DNA of 64,000 nt, taken from Polytrichum commune. Lineage: Eukaryota > Streptophyta > Polytrichopsida > Polytrichales > Polytrichaceae. The notes under the pieces were generated by a model. The model was not told the DNA's origin, ran no database searches, and saw nothing but the letters and a program-made list of their open reading frames with translations. Positions 1-64,000 of this stretch are shown piece after piece. Both the position numbers and the translations under genes were made by a program. Position 1 is the stretch's first letter, and each line of letters begins with the position of its first letter. Where the stretch lies: NCBI GenBank assembly GCA_950295325.1, contig OX485808.1, forward strand, positions 13,270,501 to 13,334,500. Reading direction: 5' to 3'.

Positions 1-228
1 TCGTGGGCATCCAAAACGTGAGAAGATGTTCGTTTTAAGGAACTTAGCCACTGTCTCTTTATCATCACGTTTAGTGGCTTCAGCCTCAGCCCATTTAGTG
101 GCATAGTCTGTAGCAACTAAGATGTAACGATGACGTCCACTCTTACTAGGGGGGTTAATCGGACCAACGAAATCTATCCCCCATTTCTCAAAGGGTGCTA
201 ATGCTAGGATAGGATGCAATGGCATTGC
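1..228 (-). pseudogene. Gypsy integrase core, N-terminal half (partial, cut by window edge)
   Basis: The minus-strand frame reads through an integrase catalytic core. It shows a WGIDFVGP motif with the first catalytic aspartate, then an ATDYATKWAEA stretch typical of plant gypsy integrases, ending in FSRFGCPR at the window edge. The second aspartate is present in ATDYATK; the rest of the triad is off-window. Upstream, the frame is separated from its zinc-binding part by the insertion at 229-1231. Removing that insertion and one TTGC copy rejoins the frame across a GKPTV/AMPLHP junction with no gap, so the insertion went into a once-continuous pol gene. Confidence 0.85.
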
Positions 229-1231
229 TGATGTGTCCGTAGGTGTCGCGCACCTCTCCATGAGGAGTGCCCGAAACACCATGGGCACAAGGGGGACCCC
301 GGAGTGACACCCGGGACTTGTGGCGCCGTTGGTGAGAGGGCCCAAGTGATCCTAGTGTGGGTGAGGGCCCCGGGCGTTGGGAACGCCTCCCACCCACGAA
401 GACTAGGAGGCACAAGGGTAAGGCCATGAGCTATGCGTAGCTCATGGCGTGGTGATTCTAGAATGCTCAAGAACACCTCAATCGGAGGTGTGAGCTAGGA
501 GTTATGGCCATTTGAGTGGGGCGCTGTCCCGGGACAGCGCCCTGGTACAGCAGTGCCTGGGAGGGATTCCCGGGACTGCCAAGGTTCAAACAGGCATAAC
601 TTCCTCAAGACTTGCTCGAATGGAGCAAGTGAGGAGTCCATCGGCATCTACGTGAAGCGTAGATGAGGATGGAGCGGTTGGTTGTTATGATCAGACATCA
701 TACAAGGAAGTTATGATGGTCTGAAGCTGCTGGGGGGTTCTAGGCCCAGCAGCTAAAGGAAAATGTCCACTTGGCCCCAACTCTTGGTAGGGAGACAAGA
801 GGTTGGTTGACGGTGGGGTAGGGGCCCCGCGTGAAGTCCTAGAGGCTTATATGGGTGAGGTGGTGTGGCCTCACCCACCCGAGGCCGAACGGCACGGCCT
901 CCATTGGCATTGGCCTAATGTGAGGCCATAGTTGCCTAGTATGGTTCGGGTTGTTGTAGTGTTGCTCCGGCAACGCGATGATCAACATAAGATTGGACTT
1001 CCATGGATGGAAGTCCACATCTAAGGATTGGTTACCGATTAAAGGGGTTGGTTAGCAATTGAAGGGGTGAGTCCCGAAAGCAAAGTAGGAGGGTTGGTTC
1101 CCCTCCTATGAACTATAAGGTCCGGGGTGAGAGGAGCTAACCATTAGCATGGCGGTATGCGAATGGTTAGCGCTCGTAACCTTTGCTAGGAAATGAAAAT
1201 TGGCAAGATGGTCAAGGAGGGCTAGCAAGGG
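229..1231. mobile_element. Unclassified 1,003-bp insertion built of consecutive stem-loops
   Basis: This GC-rich block interrupts the gypsy integrase and is flanked by TTGC at 225-228 and 1232-1235, which fits a 4-bp target duplication (ATTGC/GTTGC if 5 bp). I see no terminal inverted repeats, LTR pair, poly-A tail or protein domain. It consists of about 20 short inverted repeats laid end to end. Stems (left arm/right arm) include 356-365/386-397, 423-433/438-448, 473-479/485-491, 519-530/531-542, 550-562/568-579, 610-617/623-630, 645-652/658-665, 691-702/712-724, 725-734/745-754, 777-786/796-806, 852-860/869-877, 881-887/895-901, 994-1004/1007-1017, 1086-1093/1101-1108, 1136-1145/1162-1171 and 1178-1189/1222-1233. 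Several are perfect 10-12-bp stems with loops of 0-10 nt. I recognise no known family. Confidence 0.7.
519..542. repeat. 24-bp perfect palindrome inside the stem-loop insertion
   Basis: The two 12-base arms (519-530 and 531-542) are exact reverse complements with no spacer and are almost all G and C. It is the tightest of the many inverted repeats in the surrounding insertion. Confidence 0.9.
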
Positions 1232-1235
1232 TTGC

Positions 1236-2660
1236 GACAGTAGGTTTACCAACTCGTTGACATGCGTCACACTGTCTTGCATAGGTGACACAGTCATTGA
1301 ACAAGGTGGGCCACCAATACCCTGTCTATAAGACTTTCCTAGCGGTGACATTACCCGCAAAATGGCCTCCTGCGGGGTCACTATGACATCCTTGTAAAAT
1401 TAAGGGTATTTCTGAACTCATAATGCACCGTCTCAATATACCATCCTTGCTTTTCTTATATAAGGTGTCGGTAATGATAGAATATGGAGTTGCTTTGAAT
1501 AACAAACGTTGTTGTTGTTTCTTAGAAAAGTCCAAGGGGAATGTGTTGGTTTGGAGATAATTAATTATCTCAGCATACTCGGGTGACACTTTCTCTATGA
1601 AAAACAAATTAGCATCCGGAAAAGAATCATCAATGGGTTCTGTTCCTAACGTATCACTCAACCTTGATAAGTGGTCTGCATTAGCATGACTCTTACCTGG
1701 TCGCACTTGAACAGTAAAATTAAACTCTTGCAACAATAAGACCCATCTAGCTATTCTTCCACTCAGCTGGGGTTTGTTTATCATATACTTTAGGGCGTCG
1801 TGGTCCACATGGAATACGAACTTATACCCTAGTAGGTAATGTCTAAATTTTTGTACTGAGAAAATCATCCCTAAGGCTTCCCTTTCCGTAACTGTGTAAT
1901 TATGTTCCGCTTGAACTAGTTGACGACTAGCAAAGTAGATAGGATGGTCATGACCTTTCTCATCTTTTTGACTTAACACTGCACCAATGTCGACATTTGA
2001 CGCATCTACATACACCTCAAAATCCTTTTCCCAATTAGGGGCAACTAGAATGGGTGCAGATATTAACTTCTTTTTAAGCGTATTAAATGCTTGGGTGCAG
2101 GCCTCAGTCCAAATTGGTGGAGTGTCGGTTTTCTTTAGCAATTCGGTCAAGGGCATTGCAATGATGGAATAGCGAAAGATAAAACGATGATAATATCCGG
2201 CATGTCCCAAAAATCCCTTAACTTCAGTAACAGTAGTTGGTATGGGTAACGAAGTAATAATAGCAATTTTCTCAGGATCAGTGGCCACTCCTTGCTTAGA
2301 TATTATATGGCCAACTAATTTACCAAAGGGTACCAGAAACACAGACTTGGCAGTATTAATAGAAATTCCAACTGCCATACATTCATCAAAACATTCTTGT
2401 AGATGTTTGGCATGTCTCTCCAGAGTACTATATACTGCAAAATCATCTAGAAACACCTCCATCGTGCGATGAAGATATTTCCGAAAGGTGTTAATTCCTA
2501 ACCTGGAAAAAGTTCCAGGGGAATTACACATTCCAAACGGCATGCGAGCATATGCAAAAATGCCCCATGGTGTGGTAAAAGCAGTCAAAATCCGATGTGG
2601 TGGATATATGGAAATTTGATTATAGCCTGAAAACCCATCCATGAATGAATAGCAATCATA
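1236..2660 (-). pseudogene. Gypsy reverse transcriptase, RNase H and integrase zinc-binding region
   Basis: The minus-strand frame opens after a TGA at 2661-2663. It begins in the RT palm (MDGFSGYNQI), carries the catalytic FLDD box (a common YxDD variant) about 70 residues on, then the RNase H start (YVDASNVDIGAVLSQ) and its later blocks. It reaches the HHCC integrase zinc-binding segment: GGHFAGNVTARKVL, a TAG stop at 1326-1328, then the CDACQRVG cysteines. The flanking residues are continuous across the TAG, so it is a point nonsense change, most simply CAG to TAG. Frame and reading direction match the protease/RT segment upstream. Confidence 0.9.
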
Positions 2661-2663
2661 TCA

Positions 2664-4898
2664 TGCCACTTCATCTAACATAGTGTTAGTGAATGGCAAG
2701 GGAAAATAGTCTTTCTTAATGACACTATTCAACTTCCGATAATCCACACATATACGGAGTTTGCCATTCTTTTTGGGTACTAAGACAATGGGTGATACCC
2801 ATTCACTATATGGGATAGGATAAATTATGCCCACTTCCAATAACTTGTCAACTTCCTCTTTAACCAATAGGGAATACTTTGGATTCATTCGATATTGCCT
2901 TTGACGGACAGGGGTAGTCCCTTCTTCCAATATGATTTTATGCTCACAAATCTCCGGGGGAACTCCTCTCAAATCCTTATACGTCCACGCAAAGACTTTA
3001 ATATTTCTCTTAAAAAACTCCTTCCAAAACTTCCACTCATCTTTGGTTATCTTCTCATATATCTTGATGATACGGGGTGTCTCATCATCACTCAAATCCA
3101 TATCTCTACATACATATTTGACCACATAATGCTTAGCAGGTTGATCAGACTCGAACATTGAGGATTCCCATTTTTCGGCCAAATCATCTTTAGTTGGTAC
3201 TTTAAGTGTGGTTTCCTCTCGTACATTATACACTGATTGTAACTTCCGTGCTTCATTGGGTCGTGAGGCATGGGTGGAGACCATATTAACTGGCACGGTA
3301 TTTTGCCATGCTAAGATGGCATCATCCGAATCTCCATCCCCAAGCGCACAAAAATACTCTCCCATTCCCACAGGAGTGTATTTAAATGGCTTATCATTCA
3401 CACGGTATATGGATTCACTCGTAGTAGTTTCTTTCTCAGTTTCATCACTCACATCCGTCGTGAATTCAGTCTCGTCATCTTGAGTCTCACCATGGTATTG
3501 GGTAGGAAACAAAGGTAGAATTATCTTCTTTGGACCCTTTCCTATTGTAAGTGTACCCTTCCCCCAATCTTCTTTGGCATGGGCATCTAGCAACCATGTT
3601 CGTCCAAGAAGGCCTGGATAGGATGGTACACCATCCATAGTCTTAAAAACAACATAATCCACCTTATACTCAATGTTAGCAATGAGGGTTGGAATTTGTT
3701 CCAAGACTCCCAATGGCTTAACTCGACTGCTATCTGCCATTTTTAAAATGATGGTAGTAGATACTACATTGGATATTCCCAATTCATTCATGGTATCAAC
3801 ATTCATCAAATTGACACTTGATCCAGTGTCAATTTGGAATCCCGGTATAAGAGCACCTCCTATAATGACATCAACTGTAGGAGCTCCAGGATCTCGACTC
3901 AAAGTAATATCATGTACGGCGGCGGGTCTCGACCTTCTACGTATCATGGATGAACTCAAGGAACTACGACATTGTGGTGCTATTGCCAACAATTGTTTCA
4001 TTGTGATTGTGGGTTGTATTGTATCCAGATCTTCTATGATATCATAAGATTTAAGATCCTTAGACAACATCATCGTCCGTGATGATCGGGCAGATGATGG
4101 CTTAATCTTAGGTCTTTGGTTTTTTATGGGTATCTTTGGGTAAGGATAAAAGTTATCTGTCGGTGACATAGGTAAACGGATTGAACTTGGGGGGTTAACC
4201 ACAACAGTAGGTAATGGAACTCTTGCATTGTCAGGAGTTACGACAGGTGGTAAATTTGTCGATGGTAAATTAGGTTCCACTGTGGGTTTATCCTTTGGGT
4301 CTCTCATCAAAGGAGCTTGTGAATATTCCGAAAAACTAGTTCCATCATCACTATGTTGTTTATTAAACCTCTTAGTACTAGATCCTTCTCGTTGTATGGC
4401 GGGTTTCTTGTGGGATCTAGTAGTGACAGCGTTGACGTGTTCTTCCATTCGCTCAATTTTTGACAACTGTACCCTATGCACATTACGATCTTGTCCCTCA
4501 TCTTCTTGTATAGTCACATGCTTACTCTTTTTCCAATCTCTCTCAGAAGGTGGACCTTCCTTCTTCTGTTGGGTACACTCAACTGTAGGATGTCCTGCTT
4601 CTTTACAGTTCCCACATAATGGGATATATTGTTGAAATTTTCTAGGGTTGGGGCAATCTCCTGCATAATGACCTATCTCTCCCCATCGGAAACATACTAC
4701 AAACTGGTTGGGCATTGGTGTCTTATAATTTTGGGTTCGGGGGTTATATGGAGGACCCCTCCAATTGGGTGGTTGGTTAACTTCACCCCAACTTGGTCGA
4801 TTCCCAAAATTTAGAGGCACCGGCCTACGGTTGAAATTCTTTTTGGGATTGTAACTTGCATTAGGCCCACTATCCATGTGCTCTTGTTGCCAAGGTCG
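2664..4898 (-). pseudogene. Gypsy pol N-terminal part: two zinc knuckles, protease, start of RT
   Basis: The frame from the TAG at 4899-4901 to the TGA at 2661-2663 starts with two more zinc-knuckle motifs. The first has its second cysteine replaced (CFRWGEIGHYAGDC); the second is intact (CGNCKEAGHPTVEC). Next come a long basic and proline-rich linker, an aspartic protease with a DTGSSVNLM active site, then the RT fingers (VLVPKKNGKLRICVDYRKLN). It stays in the same frame as gag and as the RT/RNase H block, so the original product was a single gag-pol polyprotein in one frame. The break at 2661 falls at ...LDEVA/YDCYSFMDG, a well-conserved RT stretch, so the stop is a mutation and not a programmed site. 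Confidence 0.9.
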
Positions 4899-4901
4899 TG
4901 A

Positions 4902-6382
4902 CTAGTTAGTTTCTACCTGGTGAACAACTCGACTCTTAGACAAATTCCAACACTCATTTACCGAATGGTTCCCTCCACAAAAGGTGCATTTAACTCTCAG
5001 CCCTTTTGGTGAGGGGCACTCATTGGATAAATGACCATGTCCCTTACAATTATTACACCAAATATTAGTTCTTTCCTCAGTCGGTTGTGGTCGTTTATTA
5101 GCTCCTCTGGTTATTTTGACTTCCAAGTTTGCTAATTTCTTAGTAATGTCCATAAGGGCTAATTCTTGTGGAGTGGATTGAACAATTGGTGGAGGCTTTT
5201 GTATGACCTTAGGTGGTGCAAACAAATCTGCACTCGGGTGTTTGAATTGTGTGGCGTCAACCATGGGTTTAGCGCCCGGATATGTCAGTGATTGTCCTGG
5301 TAAAACTGGATGATAGGCTTGGTCCTTCCTAGGTTGCTCATAAAGGTCATAATTGTAGGTATCGAAAGTATATCGATCCTCAACACGAGACTCCTCCCAA
5401 GCCTTTGCCAATGCAAACGCATCCTCTCTGGTGGCTGGGGTGCGTTCTCTCACATAGAGTTTCAACTCAAAGGGGTATAGTCCTCCTATGAAGATATTCC
5501 TCAAGAAATTATTTGGGATCTGATGAGCTCCCATTCTCAGTAGGATGTCACTCATTCTCCCCCAATAATTATCAACAGTTTCATTTGTACCCATACGAAT
5601 GGTTCTCAATCTTTCCATTAGACTGTTCTCAAACCCTAAAGGTCTAAAGTATACAAGAAATGCATCTTTAAGGGCATCCCAGTCAGCAAATGGTGTTTGA
5701 TGGGAAAATCACAAGAACGCATTTTCTTGCAGGGTGGCGGCAAATGCTTCCATCATCTTATCATGTGGAACACTGTTTGCGGCACACACAATTTCAAATT
5801 TTCTGACATGGACATCAGGGTCTATTCCTAGTCTACCCTGAAAATAGGGTAAATTCACTACACTATTGATTCTAGGGGGATTGGCTGCCATATTGAGCAG
5901 TGGTACTACAGGTTGTAGTTGTACTACGGGTTGTAAGGAAGGAGGTATTAATTGTGCTACGGGTACTGATGGTGTGTAAGGTGTAAACAATGGGTTGCCT
6001 TGCACATTGGTGTAAACCGTTGTGTCAAGCACAAGAGATGGTGTACGTTCATAGGCAGTAGCCCACAACGGTGGAGTAGGTGAACTGGTGCGAGGTGAAT
6101 TATCAGTAAATAAAACTTTCGGTGATAAGAAATCCCTCTCAGCACTTGTTGTAGGTTTATTTACTGGTGTCTTAAAAATATCTCCTGGGATACTACCAGA
6201 ACCCTCTCTTACTTCCTCTAAGAATGGCTTAACCCAACTTTGTCTTCTATCATGTGTTTGTTTTCTATACTCTCTGGCTGCCGCTCTATCTTCTCTAGCT
6301 TTATCACTGGCCGCCTTCCTTACGGATGCAGATTGAGAATGAGATTTTTCATGTGTGGATTCCAGTTTGACTGCCTCTCCCT
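4902..6382 (-). pseudogene. Gypsy gag with two CCHC-type zinc knuckles
   Basis: The frame opens after a TAG near 6383. It has a charged N-terminal stretch, then a retrotransposon gag core with DWDALKDAFLVYFRPLG and TVDNYWGRMSDILLRMG blocks, and ends with CNNCKGHGHLSNEC and CTFCGGNHSVNEC knuckles before the TAG at 4899-4901. A TGA at 5709-5711 interrupts the core within FL*FSHQTPFADW; coding similarity resumes at once in the same frame, so it looks like TGG to TGA. The first in-frame ATG is in ...LLNMAANPPRI near 5890. The stretch before it is open but may be leader. Confidence 0.8.
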
Positions 6383-6396
6383 AACTATTCAACTTT

Positions 6397-6825
6397 CTAC
6401 TTACATAGGGTTCTAAAATCGATTGGGTTAAGGTAAAGGTATAAAGGGTCCCGATGCATGAAGTCAGGTATAAAGGGTGTAGCTCGGTAATTCGGTCTTC
6501 CGAACACAAACTTATACTTTGTCCTAGACACTTTGGTTCCTTGCCACGTACCGTCAACTGGTGGTACTATTTTCGACGTCACACTCTTCAATCTTCCGTA
6601 AACACAAAATAAGAACCAAAGGGACAAGGGCAAGACGGGAATATTATTGTCCACAATCACTCTTCTATATCCTTCTCCTTGGTTCCAAATTCGGTTGGTA
6701 ATATTACGTTGTAAATCTAAAGGTAAAGCTACAAATCGCTCTATAAATTCCTTGGGTAAGGTCACTCTCTCAGGAGTAATATAGAATCCATCCCCGTAAT
6801 GAGTGAGGCGGAAGAATCTATACAA
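6397..6825 (-). pseudogene. Extra reading frame between PBS and gag (second)
   Basis: A 142-codon minus-strand frame with ordinary protein-like composition (for example YITPERVTLPKEFIERFVALPLDLQ) sits between the upstream ORF and gag. It has no ATG near its start, so it is a fragment, is spliced or frameshifted from the ORF upstream, or begins at a non-AUG codon. I find no known domain. Coding space between PBS and gag is known in Ogre-type Tat elements. Whether this is a homologue of Ogre ORF1 is untested. Confidence 0.5.
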
Positions 6826-6911
6826 AGCTGAGAATAAATACCCTCCCGAATATATTTTTAGTTTAGCATATTCCGGGACCTACCAACACCACTCCATTAG
6901 TCAGTCAAGAC

Positions 6912-7382
6912 CTAACTAGAACAATAACGACATTGGGTGATGTCGATGGTTCTAGGCTTTCCTGATGACTCTATCGGATCATCTCTATTATACCCTCTAC
7001 GGTTCTTAAACATGATTCTGGTTGGGGCCCTAGACACACTCTCCCTTTCTCTAAACTCTCTCGCTTTCCCTTGTTGGATTTGGTTCCACAGGGTTTCCGC
7101 ACCTGGAAGATTCTTCTCCCGGTATTGATCTCTCTCTAATCTCTCTAATGTGTTACACATGTAATATTCTAACCTAGCGAGTCTATTAGCGACAACACTC
7201 AGAAGTTCATAAATTTGGTTGTCAATTCTCACAATGGGTTCTGACACTCGACAAATATTGTAAGGTAAAGGGGGTAAAGTAGAATTGGAGATAGGTGGGC
7301 AATGTCGGTTTTGGTCTACACTGACCCACACCTTATCTCTAGTTCTCCGACCTCTCAACCTCCATTTGTTTTGCATATTCAT
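6912..7382 (-). CDS. Extra reading frame between PBS and gag (first, next to the PBS)
   Basis: A minus-strand frame from ATG 7380-7382 to a stop at 6912 starts about 70 bp downstream of the PBS. The product is about 156 residues and basic at its N-terminus (NKWRLRGRRTRDK). Its middle is predicted helical with leucine spacing (IYELLSVVANRLARLEYYMCNTLERLER), which could form a short coiled coil. The tail is arginine-rich, ending CRYCSS. It lacks gag or zinc-knuckle hallmarks. Its place fits an Ogre-like ORF1; its function is unknown. Confidence 0.5.
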   Translation of the reverse strand: MNMQNKWRLRGRRTRDKVWVSVDQNRHCPPISNSTLPPLPYNICRVSEPIVRIDNQIYELLSVVANRLARLEYYMCNTLERLERDQYREKNLPGAETLWNQIQQGKAREFRERESVSRAPTRIMFKNRRGYNRDDPIESSGKPRTIDITQCRYCSS

Positions 7383-7451
7383 TGTGGTTGACACTGACCA
7401 TTTGTTATTTTGTTCCTTTCCAACTTAACCTTAAAAGACGACCACAACCTT

Positions 7452-7469
7452 CCCCGGCAGCGGCGCCAA
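7452..7469 (-). other. Primer-binding site of the gypsy element
   Basis: On the minus strand, four bases after the LTR end, the sequence reads TGGCGCCGCTGCCGGGGA. This is the PBS form seen in many plant non-chromovirus gypsy elements (TGGCGCCGTTGCCGGGGA type). It fixes the LTR/internal boundary at 7473/7474. Confidence 0.85.
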
Positions 7470-7473
7470 AAAT

Positions 7474-9377
7474 GTAGTAGGTTTTTGCTATGATTTTAAA
7501 ACAACAAAACCCAGGGAACAAAGTCTCCAAGAAGACTGAGATAGTGTCTATAAGAGTTAATGTCACATTGGATTAAGGATTTTAATAACATATTAGGGTC
7601 TTTCTTCCTTCATTCCTTCATTATTCCACTTATTCTCCCCCCTTATGGTTCCTTTGTGCTTCTTCAGTCGTGAGTGATTCCGTCCTATCTTCAGGGAAAG
7701 TTTCTATCACTCTATGTTTTTTTGACCTATTTCAGTCGTGAAGCTCAAAAGCTTGGCAAGTTGGCACTAACTCTTAGGCAGGACTGCGCGTCCAAAGCAC
7801 GTCTTTTGAGTAGCCTTCTTTGTCTTTATGTGTTATGAATTATGCTTGCGATCAATTCAAATTAATTCCAGTTAGTTTTACTTACAGTTCTCAGCGTTCC
7901 CTCAGAGACTGTAACCGTCTCCATCACTCTCCGATCCACATGGTCGTCCATCTCATAGAGTATCTATTCCGTCAATATATAAGATATATATATTTTTTAA
8001 ACAGGCTATATCCTTTAGTTAACAAGTTGTTATTACTTAGAAGGATTTTATCTACAACAAGTTCATCTCACCGGGTAAAGTCTTGCTTCTACCATGCGGG
8101 TGTTGTTTTCAGTCTTTTCTCTATTTCAGTCTATAAATTCTCTCAGACCTAACTGGCGATATTCTATCAGGCTTACCCATGCAATATCCTATTGTGGGGT
8201 AATTACCCTAAGGTGAGGTCAGTCCTCATCCTCGTACTAGGCTGTAACTCCTCACATTCTCTCAGGTAGGGTCTTGCCTCCCTCAGGCTTCTACGTCTGT
8301 GATTCCTCTACTGGCTATTGCCCTTTCGTCTCTCTGTAGACTGGTGGCCTTGCCATGACCACTCTCTGGTCTTGCCTTTACCCTTCTAGCCTCAGACTAT
8401 GGCTTTACTCACTCATCAGTCTCTATTCTCCATCCCAGGGTAAGTGGCTATGCTCTCAAGATTATTGCCTCTTAATCTTTCTTTCACTCACATCTTGACT
8501 CCCTCATGCCCTCAAACCTGACTCCATAGCCAACTGCTTGGGATTTCGCACTCTTCCTCGTACATCAAACTCTTCTTGCTTATGTGTCCTCTTTCGGCGC
8601 TCACAGCCTATTGCCTTTCCAGCGCATCTTGGTGTCTCTACCTCGGAAAGGCTATTGCCTGAGTATGCTTGCCTTTTCTAAGTATCTCATTCAATCACAC
8701 GCTTCTCTCCTGTTCTTACAACTTAAGAGCACTCTTGACTATGCTTCCAGACTACTTTGCGCTCTTAACAGCTTATATGTCTATTTCAATGCTCACGATT
8801 ATCGCCATTGCACTTCATCACTCCACATACTTTCTTGACATTATCTTCACACAAAATACTAACTCTCATCATTCTTACGACCATTGCTCACAACACCTCT
8901 TGACTCCAGCCAATTTGCATTGACTCACACGACCACAAGTATCAGTAAAACTTCATTGCACATACAACCAGATTACTGCTCATCACGATGACACTTCACT
9001 TATATTCAAATGTAATGTTGCCCAAAGACTGTATCACACAATTATTCTTTGCCTATTGCTAATACTCCTTCTCGGAGGAAACCAAGTAACACTCAGACTC
9101 AATCACTGAGCTCTGATGTCGCTAAAGCCTATTGCCAAACACTAGGAGACTATGCCTGATTTCTAACTCTGAAAATAGCCTGCCTACCTTCTGCTTCGCC
9201 TCCTCCTTGAGCTGACGAAGGAGGAGAAGTCGGTTAGGGATTGTAACCGATTCTTGACGGCGATAGCCCTTCGATGACGCTGCGGATGGCATTCCAAGAT
9301 CATTAGCCAGATGAATGTCATCACTTTTCAAAAAGTGGCCCACTTCCGGCAAGCGATAGCCAAAAATTGGTCTCACA
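7474..9377 (-). repeat. 5' LTR of the gypsy element (about 1.9 kb)
   Basis: In element orientation the LTR starts TGTGAGACCAATTTTTGGC at 9377 and ends CTACTACA at 7474, giving TG...CA ends. The inner end is fixed by the PBS. The outer end is fixed by the abrupt loss of copia coding at 9378 and by similarity of its first ~20 bp to another LTR start at 45405. An A/T-rich TATA-like stretch lies at about 7975-7997. A short motif GGCTATTGCC (or GGCGATAGCC) recurs at about eight places between 8312 and 9361. Confidence 0.75.
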
Positions 9378-10854
9378 CCGCCATACAAACCTCTTCCTCA
9401 TCCCCTAGGGAGATGGGGTTGCTCATTATCGGTTCGATAATGAGCCTATACAGGCCTTCGTCTCCCGCATACGCGGTGGCAAGGAGGCTCTGCCCTTGCC
9501 TGAGCTCCAGGACCTCCTCATCGATACCCACCGCGGTGGATACGTGGATTTGGTTGGCTCGTAGGTCTTGATAACTGATCAGGTTTCGAGGAGCCTCCGG
9601 GGCATACATAGCCCTTTCACAAACGAGGGGGAATCCCCCGGGCAGACCAAGAACTGCCCGGCCCTCCCGGAATTTAAACTTCCGGCTTCCGGCCATTATA
9701 ACAATGTTACAATGCTGCCAGGATGACTTGTTATTTGAGAAATTAAAGAATTTAGGATTCATGAGAATTGTGTGTATGGAAGCACTATCTAATAGTGCTT
9801 CGTTAGACTCAGATTCTGATTTCCCTCTCATGGCCATAAAATTCTCAACATCCAGGGTATTATCTTGTTGTATATCAATGTTATAATTCTCCCTGGATTG
9901 GTTTTTGAGCCTCTGAACCTCCAAGTTGTATAACTCAATTACATATGCAGATGCTCTACATTTCTTAGCATAATGCCCTTTGCGGCCATACTTGTGGCAA
10001 GTGCCCTTAGAAGGTTTAGAGGGTGGGTGCTTAGGTTGCTGGGGTGTCCCCCGTGAGACATACCTCTTAGGCTTGGATGTAAACCGCTTCGTGAACCCCT
10101 TAGGCGGTCTCCTCGGGGCTTCGGTCGCATGTGCCTCCGGTGGGGTGGCTGGAAGCTCCCTCGCCACTGGAATCGCCACGTGCACCTCCCGAGCAGGTCT
10201 TGATTCAGCATTCTTCAATAAGAGTTGCTGATGCTTCTCTGCAAGCAGCAGATGGGCCATGAGCTGTGAGTGTTGTGTGAACCTCATATTTCTATATTGT
10301 TGGGACAATATAGAGGTAGCAGGAGGAAATGTGGACAAAGTTTTCTCGATGAGCTCATTTTCGGTGATGGTTTCACCGCACAATCGCAATGTAGCAACGA
10401 TCCGATGCAACTCGGAGTTAAATGTAACGAAATCGGGAAAGTCTAAGACCCTTAGGTTAATCCAATCACTTCTGGCTTGAGGCAGAAATAAGGTCTGTTG
10501 GTGGTCAAATCTTTCCTTGAGTTGTGTCCATAACCTAGCTGGATCGGTAACCTGTATGTATTGTAATCGTAAGGAATGATCCAGATGTCGCCTAAGTATG
10601 ACTAAGGCTTGTGATTTGTATACATCAGATACCTCTTCTGCTGGGTTAGTTTCTAGGCAGATACCTAGTTCCTCTGCCGCTAGGTATTGTTTAGCGTCGT
10701 TAACCCATTCAAGAAAATTTGAACCATTAGAACTTAATGGTTCGAAGCAAAGCAACCTGGACCCTGTAGATGTAAATGATGATGATGATGATGGTCCTGG
10801 TTGAGTAGCCATAACTACTGGTTCAGTTTTCTTAAGTCTGGACTTTGACGCCAT
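9378..10854 (-). pseudogene. Copia gag and protease (truncated)
   Basis: The frame begins at ATG 10852-10854 and runs about 490 codons. It shows a UBN2-type gag: NGSNFLEWVNDAKQYL near residue 45, RRHLDHSLRLQYIQV, and QARSDWINLRVLDFPDF. A single zinc knuckle, CHKYGRKGHYAKKC, has its second cysteine replaced by tyrosine. The protease follows with LLDSASIHTIL, the DSA-x-H-T variant seen in a plant copia lineage instead of DSGAS. The last native residues are near DEEEVCMA; the stop just after belongs to the gypsy LTR. The gag reading frame is otherwise undamaged over 1.4 kb, so this copia copy was fairly young when it was hit. Confidence 0.88.
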
Positions 10855-11513
10855 AGTGTCCTCATATGCTTTTGGAGGTTACAGTGCTCCAGAAGTATAT
10901 TTTGGACAGTATGAAGGTTCTAAACTACTATAATCTACTTTCAGAACTTAGAAATAACTTCTGCCTTATTGTATCTTTCGATATTCCAACATCAGAAGTT
11001 GCTAGCTATCTTTCTGATCTATATCTAAGTCTAATCTATTATGCATTTTCAGATGTGTAAGCTACTAACTCCAGAATGAGAGTTCAGTTTCAGATTTGTA
11101 AGACGGATTTTGTGAACAGACCTCTGGATCATGTAAGAATCTGCCTGCTAACAGGATAGATATATATATGAACTAGAAAAAACAAGTAAAAATGAAGAAA
11201 TGAGAGTAAGATCAGACTAAAAAACAAGAGATATATAGCAAATACAGAAGTGACAGTATGTATGTGCTCCCTGAAGTCAGATTTGAATGTGATCTAGCTT
11301 TCTGATGTAGAGTTTGATCATCTCCATCAGCTCCAAGATTGCCGAATATGATCAGATAGAAATGATGGCACATCAGGAGTAGTTTATGTACTCTAAAAAA
11401 AAATTGCAGCCTTTCGGCGTATATACTGAAGCATAAAATGATAGATAGAAGACAACTAAGAGTCTTAATACTTCAAGAGATCATAAGCATTCGGATGTAA
11501 GAAGCGCCTAAAA

Positions 11514-11531
11514 AGAATCCTGCTGATAACG
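11514..11531 (-). other. Copia primer-binding site (probable)
   Basis: Directly inside the LTR the minus strand reads CGTTATCAGCAGGATTC. This resembles the ACGTTATCAGCAC type found next to LTRs of several plant copia elements. The position is right; the tRNA match was not computed. Confidence 0.6.
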
Positions 11532-11820
11532 TGTTAGAGAACTAACTAAGTAGACAAACCAGCAGCATAACAATATGAGAGAAAGAAGTGTGTTCTTTGA
11601 AATCCAGGGGGGTATATATACCTAGATACACTGCTGGTGTAATAACTGCACTAGTAGGTGCTGACAGCCTACTCCACTAACTCGGCGGCTTCCCTCCACT
11701 ACCTCGGTAAGCGAGCTTAGTTAATCAGCCCTTATCGTCTAGTCAGATCCTGGACCCCGGTATTAATACCGGCGGCTCCTAATTAAGGCCTGATCTATCT
11801 TGGGTTGTCTAGACTATACA
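11532..11820 (-). repeat. 5' LTR of the copia element (about 289 bp)
   Basis: In element orientation it starts TGTATAGTCTAGAC and ends CTCTAACA, so it has TG...CA ends. A TATA-like GGTATATATACC lies near 11611-11622. The outer end is uncertain by about 10 bp because it merges with the pogo-type terminus at 11819. Confidence 0.6.
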
Positions 11821-12926
11821 GTCTAACCTTGATAATGTCACCCTTTTTAATAGAACACCTTGATATTGTCACCTAAAAGTTTGAAACCAATTTTCATAGT
11901 GTAAAACTCCCTCGTTATTATCCCTATTACTCTTGATAATGTCACTATTTTTTTTCAAAATCTGTAGTGTAAATGTGATAATATCAAGTATGGATGGATT
12001 GTATGGGTGGGCATGGGTTCGATATTATTGTTCATGGGTGAGCATGGGCTAAAGCAAAGCATATTGGGGGTCATTGAATGAACTCTCATTCAATGCTTTC
12101 GGCATAGTGGGATGCCTTGTGTAATTTCAAATATGTAATGTCCGCCATATTGCCTTGTGTAATGTCCGCCATAATGCCTGCAGAGTGGAATGCAGATATA
12201 AACAATCTTGATGAACGTATGAAGTCCAAAATGAAGGAAGCAACTCTGGAATTGGGTAGACTCATAGCCGCATTAAATTTGGGTTTGGATGTTGAAGGCA
12301 AGTGTGTAGAAAAGCTTTGTCCTTTAGAGTACATAAACATGGAAGGTGAAGATGATTTTGAGGTGGAATTTTCTACTGAGGAGCTTGTGCAATTAGTGCA
12401 AGATGGCGAACAAGTTCTCGATTCCATGGAAGTGGACCCATTGATTGTTGATAGCAGTGATGATGAGTCTAAAGTAGTGAAGCTAAGCAATGCACAAAAA
12501 TATGCTAAAGATGTTTTGAATTTTATGGCTAGCCAAGGTTCTCAGATTTTCAGCACTCATGAGTTGTTAGAAATGGAAAAAATCCATGACAAACTCATTA
12601 GAATTGGTGTTGCACATTTAACATCAACAAAACAATGTGACATTAGAAGCTTCTTTGTCTCTAGTGAGAGGTCTTTACCTGATCTCAATGACACATTATG
12701 ATGTGCTCTTGCTGTTATTCACAATTTTGAATTAGATTTTACATTCAAAAACATTGAAGTCTCGTATTTGTTATTTAAAAAAAATTGTAATTATATTTTG
12801 ATTTTCTACATATTTTTTGATAATATCACATTATGCACAAAATGTGACATTATCAAGTATGTCACACCTTGTTTATATCACACTTTTTAGTGAAACGGAG
12901 GGTGTGACATTATCAAGGTTAGGGTG
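11819..12926 (+). mobile_element. Pogo/Lemi-like DNA transposon, internally deleted (1,108 bp)
   Basis: Terminal inverted repeats of 23 bp match at all but two positions: CAGTCTAACCTTGATAATGT on the left against CACCCTAACCTTGATAATGT from the right. A TA dinucleotide lies outside each (11817-11818, 12927-12928), as expected for pogo/Tc1-mariner targets. The CAGTxxAACCT start is like plant Lemi/Emigrant elements. The motif TTGATAATGTCAC and variants recur inside both ends (11860, 11932, 11975, 12818, 12843), giving subterminal repeats. The interior keeps only the C-terminal tail of a transposase, so the element is non-autonomous. Confidence 0.8.
12120..12701 (+). pseudogene. C-terminal tail of a pogo-like transposase
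   Basis: The plus-strand frame ends at TGA 12699-12701. It keeps the region after the DDE domain: a helical LDERMKSKMKEATLELGRLIAALNL block, an acidic segment with FSTEELVQLVQ, and a final TKQCDIRSFF motif. The same layout, ending in TSIDSFF, occurs in the better preserved transposase at 41265-42881, which is why I assign it. The catalytic core and DNA-binding part are missing. A short internal repeat (VMSAI twice) lies at the 5' edge of the frame. Confidence 0.65.
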
Positions 12927-12928
12927 TA

Positions 12929-13046
12929 TCCTAGTCTACAACAATTTTATTGACTATTTTCAACCCGTTTCTTTGGACTCTCAACAAAATTTGGCCATTC
13001 AATCCCACGGCCTCTCGACTTGGACAACCATAGTGTGAAGCGACCC
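12929..13046 (+). mobile_element. 3' fragment of Harbinger-type MITE family 2
   Basis: About 105 bp from 12943 match 63476-63581 base for base apart from scattered changes and small indels. The fragment ends in the same terminal repeat (CCATAGTGTGAAGCGACCC), followed by TTA at 13047-13049. Its left part is missing where the pogo element begins, so that element landed in this MITE. Confidence 0.8.
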
Positions 13047-13438
13047 TTACTAATCATGTATTTTGTATACTAGAGAAGTGGAGTAGTTTGAAAATTTAAC
13101 CATCTACTTTTATACATAAGAAAACACATGATGGGGCCCCGGACTACTACACAATTTACAAACCCTTGCCAATGGCCCGCCAATTATATGGTAATAATGT
13201 AGGCTTATTCAAAGGAGGGTGGTATAGAAGGTGTGTTGACTTCCTATCCAACAATTAATGTCAAGGTTTAGAAACTAATAAGTCTCCCACATGTCCCCCT
13301 AGGTTTTCATGAAGCCATAAAAGAATTCAGATTCTCCCCCTAGCCTCCAGGCTTTGAACTTTAAAGTTGCCCCCCTTTATTTCCAGTGTGACTGGTTGTG
13401 CCGGTTTCTCTTTTAGGGGAAAAGAATCAGCAGTATTA

Positions 13439-13937
13439 GGGCCACTTCACACATGAGACAGAGAGCCCGTGACCATTACACTTCAAGCATTCTCATTGGT
13501 GGAAAAGGCGGGGCCGGTCCAAGTTCACTTCACACTACGCTTGAGGGACCAACGGAGTATGTAAATGCAAGATGGATGTAAAGTCTACATGGATTCCTAC
13601 ATGGCATCGAATGGATCATGTTTCATGGTCACTTGGACTATTTTCAAAAACCACCTCTTGGAGGTAGGCCTACCACAAAACCAGGAGACCATGGCACTTC
13701 GAATGCTCACAACCGTTGATTTATTCTATCTTATCATGTGTGAGGATCCGCATGAATAGAAATTCATTGAAATAGCATTTGGTCGAGAGTCCGGTCACAT
13801 AGGACTTCACACTGCACGTGAGGGCCCGTGACCACACTACATGTCTTTGGAGGTGTGTTGGGACGGCCTTTGGACACTTTCTTTTGGGCTCTCACAATTT
13901 CATGGTCACGGCTCTTGGCTCATGTGTGAAGTGGCCC
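13439..13937. mobile_element. Harbinger/Tourist-like MITE family 1, copy 1 (499 bp, intact)
   Basis: The ends are exact inverted repeats, GGGCCACTTCACACATGAG, and TTA flanks both sides (13436-13438, 13938-13940), the 3-bp target of PIF/Harbinger elements. It has no coding capacity. This copy is the empty-site reference for the LTR insertion in copy 2: the corresponding ACTTC is single at 13804-13808. Confidence 0.9.
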
Positions 13938-13940
13938 TTA

Positions 13941-15600
13941 GGTTCGCTTTTTAGGGAAACGTCATAGACACAGGGAGGTCACTCCGTTGTCAAGTTGAAC
14001 ACCACATGCAAACAAAAAAAAAATCTACTTTTTACATAAAGCATCACCAAAATGGGTTAAAATTTTATCAATTTTTTTTCATGAGTCTCCTTTGTATGTT
14101 CTTTTGAAATTTTTAGTCATTTTCATTTTTTTAGTATTTTTTAAAATTCAGTTATGCGTCATTCTAGTTAGAAACGGTATGTTTTATATACACATTTTTA
14201 AAAAATCATCAAATTTGGTTATCATTTTTAAATTTTTAGTAGACATTGTCCACGCAACCTGATGGGACAAGTTAGAGAGTTGGTTTTTGACAGCTCAACG
14301 CCATTTTTTGTGTGTGGTCATTTTGGGCAACTTTGTGTTAATTCTCATGGTTGTCAACTACGTCATGCATCGAAAGGTTTAAAATTTCTTGACATGTTAA
14401 TTTACTCTCGATGAGGCCCTTGGAGTTGCAACCTTCCACAAATACAAGACTTCTAGCATTGTCTAACAATCAAAACCACATTTGTAAGCTGACAATTTCT
14501 CTAGATAAACCTCGGATGGATCCTTATTCATAGAATGCCATATCCCCAAGGCCTTTATCCGAGGTAGATGTGCTTGATTCGGTTACTAACCTTGATCAAA
14601 CACTTACACTAGAGATATATGTGGTTTGGTATGGCTTCAAGAAAGAAATACCAAAAAGACATGTGTTTAAAGAGATTGGATTGTATACTCAAAATATGAT
14701 AACATTATAGACTCAATAGTCGACATAATTTGGGTGGTGGTGGTGGGGGGGGGGGGGAACCTATTCGACCATTTAATGAGCATGAGAATCTTAACCCCCT
14801 AAATGCCTAAGAAGCCAATATGCCAAAATGTATGTGCTTTTTGTGGATTTTGTTGATTGAATTTGACCTACGTATTTTTTGATATTTGAGTAGGTTAGGT
14901 GCTATGAGATTCTCAATTGATAGGTGAGTTTTTTTTTTAAAAAAATTCAATAAAAAAATAAACAATTTTAATTTTAATTTAATAAAGAATTGGACTAGAG
15001 TTTGGAGATACTTGGACAGTTGAAATTTTCAGAATTCTCTTCGGTTTAATTTGGCAATGAAGTTTTGGATGTGGAGAGAAAAATGGTAGAAATTTAGCTA
15101 TCAATAGAGGGGTGTTCAAGCCCAATATTTCATGATGGCGAATGGGTAGGCATTTAGGAATTAATATTTTAAAGGAATAAGATATTAATGTGAGCTTTGG
15201 AATCTACGAGGAAAGTGCCTATAACCTCAAATTGGATTTGTTGACCATGTCATACTAATCGCATGTTTCATAGCCTATGAGGAGTGGGCTAATCGGAATA
15301 AATGACCCATTAAGATCTAGACCCATCTACCTTACCTTACCTTACTAGGCTTACGTTATTGCTAACAAACCAAGGCTTTGGTAGGCAACCAACAAGCAAA
15401 CAAACAACCATGTGTCACTCATGCCCTTAACTTCTTCTTCGTTTGTCTTGGCTTTTGATATTCATACATGTAGAGTTCCACCAACTTGAAGGTGAAGCAA
15501 AACCAAAACTCACGTTGGTGACAACATCAAAGTCATGTTTCTTTCTTTTCGCACTCACGAAACCACAACTGGGCTCTACCATTGACATTATATATTGAGT
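13941..15600. other. Non-coding AT-rich stretch with repeat fragments
   Basis: No gene is visible. 14262-14350 resembles part of dispersed family Z (43797-44190, 61690-62100). 14615-14735 is a reverse-strand copy of dispersed family X. A short G-run lies near 14745. The remainder is AT-rich and unrecognised. Confidence 0.6.
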
Positions 15601-15760
15601 TTTTTTTTTTTTTTTTTGGCATAAATTGAAAATTCAATTGCAAGAGAAAACCCAAAATACAACCAACCCGTGCAAACCAGTGCAACCCAAGTGGAAATCA
15701 AGACTTATAAACTAAGCTTTAAGAACAAACCAACATGATTTGTCCCACCCAAAGCCCCTA
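15601..15760 (-). mobile_element. 3' tail of a LINE (minus strand)
   Basis: A T-run at 15600-15617, read on the minus strand, is a poly-A tail preceded by CTTGCAATT...TTTATGCCAAAA. This resembles the 3' end of the LINE at 61140-61200 (CTTGCAATAGATTC...TTTATGCCAAAA). The insertion is very short and its 5' limit is a guess. Confidence 0.5.
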
Positions 15761-16189
15761 CATTATCAAAAAATGTCATTCTCCACCCATTCTACCATAG
15801 AGACCCTCTCACAATTCACCAAGTATGGCCCATCGAAGGGATCTTGAGAGAGGGGCCTCTATGACACAATCGGCCCAACAATTTCTTATTTATTTTTGGA
15901 TATACGGATGGACTATGGAGATGGGATGCAACATGCGATTTTGCTATAAAAGAGAAAAAAGCCAATGGGAGTTTTTTTGGGCGGTAAGGATCACTCTAAA
16001 CACTATACAAACTGTTGGAGGGAGAATCTTCCCAATTTTGAGAAAGCATCGTTATTTTTGGATGAAAGTTATTTCGCACAAGTATCGTTGGTTTTTGGAC
16101 GAAAAAACACTTGTTAATCATCTTCCGTTCATCCTTCGGCCAATAAGATGGGATGTAAAAAGCTTTCTCCTGTCTTAAAACAATTCACT

Positions 16190-16776
16190 TGAGAGTGGTC
16201 CGTTTGTGGCTTCGCGAGTGGACGTGGTCTAACTTCCCGTCGCGGAAAGAGATTCTTAGACGGGAGCGGCGTTTCTTTCCGTTTCTACCGGAACGCCGGG
16301 TCTTCCGGTCCTTGTTTGAAGCCGATGACCCCCGTGACAACCGGCCGAGATGGCATTTGACCGGTTACATCCGGTCACGTGATCTTCCCCCGTGTGTTGA
16401 GAGTTGTGCCTTGCCAGCCGCGCCCGCCCTCCCACCCTCCCTCCGATCCGGGCGAGCGGCTTCCGCGCGCTTCCCTTCCCCATCGCCCACCCACGTCTCA
16501 CCGCCGACGAAACACGCATCCATCATCAACTACCGCAAGCTTCGCAATGTCGCCAAGCTCCTTGCGCTCGCCGACTCCTCCTCCTCGCCCTCCCCCGTCG
16601 CTTTCTGAACGGGCCCGATCGGTGCAGATTTGCCAAACTCGTCTTCATGCGACTCGGGGGTTTTGTCCCACTTGAAGCCCTCGTGCCTCCTCAATTCTCA
16701 GACTCCTCCAACTTTAAACCAAAAAATAGAACAAAGAAATGCGCACAGTCTAAGTTAGTGCACAGAACTCCTGCCT

Positions 16777-16828
<52 letters not shown>

Positions 16829-18100
16829 TGTGAATGTGCATGTCCATGAGAGCCTGCGGATCGCAGGTCGATTCCGCCTGAGCCTACCTCGGAGAAATGT
16901 TATTGGGCTGCTTGGCTGTAGCGGATACGAGATCTTACTCTGCTTTGGGCGTCGGAATGCTTGGTGATCCGGGGCTTGCTTGGTAGATTTTTTTGTTTGG
17001 GTTGGAGAAGATTTGTGTATTGGGTTTTACCGGAGACCGGCTGCAGGTAGGAGCAGTATTTGGGCGACATTGATGTATTGGGCGGACGGACGCAGGTTGT
17101 TGAAAGAGTGAGAAGGGTGGATTTGTTCTGGATGGTTTGTTACCAGGAGAGGAATTAAGTTGCGGGCATCGTCGTCGCCGGTGGGTTGCGGATTGTTCGG
17201 GAGGAGTGTCGGGGGATCGCCGTGTCACAGGTGCGTTTGGTGTTCGGTTATTCCTGCACTGGGTTTCTGCGGCGCAGTGTTAGGTCATTGCCTTCGTGGA
17301 CGCTATGGATGTGTTTTCTAAAGCTCTTTATCGGGTGATGGTTTTGTCTATGTGGTGGTCGCCTTCGGGTCGCATAAATGTTATCATCCTGGATTATCTT
17401 GGAGATGACCCATCCCTTAGTATACCAGCCATTTATTCAAGACACAACAGTGTGGGGGTTTTCTGAACTCATAGTACGCTACCATCTCCATCATGCTGGC
17501 GAGGCTGGGCGGCTCTAGAATATTTAGCGCCCCTAGTATACTGGCCGTCTTCTTGAGATTCTCACGATTTTGTAGTTACATCCACATGATGCACTGTCAG
17601 GAAGTTGAGAGTGTCTGTGGATCTGATCAGTGAGTTTGAACTTTGCCAAGCTCGAGGTCTAGAATCAAGAGTTCTGGGTGATTAGCATTTTGCAAAGGCA
17701 GCTCGCCGAGTTTTCTAGTTCGCTATAGTAGTTGCTCTGGTATTTGTGAAGTCATCTTACTCAATGTTTGTGTACATCCTCTCATCCTGCACAACTCGAG
17801 CTCCTGAACGCATCTTCAAAGCTTATCACTAATTCCCATACCAAACTCTGGACGAAATCCTCATCCCTTTTGGGCATTGTGATTTTGTGCAAAGTGATTT
17901 CTGATTGCGATGAATTTGATTGAATCCACCTAAACTGCGTGAGCCCCAAGTAGTTACAGGTGCATCTTTCAAAACTGGGCACTATCTCTAACACCAGTTC
18001 TAGACCAATATCCTCACCCCTTTTGTGCATTATGGTTCCTGCAGAGTGAGTGCTGCTTTCGACGAATTTGATAAAATCTACCTAAACAACATCATTCACG
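16190..18100 (+). promoter_or_regulatory. CpG-rich leader and probable promoter/5' UTR of the syntaxin gene
   Basis: Base composition changes sharply to GC-rich, with many CpG, between about 16190 and 16660. A (CT)n run joined to a (CG)n run lies at 16778-16829; CT microsatellites are common in plant 5' leaders. Open frames here (for example 16189-16608) are low-complexity and not credible proteins. A leader intron is possible: GT sites near 17047 and 17231, and TTCCTGCAG ending at 18046, 55 bp before the ATG. I cannot place the transcription start. Confidence 0.5.
16778..16829. repeat. Compound microsatellite (CT)n(CG)n
   Basis: About 37 bp of pure CT followed directly by about 15 bp of alternating C and G, within the presumed syntaxin leader. 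Confidence 0.95.
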
Positions 18101-21100
18101 ATGAACGATCTTCTGTCAAGATCGTTTGGGCGGAATCGAAACTATGTGGATCTCAAGAAGGACACCAACAGGGGGGACATTGAGCTGGGGGACACAACCG
18201 CGGGGGGCAGTGCGGAAGGCGAAGTTGACATGACCCGATTCTTCGATGAAGTGGGAGTGATCAAGAACGAGATGGAGCAAATCAAGCAATTCCTCGCAAA
18301 AGTGCAAGAAGCTCACGAGGAGACCAAGACGGTGCACAGGGCACAGGCCATGAAATCATTGCGGTCTCGTATGGATGCCGACATCTCCCAGGTCACCAAA
18401 CTTGCAAAGTCCATTAAGCTGAAGCTGGAGGAGCTGGACAAAGCCAACAGTGCAAATAGGAGGGTACGAGGATGTGAGGAGGGAACGCCCACTGACCGAA
18501 CTCGGACATCCATCACCAGCACTTTGAGGAAGAAGCTCAAAGACCTCATGGGGGAGTTTCAGATCCTCAGACAGAAAATCATGGGCGAGTACAAGGAAAC
18601 GGTGGAACGCAGGTATGTGCCACCTTAACAAAAATTGTGGGAAATGGAACTTTGTAGCACTGAGTGCATTTTTGTGATTGTTATGATCCGTAGGAAATCT
18701 CAAAATGCAGGTGAGCAGCGGTAAATGTCTTGTCAGTGTTGATACATATCCTTTTTCAGGGCTTAAGGTCTTGTCTGTGCTAATTCAACATTCAGATATT
18801 CAACTGTAATTTTCTCTTCTCAATCCTCCCGGCTCATTGCCACCATAACCTAATGTTTGGAGGATGCAACTTTGTAGCATTGAGTTTATTGTTATGATTG
18901 TTATGATTCATGGGCGATGACAGAATGCAAGTGAGCGGGGTTGACTGTTGAGTAAAGTGTTGATGGTGGCCTTTCTTGTCAGTGCTAACTCGAACGTTTA
19001 TCTATTCATCTGTAATTTCTCTTCCCAATCCTCCTTCCGGTTCATCGCCATCAAAACCTAAAAATTCTGGAGAATGCAATTTTGTAGCACTTTGTTCATT
19101 GTTATGATTGCTCTGATTCATAGGGCATCTCAGAATGCCAGTGAGCGGCCTTTACTGGCGAGTCGAGTGTTGATGCATGTCACTCAACTTTTAGGTATTC
19201 GTCTGTAATTTCTCTCCCCAATCCTGCTCCTGGGACATTGCCACCATAGCCTAAATATTTTGGAGAATGCAACTCTGTAGCACTGAGTTCATCGGTACGA
19301 TTCTTGTGATTTATGTGCCATCTTAGAATGCAAGTGAGCGGGGCTTACTGTCAAGTCAATTGTTGATACATATTCTTCTTCAGGGTTTGATGTCTTGTTA
19401 GTGCTAACTTAACATTTAGCTATTCATCTGTAATTTCTCTCCTCAATCCTCCCGGATCATTGCCACCATAACCTAACAGTTCTGAAGAATGCAACTTTGT
19501 AGTGAGTGCATTGATGTGATTGTTATGAGTTTTAGGGCATCTCAGAATGCAAGTGAGAGGCGTTTACTGTCGAGTCAGTGTCGATAAGTATCCTTTAGGT
19601 TTAATGTCTTGTCAGTGCTAAGTCAACATGTAGCTATTCATCTGTGACTTCTCTTCCCAATCCTCCCTCATTGCCACAGCCTAAAAATTCTATAGAATAC
19701 AACTTTGTGGTGAGTGCATTATGAATCATCGGCCATCTCAGTGACATGTGAGCAGCGTTGAATGTCGAGTCAGTGTTGATGCATACCCTTGAGGATTTAA
19801 TGGTTTTTCAGTACTGATCCACACCTAGCGACTTATTCATTCAACGTTTGATTCGACACATATTTCCACCTTGTAGGCTTGCAGCTATAAAATGTAAAAA
19901 GAAAAGATTAGAACTGCAACCCTCTGTCTTGGTAGGCATCAATCCAGTGATCTAGTTTGATGTGATTGAATGAATGTGAAATCGGTGTTAATATATGAAT
20001 CTAGAGGTTTGTGATGGCGCTATCAGTTAGACTATCTAGGATGGGAGTCATCAGTAGTAGCAAATAAACCTTGTGTCCAACATAAAAGAGCAGTGTTAAA
20101 TCTTCCCAGCCACATTTGTCGAATAACGCTCAATTCTTTACGCTGTGTGTTATACCTCTTGCAATGATCTACACAGCTTATTTTGAAGATGTTAAGAAGC
20201 TTCGACTTTGTATCTAGTGTTTGCATCATTCACGACTTTGCGAATCTGATATAAGTACCTGTGAAACGATCGTGTGTGTAATATGTAGTTTCTACTTGAT
20301 GCTAAGGCATTATAGTGAAAACTTAACCTACTCGACCGTGTCAGAGCCATGTTCATAACTGCTAGGGGTAATGGTTGCCGAGGTTTTTAAATTCATTCGT
20401 TTTAGAGCATCCCTTATGGTCACTGGAAATAAATCCTCTCAATAATCGGCCGCTTCCTGGGTTTTTGGTGGGACAAGGCCGGGTGCTCATCCCACCCACA
20501 CAGCCCAAACTTTTTTCATATCCTTACTGCCCACTTTAGCCTCCTCCGCCCTCAAGAATTGATGGTTGGAGTTCAGAGGGTTATGTCATTATGAAGACTT
20601 ATGAAGACATTGTATGTGACATGAGCATATGTGGCAACGCCCTGAAATAATTTGAAAACGGATTATTGAGAGAATCATTTTTTAGTGACCAGTAGGAGTT
20701 ACTTATAATTCTGTGATGGCATTCTCTGATGGCTATTTTCTTATCACTAAGGTAGACATACCCCCATCCAACAACGCTGTCAATTGTATGGCAATGGTAC
20801 ATAGTGTGGTTTTAGGTTCAGAGTTTGTTTGGGCTATGTTTCTTTACGCATGTGTGGTTGTACTGAGAATTTCCTTTATTTTTTCGGCTCTGTGACATCG
20901 CCAATCTATAACCTGGTCCAGCTTTACATTGTCAGAGGTTTTGATTCAGTGCATTGTTGTCTTGCAGGTACTACACAGTGACTGGACAACATGCAGATGA
21001 AGAAACAATTGAATCTATTATCGAGACAGGAAATAGTGAAACATTTCTACAAAAAGCCATCCAGGAGCAAGGGCGGGGCCAAGTCCTGGAGACGATCCGA

Positions 21101-21412
21101 GAAATTCAGGAACGGCATGATGCTGTCAAAGACATCGAGAAGAACCTCCTTGAGTTGCACCAAATTTTCATGGACATGGCCACATTGGTTGAGACACAAG
21201 GGGAGCAACTAAATGACATCGAGTCGCAAGTGGGCAAGGCAACCTCCTTTGTACAAAGGGGCACACAGCAATTGCAAATTGCAAAAAACACGCAACGAAA
21301 CACCCGCAAGTGGTGTTGCATTGGTATTATCTTGCTCATAGTTCTCATTCTCATTATATTGCTCCCCATTTTAAATACCCTCGGTGTATTTAATCATCCA
21401 GGGTCTAGATAA
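18101..21412 (+). CDS. SYP12: Plasma-membrane Qa-SNARE syntaxin, SYP12 class (two exons, 318 aa)
   Basis: Qa-SNAREs of this class drive fusion of secretory vesicles with the plasma membrane. The coding sequence joins 18101-18612 to 20968-21412. The splice falls inside an arginine codon (CGCAG/GTATGT donor, CTTGCAG/G acceptor) and rebuilds RRYYTVTG, a block conserved in plant syntaxins. MNDLL opens the protein, the usual start of SYP12/SYP13 members. The Habc bundle spans roughly residues 45-165. The SNARE motif runs about 195-280 with [20 protein letters not shown] and [11 protein letters not shown], and the central-layer glutamine is Q248 (VETQGEQ). A hydrophobic anchor at about 287-308 follows RKW, leaving a short tail. 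[13 protein letters not shown] and the FLQKAIQ block fit SYP12 better than SYP13. All key residues are intact. The 2,355-bp intron holds a tandem repeat. Confidence 0.93.
18638..19830 (+). repeat. Six degenerate ~210-bp tandem repeats in the syntaxin intron
   Basis: Units begin near 18641, 18861, 19071, 19264, 19486 and 19691 with variants of GAATGCAACTTTGTAGCACT. They continue with TGTTATGATT, CATCTCAGAATGCAAGTGAG, a TTGATGCATATCCTT block, CTATTCATCTGTAATTTCTC and CATTGCCACCATAACCTA. Unit lengths vary from about 190 to 225 bp and the last is shortened, so the array is old. Confidence 0.85.
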
Positions 21413-23054
21413 AAGTGAGCTATTTAGAATGGGTCTACTTTTAAGGTAATTTCCTCCCTCCCTCCGTCCCTTCTCATCATCCACTCTCTTTTAGAACAAT
21501 TCAGGTATAGATTTCTGTGTAGATTTTTCTCTTTGCATAAGATGGCCCTTGGATTTAAGGATACACATCAATCAAATTTAGGTCAACTATGCACTCACTT
21601 TGAGGCAAATCTGTAGTAGCCTTTTCTCCTTGTCACTTGTTATCCCCTCAAGCTTTACTTGTAGGAAGTCCTGTATGAATTTCTGCACTTCCAATTCCTC
21701 TTCACAATATGCCCTGCTCTCTGCCTGGAACTTTTCTGTATTTGAGGTTCTAGGCTTAATTTTTAGTTTTCTTGATATTTTCCTGATGAAAATCATAGTC
21801 ATGTAACTTGCCAGGTGTTTCCAGGTAACTGGCTTAGTAGAGACTAGACAAGACTGTAGTTTTATGTAGTAACACTCACAGATGTGCAGGAAAAGAACCG
21901 GCCCCTGTGAGCTCATTTTTTGGCAAGCCGTGGAAGACTCAGCACTCTGTATTTTGTGCTTACATGTGTATAAAAGTTGGAACAAGTTTCTCTGGGGCTT
22001 TGAAATGTATATCATACATCATGCCTTGTGATCACACCCACTTTGCCTCCACTTGTCCCTTGTTTCATATCACCTTTATCTATGAGTTCATGGTGTCCAT
22101 TTTACGAGTCACAATTTGAACTTCACAATATTGTCCAAGGTATGTGGCTGTATATTGGGCACTTCCAAGTCTGCAATCAGATCTTCCATTGGATTAAACT
22201 GGGAATTGTCTCATTTAGATACCAATTACAAGTCATGCTTGAAATAGGAGTTCAAATGCAAACAGTTACAGCATGTCAAGTGAAGATTCTCTTTCTCTTT
22301 TAGATGGTCGTCATAATAGTAGGAGGCCCTCCCAGTTATAATAATGATTGAACCTAAATTGCGTCTTTATTGTGAGCACATTTTCCAATCGCATCGTAAC
22401 ACATAACATCTGTTTAATATCCATTCTTAAGTACAAAGCTTACCATATACCATTTGAATAGAGGTGTCTTATCAGATAGAGTGGCCATATAAGGCCCACA
22501 ACAGTAGGGCACAAACCACTAGTGCCAAGTTGGCAAAAACCATTACATGATAAAAATTTGAAAGTGTGCTAATTTTCCTTGGAGAAGAAAACTCAATTAC
22601 CAGAACGACAGAAGGGGATAGTTGAAGATTGAAGGGGACTTGACTTCATTGACCCGTCATTGACTTTCATTTGAGTGAATAAAACCTTGATTTTCATTAT
22701 TTTGAAGGTGTGGACATGAAATTGTTGTATTTTACATTGAATATTTTTATGGTGCCATATTCTTGTTATTCAAACATTGCCTGAAGGTTTCATAATTGAA
22801 GGATTCATATTCAATTTTGTAGCATCTCAAGATTTTAAAAAATCAATCAATCTAGTCATGCAACATTCAAAGTGGGTAAGGGCAAGGACGACCACATTCC
22901 AACTTGTATTGTGAACAGTGAGACAAACTACTATCTCACATTTGGGCACCCCTACTCCATACGCAAGTGCTTAGCTGAAAAGATGCTTGAAGATATTGGC
23001 AAAATCTCCGCTAATGTTGGTGAAGAGGAATAGAGTTCAAATCAAGGCAATAGC
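21413..23054. other. Downstream of syntaxin: 3' UTR then unrecognised sequence
   Basis: The syntaxin 3' UTR must begin here, but no poly-A signal stands out. A 142-codon minus-strand frame at 21587-22015 has no recognisable domain and lies in the presumed 3' UTR. The rest is AT-rich non-coding. Confidence 0.5.
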
Positions 23055-23290
23055 CACTTTCCTCGTAAGTTTTGGAGCTCGTACGATAATATGGCCTATC
23101 ATCACAGTGAAGATTCTCGTGCTCATTAAATGGTCATATAGGTCCCCTCAATTATGTTGATTTTAAGCCTACAATATTATCATATTTTGAGCATGTAATT
23201 CAATCTCTTTGGAACATGTGTCTTTATGGTATCTACTCTTGGAATCACACCTAACCACATACCACTCAAATACAAGTGTCCTAATAAAAA
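23055..23290 (+). repeat. Dispersed repeat family X, copy
   Basis: It resembles 40785-41010 and 55570-55830, and the reverse strand of 14615-14735 and of 48110-48890. Shared blocks include GTGAAGATTCTCGTGCTC, AATTATGTTGA, GAGCATGTA.TCCAATCTC and AACACATGTCT. No coding capacity and no clear terminal repeats. Confidence 0.7.
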
Positions 23291-23589
23291 AAGTAACCGA
23301 ATAAGGGTTGTCCACCACAGTGCATTGGAGAAGGGAGTGGATTATAGAACAAAACTGGAAACCAAACATAGTCTGAATAGATGTTTTAACATTCAACCCA
23401 GAGAATTAGTTAGTGGATGGACTCAAAATATGGATGATAATACGTGGATGAAAGCAGGTAACTAACCCACCACAGATGGATGGATGTGGAAAATATGTAG
23501 CCAACTTGTGGTACACATGGATGAAAAATGGGAATGGTTCTTTCGAGGGCTCCCTGATGGGCCACGGGGGATAATTAGTTGCATATGAG

Positions 23590-23810
23590 CCTATTTCTCA
23601 CCCATAATATTACACAACTCCTTGGATGCGTTATGTGGGGCAAGGTTTTGGATGAGCATAATTCTCCTTAAATTGTGGATTCCCCGTTTATGGGGGGCAT
23701 TGTAAACTGTTTGACAAACAATTGTAAGTTATTAGAGTTTTAAAATTTCAGCCTCTTTCTTTGAAAAGGGACCATCACCAACTACTTAGTATTGTTATGT
23801 CCATTGAGGA
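23590..23810 (+). repeat. Dispersed repeat family W, copy 1
   Basis: It matches 28505-28745 through blocks such as ATAATTCTCCT, TGTTTATGGGG and GCAGCCTCTTTCTTTG. Class unknown. Confidence 0.6.
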
Positions 23811-25196
23811 AAGATGGTATGAATTGTCTATAGTCTACAATCGCTTGTTTACGCAATTTAGTGTTGGAATTGCATTAAAGACCTCAAGGTTTGTTTTGTG
23901 AATTCCAACCCATTATATCTAATTGATGTTGCCTCCTTTAATGACATATGGAACGGGATGGTTTGCACCTATGATTTAAGCTATACTAGATAGACTAATT
24001 AGCATGGACATAATGAAATGTTAATATGTTAGGTTCAAGCTATTCATGCATGCATGATTGAAAGTATCTTTGTCCCATCAATATGTCATATCCAAAGCCT
24101 TCTTTCGGCTCATCAACATAGTGGACCGGGGCATTTGAGGGAGGGGCTTGGACTTTGTGAATTAATAGGTGGACAAAAAGAAATTGAAATAAATAAAAAA
24201 CATGAAATTCAATATGAAGGTGTTGGGATATAACATGTGGTCTTGCATTTAAAAATATATAGAGAGAGTTTGGTGGTAGAGGCTCATGTGTACCTCCATG
24301 ACTGGAATGCCCTATCATGGTTGCACATTGGCATGAGATGTTGACATTGCCTCCATTCTTAGGTTTTTGAGTGAGGCATATTGAGGTTTCACTATAAAAA
24401 ATATACTTTAAGAAACAATGATACACTCGGTAAAGCTAATAAATCAATAAAAAGTTGTCCATTTTCCTGAAATGGACTACCAAGTTGCTATACCTTGCAG
24501 TTTGAGTATTGTTTAGGTAGAAACACCTATGATGGACACTTTGAGCACTATGATCCCTTACCTAACCCATAAAAGTTATCCAATATATGTGTTTGAATTA
24601 GAAATGACGTTATGAGCATAAGACATTGAGATCACATGAATCATAGCATATATAATTTACATAGAAATGCTCAAAGTCATAAACCTCATTTGACCCTTGT
24701 TAGTCACTGCCGCACGCCCGCAGGGGGGAGGGTAAGGTAGAATGGCATCTTGTAGTTGTGGTAGGTGTGATGATGCAAATGTATGCCCCTTATAAAAATC
24801 AATGTGGACTTAAGTTGTGCACAAATTGATACCTCTCAACACACTTGTACCTAATGTCGCCACTATGCATCTTTCAAGCTTAAAGATGTGGTGGTGTTGA
24901 ATTCAAATATGCATGCAGTTGCTTGACATATATGAAAATGTATGGGATTTGATATCCATCTATCTATAATATTCATTGTGCAATTACATAAATGTAGTGG
25001 GCGAGTACCGTGATGGGTTGGGTGGTTGAGTAAAAATAAATTTAAAGTCAAAGCGATTAAGTCAATCATCCACTTTGCACTAGCCCATATGACATAAGTA
25101 ATTTTCAAGGCCACCGTAAACTATGTGACAACCATTAAGTCAAAAGTAAGGAGCTCCATTATGAGAGTACTTGAAGTTCATATCAACTTGCCTATA
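23811..25196. other. AT-rich stretch without recognisable genes
   Basis: Only short chance frames are present and no repeat structure was recognised. Confidence 0.5.
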
Positions 25197-25907
25197 GAGT
25201 CTAACCTCATTAATATGACACCCTCGATATTACGACACATTTTTGTGAGACCAAACTTTTTAATTCAAAACTCCCTCTTTTATACGACTATGACACTTGA
25301 TAATGTGGCATTCAGAATCTCCGTTTTGTCATGTTAAAGAGGTAGTTAATGCTAAAATTCCTTTCATCCATGTTATGTACATCTAAAATACATCCATTTT
25401 CGCTTGGGAACTACTTGGGAACTTCACTTATCATTGGGAACTTAATGATAAATAGGGTTACTAATGTACAATGGACATGGTTAGGGTTAGAGTGGCCTCC
25501 TGCCTAGTATGTTGCCTTGTACACATGGTGATATAATATCACTAGTATCTTGATGCTAAACGTCATGCATCATTGTTGTCTAGTTTCCTATTAGAGAACT
25601 CTTTATACTTTGGTGCTAATGAGATTATTAATTTTCAAAAGTTAATAGGGAATTTAGATAAGATGACAGTTGCTGACTTGGGTAGGCAACACCAAAACTC
25701 TTTGGACTCCTATTTCAAGAGTTCTTAAGAATCCTTGTAATTGTTTAGAGTTATAAGTTTTTATTTCATACCATCTATATTGCTCAAACTTGTTGTATAT
25801 ATTTTTAAGCTCATATTGCTTATGTTTTTTTTTATTCCCTCAATAATACGACAACTTTACGATATTTGTCATATTAATGAGAAGACGGCACCTCGATAAT
25901 ACGACTT
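25197..25907 (+). mobile_element. Degenerate pogo/Lemi-like element (~0.7 kb)
   Basis: The left end, after TA, reads GAGTCTAACCTCATTAATAT, close in form to the pogo terminus at 11819. Inverted copies of CTCATTAATATGACA lie at 25206-25220 and about 25881-25896. Subterminal CTCGATATTACGACA and ACTTGATAATGTGGC motifs mirror the subterminal repeats of the 11819 element. The right limit is uncertain because similar motifs continue to about 25925. Confidence 0.45.
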
Positions 25908-26255
25908 TTTTTGTGTTTCCCAAATGTGACATACTAAAGAGCGAGAAGAATATTCAGATTGTAGGCAACACGACGACTAGTAATAAGGTCTCTTCTCACA
26001 CATTATGAATTCTAACAAGAGTAACATAATTTCATGGATTTTCTAACTGATTAAGGAATGGAAGCTGCTTGTAAAGGGACCGTAAATAGGTGTCGGAAGT
26101 CACTTGTGGAGTTAGGCACTTGTCCCATATGTTAAAGAGATGATTAAGTGTCCTTTTAGATTGGCATTCGGTGCATAGGTGCCCCACCACCATGTGACAT
26201 TTTATGTAATTTAAGAGAATAACATTGACTGAAAAGATTATTATTTTCAATATGG

Positions 26256-26287
<32 letters not shown>

Positions 26288-27090
26288 AAAATAAATCTAA
26301 TTTTTTAATTTTAGTATTCAAATCATCTAGGTAAGAAGGATATGAATTGGATCTCAATTTGTTGGAAGTATGCCAAATGCACATTATTTTCCATCTAATT
26401 GAAACATTATGACATATAATGTAGGTCTCTGATGTTATATAATGTGGGTTGGAATACAATGTGCACCCACAATATTATCACCGATGTTTTAGTGTTGGGT
26501 TCCACGTGTATAGTGTGGATCACACTACTTCTCATAAACATCATTTATGTTATTTAGTGTTACGTACACTACTTGCGAAGGGCCTAAACTAGAGGCCTAG
26601 AGGTCAAGACATGTCACATCTGCTGATTGTCAACATGACACTATTTGTGAACATACGTAACTTTTTGGAGTGCAAAATTATTTACATTATAACATTTAGC
26701 GTAGCACATCAAGGTGCTTGAGGTGACAAATTTTCTGCGTTTTAATTTGCCAAAAGATAATGTAACCACATCAATATCACTTCCACAAAATGACAAGACA
26801 AAGAGGAGGCAAACAAGAAGATATTATTGAACATGTAAATGACAAGTGTCATGTGGTTACATTAATGGTCAACATTGTAAACTGGGATAGGCCCCATGAT
26901 AGGGAAAATGACCATTGTTGTCACGTGACACTAAATGCCTCAAATGGTGTAGTGATAGAGGCCCGTTTGTGGCTCCACAAGTGCGCTAACCCTTACATTA
27001 TTGCACCCAGACATGGGATTATGGTTCTAAGTTAGGCATATTGAAGTCTGGCAACTAAAAATACATGTGAAACTAAAAAGGAAAATATTT
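25908..27090. other. Non-coding AT-rich stretch
   Basis: It holds an (AT)n microsatellite at about 26254-26281 and otherwise only short frames with no domain. Confidence 0.6.
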
Positions 27091-27099
27091 TATTTTCCA

Positions 27100-27345
27100 T
27101 TGTTCACTGTAGTGCCCGGGAAGTTTTTGGGCATAGTCGGTCAAGATCCTTGTGATTCTAAATCCAACCAGTTACATGTTGATATCTTCCGATTTTGCTT
27201 TCATTCATTTGAGGTATATTCTTCTATAGATTCCTCTAAAATGATCAGTAATTCTCCTAAAGTCTTGAACTTCAACCGGTTATTTCTCAAACTCAACCGG
27301 TTCATCTGTAACTAACCGCCGGTTCTTCCCGGACAGTGGTTCACT
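27100..27345 (+). repeat. Dispersed repeat family Y, copy 1
   Basis: It matches 51995-52240. Shared blocks include TTTTTGGGCATA.TCGGTCAA, CCTCTAAAATGAT, AAGTCTTGAACTT and several AACCGGTT motifs. Class unknown. Confidence 0.65.
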
Positions 27346-28504
27346 TAATTATTCAATGCCAATGTTAATTAAATATTCTGTATATGAGATATGCACATGA
27401 CCACCAAATTGTTGTACTTTGCAATTCCAGTACTATGGTACTGAAGACACGATTAAGCTTCCAATTTAGATTGCACTTCTGACAGTGTTATTTTCATTAT
27501 TTTTAATTTAGAATATTCCATGCTAGATTTACAGGGCCAACTTGCAAATTGGTACAATGAAATGAATTTGGTTTCAAAGTCCGGAAAGTCAAAAGGCTTA
27601 TGGGACTAAAAGTACATGAAGATGGCGACAAACTTAGAGGGTATGTGATGTGTGAGTGAAGATATACCTACCAATGTTAGTTGGCCCAAGATTGACGGCA
27701 TTTGAATAAACACATTCGGTAACAAAAACCAGATGAGTCCATCCAGGGGCTTGGATGGAGTTTACTTTAGGGAAGCACCTTTGAGTTGGTACATAAGCGT
27801 TGCTTATCCCCTCCTAACTATTTTCGATTGCTTACTATTATGTAATTAGAATCGAGGTGGCAAGGGACCATGATGTGCTAGTGGATGCCATAGGCATATT
27901 TCTAAATCTTAGATGAGTGGATAACCAAGGCCATGATGTGGCCTTGGATTCCACATACCCATTTTGTAAAATAAAGTGAGTTATCCACGTGTATAACACG
28001 TGTCAAGTAGATATGACGTGTCATTAAAAACATTTTATTTTGGATCATTCATTGACTTAATTTACACATGCGTGAAGTATACAATGTTCGTAATATGTTA
28101 AGGAAAAAATGCATTGGTGTATGGTAATATGCTTAACTTAGATTCTAAATCTATCATACTATTTTGTTGTAAATTATATTGTGTGATATACTTAGCACCA
28201 CATAAACAAACTCCGCCTCACAAAGATGAAAGTCCGTTGCCTTGGGCTTGAAGATGAGAATATGTAGACGTTGCGAAACGTAAGCCCAAAATACGGCCTG
28301 GAATTTTTAACACTTCATTTGTGAAAGCTCATCTATTTGGTTTCACCCCAAAACAAAGAGAAGACTAGATTAAAGTTTAAGCCAAACACAAAAGACAACC
28401 CCTTGTCTACTTAATGGACAAGATTAAATGTTCTAAAAACTCGGACTCATGGTTGTCATAAGTTGTCGACTTTCTAAACCATGATTAACAATAGGTCCTA
28501 CCTT
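27346..28504. other. Non-coding AT-rich stretch
   Basis: No gene, RNA gene or clear element boundary was recognised. Confidence 0.5.
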
Positions 28505-28745
28505 TGCATTATGCCCTTCGGAGCTAATTCATAACATTACACAACTCTATGGTTGCATCATGTGGGATCATGTATCGGGCGAGAATAATTCTCCTATAAT
28601 TTCAAGATTGCTTGTTTATGGGGAGCACTCAAGCTATGTACTCTGGAGTTTTCAACAAGAAACTATAAATTCAAAGCTTTTTTAATTGCAGCCTCTTTCT
28701 TTGGAAACACACCATCGTCTAGCTGTTTAGTAATGTTATGTTGCC
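28505..28745 (+). repeat. Dispersed repeat family W, copy 2
   Basis: See the copy at 23590-23810. The two differ by many substitutions and short indels. Confidence 0.6.
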
Positions 28746-29950
28746 ATGATCATCTCATTAACCCATCTGCTCCCAGCCTTCAAAGAAATGCAAGAGAGGC
28801 AAGAGGTGGACTTGAGTGACAGGAGATATTTGTGAACTTGAACATCTCAGTATGCAAAGAGGTCTTGATCTTCATCATTTACAAGCTTCCCTGCCATAGC
28901 CACCCGGTTCGCAATCAACCCACTCCCACAAATAATGTTGTTGGTGGTGATTCAAGGCGATGATGTTTCCCAATAATCGGTATTCCATTCTCCAGATTGA
29001 TGAATAAATGGTAGAGCATTTTGTCTTGCATTGAGAATTTTTTTGTGACATTTGTCATTTCGTAGAGATTTCCTCCAGGTTCTCTTGCAGCCCCTTCAGT
29101 GTGGTTTGATGTTCTCTTAGGAGGTTGAGGTTGAGGTAAGGGACCTAGGATTTGCTCGACCAACATGTTTGAGGGCTTTGAGAATCAATACAAAGGGTTG
29201 TGCAAAGAAATTTAAAATTCTTCGTTGGTTTTTATGTGGGAGCTCTGTTACTAGTCTATGTTGTTACAACAATAAAGGACAAATCCACCTTTAGATGGCT
29301 GTATACACTCATCTAAGTTGTCATGGGAGGCTTTGACAACTATATTGAGATTCATGAAGGAGAGCATCATAGTTGAAAAACCTACCAATTCTCCACATCT
29401 CTCATTTCACATAAGTCTACATACAAGGATCACAGGCAAACCATCACAACCAGATTAAACTTGTCACTAAAAAATGATCAACGATGTCATTTAACACTCA
29501 CAATTTGAAGATAATCTCATCTAGTAAGACTTGACCATGAAAACTTGTCACAGCCTAAAGTTCAGTCAGCAAGTTCATGATCACAATGATGAGCACAAGA
29601 AAATACGGATGAAGAATCATAACCCAACTATCATGCAATCACCAGTCAAGGAAATCATAATCCACCTGGATCACAAGAACTAGCTCAATGAGTGTATAAC
29701 TCGCCACACAGAGAAGGATGACCTTGATGTTGGCCACAAATTGCCAATTGTGTGAAAAAATAGATTTTCCAATGAGCTCTTAAGCTTTTGAAGGGAGGAG
29801 AAATCAAGTCACAGGTAAACAAGCTTTTAAGGATGGATTCATCTAAGAAAAAACTGGGCGCTTCTTTCCTTAAGGAAAAGGTGTCAGATTTTCCTCCTCA
29901 AAACAATACTTCAATGAAATGAAATTGATTGCAAAGTCCATAAACCCAAG
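28746..29950. other. Non-coding stretch
   Basis: The frames here are short and unrecognised. I see nothing assignable. Confidence 0.5.
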
Positions 29951-29954
29951 AGGC

Positions 29955-30343
29955 TTAAGGGATTAGAAGTATCATCAAGATGGTATCAAATGTGCTAGTT
30001 CCCTAGAGTAGCAGAGTGAGGTGGCTTCCATGAGGTAGAGGCTAATATGAACTTGATGGTCCAATTAAAAAATATATATGAGACTCCCCAATACTACATT
30101 CTAAAATAGTGAAGGAAACTTATTTGTAATGAAGTTGTAGAGGGAACACTCCAACACAAAGTGTGTCTCATTTTCATAAAAGCGTGTCCCAGTTGGCACG
30201 TAGTAACCCAAGTCCAAAATGATCCTCAAATACCCATAACCTACTGGTATCGATAAATTTAAAACCCTCATTATAGATCCCCAAATGGTATTTTGAAAAC
30301 GAACAATACCAGTCCTGCACTGGTACTCATATCCAGATTTCAC
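29955..30343 (-). pseudogene. Remnant of a reverse-transcriptase C-terminal (zf-RVT-like) region
   Basis: The minus-strand frame has ENETHFVLECSLYNFITNK, which matches the E-x-E-x-HF-x-x-x-C-x-x-Y signature found at the C-terminal end of many non-LTR reverse transcriptase proteins. An LDHQVHISLYL segment follows after stops. The expected upstream cysteine pair is not clear. Stops interrupt the frame, so this is an old fragment. Confidence 0.4.
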
Positions 30344-30363
30344 CAGAAATAATCTGAATTGCT

Positions 30364-31946
30364 TTGATATATCAGAACAAAGCTTTCCTAGGGGAAGTCA
30401 CCCTTCTTGCAAATCAGTCTGAAGAACTGTTTGTAACTATTTTGAAGGCAGGAGTTCCAATGCTTCGGAGGGAAGACTCTAGTTCTATTAATGAGGCAAT
30501 GTTTAATGAAGCCTTTGCTAATAACAGATCACTATTTGAGAGAGAGAATCGCCTCAGAAGAGATTGAGATCACAATAGTTACAAACAGTTGAGATCACAG
30601 AAAGCTCACCACTCAGAACGATTGGTCTAAGTTAAAGACTGGATTTGAATTCTGTCGGAACCCTTACTTTTGCATTGCAGAACTTAAGTGCTTCACAAAG
30701 CAAGAGGATTCCACAGCCCTGTAATCATAAGAACCCTCAACACCAAGCTACTTACACACAAAGCTCTCCAGAAAGACAGATTGCACACTAATTTATTTTT
30801 TTAAGTCATCAATACCAGGCTCAAATGAAAGTTCAAACATGTCTCCCTTTCGTCCATATCTTCAGGTTATGCTATAGTGTGTCAATGATTCCAAAGTTAC
30901 AAAACCTGTGACACCACTGTCAGTAAGCATTACTGCAAATATCAAAGAATGTATTACTAGGAATCTGAGGTGTCTGTAATTTAGGATATCTCAACAAGAT
31001 TGGTCATGGCCACAGTTGATTAAGGCAGAAGTAAGGCAAATATCACAATTGACACATGCAAATGTGCTAAAGAGTCGAAGGATTGCCTCATCATAGATCC
31101 AAGCAAGAAACAGAATCATGTCAATGACTTATTCAAGGAAAAAAATATTCTCTATCCACCCTTGATACCAAGTTCCTCTAGGTGGTACAGAGACGAACCT
31201 CTGCTATGGTCAGAAATTGGCACCTGACACTAAAGCCAAGCAACTAACTTCGAGTCACAGATTATCCCAGCAACAAGGCCATGAGAGTAACCTTTCTTTT
31301 TCATGAAAATCCTGATGCTGATTTTCAGCAACAATTATTTCCAACTCCCTTTAACTGCACCACCTCCCACCTGTAAGGCAAGCTCATGTGGCATTGGGTG
31401 GCAATCATACATCCCCAAATGCCTTGATATGCTGCATAGTGATCCCAAAACCTTCTCAAATACTACACGGTAACTTACATTCTGCATTGATTGACATGTT
31501 GTCATGCTCTGATTTCTAAGAAAACGTCTCCCGGTCTACCTAGAACTAGTACTACGCAAGAATATGAGGATCTTTGTGTGATCACCGCCAACTCCCCTGT
31601 AAGGATTGTCAGCTCCAGTTGCATCCTGTTACGTGATTAATGGTCAGGAGCAAAATACATTCAAGATGCACCCACTCTAAGATCTGGGCACAGGGTAGTC
31701 ATGAGATGCTGCGATTTGCAATCAGAATCACAAATGTATCGAGGATTGCAGCAGCTACAGAGGACTGGATTCGAGACCATCAGGTGGGAGGTAACTCTTG
31801 CCATTACAGAAGGCCTAAATGAAGGCCATGCAAAGTACAACCTAAGGTTTGAGAACTAATGTATATGAATGCTGCCCTCCTGCCACGAAGAACTGAAAAG
31901 TTCAGGATAGAAGAAGCAATCTACATGTTTGGGGCTAGAGAATAAC
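30364..31946. other. Region downstream of the RLP44-like gene (3' UTR side)
   Basis: The 3' UTR of the minus-strand gene above should begin at 31946 and run to lower coordinates. Only short frames are present (for example 30364-30567), with no recognised domain. Confidence 0.5.
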
Positions 31947-32831
31947 CTAATCGTATTCAGGGACAAGCTGGGAGATTTTGCCCTCCTCGGCAGCAAGGCG
32001 CTGCTCCGTAACCCGTAACCATATGCACACAGCGCTGAAACTCAGTATCAAGCTGAGAAAACCACTACCAAGACCAATTCCTACGATGGCGAGGATGGAG
32101 AGGTTATGGGACTTGGGCTCAGGAATAGGGTAACCATACAGTCCTGAGTTCCCTTCGAACGACGAGATGTTGAACCTTGGTGCTCCAGTCGACGTGTTTG
32201 CAAGGCCTGTTGGAATAGGCCCGTCCAGATTGTTGTATGAAACATCAAAGATGCTGAGCTTTGACAGGGTGGTGAGCGCCACTGGAATAGTCCCTGTGAG
32301 CTGGTTGTATTGAAGGTCAAGCTCATGCAGGTAGGTGCAGTTTGCAAGCTGTGTTGGAATCTCACCTGTGAGATGGTTGTGGCTCAAATTGATGCTCATC
32401 AGGTAAGGAAGCATCCCAAGTCCCTGTGGGATTGAACCTGACAGCAAGTTTTGCGATAGGTCGAGGGTGAGCAGATTCGCACACAACGACAGGTTGGGTG
32501 AAATGGTTCCTGTGAGCCCATAGTTGCTTAAGTTCAGAGTCACCACACGACTACTGCTACAACTGATTCCAGCATACCTCTGTTCCTGGCCTGTCACATT
32601 GCAGGGAAACGCGGCATCCGTCCAGTTACTTAATAGCTGTGGATCTATGCTTGAGTTCACCTGCGCTTGAAATGCCTGTAAGCACGTAATATCATCCTTG
32701 CTCGGCTGTGCAAAAGTAGTTTTCCCCAAAATGAAGATGATTACCATCACCAGAGCAGATATGGAGACATGATGAAACACCAATCTGGTGCTAGCTAACA
32801 CTGGGCAACCAATACCACCATGCTGCTTCAT
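31947..32831 (-). CDS. RLP44: RLP44-like leucine-rich-repeat receptor-like protein (294 aa, single exon)
   Basis: In Arabidopsis, RLP44 is a membrane receptor-like protein without a kinase domain. It links cell-wall (pectin) state to brassinosteroid signalling by association with BAK1 and BRI1. This frame starts at ATG 32829-32831. A hydrophobic signal segment at about residues 22-41 is followed by a leucine-rich-repeat N-cap with cysteines 50, 77 and 91. Four repeats at about 96-215 follow ([51 protein letters not shown]), then a partial fifth ([13 protein letters not shown]). [16 protein letters not shown] precedes one membrane span at about 246-271. The tail [18 protein letters not shown] at 271-288 closely follows the family's short cytoplasmic tail. 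No kinase is expected. Length is as in the family and nothing is broken. A kinase-deleted BIR-type receptor is the main alternative, but the span and tail argue against it. Confidence 0.9.
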
Positions 32832-34049
32832 GACTCCTGGTCTCTAAATCTTGGGGCTGGCACAGCATCTGATCAAACCCTAAGCCGTAACAGCGTGTCT
32901 TCAAATATGGGTGCCAATAGCTGCTACCAAGAGATTCTTCCCCTTTTCACTGCACTCAGATGCTAAAGTCTCTAATATCTCTGTTTCTGGACATGCCACT
33001 CTCCAGACACCATGCCCCTGAAATCTTTGTGTCTCTACCCAGGAGTACTGTGTGGATTGCAAATCTTTGGAGGTTGGTGTGTAAACACCACTTATTACTC
33101 AAAGCGTTTGCACTGAATTGCAAGCAGCCCTAATCCAAGCAACAAAAGGTTTTGCACACACTATGGTTTTGGCGCTACGACAGGGAGCTGAAGAAACAAA
33201 CAAACAAAAACAAAAACGCAAGTGTCAGATGGCGGTTACAACAAGGGATACATTCATCTCAGATTTGTGGAGTGGAGGACAATCAAAAAATGATGAAGTC
33301 TACTAAGATGATAAGAAGGCAAGAACATTATCTACGGACACTCCACTAAAACGTTCAGAAACAACTTCAGGTTGATGAAACGCCCTTCTCACGTAAACAT
33401 TCATCACCTTCAACATACACAGAGGTATGAGAAACAGGACATCTCCAACTGATGAAATTCACCAAAGCTCTGAAATCGCTATTTAAGAGTTACATCACAA
33501 CTAAAATACTCCAGCAACAGTTGACTTAAAGGCTGAGGAGTAGATCCCACACTCCACCATAGCCATAGAATGAGGAAGACTGCCCAAGAAGACACAAGGA
33601 AGGTTAACGTTTCTCCAATGGATTCAGAAACACTCTGTGTCTTACTTAAACATTCAAGGGATGGTAAAGGTTGATAGCAACCCTCAGGCCACGCTCGTCG
33701 GCACTTGCAAGCAACCATTTCGCCACTCATTCAAATCGGTTGCTCTGCTTCCAGCATTAGTTTAGTTTGTCGATCACACAGATCCTTGGCTACTCCAGCC
33801 TCCACAAAATAAGATTGAAGATCTGTGACCAGGAGTCGTTCTTTAAGAGGAGCAAGAAATTTCCTGAAAGAGTGACCGGTTTGAAAATAGGCAGGAAAGA
33901 TCTCCAATGAAGAGAGAGATAGAGAAACACACACACACACCTGCATGAAGCAAGCTCCAGCTGCTCTGCCCCGCTGCTTCAATAAATCCAGGACTATTGA
34001 TAATCAGTCAGGGCTGCTCCCAAACTGAAGTCCTTCAAAAATTCGGATT
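32832..34049 (-). promoter_or_regulatory. Leader/promoter side of the RLP44-like gene
   Basis: The 5' UTR and promoter of the minus-strand gene should lie here. Two minus frames (33479-33730, 33731-33982) are not recognisable. A short (CA)n run lies near 33928-33941. I cannot place a transcription start. Confidence 0.4.
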
Positions 34050-35000
34050 CAATCCTGGGCTCGCATCCAGTGTGAGAAATTCCACACTTCAACCTCTTCA
34101 CCACAAACTCAAGTCTGAGCAGAAAGTCTTGCATGAATTTAATTTGCCTGCTGAGGAACAAAACCTAATCTCTCTGCAGACGCCTCTAGTCGTCGAAGGC
34201 AGCCCCACGCTCATCACCTACCTTAACATTCATCAAAGAAACTCCACCTGAGAGAAAATCTAATGCTTCCTACCAACCTGTACTACTTCAAGACCATTTT
34301 TACACTCCGCCTTCTGCGATAACACAACCTGTTGCAATAGTATGAGCTTCTTCCACACTCCAATCTCTTCACCACAACTCAACAAGCAGAGGTAGATTTG
34401 CATACATTTGATTTTTCTTCGGAGCAATCAAAACCTAATCACGCTCATCACCTATCTTAACCTCATCAGACAATCTCCATCTAAGACCAATTCCAATGCT
34501 TCCTACCGCCCCTATACTACTTCAAAGCATTTCAACACTCCACCTTCACCTTGTGCAATAACATCATAACCTCTTGCAATGATATAAACTTCTTCATCAC
34601 TCCAATCTCTCCACCACAAACTCCACAAGCAGAGGTCTTGCATACATTTGATTCCATCTAAGAGCAAATCCAATGCTTGCTACCACTCTTGAATTACTTC
34701 GGGCCATTCCCCTTCAATACCATCATAACCACTTGCAATGACATAAGCTTCTTCCACACTCCAATCTCTTTACCACAAACTCAACAAGCAGAGGTAGACT
34801 CGCGTAGATTTGATTATCCTCCGGAGCCAACAAAACGTAATCACGCTCATCGCCTACCTTAACCTTCATCAGACAAACTCCATCTCACAGCAAATCCAGT
34901 GCTTCCCTACCACTCCTGTACTACTTCGGACCATTTCTCCTCAACAACACCACAACCTCTTGCAATGACGACATAAGCTTCTCCAACACACAGGATAAAC
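34050..35000. repeat. Degenerate tandem array upstream of the RLP44-like gene
   Basis: A block reading CTTCCACACTCCAATCTCTT, CACCACAAACTCAACAAGCAGAGG and then CTTCATCAGACAAACTCCATCT recurs near 34085, 34350, 34590 and 34750, with a partial unit near 34977. Spacings vary from about 160 to 265 bp, so units have gained or lost segments. Confidence 0.75.
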
Positions 35001-35689
35001 TCCAAATCTAGCAGCTTCCACCTCGCCCCATTGCGTAACTTACTTCCGTTCCATCAAGTACCTGAATCTCCTAGCAGTAACAAGTCACAGTCCGACATTG
35101 AGCGAATCCGCAAACCTCCAAGAAATGACTCTGCCGTCAACTAGGGAAGAATAGGATTAGACTAGAATCGTCAAGGTTGTTGTTGACGTCGATGTTGGGA
35201 GCATTCCACCAAATTATCGATGATGATGATGATGACCACCTCCTTCTGTTGGTGTTGCGATGATGATAAGCTATTGATGAGCATCGTTGGCCATTTGCAG
35301 AGTGGTCTACTAATAACTTTCAAGTGAGTTGGGTTGGTGGATCCCTACTACTCCGCAGTGCCATTGAAGGTTGAGATGGGATGAGATGAGGAGAGTCGAG
35401 CGTAGGAGAACAGTATCATAGTACTGCTTACATAGAGTAGTCTACTAAAGTTAGTCGTGATGGATGTTTTGTTCTTCGATTTCTTTATGGGTTGTGGGTT
35501 GTGATGCGAGAGAGAGTCTTGGAAGAAGGCTTGACCGGCTAGGCGATGGTGGGTGGGTCAAAGTGCCAGCGGCGAAGCTGCATGGACGCCCATCTAGCCA
35601 GGTTGTTCCTTGGGCCCCACTGGCACCTCCGACTCCGCCTCTTCCTCTTCTTCAATCACATAAGTTACTCATTCACAAGTAAGGTAACT

Positions 35690-36665
35690 TATGTAGGTAA
35701 GGAAGGAAGGAAGGGTGAGTTTCCATGGAGGCCACTCGCCCACTAGATGCTACATAGTAGTGGGTTGGAGGTGTTCTCATGTACATAAAGCACACAGCCG
35801 CCAACCGACCACATTCTAGTGGCCTATTAGACTGTGGAGGGCCGTGGACACGCGCCGCCAAATTTTCATGCGCCCGCTAAAGCATTTTTTTCTTAACCTA
35901 CAGTTGTCGGTCACCGAAGGATTTGAAGATTGATGGTCTACAACTCCACCCTTGATACCCTAGTAGGTGGGTCTGGATGTGAGGAGATCTTAGTAGCTAG
36001 GTGGCATTATGGGTTTATGTGGGTAAGGAAGGGTGAGTTTCCATGAAGGTTGCTCGCCCACTAGATTCTAGATAGTAGTGGGTTGGGGTGTACTCATGTA
36101 CATAAAGCACACAACCGTCAACCGATCACATTTTGGTGGCCTATTAGAGTGTGGAGGGCCGTGGGCACGCGCCGCCAGACTTCAATGCACTCACTAAAGC
36201 CTTTTTTTTTTTTTTACCTACAGTTGTCGCTCATCGAAGGATTTGAAGATCGATGGTCTACAACTCCACCCTTGATACCCTAGTATGTGGGTCTGGATGT
36301 GAGGAGATCGTAGTAGCTAGGTGGCACTATGGGTTTATGTAGGTAAGGAAGGGTGAGTTTCCATGGAGGCCGCTTGCCCACTAGATTCTAGATAGTAGTG
36401 GGGTGGAGGTGTTCTCGTGTACATAAAGCACAAAGTTGCCAACTAACAACATTTTGGTGGCCTATTAGAATGTGGAAGGCCATGGACACGCATCACTAGA
36501 CTTCCATGCACCCACTAAAGCATTCTTTTTTAACCTACAACTGCCAATCACCAAATGATTTGAAGATCGATGGTCTACAACTCCATCCTTGATACGCTAG
36601 AGAAGCAAGCTAGTAGGTGGGCCCGGGGGTGAGGAGATCATAGTAGCTAGTTGGCACGTACGAAC
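35690..36665 (+). repeat. Three-unit ~320-bp tandem repeat
   Basis: The marker GGGTGAGTTTCCATG occurs at about 35714, 36031 and 36351 (spacings about 317 and 320). Each unit continues with a CATAAAGCACA block, GGCCTATTAGA.TGTGGA, ACCTACA.TTG, GATGGTCTACAACTCCA and TAGTAGCTAG. Unit 3 is the most diverged. Class unknown. Confidence 0.9.
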
Positions 36666-36713
36666 CCTACCCCATCATATTCCATCTACATTTGGGCAGT
36701 TTGTCCTCATCCA

Positions 36714-36760
36714 CACTAGAATCTAGTGGGCGAGTGGCCTATATGGAAACTCACCCTAAG
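36714..36760 (-). repeat. Inverted fragment of the ~320-bp repeat unit
   Basis: Read on the minus strand this matches the start of the tandem unit (GGGTGAGTTTCCAT, then CCACTCGCCCACTAGATTCT), about 50 bp beyond the end of the array. Confidence 0.8.
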
Positions 36761-38980
36761 TGCCGCCTCTAACTTGCTTACCACAACGTTAACTAGGTAA
36801 GTTAGGGTCCACCCCACACCAACCTAGTTAAGAGAATTATACCATGCCCACATTAGGGCGAGTCGTTGATCTTGGGTAGAAAGAGAAGTCCCTCGTGATA
36901 AGGAAAGTAAATCTCCTTCCGAAATTAACTACTACTAGTAAGTATTTTTCATCCTACTCACAATAACCTCATTGGATGTAACATACTGTAGTTTTGCGAG
37001 TGCATACAAGACAATAACTCCTATCAAGATGGAAACTCTCCCACTAGTGTGACCCAATCTTTGATCTTAGTGTGGCATGATATTAGCTACTTACAAGTTG
37101 GTGAAGATCAGCTAACCAAAATGCTAGCTAGCTAAACCCCTGAGGTGTAGACTCTCACATGGATTATAAAATAATGTGAGTATAAGAAGGGGTACGATTT
37201 GAGGTACTATCGTACATAGTATACATAAGGGAGAGGTATTATTTTTCTCTTGTTTGTAGATTTGAAAAGGCTACTAAGAATATTGGAGTTAAGGTACATG
37301 TACAAAAGGGGGCCCTACTTGGTTTAAAGAGATAATTAACAATAGGTTTGTTGGTTTCATCCACCTCACATTATCATCCATCGTTATCATATGGTCATAG
37401 TCCTCAATGACTACCTTGTCCATTCTTCTTAGGCTTGCATTTGGGAATTAGGTTGTTATGAATTGAGGCTCTTCAAGCGCTCATAGGCTCCCTTAAGATT
37501 TGCTCTCCAAATTATGGCTAAGTTACTATGTTTTTTTGTCCTTGTTTGTTTAATGTTGTTGTTGAGTTATGGGCTATGGACGAAACAATGTTCAATGACT
37601 TTCTCGTTTGAAAGTGAAAGTGGATTCAATAAATAACAAAGGCCTATTTAATTCATGATTTTGAATTTCTACATGTAGTGGAGGCATTATCACATTAAAT
37701 TGAAAAGCTTAGTATAAATACATGAATCCATTCTCTAGCTTGCCATTAGTACGTATATATTTGTTTCTCTCTATAAACTTATTTATAAGGTAGGAGGACA
37801 TATTCCCGAGTAGGTACCTATTCCCAGGACCTATAAGAGTGTTGATTACCGTGATTGTCCTATCAAATTTTGTGTGTGTCAACAATGTGAATGGAATTGG
37901 AGATTATATGGCAATGTGCATGTATAGTATAGAGAATGCATTCACTTGTTTGAGATTAAGAGGCGTGGCTATTGGAATTAGGTGACAATGTCATTTTGAA
38001 AATGGATGAGATGTGCATATAGAGGTGGCTGAAAATTAGAGCCACAGCCACAATTATGGATTGTGGGTATCTCTTCATTCACCACTACATCCTCGGATTT
38101 AGAATGGTGGAGCCTATTATTGACTCTTATGATGTGCATTTTTACTGCAACAAGGTGCTAATGTATAAGTGAACCTTCATAAAGACACCACGACATTTTA
38201 TTTTATTTTAAGTCACAAAGAGTGTATGAGGATTTGCAACAATACGCGAGTCGGTGGAGTAATGAATGAAATTGAAGAATTTTAGTTTTGATTAGAGAAT
38301 AGTGAGGTAATTGTGAAGTAATCATGGAGCAAATAAGCCAATGATTATGGTGCGAAGGAGATTCCATTGCAAGACGCCATGTTGCATGCAACCGATTGTA
38401 TCAGCTTGGTGAAGGGAGAGGTTTTGATGGCAATCCACTAAGCTTCCCAATACCCACATCTACGTATCACCCACGTGCATTGAGCGCAATGTCATCAACA
38501 TTTTGAGTTGCAACTCCGTCAACAGGTTGAGTAATGGTGGAATATGATCCTTCATTCAACACTACAATCCAAACGGGAAGGGTGACGATGGCAGATCCGT
38601 CAACAACAACTCAATGCAAAGACCCATGCATGCGACATCTAAGAGATCTCACACTTTAAATGCAATACCTGCATTTGTGAGCAACAACATGGGCCACAAC
38701 TGTGTGCCAACATTGTTGTGGTTGTTCCACCTACACAACGCAGTGGGTTCACATAGGAGCCATTTGCAAATTGGACGAATGAGGCCTTACCAGTGACCAT
38801 AAAGGCAATCAAAGCCGGCGGGATGATATGCTTCATTGTGCACCACTTCATAATCTCTCCAACCAACCTCACAAATCACGCCTACAGCTTAACACGGTCA
38901 TGGAAGAAAGGGCCGCCAAGAGTTCTCGCACATGTTGAGGAAAAATAATTAGTTGTGTATTTGATGAAGATGCAATTGAT

Positions 38981-38982
<2 letters not shown>
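36761..38982. other. Non-coding stretch between the tandem array and the transposase remnant
   Basis: No gene was recognised. The part nearest 38982 may hold the unrecognised 5' end of the element whose transposase follows. Confidence 0.5.

Positions 38983-39011
<29 letters not shown>
38983..39011. repeat. (CT)n microsatellite
   Basis: Uninterrupted CT dinucleotide run just upstream of the broken transposase. Confidence 0.95.
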
Positions 39012-39019
39012 CTTTGCAT

Positions 39020-39960
39020 TAAGGTTGCTATGATTACACAAAAGAGAGCCGCACCCTTCATTGATGGAATTCTAAGGAATAGCTAAATTAGGCAGTTTAA
39101 AAGGAGACACCATGATTTGAAATTGAAAAATGCATAAGAATTAGACATTGCAAGAGTAAGGGGACTTTGTGCATAAATGTAGCAAATTTTTGCACAAACT
39201 TGCAAGAGATGTTTGAAGGGAACAACTATCCAACAAATCGTGTGTGGAATTGTGACGAATCCAATGCACAAAATGGTAGTAGTGGTGGAGTGTTTGCCTT
39301 GCCAAAGGAGTTTCTAAATATGTCCACACCCTAACACCAAATGAGAGAGAGCATGTCACTATTTTATCATGCATCAATGTTGTTGGTAAAAACATTCCGG
39401 GTTTACATCTTTAAAGGCAAGAAAATGAGAGAGAATTACATACTACATTGTGAGGGTAGAGCTAGCTAACATGGCTACGTAATCAAAAGCTTGGATGACA
39501 AGCATTTATTCTCATATTGGATCTCACATTTCATGAGGGCGTTAGAAAGAAGAAGAGGCCTCTCACCTACAAATCGTCATCTACTCATAGTAGATGGCCA
39601 CAACTTTCATATCACATTAGAGGTTGTGGAGAAGGCTATGAAGGTAGCCTAGATCTTCTCACATTGCCATCTCATACAAACCATCATCTACAACCTTTAG
39701 ATGCGAGTGTTTTTGGGCCTTTCATAAAAACATTCCATTGTTATAGGGATGCTTGGATATTGCATAATAAAGGAACACCAATGTCAAAACAAATAATAGC
39801 TCTGTAGGTATCACCTAGCTTGGCAAAAGCCCTCGTACTAAGAAACTTACAAATTGGTTTTAGAGCATGCGCCATTTTGGCCTTTAAGCTCACACATGGT
39901 ACACAAATACTTTGGTCTGACAATGTCATTTGTTCAAAGGCCAACAAATCCCAATGGATA
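39020..39960 (+). pseudogene. Pogo-superfamily DDE transposase, broken (NCDES clade)
   Basis: Read across frameshifts on the plus strand, the parts come in the order of a pogo-like transposase. They are a CENP-B-type DNA-binding stretch (RRAAPFIDGI, then LDIARVRGLC near 39025-39160), the first catalytic aspartate in WNCDES near 39240, and LTPNEREHVTILSCINVVGK at about 39330-39390. Next come FKGKKMRENYI, ISHFMRAL and LSPTNRHLLIVDGHNFHITL with the second aspartate. LPSHTNHHLQPLDASVFGPF carries the third. A GFRACAI stretch of the C-terminal part follows. At least two frameshifts (near 39405 and 39645) and several stops disrupt it. It is a different lineage from the transposase at 41265-42881, whose block reads NIDETC. 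No terminal repeats were found. Confidence 0.75.
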
Positions 39961-40784
39961 TGAGTTGGAACCAAAATACGATAATGAGGAGTAGGGCTCC
40001 CAAAGGATGCAAGAGATACATGGATATATGATCCCCAAGACTTAGCCCGAGTGGCAACAATACTTCATACCTCCAACAACCACAATCGAGGGAGACGAAG
40101 ATCATGCATGTCTTTTGGCATAGGAATGCTAGCTTATCAACTTCACATCACCAACCACCCAATTTTCCTATCTTGATTTGAGAATGGTAGTTGTTTTTTT
40201 TAGTCGTTGTTTGCATGCTTGAGTAATTGCCAACGCACATGATAAGTTGTGTAGTTCCTTTTTTATACAAACTTGTTATCTTTATTCAACCTTAAGCATG
40301 CGATTGAAAGAGTAGGTTATGCTCATAATTAGATGTACAAGATTTGTGCCAATTTTTTTTAAAATAGATGTACAAGCTCATAACAACGACAAGCCAGTCT
40401 ATGTCAACCTACTAGCCCTTACATCATTTTTGCATCAACATTGGATTGTAAATATACGTTGTTTCAATAATATATATATATTTTTGTCTAAACTAAGGTA
40501 GCATTTTGCTGAGTTGCTCCCAATTTTTCAAGCTCTATGGGTACTTGGAAGTGCATGATTCTCTTAAACACTTGTGAATAGGCGTCTCTACCTTATAGGG
40601 GGTTTAATTTCATAGTGACCCACGAACATCATTTAGGTTTTTTTGAAGAGTCCACCCCCTGGGAACTAAACCCATGGTCAAATGCCCGCACATCTAGTTA
40701 GAAGAATTAACTATCAATATGGGTTAGTGAGAATCGCCTTATTAATATGCTAACTAACCAATCGCAAACCATGCCCACAACCAC
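39961..40784. other. Non-coding stretch
   Basis: No gene was recognised. A short (AT)n run lies near 40470. Confidence 0.5.
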
Positions 40785-41010
40785 TTTCCTCATAATTTTG
40801 GGAGCTCTTATGAATGTCTTATTCATTGTCAAAGTGAGGATTCTCTAGATTAATAAATGATCATATATATAGGTCCCCACAACTATGTTGACTATTATGT
40901 CTAGAATGGTTAACAAGTCTTAGGCATGCAGTCCAATCTCTTTTCAACACATCTCATTATGGTGTCCATTCTTAGATTTGTAGCCAATTATACACCACTC
41001 CAACCAGATA
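40785..41010 (+). repeat. Dispersed repeat family X, copy
   Basis: It shares with 23055-23290 the blocks CCACTTTCCTC, GTCAAAGTGAGGATTCTC, TATGTTGACTATT and CAGTCCAATCTC. It ends about 20 bp before the pogo element at 41032. Confidence 0.7.
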
Positions 41011-41031
41011 CATTCAAGACTCTAAATGTTA

Positions 41032-43791
41032 CAGGTCAGGAGTAGGAAAAAAATAACATATATAGAATTACAACAAGTAGCACTTATAGAATTCATACCG
41101 ATGATTAATAACATTTATAGAAATAACACTTAAAATTTTCCAAAAATGAAGAACATAATGTTTTATAAAAATAAGAAATAAAAGTACAAATGATAATACA
41201 TAATTCAATTAAACTAATTGAGAGAAATAATCTATATAGTAGTAACTTGACAAGATTCTTCCAACTAAACTAACCGAAAGAAAGAGTCTATAGAAGTTTG
41301 ACAAAAAGCTTCCAAATGATGAGATGAAACTTCGTTTTGGAGTCCTTGAATGCTCCTGATGTGTGATAGGGCATCATTTGGTCTTTGTTCAAAGTATTTC
41401 TTCAAAGGCTCTAGAGAACACTCATCAACACTCAATCCTACAACATATTCTACCACATCAACCATAACCTCATCAACATCAATTTCTTGATGTTCTGAGG
41501 AATACATATCCAAAAACTCCTCATCAATAGGTTCATAGGGGTTGTTTAAATCAAACTCCATCTCATAATTGAGGTATTCATGAGCATTCATCATGTCACC
41601 CACCTCACTATCAGATGACAACAACGTCAATTGATGAAGTAGATTAGCAACTTTGTCAACCTCTACCAAGCGCCTAACTTCCTTTATCTCCCTCTCAATA
41701 GAGATTAAAAGAACACCATGTGCCTCCAACAATTTTGAATTGTCAATGTGGTAACCCCTACACGCCATGCCCGCTCAACCATAACAACAACTTGCTATAT
41801 ATATATATATCAATTGCAAACACTTTGTTTACACTAAAAAAATCTATTTGATATTGAATCACCAACTTTTGGTGTTGTGCCTTGAAAGATGCAATAATGC
41901 ATGCATCCATGGGTTGAAAACGACTTGTAGTGTTCGGAGGTAGAAATTCTAATCATGTGACCCTCAAACGTGAACCTACATTTGGCACTTGATGACAAAA
42001 GAAATTATCTAGGAGAAAAAACACCTTTTCTTTCTATGCCAACACCATCCTCCTCTCAAAATCTAGTATAAACTGCTAAAAATTGACCATGGTCATCCAC
42101 GCCTTCTTGTTAGCGGCCCGCTTAATACCCAAATTCTCCGGATAGCGAATGCTCCTAGACGTAAAGGCCCGTGGCTTCAAATACTGATAAATAATCAGTG
42201 GAAGAAGGCAAATGGTACATGTAACATTCGCAGTGAGCGCCATGGTAATCCGCTCTTTTTGCTTCTTCTTCCCAAATAGTCTCTTTGTAGCCAATGTTCG
42301 ATTTGGCTACAACCTGTAAAAAAGACATGTTTCATCGATGTTAAAAACATCATCGCTATCGTATTCAGATACAATAGCTTTGATCTCTTCCATCCTCCTC
42401 AATACCTCTGCTGAAGTGTCAGCAAGGGCATCTTCACCATGACAAGTGTATGCCTTGATGTTGAACCTCTTCTTGAATTTGGTTACCCACCCATGTGAAA
42501 CTTGAGTTCCTTGTCACTAGGATCTGTAGGTTGCAAAGCATAGAATTGATGTGTTACAGCTACCAACAGATCATCAGATATGATTGCGCCCTTCTCTTGC
42601 ATTGTTGTAAACCAACTGAAAGTAGCTTGCTCCACTTCGGGACAATGCACCTTCCTAATGCGCTTTGAATCAACCAAATGACCCACATCAAAAGTGGTAA
42701 GTGAGTCTTTCTTCTTCAAGACTCTACTTATAGTCATTTGCAAAACTAAAGTATCAAATTTGACATTTGCCCACTCTGTCAATGCCTTCTCACTAATTTT
42801 CACCCCTGAAGCCACCAAACTCTCATAATGGGAAATGATCTCTAGCTTCTCCTTAAAGATGAACTCTCTATCCTTGCCCATTGCAAACCTCCACTAAAAA
42901 CGAAACGCTTAAAATATAAATGGATGGTATAAAATCAATTTTGAGGCCTCGTGAAGAATAAGTGTAGATGTGTGGTGCAAACTAAATGATGAACGCCTTG
43001 TTGTGGTTGTTGTTGCCCATTGCCACGTCCTCCAACTTTAAGATCTAAACCACTGCAGTTACAATCTTTAAAAATCTTGAAAATTTATGTTTACAACATT
43101 ATGGGAAAAATAATAATTAAAAAAAATCAAGCCCCATATCTTATCTTGGTTGTTGATGCGTGGTTGAACAAGAATTGAATTTGCTTACAATTACAAAATT
43201 TACAATTTCTAGGGGAAAAAGGAAAAATAAAGTAAAATTCAGGCTCCATACCCTTGATTGATCCGTAAACCTGTTGACTAACAATCTACTTGCAATTTTT
43301 TGAAAAGAAAAAGAAAAAAAGAAAAGAAAGACAAAAAAATAAGTTTCATACAGTCCATGCGCATGCTTGATTGTTGACCCTAATTGATGCACCTAAAAGA
43401 TGCTATATCAAGTATTGTAAGCCCCAAGTAGAAAAGTAGCACCCAACTCCCAAACCTTCTATGTCTGCCATCTCCTCTCCCAAATTGCTTGAAAGTGCAC
43501 AAGGAGGAAGGATCTCTCAATAAGAGAGAATATTCGACTTATTCGCAAAGAATATGGGATAAATATGATTACATGTTTAAAATGTATGCTCTCATGTATT
43601 ATTCCCTTGATTTTCTCAAAATTAACACTTGTAAAGGTGCAATTAACAAAGAAGGGAGTAGAGCATGTTATAACACTTAACACATAACACTCACTAGTCT
43701 TACCAATTGTGTTTTTCTAGGGGAGTAAAATTTTCTTAACATATATGAAATTATAACGCTTATAGAGGTAACACTTATAGAGTCATGACTG
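41032..43791 (-). mobile_element. Full-length but decayed pogo/Tigger-like transposon (2,760 bp)
   Basis: The right end, read inwards, is CAGTCATGACTCTATAAGTG followed by CTCTATAA, the form of plant Lemi-type ends. TA follows at 43792-43793. The left end begins CAGGTCAGGAG after TA at 41030-41031 and is more diverged, with ACTTATAGA motifs just inside. The element encloses a minus-strand transposase occupying most of its length, as in an autonomous pogo element. Confidence 0.7.
41265..42881 (-). pseudogene. Pogo/Tigger-like DDE transposase (broken)
   Basis: From ATG near 42881 the frame has an N-terminal helix-turn-helix (EIISHYESL...KISEKALTEW), then a CENP-B-type domain (KRIRKVHCPEVEQATFSWF). 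A frameshift near 42490 follows, with the coding resuming at GWVTKFKKRFNIK. The DDE domain shows FNIDETCLFYRL with the first aspartate. A TAG at 42307-42309 comes before PNRTLATKRLFGKKKQKERIT. FFLLDNFFCH carries the second aspartate, and FLPPNTTSRFQPMDA the third. The tail (41265-41768) is acidic and ends TSIDSFF. At least three more stops lie between 41769 and 42076. All three catalytic aspartates are still visible although the frame is dead. Confidence 0.8.
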
Positions 43792-43796
43792 TAAAG

Positions 43797-44190
43797 CACA
43801 TCTACCTTATGCATAAAGTATTTCAAAGAGGGATGAAATCATGTGTTTGATTTTTTTTGAGAATTTTCTGTTAAGAGGTCATTAGTTCATCATGTGTCAG
43901 AGCTTATTTAGAAAGTTGGGTGAAACTTCTTGGATGTCTTCTTGCCATCTCAATAATTCTTTTAAAAACTAATAATAGGGTTTACCCCATGGAACATGTC
44001 ACCCTAAATTCCGGATCACCCTATGCGAGGCTACCCCCCAACTCCAGTATGACAAGCTAGGAAGTTGTTTTTTAATAGTCCGACACCACTATTTGAACAT
44101 GGTAATTTAAGCCTTCAGACTGAGTGGGTGACTTTATGCACATACTCACATTCTAGCCAACTCACCATGAGCTTGATGCCAAACCCTTAT
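43797..44190 (+). repeat. Dispersed repeat family Z, copy
   Basis: It matches 61690-62100: blocks AAAGTAT.TCAAAGAG, TTGAGAATTTT.TCTGTTAAGAG, GTTAGTTCATC and GGAAAGTTGG.TG. No coding capacity. Confidence 0.65.
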
Positions 44191-45404
44191 GCATAAAATT
44201 ACAAAACATGTGATTAAAAACTGAGGTGTGTGTGCCTTTTGTGGTCACTTGGGTCTTGTTTTATGTGATTAGCTGCACTAGATAGTTATGTTAAAGCATG
44301 TTTACTTATGTCAGTTATTATTTGGAGTTACACGATGCTATTTTAAACTATCAATGTAACTTTCATTATGAAGTTATGTGAGTCCACGTATTGGATTCAA
44401 TTTGTTTTCCCTCCTCTTGTTGTCCATCCTAAGTTACCCTTTTGTGTGATTTGTTGTGGGCCCTCGTTTGGTGTGACTAAGGTACTAACGTGTCCCTACT
44501 AAAAGTGGTCGGTGGCAACTCTACACACCCCGTTCACTAACATTAAATTATTCAAATTGGAACGTGGCCTTTAGAGGTGGACATCATTCCCATTTATATT
44601 CAACGTTGAATTTGGGAAAGGATCCGATATGTATCCCCATTGGGTACAAGAATAATTCCGCACAAAAGAAAATGGGCCCACATAAGTCCCAACACAGACT
44701 GAGTGATACTTGCTATGTCTCACATTTTATGAGCTCTCATGCATGTCTTATACATCATCAAAATGATTATTCGCTTTCTTAAGAATGATCACACAACACT
44801 ACTAGGATTGTGGGTACTATCTCACACTCGCATTTGACACAATGGTCATTTTTACACCAAAGGAGCTTCGTTTCAATTGCAAGTGTGTGTTTTGAACCCA
44901 CCATCTTAGTTACAGAAATATTTGTTTGCTCATGTATGTATACAGTCACTTTGTAAGCTCCTTTTTGTTTGGCCCCGCAATCATGACAAATTCGCAGAGC
45001 CTAAGATAGTAATGAGAACTAAAATCCTAATCAAGACTTTCAAGCATATCAAATATCTTGGAAATTTTCCATTAATTGTATATAAAGCTAGTAAAGGCTA
45101 GAGAGTCTCCAAAGTTTTTTCCACAAAAATTCACATGTGACCTACAAAAATCTGCAAAGTATTTAAAGTAACGAGCCTTTCATAGAAGTTAAATACCTTT
45201 AAAATAGTTATTTTTGACAGGTATGTTTGACAGGTTAAATATCTTGACATAGTTCCAAAAAATTCCAAAGATATGAATACCTATGAAGAGTCTACATAAT
45301 TATTTTGAAAAAAAAAATTCATATGCAACCTACACAAATTTGCAAAGTATACAATAAATTTATGTAGTAACTATGTAGTGACTATGTACAATAACTATAT
45401 AAGG
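44191..45404. other. Non-coding AT-rich stretch
   Basis: 44710-44790 weakly resembles family X (TGAGCTCTCATGCATGTCTTATAC). Nothing else was recognised. Confidence 0.5.
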
Positions 45405-47200
45405 TGTGAGCCAATTTTTTGGGCAATTAGTTTAACCATAGGCTTATAGTCGAGTCTCGGATGAAGTCCATCCGAGAGGATGAACATAGATGAACAATTA
45501 GCTAGGGTAGTTATAACTATAGGCACAACCTTAGGAGGCCCTAGACGGTTGATAACTATCGTCTCCCCCGCCGAGCTAAGAGGGCTGGCGAGGGGTGGAG
45601 AAGACAGACATTGCTTGATTATAGTTGAGCGCATTGTAAAACCATAGGCTTGTCTCCCTCAGCACCGCGAGCGGGCGAGGAAATAGTTTAACCATTTTCT
45701 ATTTTGAATTAAGTGAACACCGCAGTGATTGCGAATGAATTCATTATATGAAAGAATATTGTTATGTGAAGATGAGAGTTACCGAAGAACTAGAGTTTAG
45801 TGGAACCATTTTTTGTGTTGAATGAGCAATGTGAATTTTGGAATTGATGACCATTGTTGAAGCCGCAATTGAGTGAGAGTTGCGAGCGAGATTGTGTAAT
45901 GTGAGCGAGTAAGAGCATGAATCAAAAGTGTGATTGAGAAACATAATGTGAGGTAGAATTGCTAAGAAGAGTGTGTGAAACTATCGTCGATTGTTGAGAT
46001 TGCAATTGGCTAAATTCGATAGTGAGAATGAGATTGATTGAGTGTAAATTGCAGAAACCAATGAGAGGGTGAAAAGAGAATTGAATGAGTAAGAAATTGA
46101 GTTCGAGTAATTCGATGACGCCGAAATTAAGATAACTATTATCCGCAAGAGTGGAAATCAAGTGAAGAGTAAAACAAGGTTGTGAGAAATCCCTGATACT
46201 ATGAGCAAAATGTAGTAAGAGCGAGAGAAAACTATATTCGTTACAGAGGAAGAGATAGTAAGGAATTGAATTACATGAGGGCCAACAAAGTTAATATCAT
46301 TTGATGAGTGAGAAGAAGTGTAGAACTATGAGTGCGGAGGCTAGAAGATTATAGTTGAACTATTGTCAGCCTGTGTAATTAAGAAGAGAGGTTGAGAGAA
46401 TGTGGTCGAGGGTAAGAGATGTGAGCAATGTTGGTTGAGATTGGAAGTCGACCTGTGTGAAAGAAGTAGGGATGATCCAATAGAGAGTGAGAGAGAGTTG
46501 AACTTTTGTCTGAGGAAACAGAGAACATTGTTGAGTGACCTTTCGACTACCTGTGAGAGGGAGAAGTCGGATAAGCCGAGTGTTAACCTGAGTGAAGTGT
46601 AACTATGGGCTATAGTGTTACCTACAATAGGCTGAGAGGAAGCCGAGCGGCCAAATGCCAGCCGATGTATGAAATGATTGTTTATTGTTGAAACATGTGA
46701 GAGGTTATACCGAGAGAAAGTACATAGTTCAGTCAAATGAGATTATAGTGAAATCTAAAACTTTAGGCTGATAGGTTTATAATTGGGAAGAGTAAATTTA
46801 ATAAGAGAATCTCAATCAACTGAAGTGATGAGAAATCACTTCTGATCAGTTGATTAGAGGAGGAATTGAGGAATGTAAGAGGGATTAAATGAACTTAAGA
46901 TATAATGAACTTTGGATTATAAAGGAAATCTAGGCATAAGTTATCCTAGTCTTAAGTGGAGTTGTAAATTGATACTTAATCAAGAAATTTTATCTTTGAG
47001 TATGAAATGCGAATTAACACGATCAACTATTGTCTTGTGTCTTACCCTGGTTGTTGTTGTTGCAGGTTGTGCAAGGCGACCAAGATTATAGCTTGACCGT
47101 TAAGCTTTGTTAGTTGCATAAGTTGTGAGTAATGATTAAATCTGAAGTTAAGAAATAAATAATTTGTCTTGTATTGGAATTAACATTGACCAATTAATGA
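45405..47200 (+). repeat. Probable solo LTR related to the gypsy LTR (right end unresolved)
   Basis: The start TGTGAGCCAATTTTTTGGGC aligns with the gypsy LTR start at 9377 (minus), TGTGAGACCAATTTTTGGC. Within it, ACCATAGGCTTATAG, AACTATAGGC and AACTATGGGCTATAG recur, recalling the repeated GGCTATTGCC motif of the gypsy LTR. A TATA-like GGATTATAAAGG lies near 46914. No pol domain is nearby. I could not find a target duplication, so the right end (about 47200) is a guess. Confidence 0.5.
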
Positions 47201-48109
47201 ATGTATTGTTGTGAACTGAAAATGCATTGGCCAATGGTTACCAACGACAATTGTGATACTCAAAGACTATTGTTCTCTTTTGACTATTGTTACACAAAAT
47301 CTCATGGGGAGATGAAAACTACAACAAACTGACACACATACCCTACTGAAGGAGAAATATTGAGAGGAAAACCAAGAGGGAAAATGAGAACAAAAGACAT
47401 ACCAGTCATGATTTAGAGTGTTGAATACTTCAACAACTACATAGAATGTGTCATGTTAGTGTGGATTACCATTTGGAATTACACATTGCTATAGCTTTTT
47501 ACCGAGAATATCATTTCTTCGTCAAGTAGGTTATTTTCTAGTCCTTGGTGTGCATGCTAAACCAAATAGTCACGTTAGTGTGAGTGGAAAATTAATATGA
47601 AAATAATGATTGTAGGGTTACTCTAATACTCTAGTCATAGTGAAAATTACGTGGGCCCATAATTCTCATATCTTCCCCTAAGTCTTCCTTGAGACTTCCA
47701 ACAAAAACTTACATTAAATGAAGGAGTCACCTTACATCAAAAGTAACATAAAAAATTAGTCAACAATGTCAATTTTTTAGAAAAATAATCAATGTGGCCC
47801 GCACTGATTAAAAAATAGAGATTTATCATCATGAAAAATGACGTGGCGCAAACTACTTCACACTATGAGCATTGATGTGGGTTCTAGAGAAGATTGTGGC
47901 TCACACTTATAGAAGTATTTACTGTTGTTATTCATGTTAATTGGGTACAATGATATTCTCGCCAAGAAGCTATAGCAATGCATAACTCCAAATGGCAACT
48001 GTCACTAATAAAACAAATTAGTGGCGTTCCATAACTTCCTAGAATATCATCTTTTTGTCACTTTTCACATGTCTAGCCACAACTGCATAAGATAGACATG
48101 TCTAAATCA

Positions 48110-48890
48110 AACATATCAATAATTTAGACACCTATATTTGAGTGGTGTGTGGTTACTTGTGGATTTAAGAATTGGCACCAAAAATATATGTGTTTGAAGG
48201 AGATTGGATTACAGTAATCTCCCGCTTAAGTATGCACTTTGAACATGAGTCGTTGGTGCGCACTTAGTTGGTAAGTGCGTACTTTACTTATATTGCTTTC
48301 TAGACCCTTTGATTCGATGAATCGCAACGGGAAACATATGAAACCTGAGGCAACCCGCTTGACCGAAGCCCGATGATGTGAAATCATTACAAAGTTGAGC
48401 AAACCGAACGTGCCAAGCAAGCAGGCACTGGGGCAGGAGTATGAAGTCACTAAAGGCACCACCTGGAAAGTCTAGGACAATCAGGAGAACATACTACAAC
48501 GAAATCCAACTTATCAAAACATTTGTTGAATATGAAAGTGCTACCGACTTCAAAGGTTTTGAAGTTCTACACAACAATGTCCTCGACATTGACAACCAAT
48601 TCCTTTGCTCTAATGTTCAAATGGAAATTGAACAAATGTATGATGAATTGGGACAATCAGTTGAGACATTTCAGTGAAACATTAACAAATTGGCATTGAA
48701 TTTCAACTGTAAAAAATTCATGCATTCGTGGCAAATGACTATGCATGACATGTTCAAACAATAAAGTATGAACCCTACTTTTTGTATAAAAAATTGCGCA
48801 CTTAACCAAGATGCGTACTTAAGCAGGAGAACACTATGCATGCTCAAAAATTGTTAACCATTTTAAGTTCAATAGTCAACTTACTCCTTT
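48110..48890 (-). repeat. Dispersed repeat family X, copy split by a pogo element
   Basis: 48110-48211 and 48837-48890 are the two halves of one reverse-strand X copy. Joining them restores the order seen at 14615-14735 (GAGATTGGAT, then GCATGCTCAA, then TCAATAGTCAAC). Confidence 0.7.
48212..48836 (+). mobile_element. Pogo-like non-autonomous element inside a family X repeat (625 bp)
   Basis: The ends are inverted: CAGTAATCTCCCGCTTAAGT on the left and, from the right, TAGTGTTCTCCTGCTTAAGT. TA precedes the left end; the right flank is TG, read as a mutated TA. Subterminal GTGCGCACTTA motifs repeat at both sides. The interior frame (48441-48677) has no catalytic domain, but the sequence after it, QMTMHDMF, recalls the C-terminal DIRSFF-type ending of pogo transposases. 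Its terminal sequence is a different family from the elements at 11819 and 41032. Confidence 0.7.
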
Positions 48891-50964
48891 GGTGAGATGA
48901 ATTTACAAAAGTGCAAACTCAATTTCATGATTTTACAAACCAACTTAGCAATAGGTTGTATCAATTTCATTGGAATCATGAACCAAGTTTATTGTATAGA
49001 CCACCAATTTAACTTGAACTTTCAACCAACTTCTCTACATGTTGTGAACAATTTCATGATTCGATACCCATATCCACAACTTCACAAAATCAATTTAAGG
49101 AATTGTATGACTTTATTTCACAAAGAACGGTACATCATGTACAAGATTCTCTTACTCACTCCCCACGACTAGCTCTACCAAAATTTTGATTGACCTCTCT
49201 TATCCAACTGCAAAACTAGAAACCACACTCCAAACACATTATGTGCTCTGCTCATGCGACCAACACTCTTCCCACAATCATATCCACAATCACACTACAC
49301 TCTCAAATACACGAAATTGCGCACTCCAACTACATTGGGTTTGTGTTGCTCGCTCCGATGCACCAAAGACCAAAGAAGAGTCAGCATTGCTTCTTTTTGG
49401 CTTTGTAATGAAGGACCAAAGGAAAATCAACATCAAGGCTATAGACTTCCATATAACCACAACACAAAGAGGAATCAATGAACAACAAGAAGGCAAAGAA
49501 CGCAAATCGAGGAGGCGAGAAGTTGAGAACCACATAGTGCAAAAAGATTCATGAAGTTGGTTTGGAAGTTTCATGAAGTTGCTATAAGTAAAAGTCCACT
49601 ATCATGAAATTGAGTTGTGCCACATGTCAAGTCAATTTAGGAGAATCATGAACCAATTTAGAAGGTTCCTAAAACTGGTAGAACACTATGATAACATTGG
49701 TTGGAAGGTTCATGAACTAGCTTGGAACCTTCATGAAATTGAATTTGGACTTATGTGAAGTCATCTTACCAAAAGAGTAATTTGAGGGACATGCATGACC
49801 ACTAAACAAACCTGGAAATCTTCACTTTAATAATGAACGAGATATTGAAACGAGCTTGAATAACGACGAGGCTAATGACTATGGGCATGATTTGGATTTG
49901 CTAATCATCTTGCAAAAATTGTGTGTTTCATATCCTACAAGGGGTGTCTGCAAAGAGGATACTGTCTATCTAAGACACGTCTACCATACAAACTAAATTC
50001 CTTTCAAAGAAAAAGTTAAAGTTCTATTTGGTCAAAGGTTATGGGATAATGGTAATTGAAACCCTTATAGAGGAGTTGAAGATGCCCCCTTTATATGTTG
50101 TGCATTTAAATGGGTGGAAGAGTTGTAAAGGAGAGACCATATGTTTTGAATGACTAGGAGAGCGTGTGAACAACTATTTTGTTAATTTTTACCTTTTAAT
50201 TAATGGCATGAGGTTAGATGTGGATGGTGTATGGCAATAATTAGAGTTGACAATGAACACCAAGAAGACATCTGTTATGATGAAATTGGACTATGAGTTC
50301 AGAATAAATACACTATTATGCGTTTATCACAAAGTTTTCATGCATCCAGATCCTTTTTGGACATCTCCGCTCATAGAGGTGCAAATGAGCCTCTACAACA
50401 TGCTTATTAGGCCTTTTAAGTCAAGGTCGCATGATACGTCTCACTCGTAGCCTCCTATATATATTGTTTGTATCGAAAATGTCACAATCCACAACTTATG
50501 TATTAAAATCCCTCTTTTAGTTCATCAAGTATGGTTAGTTGAAGGTTGGATATTTATGACATAGTTGGTGGGCAATACTTATTTTGGATATAAATGTATG
50601 GGCTTTGAAGATGGGAAAACAATGCAATATTGCCTTGAAATATCTAAACAATTGATGATATTGGTCCATTTGTAGCTCTATGCATGGAGGTGACATTGGT
50701 CAAAATTGTAAGAATAAGGGTCAAGGTGTTTACGTGTACTCATATTGAAGATAAGCATAAAAATTTCAAATCTCAATCTCCCAAAAACTTTGGTAGAGAA
50801 GAATTAGAAGATATAGAAAATGTTGAAAGAGTAACACACCTTAGATACAACCAAATCATGGGTACAAGTTCCATATTTACTCCAAACCATCCCCACATGT
50901 TGCAAATACATACAAATGTAGGTGTCCGATGGAGAAGAGTGACCACATAAGACCTGCATACTTA
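48891..50964. other. Non-coding AT-rich stretch
   Basis: Near 49550-49750 short blocks around TTCATGAA recur (TCATGAAGTTG, TCATGAACTAGC), but I recognise no element. A short plus-strand frame at 49186-49554 has no domain. Confidence 0.5.
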
Positions 50965-51880
50965 GGGCCACTTCACACACGAATGACCAGTCTAAAGGCC
51001 CGTGACCATTGCATTCTAAGATTTATCATTGGTCGAAAAGGCTGAGACCATCCAAGTTCACTTCACACTAGAAGGTGAACGCCTAAGGGCCCAAAGAAAT
51101 TGTCATGAATGAAAAGTCAACATGGATTCCAACATGGCACACTATCAATAAAGTTTCATAGTTTGTTGAAATTTGCGTCAAACCCACCCCCAAGAGGTAG
51201 GCTTGACGCAAATTCCAACATACCGCATCAATTTCTACACAAATCGGCTTTCCCAATTCTCATGGTACAACCTTTGGATGAGAGTCAAGGGCCCTCGTAA
51301 CTAGAGTAAATGCACTCGTAACCGATCGCTTAGAGATTTTGCGTCAAGTCTAGAGAAGTATAAGGCGGTGCAAAGTTTTCCCATGTAGGAAGATACAAAT
51401 GAGGAGGACTACAATTTATTTGTTGGTAATTTTATTCTTTAAATTGAAATTACTGTGGATTGTTGAAGCCAAAAGTTGGCCCAAACATATTACCAATGTT
51501 TAGAGTCTACCATAACTACTCACTCCTCCTCACTCTAGCACTCAAAACCATGACTCGTGTCATAACACTATTGATTCCAACATATTGAAATTAAATCCCA
51601 ACCTTATTAAAATTGTGTCCCACCATGATTGAAAATATGATATTATGTAGATTGATGATGGGGTCCTGATCGGGAATACATAACATTATTAAGCAGTGTA
51701 CTTTCGTTCATGTGGCCTTGAGAATATAATCATGGGATGCCACAACTACCTGCATTAACTACATTATTCCACGGTTATATTCTCAGGGCCCACATGAACA
51801 AACATACACTACTTAATAATGTTATGTAGGCACATCTAGTATACATAATCACGGACCTTGGCTCATGTGTGAAGTGGCCC
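50965..51880. mobile_element. Harbinger-type MITE family 1, copy 3 (916 bp, with a nested element)
   Basis: It has the same terminal repeats as 13439-13937 (GGGCCACTTCACACACGA, and CTCATGTGTGAAGTGGCCC at the right), with TTA at 50962-50964 and 51881-51883. The first ~150 bp align with copy 1. The interior is longer and partly unrelated. Confidence 0.85.
51677..51828. mobile_element. Foldback MITE with ~53-bp arms, nested in MITE family 1
   Basis: Left arm 51677-51729 and right arm 51775-51828 are near-perfect inverted repeats (outer part TACATAACATTATTAAG). A related, more decayed copy lies at 62265-62450. Confidence 0.8.
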
Positions 51881-51994
51881 TTACTTCATAATGGTGTTGA
51901 ACTACCACTATCTCTTGAAACCAATCAATGAGTGTAGCGGAAGGCTTGGAGTACCACATCCCTGTGTAAAATAAGAACTACTACATAGGTAAAG

Positions 51995-52240
51995 TCAGTG
52001 TCCGGGGTGTTTTTTGGGGCATAATCGGTCAAAATCTTAGTGTTTCAAAGTCCAACCGGTCACTTGGTTATGATCTTTCAGTTTTTGTTTATTGATCTGA
52101 GATATGTTCTTTAGAATCCCCTAAAATGATGGGTAATACCCCTAAGTCTTGAACTTTCAACTGCTTATTTCTCAAGCTCAACCGGTTCATCATCTATAAC
52201 TAGTGGTTGGTTCTCCCCGTTCATTGATTGGTTAACCTTG
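51995..52240 (+). repeat. Dispersed repeat family Y, copy 2
   Basis: See 27100-27345. Confidence 0.65.
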
Positions 52241-52492
52241 TCGGTGGTAGGAAGAAGACCACACAAAAATCCATGTCCATAAGTTACTCATGACTTACAC
52301 AAGGGTGAGGTTCGATTAAAACTTATCATCCCAACAAGGTCCTTGAAATCGGAGAGAGAGAGAGAGGGAATTATCATATATGAGTGTACCTCTCATTCAT
52401 CCAGCATAAAAGCCTTGAAACAATATGCAACCCGGAGCTTGTTTTCCTTAGTTGAGTTGACACCAGAATTAGCTTTCAAAGACCCTGGACTA

Positions 52493-55318
52493 GGGCCACT
52501 TCACACACGAGACTGAGAGCTTGTGACTATTACACTTCAAGCACTCTTGTTGGTGGAAAAAGCGGAGCCGGTCCAAGTTTGCTTCACACTACGCTTGAGG
52601 GACCGATGGAGTATGTGAATGCAAGATGGATGTAAAGTCTACATGGATTCCTATGTGGCATCAAATGGATCAGGTGTCATGGTCACTTGGATTATTTTCA
52701 AAAACCACCTCTTGGAGGTAGGCCTAACACAAAACCGGGAGACCATGGCACTCCGAACACTCACAATCATTGGTTTATTCTATTTTATTATGTGTGAGGA
52801 CCCGCATGAATAGAAACTCGTTGAAGTAGCATTTGGTTGAGGGCTTGGTCACATATGACTTCTGATGGACGCCGTGAGTCGTTCCTTTGCAAATTAGCTA
52901 AGAAGACTCATGATGCACATCATGTAAATTTATATTCGCTTGAGAACTACCATGCCTCATTAATATGTTCGGTCTCGAATTAATAATCCCTCTCTTCTCC
53001 TTATGATATGAATATAATTATTGGAGTGAACACAATCTCATTATCTTAGTTCTTACTCTCAATGCAAGGCATCATTGATAATAAAAACCATTAGATTTAA
53101 AGAGAGCTTCAAGAGGTGTAACAATATTCTCGATAATAATATAGTTTTCAATAAGTTATATGAATCCTTAAGGTTCGTAGTTCATAAACATCAATCACAC
53201 AAATGATAGTAATCTTATAATGATGAAGAAGATCTAATATTCTTGAGTCTTCCTTTTTAAGCTCAAGTGTTACTACTTATAATATTGTAACTTGACATGT
53301 ATGCATATAGTAGTTTATAATTTCATGAACACATCATTGATTGTTTTGCATGTCACGTTTAACTTCAAAGTGTTTTAATAACAAGAACAATTATAACTCT
53401 CTTGAGGTTTATTCAAGAGAAAGAACTCTTCGATTGTTAATGACATCCAACAACTCACAAAGTATCTTAAAAGAAGAAGCACTTTTACTACAAAGTGTTT
53501 CTTGATGATGAGAAGATTAGAACCTCATTCTTACATTACTCTCTTGAGTGTTTGTTTAAGAGAGACAACTCTTTCAACTTATAATGACATCCAACAACTC
53601 ACAAAGTAGAAAGAAGTTCCAATTGGATATCAATTGTTATAAGTAGTTTATCAATATTACTTCATTCATATCAAACCTTGATGTGAATTAATGTCTTCAT
53701 CATTCTTGTTAATCATAAAATAAGTTCGATACTCAAACATATGTTATATAATACAATATGCATAATACTTGTAAGTCAATTATGTAGTTTATAATAATAA
53801 GTTCCTCCTCTTTTGAAGAAGTTTGTAATCATTAAGAAGTTTCGCTTTAATCATCCATAACATGCATATAATTCTTCAAACATTCAATCACATGTATATT
53901 TATAATTTCTTTTTGAGGAGTTCAATGATAAGTTCCACTTTTGAGAGCTAATTATAATTCCGACGTTCAAGTTAAATTGACGTTACTACTCATAACAACT
54001 CCTCTCAAAGTTCCATTGATACTCCAACTATTCTTGAGCGCTTTGTTCTCAACCTCACACTAATACTTTGAGTTCTTTCTCAAAACACCTACTCTCCTCT
54101 CGTTTATCAATCACTTAAATCACAAGTTCCAATTGACAACTCGTAGTTCAATTTGAGAAAGAGAGAGAAATATCACTCATGTTTGTAGAAAAGATAATTC
54201 TATTGCAATAATGCTCCGAGAGGAGAAGTACAAAGGAAACTCAAGTGTTTTTGACACTCAAATTTAAGATAACTTCGTCGTAATGAAAATGAGGTATAGT
54301 CTCCTAAAAGTGCTTCCCTTATATAGTCTTCTCTTCCTAATCCAAAATCTATATTAAGAGTGGTTGTGATCTCCACTTTCCTAAATAACTATCTATCTTC
54401 AATATATGTAGATGATATCTATCCTAAACGGTTATAACCGTTTCACTACTCTAATGTTCTTAATACCAAGATTTCACTATATTTCTCCTTGAGAGTTAAT
54501 CAAATCTTTGTGCTTGATTGATTCTATTATGATAATTGGTATTTAGAACATACTCGTAGAATGTACTCTAGTCCTATATTCTCCTTAATGTCTCCATAAT
54601 GTCTTTGTAACTTAATAACCCAATAATTCTTATCATAATCATGCTTCCTCAAAATCCTACATTCTATCTATGTAATAACTTCATAATGCCTTCCACAATA
54701 GTCCTTAGACCAAATCTTATCATTCCTATTATCTCGTAGAACTTCTTAATGTCTTTCAAAATGGTCCTTAACCCAATCTTAACATTTCTAATTACCTCGT
54801 ATAACTCCCTAATACTAATCCTTCACCAAAATCCTAATGTCTCCTTCATTACCTACTGGTGGTCCTAAATCCGCGAGTAAAGGGGCCTAAGGCCGCGCGT
54901 AAGGTCTCGTGTTCCCGTGTCAGAGACCTAATCTCGTGGCCAGGGGGGTCCAGGTCTCGGTGTCGGGTTCTCCAGTGTTCCAGGTCTCGGTGCCGGGGTT
55001 CGGGGTCCTCGCCTTCCTCGGCAGGCTTCAGTTCTCTTGCAGCTGCCCTCCTTAGCTTACAGCTGAGATTGCTTCCTTCTTTGTATCAATTCATCAAAGC
55101 TTTTTCTGGAAATTGCTTCTCCCTTGTGCCAACTGATCTATGACTCTTTCTCGAATCAATTGTTTCCTTTAGTAATGTTGTCGTTCAACAACTTCACACT
55201 ACACTTGAGGATCCACACTACATGACTTTGGGGGTGTCTTGGGATGGCCTTTGGGCACTTTTTTTTAAGCTCTCAAAATTTCATGGTCACAGCTCTTGGC
55301 TCGTGTGTGAAGTGGTCC
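52493..55318. mobile_element. Harbinger-type MITE family 1, copy 2, split by an LTR insertion
   Basis: 52493-52862 and 55191-55318 together align with the whole 499-bp copy 1. Terminal repeats are GGGCCACTTCACACACGAG and, on the right, CTCGTGTGTGAAGTGGTCC. Flanks are CTA (left) and TTA (55319-55321), so one target base has changed. Confidence 0.88.
52863..55190 (+). mobile_element. 2,328-bp solo LTR
   Basis: It starts TGATGGACGC and ends TTCAACA (TG...CA), with an exact 5-bp duplication ACTTC at 52858-52862 and 55191-55195. The empty site is preserved as a single ACTTC in MITE copy 1 (13804-13808). No coding domain lies inside, so it is one LTR left after recombination, or a coding-free LTR-like element. 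A TTATATAG box lies near 54330. The last ~330 bp are GC-rich. A ~143-bp segment is tandemly duplicated around 53395-53610 (GACATCCAACAACTCACAAA twice). Confidence 0.85.
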
Positions 55319-55569
55319 TTAGTGTACTCGATGTCATTTGAGATGAATGGACAACAAACCTATAAGAGGCCGAGTGTTTTTTTTGTTGGATGGATGAGAG
55401 GTATGGTCGTATGCAATAGTTCCCTCTCTCCATTGAAATCTGTCTAGATAGGTCAACTAGAAAATCAAGTCTCCCTTTGAGTCTATCTTAATGTAAGGTA
55501 GATGGGTCTTGAATGGTTTTTGTTTTTGCATCCATCCTAATTCTCCTAGGATATGAAACACGCAAATAG

Positions 55570-55830
55570 GTCGAGGCCGTAGCTACTTTCCTCATAACCT
55601 TTGGAGCTCATAGGAGTGAGTATCTTCTTCATTATCAAAGTGAAGATTCTCGTGCTCGTTAATGGCCATACAGGTTCCCCCAAATTATGTTGAGTATTGA
55701 GTTTAGAGTGATTATAATATATTGAGCATGTAGTCCAATTTCTTTGTAACACATGTCTCCTTGGCCCCTGTTCTCGGAGCCACACTTAGTCACATACCTC
55801 TCAAATATAGTGTCCGATTAAGATAAGTGA
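55570..55830 (+). repeat. Dispersed repeat family X, copy
   Basis: It shares with 23055-23290 the blocks ACTTTCCTC, GTGAAGATTCTCGTGCTCG, AATTATGTTGAGTATTGAG and CACATACC.CTCAAATA. Confidence 0.75.
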
Positions 55831-58624
55831 CCGAGTTAGCCACATCTGCATAGATGTGTGTTATTTGAAACTTCTCTTTTTGCACCCACTTCTTGTATGG
55901 CCCTTCTTGTAGGATATGTACTAGATACCACTATATGCGAGAAGCCATGCTACAAGTTTTAGCAGGGTGGCACATTTAATATATCAAGCATAACACTCAC
56001 CATGTCATGAGGGTTGCTTGATATAGTCTATATACGTCATGTGCATGTCCAATGAAGATGCAACACATCAATGAGATTTAAGATGGTGAGCATTATGGAA
56101 TTCTTGGTAATATGACATTTTGGTTTCCATGTTGTAGTATTGAGGTTTTCCAAGAGAATGGCCTATTTCAATATAGAATGTCATTTTATATGCATAATGA
56201 ATATACATAAGTATGAAAGATGCATATGAACTGAAGGAATACGCTCACAAAGTTCCCCAATGCTCACAACATTTCCCCCAATGTTTTTCAATGAAACGAA
56301 ATTGATCTCAAAGTCAACGAGCCGATGCTTACAATGTTCCCCAAGGTTTCCATGGATGTTCCAAAGCACTAATCACATATGAACCTTGGAATACACATGG
56401 ATCCCACCACTCATGCACATTAGTTACCTCTATTATATGACAAATTAGGCCTAAAAATGTCATATTACAAGCATTGTAGTCACAATATCATGGAGGTAAA
56501 CTTACAATAAAAAGTTGATTGATAGAAAATGCATCACATAATTGAGGTGTTGTGTAACTGAGTGTCATATGGAAGGTAGGGGATAGTCAAACGAATTCAA
56601 GAGGACAAAATATAGTTTAATTGAGAATATGGTGAAACACCAACTTGAAGGCCTTACACCTAAGAAGTTATTAGGTGTGGGAAAAAACTTACATGACCTA
56701 AGAAAATGAAAATTTTCGAAGTTAGGAACCAACCTTGAGACCAAATTCCTTGGAGTTATGCACATGTCAAGGCCGTTATTCTTCTACCTTGGCTTATCAA
56801 AGTCCGTTTCAAAACTGGCGTTTTTGAACATGTGTGGCCTCCCCTTCAATCTAAGTGTAGAATTGGTAAAGATATCACTAAGGAACCTACACATATAATG
56901 GACATATTTGGTTAGTGTTACTTTCATAGGCTTTCCAAGCACAAATTAAGATCACATGTGACGATATGAACATTGTTTTGTTAGTGAGTTATTATTTAGT
57001 CAACCTAATAACTGTTTTGTTTGTAGATTTTAATAAATGGTGGACAAATTATCCATCGTAATGATAAGAGATACCAATTTTGAGACAATGAATCATATGC
57101 ACATTTTAAAATTTGATTGTTTGAATTCAATTTCGATATGTTCAAATTTGTTTTCTGTGTGCAGAAATAATATGTCCAACGACTCTTCATTGTTAAACAT
57201 CACCCTTTTTGGGGATGAACCAAAATCATCAATGTTGCTATGTTCACAACATTAGCAACTCTATTACAATTCAATTGTCACAAAAAAATTGGATTATTGA
57301 ACTTATCCCCCCCCCCCCTTTTAGGGTACACAAGCAAATAAAAATTACCACTACACAATGGTTGATTGGAGGAAAAAAATGACACAGTGTGCCCAAAGGT
57401 GTCAAAACCTCTTGAAATATATTCAAAATATAACTTCCAAAGTTCTCATGATGAGAACATGTATGTAAGGAATCAAATCTCGGCCCCTTGGGGATGGCTT
57501 TGAATTCATGACAACCATGTTAAGATGTATGGCTAAAACCACCCCCATATAGATTGATGGTTGATTCATCCAAACTTAATATCTCCGGAATAATTTGAGA
57601 ATCATGGTGTTGATTCCATAGTCGAAGTTTCTTTAAAATAGAGACATCCAATATATAAGAAATTCCCAACATTTTCACCTCCGATTTATGTGGTCGGTTT
57701 GTTAGTCCTTCAAGGTTTAAAGAGTTGTAAGTTCACCATATTGCTTGAGTAAATTGTTTCTTAAAATATGACTTGGCACTATAATCAACATCAAAGACTT
57801 GGTATTGATATGTGAGGATTTTTTTTTTTTTTTTTTTTTTTTTTTCAATTTTCCGCTTCTCAACCTTAGGTACAAGTGTAACGCTCAGTTTACGACTTTG
57901 GTAGGCAAGAAACACACGATGACCTACCGAGTCATCTTCTTCTATCAATGAAGACCGTGATGCAATGCCAAGGACATTGGGACCATCACCATGCTATGAG
58001 TGGATCAAACTTTGGACTTCTGTGTCTTTTGTTTCACCTAACTACACCACTTCAACATTATGAAGACCATAATGTTGACCATAATTATTGTGGTCCGCAA
58101 TAATTATGAAGTCAATACGAAAGTTTGGTCTCAAAAAGTTGGTGTGCAACACAAAGAAACACATTTGACATGATAAGTCTACAAATTTTGATTGAAATAA
58201 GATATATTATAATTATATAAGTATGAATATCATGTCCATATCTCATGTGACGTCATTGTTGTCATTGGAGATGTTCACATCATGCCACTTGGCATGTCCA
58301 CACGTTCATCGATATATGTATCATGCCAAGTCATGTGACACATCATCCCACATGCGATTTGTTGACATGACATTATTATAGACGCTCCATTCCATTTCTA
58401 AAGGCATGATTACCCGTCATGCACCAAAGAAAATGGTGTAAGGGCTCACCCGTTAGCCACAATGAAAGCGCTTGTCACTTACCTCTATGGAATTATTTCT
58501 AGTGCTAGGAGCAATACATATGAAAGGTAGGGACTTGAGCATGAAGAGAGGTAGCGGGAGGATTAGGAAGATTAATTGGAATGTCGGTTGCGAATGTGGT
58601 GGGGAACACCAAATCGGGTTCTTG
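55831..58624. other. Non-coding AT-rich stretch
   Basis: A C-run lies at about 57308-57319 and a T-run at about 57820-57845. If the T-run is a minus-strand poly-A tail, no LINE sequence is recognisable beside it. No genes were seen. Confidence 0.5.
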
Positions 58625-59480
58625 CAATCTTAATTTTTTTTTAGTTTAGCAAGCTCCTAATCACGTTGCAATATGTAGTGTTCCTTTGCCATGGGTTCCG
58701 TGAAATCAACAATGTTGATGCCAAAAAGTTGTTGTCTTGTGATATATTGTAAAATTTGAGCCTTCAATTGTGTTGCTTTCTCCATCTCAAAAGATGTTTG
58801 AACTTGAGGTTTCACCGTTTGCTTCTTAGATTTGCCATGCTCCAAATCCTCCTTTGTTTTCTTGAGACCCGGAGGTCTCCAATTTTATTGATTTGGTGAA
58901 GCACCATGTGACGTCGGAGTTTTGCGTGATGAATGCTCCACAACCTCACTCTCCATTGTGGAATCTTTGGAAGCATCCAAAGCATTGGCACACATCTTCC
59001 TCTTGAGGGATTTGGGAGTTTTCACGGAATTGTTATGAAGTTCCTCCCAAATTAGTACCTCTCTTAAGATATGCCAACAATGTTCAAACCCAAAATCCAA
59101 ACCCTTGGGATGCTTCAATTGATACAAATGAAATAATTACAAATGAGATCTACATCACTCTTCCCACACTCGTTGAGAGCCTTCACATTCAGGTAGATCC
59201 CATAAAACATGGACATGTTGTGCTTGATGCTCCCCCACTTCATCTCCAAAACTCTCGTTGTCCTTTTCACTATTGTTTGAGGCCACTGTCAATTCTACAA
59301 GTCATGGACCTTCACCCAAAAAATGCATCCATCTTTTGTTGGGTGTTGGTGATAGGGTGTTGTGAAATCGCAAGTTATGAACGACAAAGAAATGTCTTCT
59401 TTGCGCCTACGAAATATTGCCCTTTGGTCCGGCGAATTCGCGCTTGAGCTTATGATGTTGTTGATGGTCTTGTAGCTATG
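58625..59480 (-). pseudogene. Harbinger-type ORF1 (Myb/SANT-like plus NAM-associated C-terminal region)
   Basis: PIF/Harbinger elements encode, beside the transposase, a Myb/SANT-like protein that brings it to the element ends. Read across frameshifts on the minus strand, this region shows a trihelix/SANT-like piece (KTFLCRS*LAISQHPI, near 59350-59420) and IFWVKVHDL. Next come a RVLEMKWGSIKHN block near 59200-59260 and ALNECGKSDVDLI. HPKGLDFGFEHCWHILREV (58885-59127) is the conserved link to the NAM-associated C-terminal part. The last block is FTEPMAKEHYILQRD near 58660-58700, matching the PEQREYY-type ending. Stops and frameshifts break it. Free-standing host genes of the same type exist, but the decay suggests a transposon copy. 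No Harbinger transposase was found nearby. Confidence 0.65.
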
Positions 59481-59962
59481 GTGGCTGATGTGACAAAATG
59501 GGGAGCCATTAGGGTCGAAGCGCCCATAGTCGACCATGTCCATTTAACCACTTACTAGGGTCATGTAATGCTAATATGGACGAGATCTATATGTTTTATG
59601 CGAACAGAGTCAAGGTGTATGTGGTGGCGGCTTGTGATTGATTACCCTCATAATAATCTAGCCAAGCATTAGAATTTAAATGAGCGGTTATGGATTAGCA
59701 TGTAGATTGACTATGTATTACCCTAATTGTATCACTTCAAATTTTGTAGCAATACCCATATTCATGGATTTTTTTAAAAAATTATAATATTTTACTTAGA
59801 ATTTTTCTCACTTCGCAAGAAAATTAAATCCCGCTATTACTCCTCCTAAATAGACGCAAACTCTTATTGTATCTGCTATAAATTTCCTCAACCTTAGTTG
59901 TTCATGTGGCAAACATGGCCACCAGTATTAAGCAAGTTGGCTATTGATCAATGGGTCCCATG

Positions 59963-61227
59963 TCATGAATTGGGGGGTTGCCAAAGGTAAATTCTTCCTT
60001 GAATGCCCAACTCACTTCACAAGAATGGGTTGGCCTCTATAGAAGTGAGGAGGAAGCTTTACCGGGATGGGTGGTTTGCACAAGTTATCTCAAAGAATTG
60101 AGTATAGGACCAATTTAGTTTAGCACAAAATTCATGAGCACGTTTCCGAAATCCACTGTCGGTCTACAATACTTTACTCTCACGGAAATTAAGCCTGACA
60201 CTAAGAATGCGACATCACCAATGGCCTTCTCATGATGGATGGCATGAGTCAGGGTGGATAGCCTTACAAGAGGAGTAGCCAAACTCAATTCAATCTGTTT
60301 TTTGGAAAGCTTGATCAACTGTTTTTTGACCATGCCCACTGGTGGTGGCCAAACGCTACGCCTTTCTTTGCCAATTTGGCCAAGGATGGAAGGAAATAGA
60401 TTACCAAGTAAATGGTCCTCAAGAAGATGATTCCTCATAAATGGAGGAATGAAATTCCCCCCCCCCTCCACTTCCCCTAAGTGGAATGTCATCTGGCACA
60501 AAGCTAAGGCACAAAAAGAAGTTGCCTTCCTCTCGTTGGTCATTCATAAAGTTGTGGCGGTAAATGATTGGTGTGGGAAAATCTTGACAAAGATTGACAA
60601 AAGTTGCCCCCATTGTGACGCAGTCAGTAGAATCGGTTGAACACATGTTCTTTAGTTGTTCACTCTCTCAACATGGGTGGCAGTATGCTGCTATTATCAT
60701 TTGGCAACTCTTTGCCAAATGAGGGAACCTTGGCCCAAGGAAATATTTTTCTATGATGCAATGCCTTTTTTTTATCAACCTCTTTACAAGACACTCAAAC
60801 AATTCAATCACATCTGGTTTTTCTTAAGAAGTGGTCTCCCGTGGATTATATGGCATCAAAGGAATGACTTGGGTTTTAATGCTTTACAATGGCCCATTGA
60901 GAAAACGCACCAAGTCATCTAGGACGTCTTGCAAGATTCCAGTAGGATCGAGTGGAAACATACTCTCTCGGACTTGGAAAAGGCCCCAGATGTCGCCTAC
61001 CAAGATTTTCTTAAAGAATATGACTTGATTTGGGGTGTCAAAGGTCTTATTGTGACCCGTAGCAATTTAGTGGTCACTTGAAAGGGTAGACCTCAGATTG
61101 GCATTCTTTCTTGATTTCCCCTAGGGTTGCGCTTGTTCTCCTCGGGTGGTTGAATTTTGATTCTTTTCTTGCAATAGATTCTTTATTTTATGCCAAAAAA
61201 AGAAAAAGAAAAGAAAAAGAAAAAGAA
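59963..61227 (+). mobile_element. 5'-truncated LINE (1,265 bp) with 16-bp target duplications
   Basis: The duplication ATCAATGGGTCCCATG occurs at 59947-59962 and again at 61228-61243, directly after an A-rich tail (about 61194-61227). The body contains the C-terminal part of a non-LTR reverse transcriptase. The 5' end is missing, as is usual for target-primed insertion. It is the only element here whose limits are fixed by long exact duplications. Confidence 0.9.
60449..61110 (+). pseudogene. LINE reverse transcriptase C-terminal region with zf-RVT domain
   Basis: The zf-RVT domain reads WNVIWHKAKAQKEVAFL, then CGKILTKIDKSCPHCD, a frameshift near 60635, then the HVL..LFT..W stretch that should carry the final Hx(3)C. 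After a further shift the frame continues PWIIWHQRNDLGFNALQW, LQDSSRIEWKHTL and LIWGVKGLIVTRSNLVVT, ending in a TGA at 61078-61080 where homologous frames would read on. The order and spacing are those of the tail of plant LINE ORF2. Confidence 0.75.
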
Positions 61228-61243
61228 ATCAATGGGTCCCATG

Positions 61244-61689
61244 GAGAGCTACACAAAATATGATATTTAGTGTTATATAGTATGTTATGTCAATGTGGTA
61301 ACTTTTTGGATGATATTTCTAATGAATAAGTGAACAAATATTGTCATGGATGATGGATGAGTTCATCCATTGACCAAACCCCTACCTTCTCTTGTCAGCA
61401 ACTTGTGATGAAATATTGTCATGGATGAATGAAATTTGGATGACGATTCACTTGGTAAGTGACAGTAATTGCAACACTATAAATTTATAATCCCAAAAAA
61501 ACATTTGCAAGGAATGACAAATAATGTTGGGTTAAGATTTAGTGTTGGTGACACTAAACCGCGGTTCATAATTAATATTGAGCAAGACAATGAGAATTGG
61601 TGACACTAAATATCAAATTTAGTGTAGTAACGGGTGTGGGGATGTGGAGAAGAGAAAAGCATGTTGGTCCTTTGACTTCATGTTGGTAG
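61244..61689. other. Non-coding AT-rich stretch
   Basis: GTGACACTAAA motifs recur near 61550-61610. Nothing else was recognised. Confidence 0.4.
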
Positions 61690-62100
61690 AGTTGAATGAG
61701 TGGCCCACAATAGAGTTATCCGTAAAGTATCTCAAAGAGAGACAAAATTGTGGGTTTGATCCTTCCTTGAGAATTTTTTTCTGTTAAGAGCTCGTTAGTT
61801 CATCGTGTTTTGGATTTTATTTGGAAAGTTGGATGCAAATTTTGGAACTTTCTCTTCCCATCTATCAAACTTTGAGAGAATTTTAGGATCTTAAAAAGGG
61901 TATGCGCATAGCACCCATTGTCCTAAATCTTGGATCAAGGTATGCAAAACTAGCTTGGCCCACCCATCCTAGTAGGACAAGTTAGAAAGTCAAATTTTAA
62001 TAGCCCAACACTGCTCCTCGTGGATGATAAATCAAGCATCAAGAAAACTTGGGTGACTTTGTGTTAATTCTCATAAACTCATGGTTTTGGGACTAAACCC
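61690..62100 (+). repeat. Dispersed repeat family Z, copy
   Basis: See 43797-44190. The 14262-14350 fragment matches its 3' part (GGACAAGTTAGA, then GTGACTTTGTGTTAATTCTCA). Confidence 0.65.
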
Positions 62101-62264
62101 ATGGTTTCATCCACTTTACTTCACAAATAACTCTAATCGTATCTCGGGTTGCGGCCCATCCTTGGGTTGCAAGGCTCCTCAATTGGCTACTCATTAGTTG
62201 GGGTCAATGTGTGGAAGCATGATCAGGCCTAAACCTATAATATATCCGTTCAAGTCAGCTCTAA

Positions 62265-62450
62265 GGAGCCGTAATATTACTTAGCGATGTGGGCCCTCAT
62301 ATTACAACATCAAGATGTTGGGAGCTCAGTCCAAGTATGACTCTCCCTACATAATGTTTTTGAGCATCCCATTGTTATATTCTAAGGGCCTGTAAAACAA
62401 GAGTTGAACGACGAATAATGTTATGGCACCCCTAATTATGCTCTAAGACA
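62265..62450. mobile_element. Decayed foldback MITE related to 51677-51828
   Basis: The right part, read on the minus strand, gives GTGCCATAACATTATTCG, then GGCCCTTAGAATATAACAAT and GGGATGC. These match in order the left arm and loop of the 51677 element. Confidence 0.6.
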
Positions 62451-63000
62451 TTTAAAAGTTGAAGTGATCCTATCTATATATTATCCACTTTATTCCAAAA
62501 TCTACACAATCACAACAATCAATGTAACACGGAGGAATTCATAATACTTTTGAAAAAAGTCATGCCAGGGAGGCTGGATCTCGTAATGGAAATGGAAAGC
62601 TTCGAATTAGTGCCGGAAGAGGAAGTGGAATTATCTCAAAGTTTAAGGACATTGAAATCAAGCAACTTCTTTCTCATTTAAATTTTTTTTTTGGAAGTGG
62701 ATGTTTTTTTTAATTCCCTTGATATGCTTGGTTTGAAAGTGAGGAACCACACTAAACTGTTTTAAAATTGATTTGGGCCACATTAAGTAGAAACTTGATA
62801 TTGGTAAATATTTATTCTATGCTACTTTTGAAATAAAAGGATTATGATTATGGAAGGTGTTGGTCATAAATCTCAAAGAAGATTCATGGGAAAATTTGAG
62901 ATCTTACACTAACGTTATATACACCCCAACTAGACAATTAGAGTGGTTCACGTTAATCGTATCTGCATGAATTTTTCACCCAAGCTAATAGGACTATTTA

Positions 63001-63581
63001 GGGTTGCTTCACACTATGGCCGAAGGTTGAGAGGCCGTTGATTTCCACCAATCATATTGCATGAAACCAAGAATTCGACCTCTTGACCCTTCACACTAGA
63101 GGCCAAAGTCCAAAGGCCGTCACAATTTAAAATGCCTGCATGACAATATTTTTTGACCAAGGCGACGGACTCTTGAAGGAAGTTTGGGTCGGACAGGAAG
63201 GGAAACCCTAACTATTGTTGAGAGGCCGTTGATTTTTATCATATAAAAATAAAAAAAACTAACAAGACCTTGGCCGTTAGGTTGGAGGAGTTATTTTGGG
63301 CATGGAATAAAGTGGGATGCTTCTTCTTCCTTTGGACGTTGGGCTTGGCCTTTGGAGGCTTCACACTATGACAGTCCAAGTCGAAAGGCCTGTGGGAGTT
63401 CATGGCCAAAGGTTTGGACTTTGGGCTTGGCCTTTGGAAGGTTCACACTATGCCCAACCGATGGCTCCAATTCCTATATTTTATTGGCTATTTTCAACCC
63501 ATTTCTTTGGACACTTCAATAAAGTTTGGCCATTCAATCCCACAGCCTTTCGACTTGGACAACCATAGTGTGAAGCAATCC
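63001..63581. mobile_element. Harbinger-type MITE family 2, full copy (581 bp)
   Basis: The terminal repeats GGGTTGCTTCACACTATGG (left) and, from the right, GGATTGCTTCACACTATGG are flanked by TTA at 62998-63000 and 63582-63584. The CTTCACACTA motif also recurs inside (about 63080, 63358, 63438), which suggests nested or tandem growth. No coding capacity. Confidence 0.88.
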
Positions 63582-64000
63582 TTAGTGTACTAAATGGTTG
63601 CCAAAGGCCAAATCCACCGAGATTGAGATGATGAGTCAAGAATTGAGCATCAAGACCTTTGATTTTTTAAGATAAACAAATTTTCTTGCTATGGAGCAAG
63701 TTGGGCTTTTGTGTGTGTATGTGTGTGTGGGGGGGGGGTAGTTTTGTTTTGTACCCTAGTAGACGATCTACTTGCATATGTAGACAAACAAACTATATTT
63801 GGATCATTCATCTAAAAGTTTGACCAATCTCCCAATAAATAAAACATGAATCCACTTGTGCCAATGAAAAAAATAAGAGGATTCTCACTTTTCCATGCAA
63901 GTGATACACGCGTGTTTGATGATATATATCGTACCTCATGATTTAAAATCACAGCTACACGCTTGTGATTTGCAATATTAAGAATAGAAAAATGTGACAG

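Follow-up and report, generated by a model that had tools for sequence, protein, structure and literature searches.

A recently copied, gene-less Ty3/gypsy-type retrotransposon family of Polytrichum commune whose long terminal repeat is a row of predicted hairpins

Introduction

Descriptions of retrotransposon LTRs usually cover their ends, promoter and polyadenylation signal. Structured RNA is already known from non-autonomous LTR elements, and so are single stem-loops in LTRs. The LARD element Sukkula has LTRs of about 4.4 kb, and a conserved structure has been described for its central domain. Retrozymes are non-autonomous plant LTR elements presumed to use the Ty3-gypsy machinery; about 70% of their nucleotides are paired and solo LTRs occur (PMC4918200). 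TRIM elements, including Cassandra, are likewise non-autonomous and are assumed to depend on movement in trans, and a conserved predicted fold involving the LTRs is given for Cassandra (PMC7215508). Stem-loops have been connected with the residual conservation of long R regions, and the inverted repeats of Sire LTRs would place the PPT in an exposed loop (PMC3601003).

The sequence analyzed here, called the window, is a 64,000-nucleotide stretch of the Polytrichum commune genome in which a 1-kb block of consecutive hairpins interrupts a gypsy element. The reading proposed, with a probability of roughly two in three, is that the block represents one solo LTR from a recently copied, gene-less Ty3/gypsy-type family and that selection on the folded sense RNA has likely preserved its hairpins. 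Such folding would ease packaging and reverse transcription by the proteins of a relative.

Identity and borders of the block

The block is the solo LTR of a Ty3/gypsy retrotransposon, probably one of the chromovirus type. It spans window positions 244–1239 (996 bp) and copies align with it over the whole length. The LTR starts with TGTCGC (positions 244–249), which is found inverted at the opposite end as GCGACA (positions 1234–1239), and is framed by the 5-bp target duplication GTAGG at positions 239–243 and 1240–1244. The plus strand of the window is the sense strand, on account of the strand of the primer-binding site.

A first-pass annotation, made from the window alone, had placed the borders at 229 and 1231 with a 4-bp duplication, TTGC. 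These borders are rejected: other copies in the same genome begin about 15 bases after position 229 and extend beyond 1231, and they align end to end as 244–1239. The TTGC match is due to chance and the real duplication is the 5-bp GTAGG. The statement that no LTR fitted a known class was mistaken, since the block is itself the LTR. A hairpin-based mobile element of unknown type had also been considered, and this does not hold in view of the TG...CA ends, the 5-bp duplications, the primer-binding site, the purine tract and the paired LTRs. The other suggestion, a structured-RNA retroelement, came close; the hairpins and the retroelement stand, and the actual class is a Ty3/gypsy-type LTR. MITEs, foldback elements and Helitrons were rejected as candidates because the ends of DNA transposons are not found and LTR anatomy is present instead.

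The LTR sits in the minus-strand pol region of the interrupted gypsy element. The downstream part of that element is at positions 1–238 (minus strand, an open frame) and the upstream part, with RT, RNase H and protease-like sequences, is at positions 1245–5618 (minus strand), RT and RNase H lying within 1326–2642. By arithmetic on the unjoined flanks, the gypsy reading frame is in phase across the insertion, with no stop in the 81 codons of the left flank and one in the 78 codons of the matching right-flank frame. This is compatible with borders at 229–1231 as well as at 244–1239 and does not decide between them. Elsewhere the window displays a copia-type gag-like open reading frame (9373–10854), a syntaxin exon (18101–18628) and a leucine-rich-repeat open reading frame (31947–32831).

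Copies of the LTR and the dead interior

The search of the own genome covered 408 Mb in 64 contigs and scored 40 of 3922 candidates, so that the counts are lower bounds. There are at least 46 matches, and at least 40 of these, window copy included, are near-complete at 98–100% identity. The claim that the block moved as one unit is thus borne out by at least 39 other near-complete copies of 98–100% identity, and the proposed search for further copies yielded ends that align and target duplications of 5 bp.

Forty LTRs were examined, i.e. the window copy and 39 near-complete copies fetched with their flanks. Eleven are solo LTRs with perfect 5-bp duplications. In 15 of the 40 the LTR is followed downstream by two bases and then TGGTATCAGAGCAGGG (motif C[G/T]TGGTATCAGAGCAGGG), and 12 have the purine-rich tract TTTGGTGGGGGTGAG on their upstream side. 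TGGTATCAGAGCAGGG is the motif of iMet-primed elements, and the primer-binding site TGGTATCAGAGC is of the iMet type. The remaining two, L025 and L037, belong to none of these categories. The outer flanks of L025 are those of the full-length copy L015/L020, i.e. the same insertion is seen both full and solo. The two lie about 12 kb apart in opposite orientation at C2:11724822-11743572 of this genome (G000), and by these flanks they represent one insertion that was duplicated, with one of the copies cut down to a solo LTR. Among 11 diverged copies tested, five have a target duplication, one of them a full element, and the other six are LTRs with element sequence on one side. Whole elements at C3:35617767-35625543 and C5:2564401-2573392 are each nested, in opposite orientation, within a family LTR.

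The LTRs are 992–996 bp in complete young copies and enclose an interior of about 5.1 kb. The family was copied recently, since ten LTR pairs differ by only 0, 0, 0, 0, 0, 1, 1, 1, 2 and 3 substitutions of about 992; recent arrival, which the first-pass annotation had offered as one explanation of the intact stems, is supported to that extent. The family is also protein-less. Twelve interiors, some of them partial, were examined for coding capacity. Nine of these (L048–L056) have 37–99 stops per sense frame and a longest open stretch of 171 aa, and in the three others no sense-strand open stretch exceeds 181 aa. No intact protein gene was found in the 12 interiors sampled, i.e. no sense open stretch longer than 181 codons. 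The open pieces have ends that are common to the interiors of different copies; therefore the dead state was inherited. The family would move in trans.

Remnants of the ancestral coding sequence are seen in L048, where the Pfam search covered 8 of 10 open reading frames. An RNase H remnant (positions 2335–2589, E-value = 1.7e-5) and an integrase remnant (positions 3311–3718, E-value = 0.19) are both below the Pfam cut-off. The RNase H remnant is upstream of the integrase remnant, which is the Ty3/gypsy order. The 171-aa integrase piece has 58 relatives, which support its identity as integrase. Eight of them carry PF00385 (Chromo), and this suggests a chromovirus, although no such domain was found in the dead interior itself. 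The interiors differ by up to about 18% in places, compared with the 98% likeness of LTRs that were picked for likeness. Tandem repeats of about 230 bp at positions 1790–2461 of L048 vary between copies.

Predicted fold of the LTR

The near-continuous inverted repeats described in the first-pass annotation are real and far beyond chance, as judged by shuffles and by 62 control tiles, and the hairpins it named are present. The stretch 229–1227 folds at -466.8 kcal/mol (z = -13.5, 20 dinucleotide shuffles). Both strands of the LTR proper, 244–1239, are far more stable than shuffled sequences, with z = -10.5 for the sense and -12.8 for the antisense strand (pair span up to 160 nt, 200 shuffles). 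There are nine perfect inverted repeats of 8 bp or more in 244–1239, where shuffles give a mean of 0.3 and a maximum of 3. The 62 control tiles, of 996 nt each and taken from the rest of the window, reach a lowest z of -6.98 and have at most three such repeats. In the predicted fold 666 of 996 bases are paired. Windows of 200 nt along the sense strand of the LTR have z values of -1.6 to -6.2, and the interior shows weaker folding patches, with 200-nt windows down to z = -5.3. G-U pairs are fewer than in shuffles, 10% compared with 17% in the sense fold and 4% compared with 9% in the antisense fold. No Rfam match was found up to E = 1 in window positions 200–1300, nor at gathering level in L048, L071 and L076. 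Other strong folds in the window are at 51101–52096 (z = -6.98) and 58001–58200 (z = -4.57).

From the 5′ end of the sense strand, the fold begins with a predicted hairpin at 248–270 and a predicted long hairpin at 340–419, in which pair 352/406 is C-G here and T-A in the sister LTR L071. An 11-bp hairpin follows at 423–448, whose pair 428/443 is changed from G-C to A-T in L071, and then a predicted hairpin at 465–495. A predicted branched stem around two hairpins occupies 498–603, and the spacer-free perfect palindrome of 24 nt is at 519–542. The hairpin at 610–630 has both sides changed at 616/624 and 617/623. Further predicted hairpins are at 637–673 and, with 10 bp, at 725–754. The TATA-like TTATAT at 847–852, a putative core promoter, lies in a nearly invariant stretch. 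Predicted hairpins are also present at 853–876 and 877–951, the latter a long one and the putative start of R.

Downstream of this, the hairpin at 952–987 has its outer pair changed from T-A to A-T in two relatives. The hairpin at 994–1017 has the same stem in L064:400-678, with the loop GG read as CC. The hairpin at 1018–1069 has grown by an insertion of about 21 nt that diverged copies lack. These nucleotides, at positions 1041–1062, are found in the window copy and L008 but not in the diverged copies, and they look like a tandem duplication that enlarged a hairpin. A predicted 9-bp hairpin (1086–1111) and a predicted hairpin that is poorly kept in L071 and L064 (1136–1171) follow. The LTR is closed by a 16-bp stem at 1174–1237, with both sides changed at 1176/1235 and 1178/1233, which adjoins the position of the primer-binding site in full-length kin. 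A motif search of the LTR gave GGTTGGTT four times, to which no meaning is attached; it is on the sense strand only, at window positions 676, 801, 1046 and 1092, partly in loops.

Conservation of the fold between copies

Natural selection has likely maintained the hairpins, acting on the sense RNA in its folded form. Selection on folding was one of the two explanations first proposed for the intact stems, and the stems do look selected by fold energy, by changes on both sides of pairs and by depletion of variants. The sister solo LTR L071:1981-2904 (duplication GTCAC) differs from the window copy by 173 substitutions in 919 columns. It folds at -383.5 kcal/mol, and the same changes placed randomly give -320.3 (sd 11.3). 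None of 60 placements matches the real fold, and the comparison in the reverse direction agrees. For five nearer relatives, 1, 0, 0, 2 and 0 of 60 random placements were as good, the relatives tested standing 33–173 substitutions from the window copy. The distant L064 piece, with 92 of 279 positions changed, was equalled by one of 200 placements. Circular shifts of the change pattern, which keep its clustering, were as good in 0 of 80, 0 of 80 and 1 of 80 cases.

These energies bear on the view that the hairpins have no current role, i.e. that the LTR was built from accumulated inverted duplications and is folded only because the copies are young. The ten LTR pairs 0–3 substitutions apart agree with it, as does the hairpin sequence that the window copy's lineage gained through an insertion of about 21 nt. 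It is nevertheless quite improbable, since relatives 33–173 substitutions away fold better than random placements (0–2 of 60 each; 0 of 80), and since shared variants, but not singletons, are halved in stems (see below).

Changes on both sides of a pair were sought in 27 LTRs. Eleven of 333 pairs display such changes, compared with 2.9 in shuffles (none of 500 as high) and 3–9 with slid partners. The adjacent pairs 616/624 and 617/623 are found among the copies as TC:GA, CC:GG, CT:GG and CT:AG. Pair 617/623 (columns 379/385) is C-G in 17, U-G in two and U-A in one. Further standard pair types are not above shuffles (94 and 94.7), and in the L054 copy 11 of 15 one-sided stem changes broke the pair.

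Variants were counted in 52 LTRs. Left out of this count and of the count of stem transitions below were 11 of the 40 young rows (partner LTR of the same element, or a duplicate locus) and 4 of the 27 A1 rows (the window copy and L008, which are already in the young set, and the partners L076a and L061a); L060n and L073n were both kept, although they probably belong to a single element as its two ends. The young set comprises the 40 LTRs that match the window copy best, which biases it to similar copies, and the diverged copies were drawn from neighbourhoods of known copies rather than at random. Of the variants present in at least two LTRs, 68 fall on the 456 paired sites and 76 on the 262 unpaired ones (ratio 0.51, P = 1.1e-5). 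For singletons the two counts are 127 and 83 (ratio 0.88, P = 0.31), and the interaction has P = 0.017. Constraint during transmission is likely because shared variants avoid stems and singletons do not. The depletion is clearest in the putative R-U5 (ratio 0.46, interaction P = 0.003) and is weak in U3 (ratio 0.61, interaction P = 0.53). With two hypervariable loops removed, the ratio is 0.58 (P = 0.001) and the interaction has P = 0.10.

The direction of the stem changes points to the sense strand. Shared stem transitions comprise 21 that leave a wobble pair in the sense RNA and 8 that leave one in the antisense (P = 0.024); shared transitions at unpaired sites, used as a control, give 18 and 23 and differ from those in stems (Fisher P = 0.028). 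Constraint in the sense RNA is likely because of this wobble excess. Singleton stem transitions are 39 and 33, and the shared and singleton ratios do not differ significantly (P = 0.12). The excess is in U3 (17 to 6) and not in R-U5 (4 to 2). Substitutions were polarised with an outgroup, as the majority base may differ from the ancestral one. The 68 on internal branches have a mean cost of 0.28 kcal/mol, compared with 1.15 for random changes of matching type (P = 0.0009; antisense, P = 0.0007). The 79 terminal-branch changes are expected to be mostly neutral, yet their cost in the sense fold, too, is below that of random changes (0.83 compared with 1.39, P = 0.013; antisense P = 0.23).

Antisense fold energies are about as well conserved as those of the sense strand. 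Together with the scarcity of G-U pairs, this makes a DNA-level process that keeps the arms alike possible. One process of mutation that would do so is template switching from arm to arm during reverse transcription or replication, which sometimes flips the loop. The near-perfect Watson-Crick stems, G-U-poor on both strands, and the conserved antisense energies are in accord with it. So is the 994–1017 hairpin, whose stem is the same and whose loop GG is CC in L064:451-475, as after a flip of the whole hairpin; this flipped hairpin (994–1018) may be a template-switch trace. Template switching does not predict that shared stem transitions lean towards sense wobble (21 to 8, with 18 to 23 at unpaired sites), nor the one-sided wobble states at covarying pairs, e.g. 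617/623, and as an account of the hairpins it is considered unlikely. A role of the hairpins in DNA or in silencing, where cruciforms or hairpin small RNAs would steer integration, methylation or recombination, is less probable still than either of the other alternatives. Both strands do fold well, and at least two elements lie inside an LTR of their own family in opposite orientation, but chromatin-targeted elements that form dense clusters would be expected to nest in this way, and by the wobble bias it is the sense RNA that matters.

In an interior control of six segments with 12–14 sequences each (L048 coordinates), depletion has P < 0.05 in three, namely 20–660, which is the leader (P = 0.004), 4000–4500 (P = 0.006) and 4500–5067 (P = 0.04). 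No depletion is seen in 950–1780 and 3200–4000, and that in 2470–3200 is non-significant (P = 0.08). Stem depletion of shared variants is thus not confined to the LTR. The leader and the 3′ end, where one would expect packaging signals, may be under the same constraint.

Possible function of the hairpin row

The family is probably a non-autonomous LTR element whose LTR would serve as a structured RNA for packaging and copying in trans. Since the TATA-like TTATAT at 847–852 is conserved, transcription may start near position 880. The R-U5 leader of about 360 nt would then be a hairpin row (877–1237) just upstream of the primer-binding site. Such a leader may be affordable because nothing has to be translated, and it would keep the RNA off ribosomes. 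The untranslated RNA would be on offer to Gag and RT of an autonomous chromovirus helper, and palindromic stems, e.g. 519–542, could aid its dimerisation. The solo state of the window copy would have arisen by recombination between LTRs.

A stronger version can be offered only tentatively and appears more doubtful than the reading above: that this is a new kind of parasitic LTR retrotransposon with all genes dead, whose 1-kb LTR is an RNA device of about 20 covarying hairpins under selection, acting as a trans-packaging and copying signal that outcompetes helper RNA. If the hairpins of this gene-less element are indeed constrained as RNA, the family is a natural test of the RNA structure needed for packaging and reverse transcription by foreign-made proteins, and a hairpin-tiled LTR with a dead interior is a signature for finding similar elements.

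Comparison with known elements

None of the titles and abstracts matched, a set with poor coverage of subscription journals, mentions hairpins tiling an LTR, and to that extent a dead element whose LTR carries about 20 conserved hairpins is apparently new. A pattern scan of viral contigs gave two chance matches in unrelated viral coding sequence. The LTR and R-region cases cited above from PMC3601003 are single or few stem-loops, whereas here about 20 span the whole LTR.

The element resembles retrozymes in its solo LTRs and in the proportion of paired bases (666 of 996 in the predicted fold). Retrozymes differ in having a hammerhead ribozyme in LTRs of about 350 bp and only 600–1000 bp between them, whereas the LTR here is 996 bp and the interior about 5.1 kb. 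No hammerhead is seen in the LTR, where Rfam gave no match (E up to 1, window 200–1300), and the retrozyme assignment was rejected. TRIM elements and Cassandra have short LTRs and almost no interior; with an LTR of about 1 kb and an interior of about 5.1 kb this class does not apply either. Cassandra in addition carries 5S rRNA sequence, for which there is no Rfam match here.

Like chromoviruses, the family has the primer-binding site TGGTATCAGAGC, 5-bp duplications and an integrase remnant with chromodomain-bearing relatives, but unlike them it has no coding capacity in the 12 interiors examined. The organization also resembles that of LARD elements, e.g. Sukkula, which are likewise non-autonomous LTR elements with a large interior lacking protein products. 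The interior here is likewise large and non-coding (sense stretches of at most 181 aa in 12 interiors, some partial). LARD LTRs, as in Sukkula, are several kb in length and those of this family are 992–996 bp. The family further differs from LARD elements in that its strongest structure is in the LTR and its interior still displays a dead RNase H and integrase.
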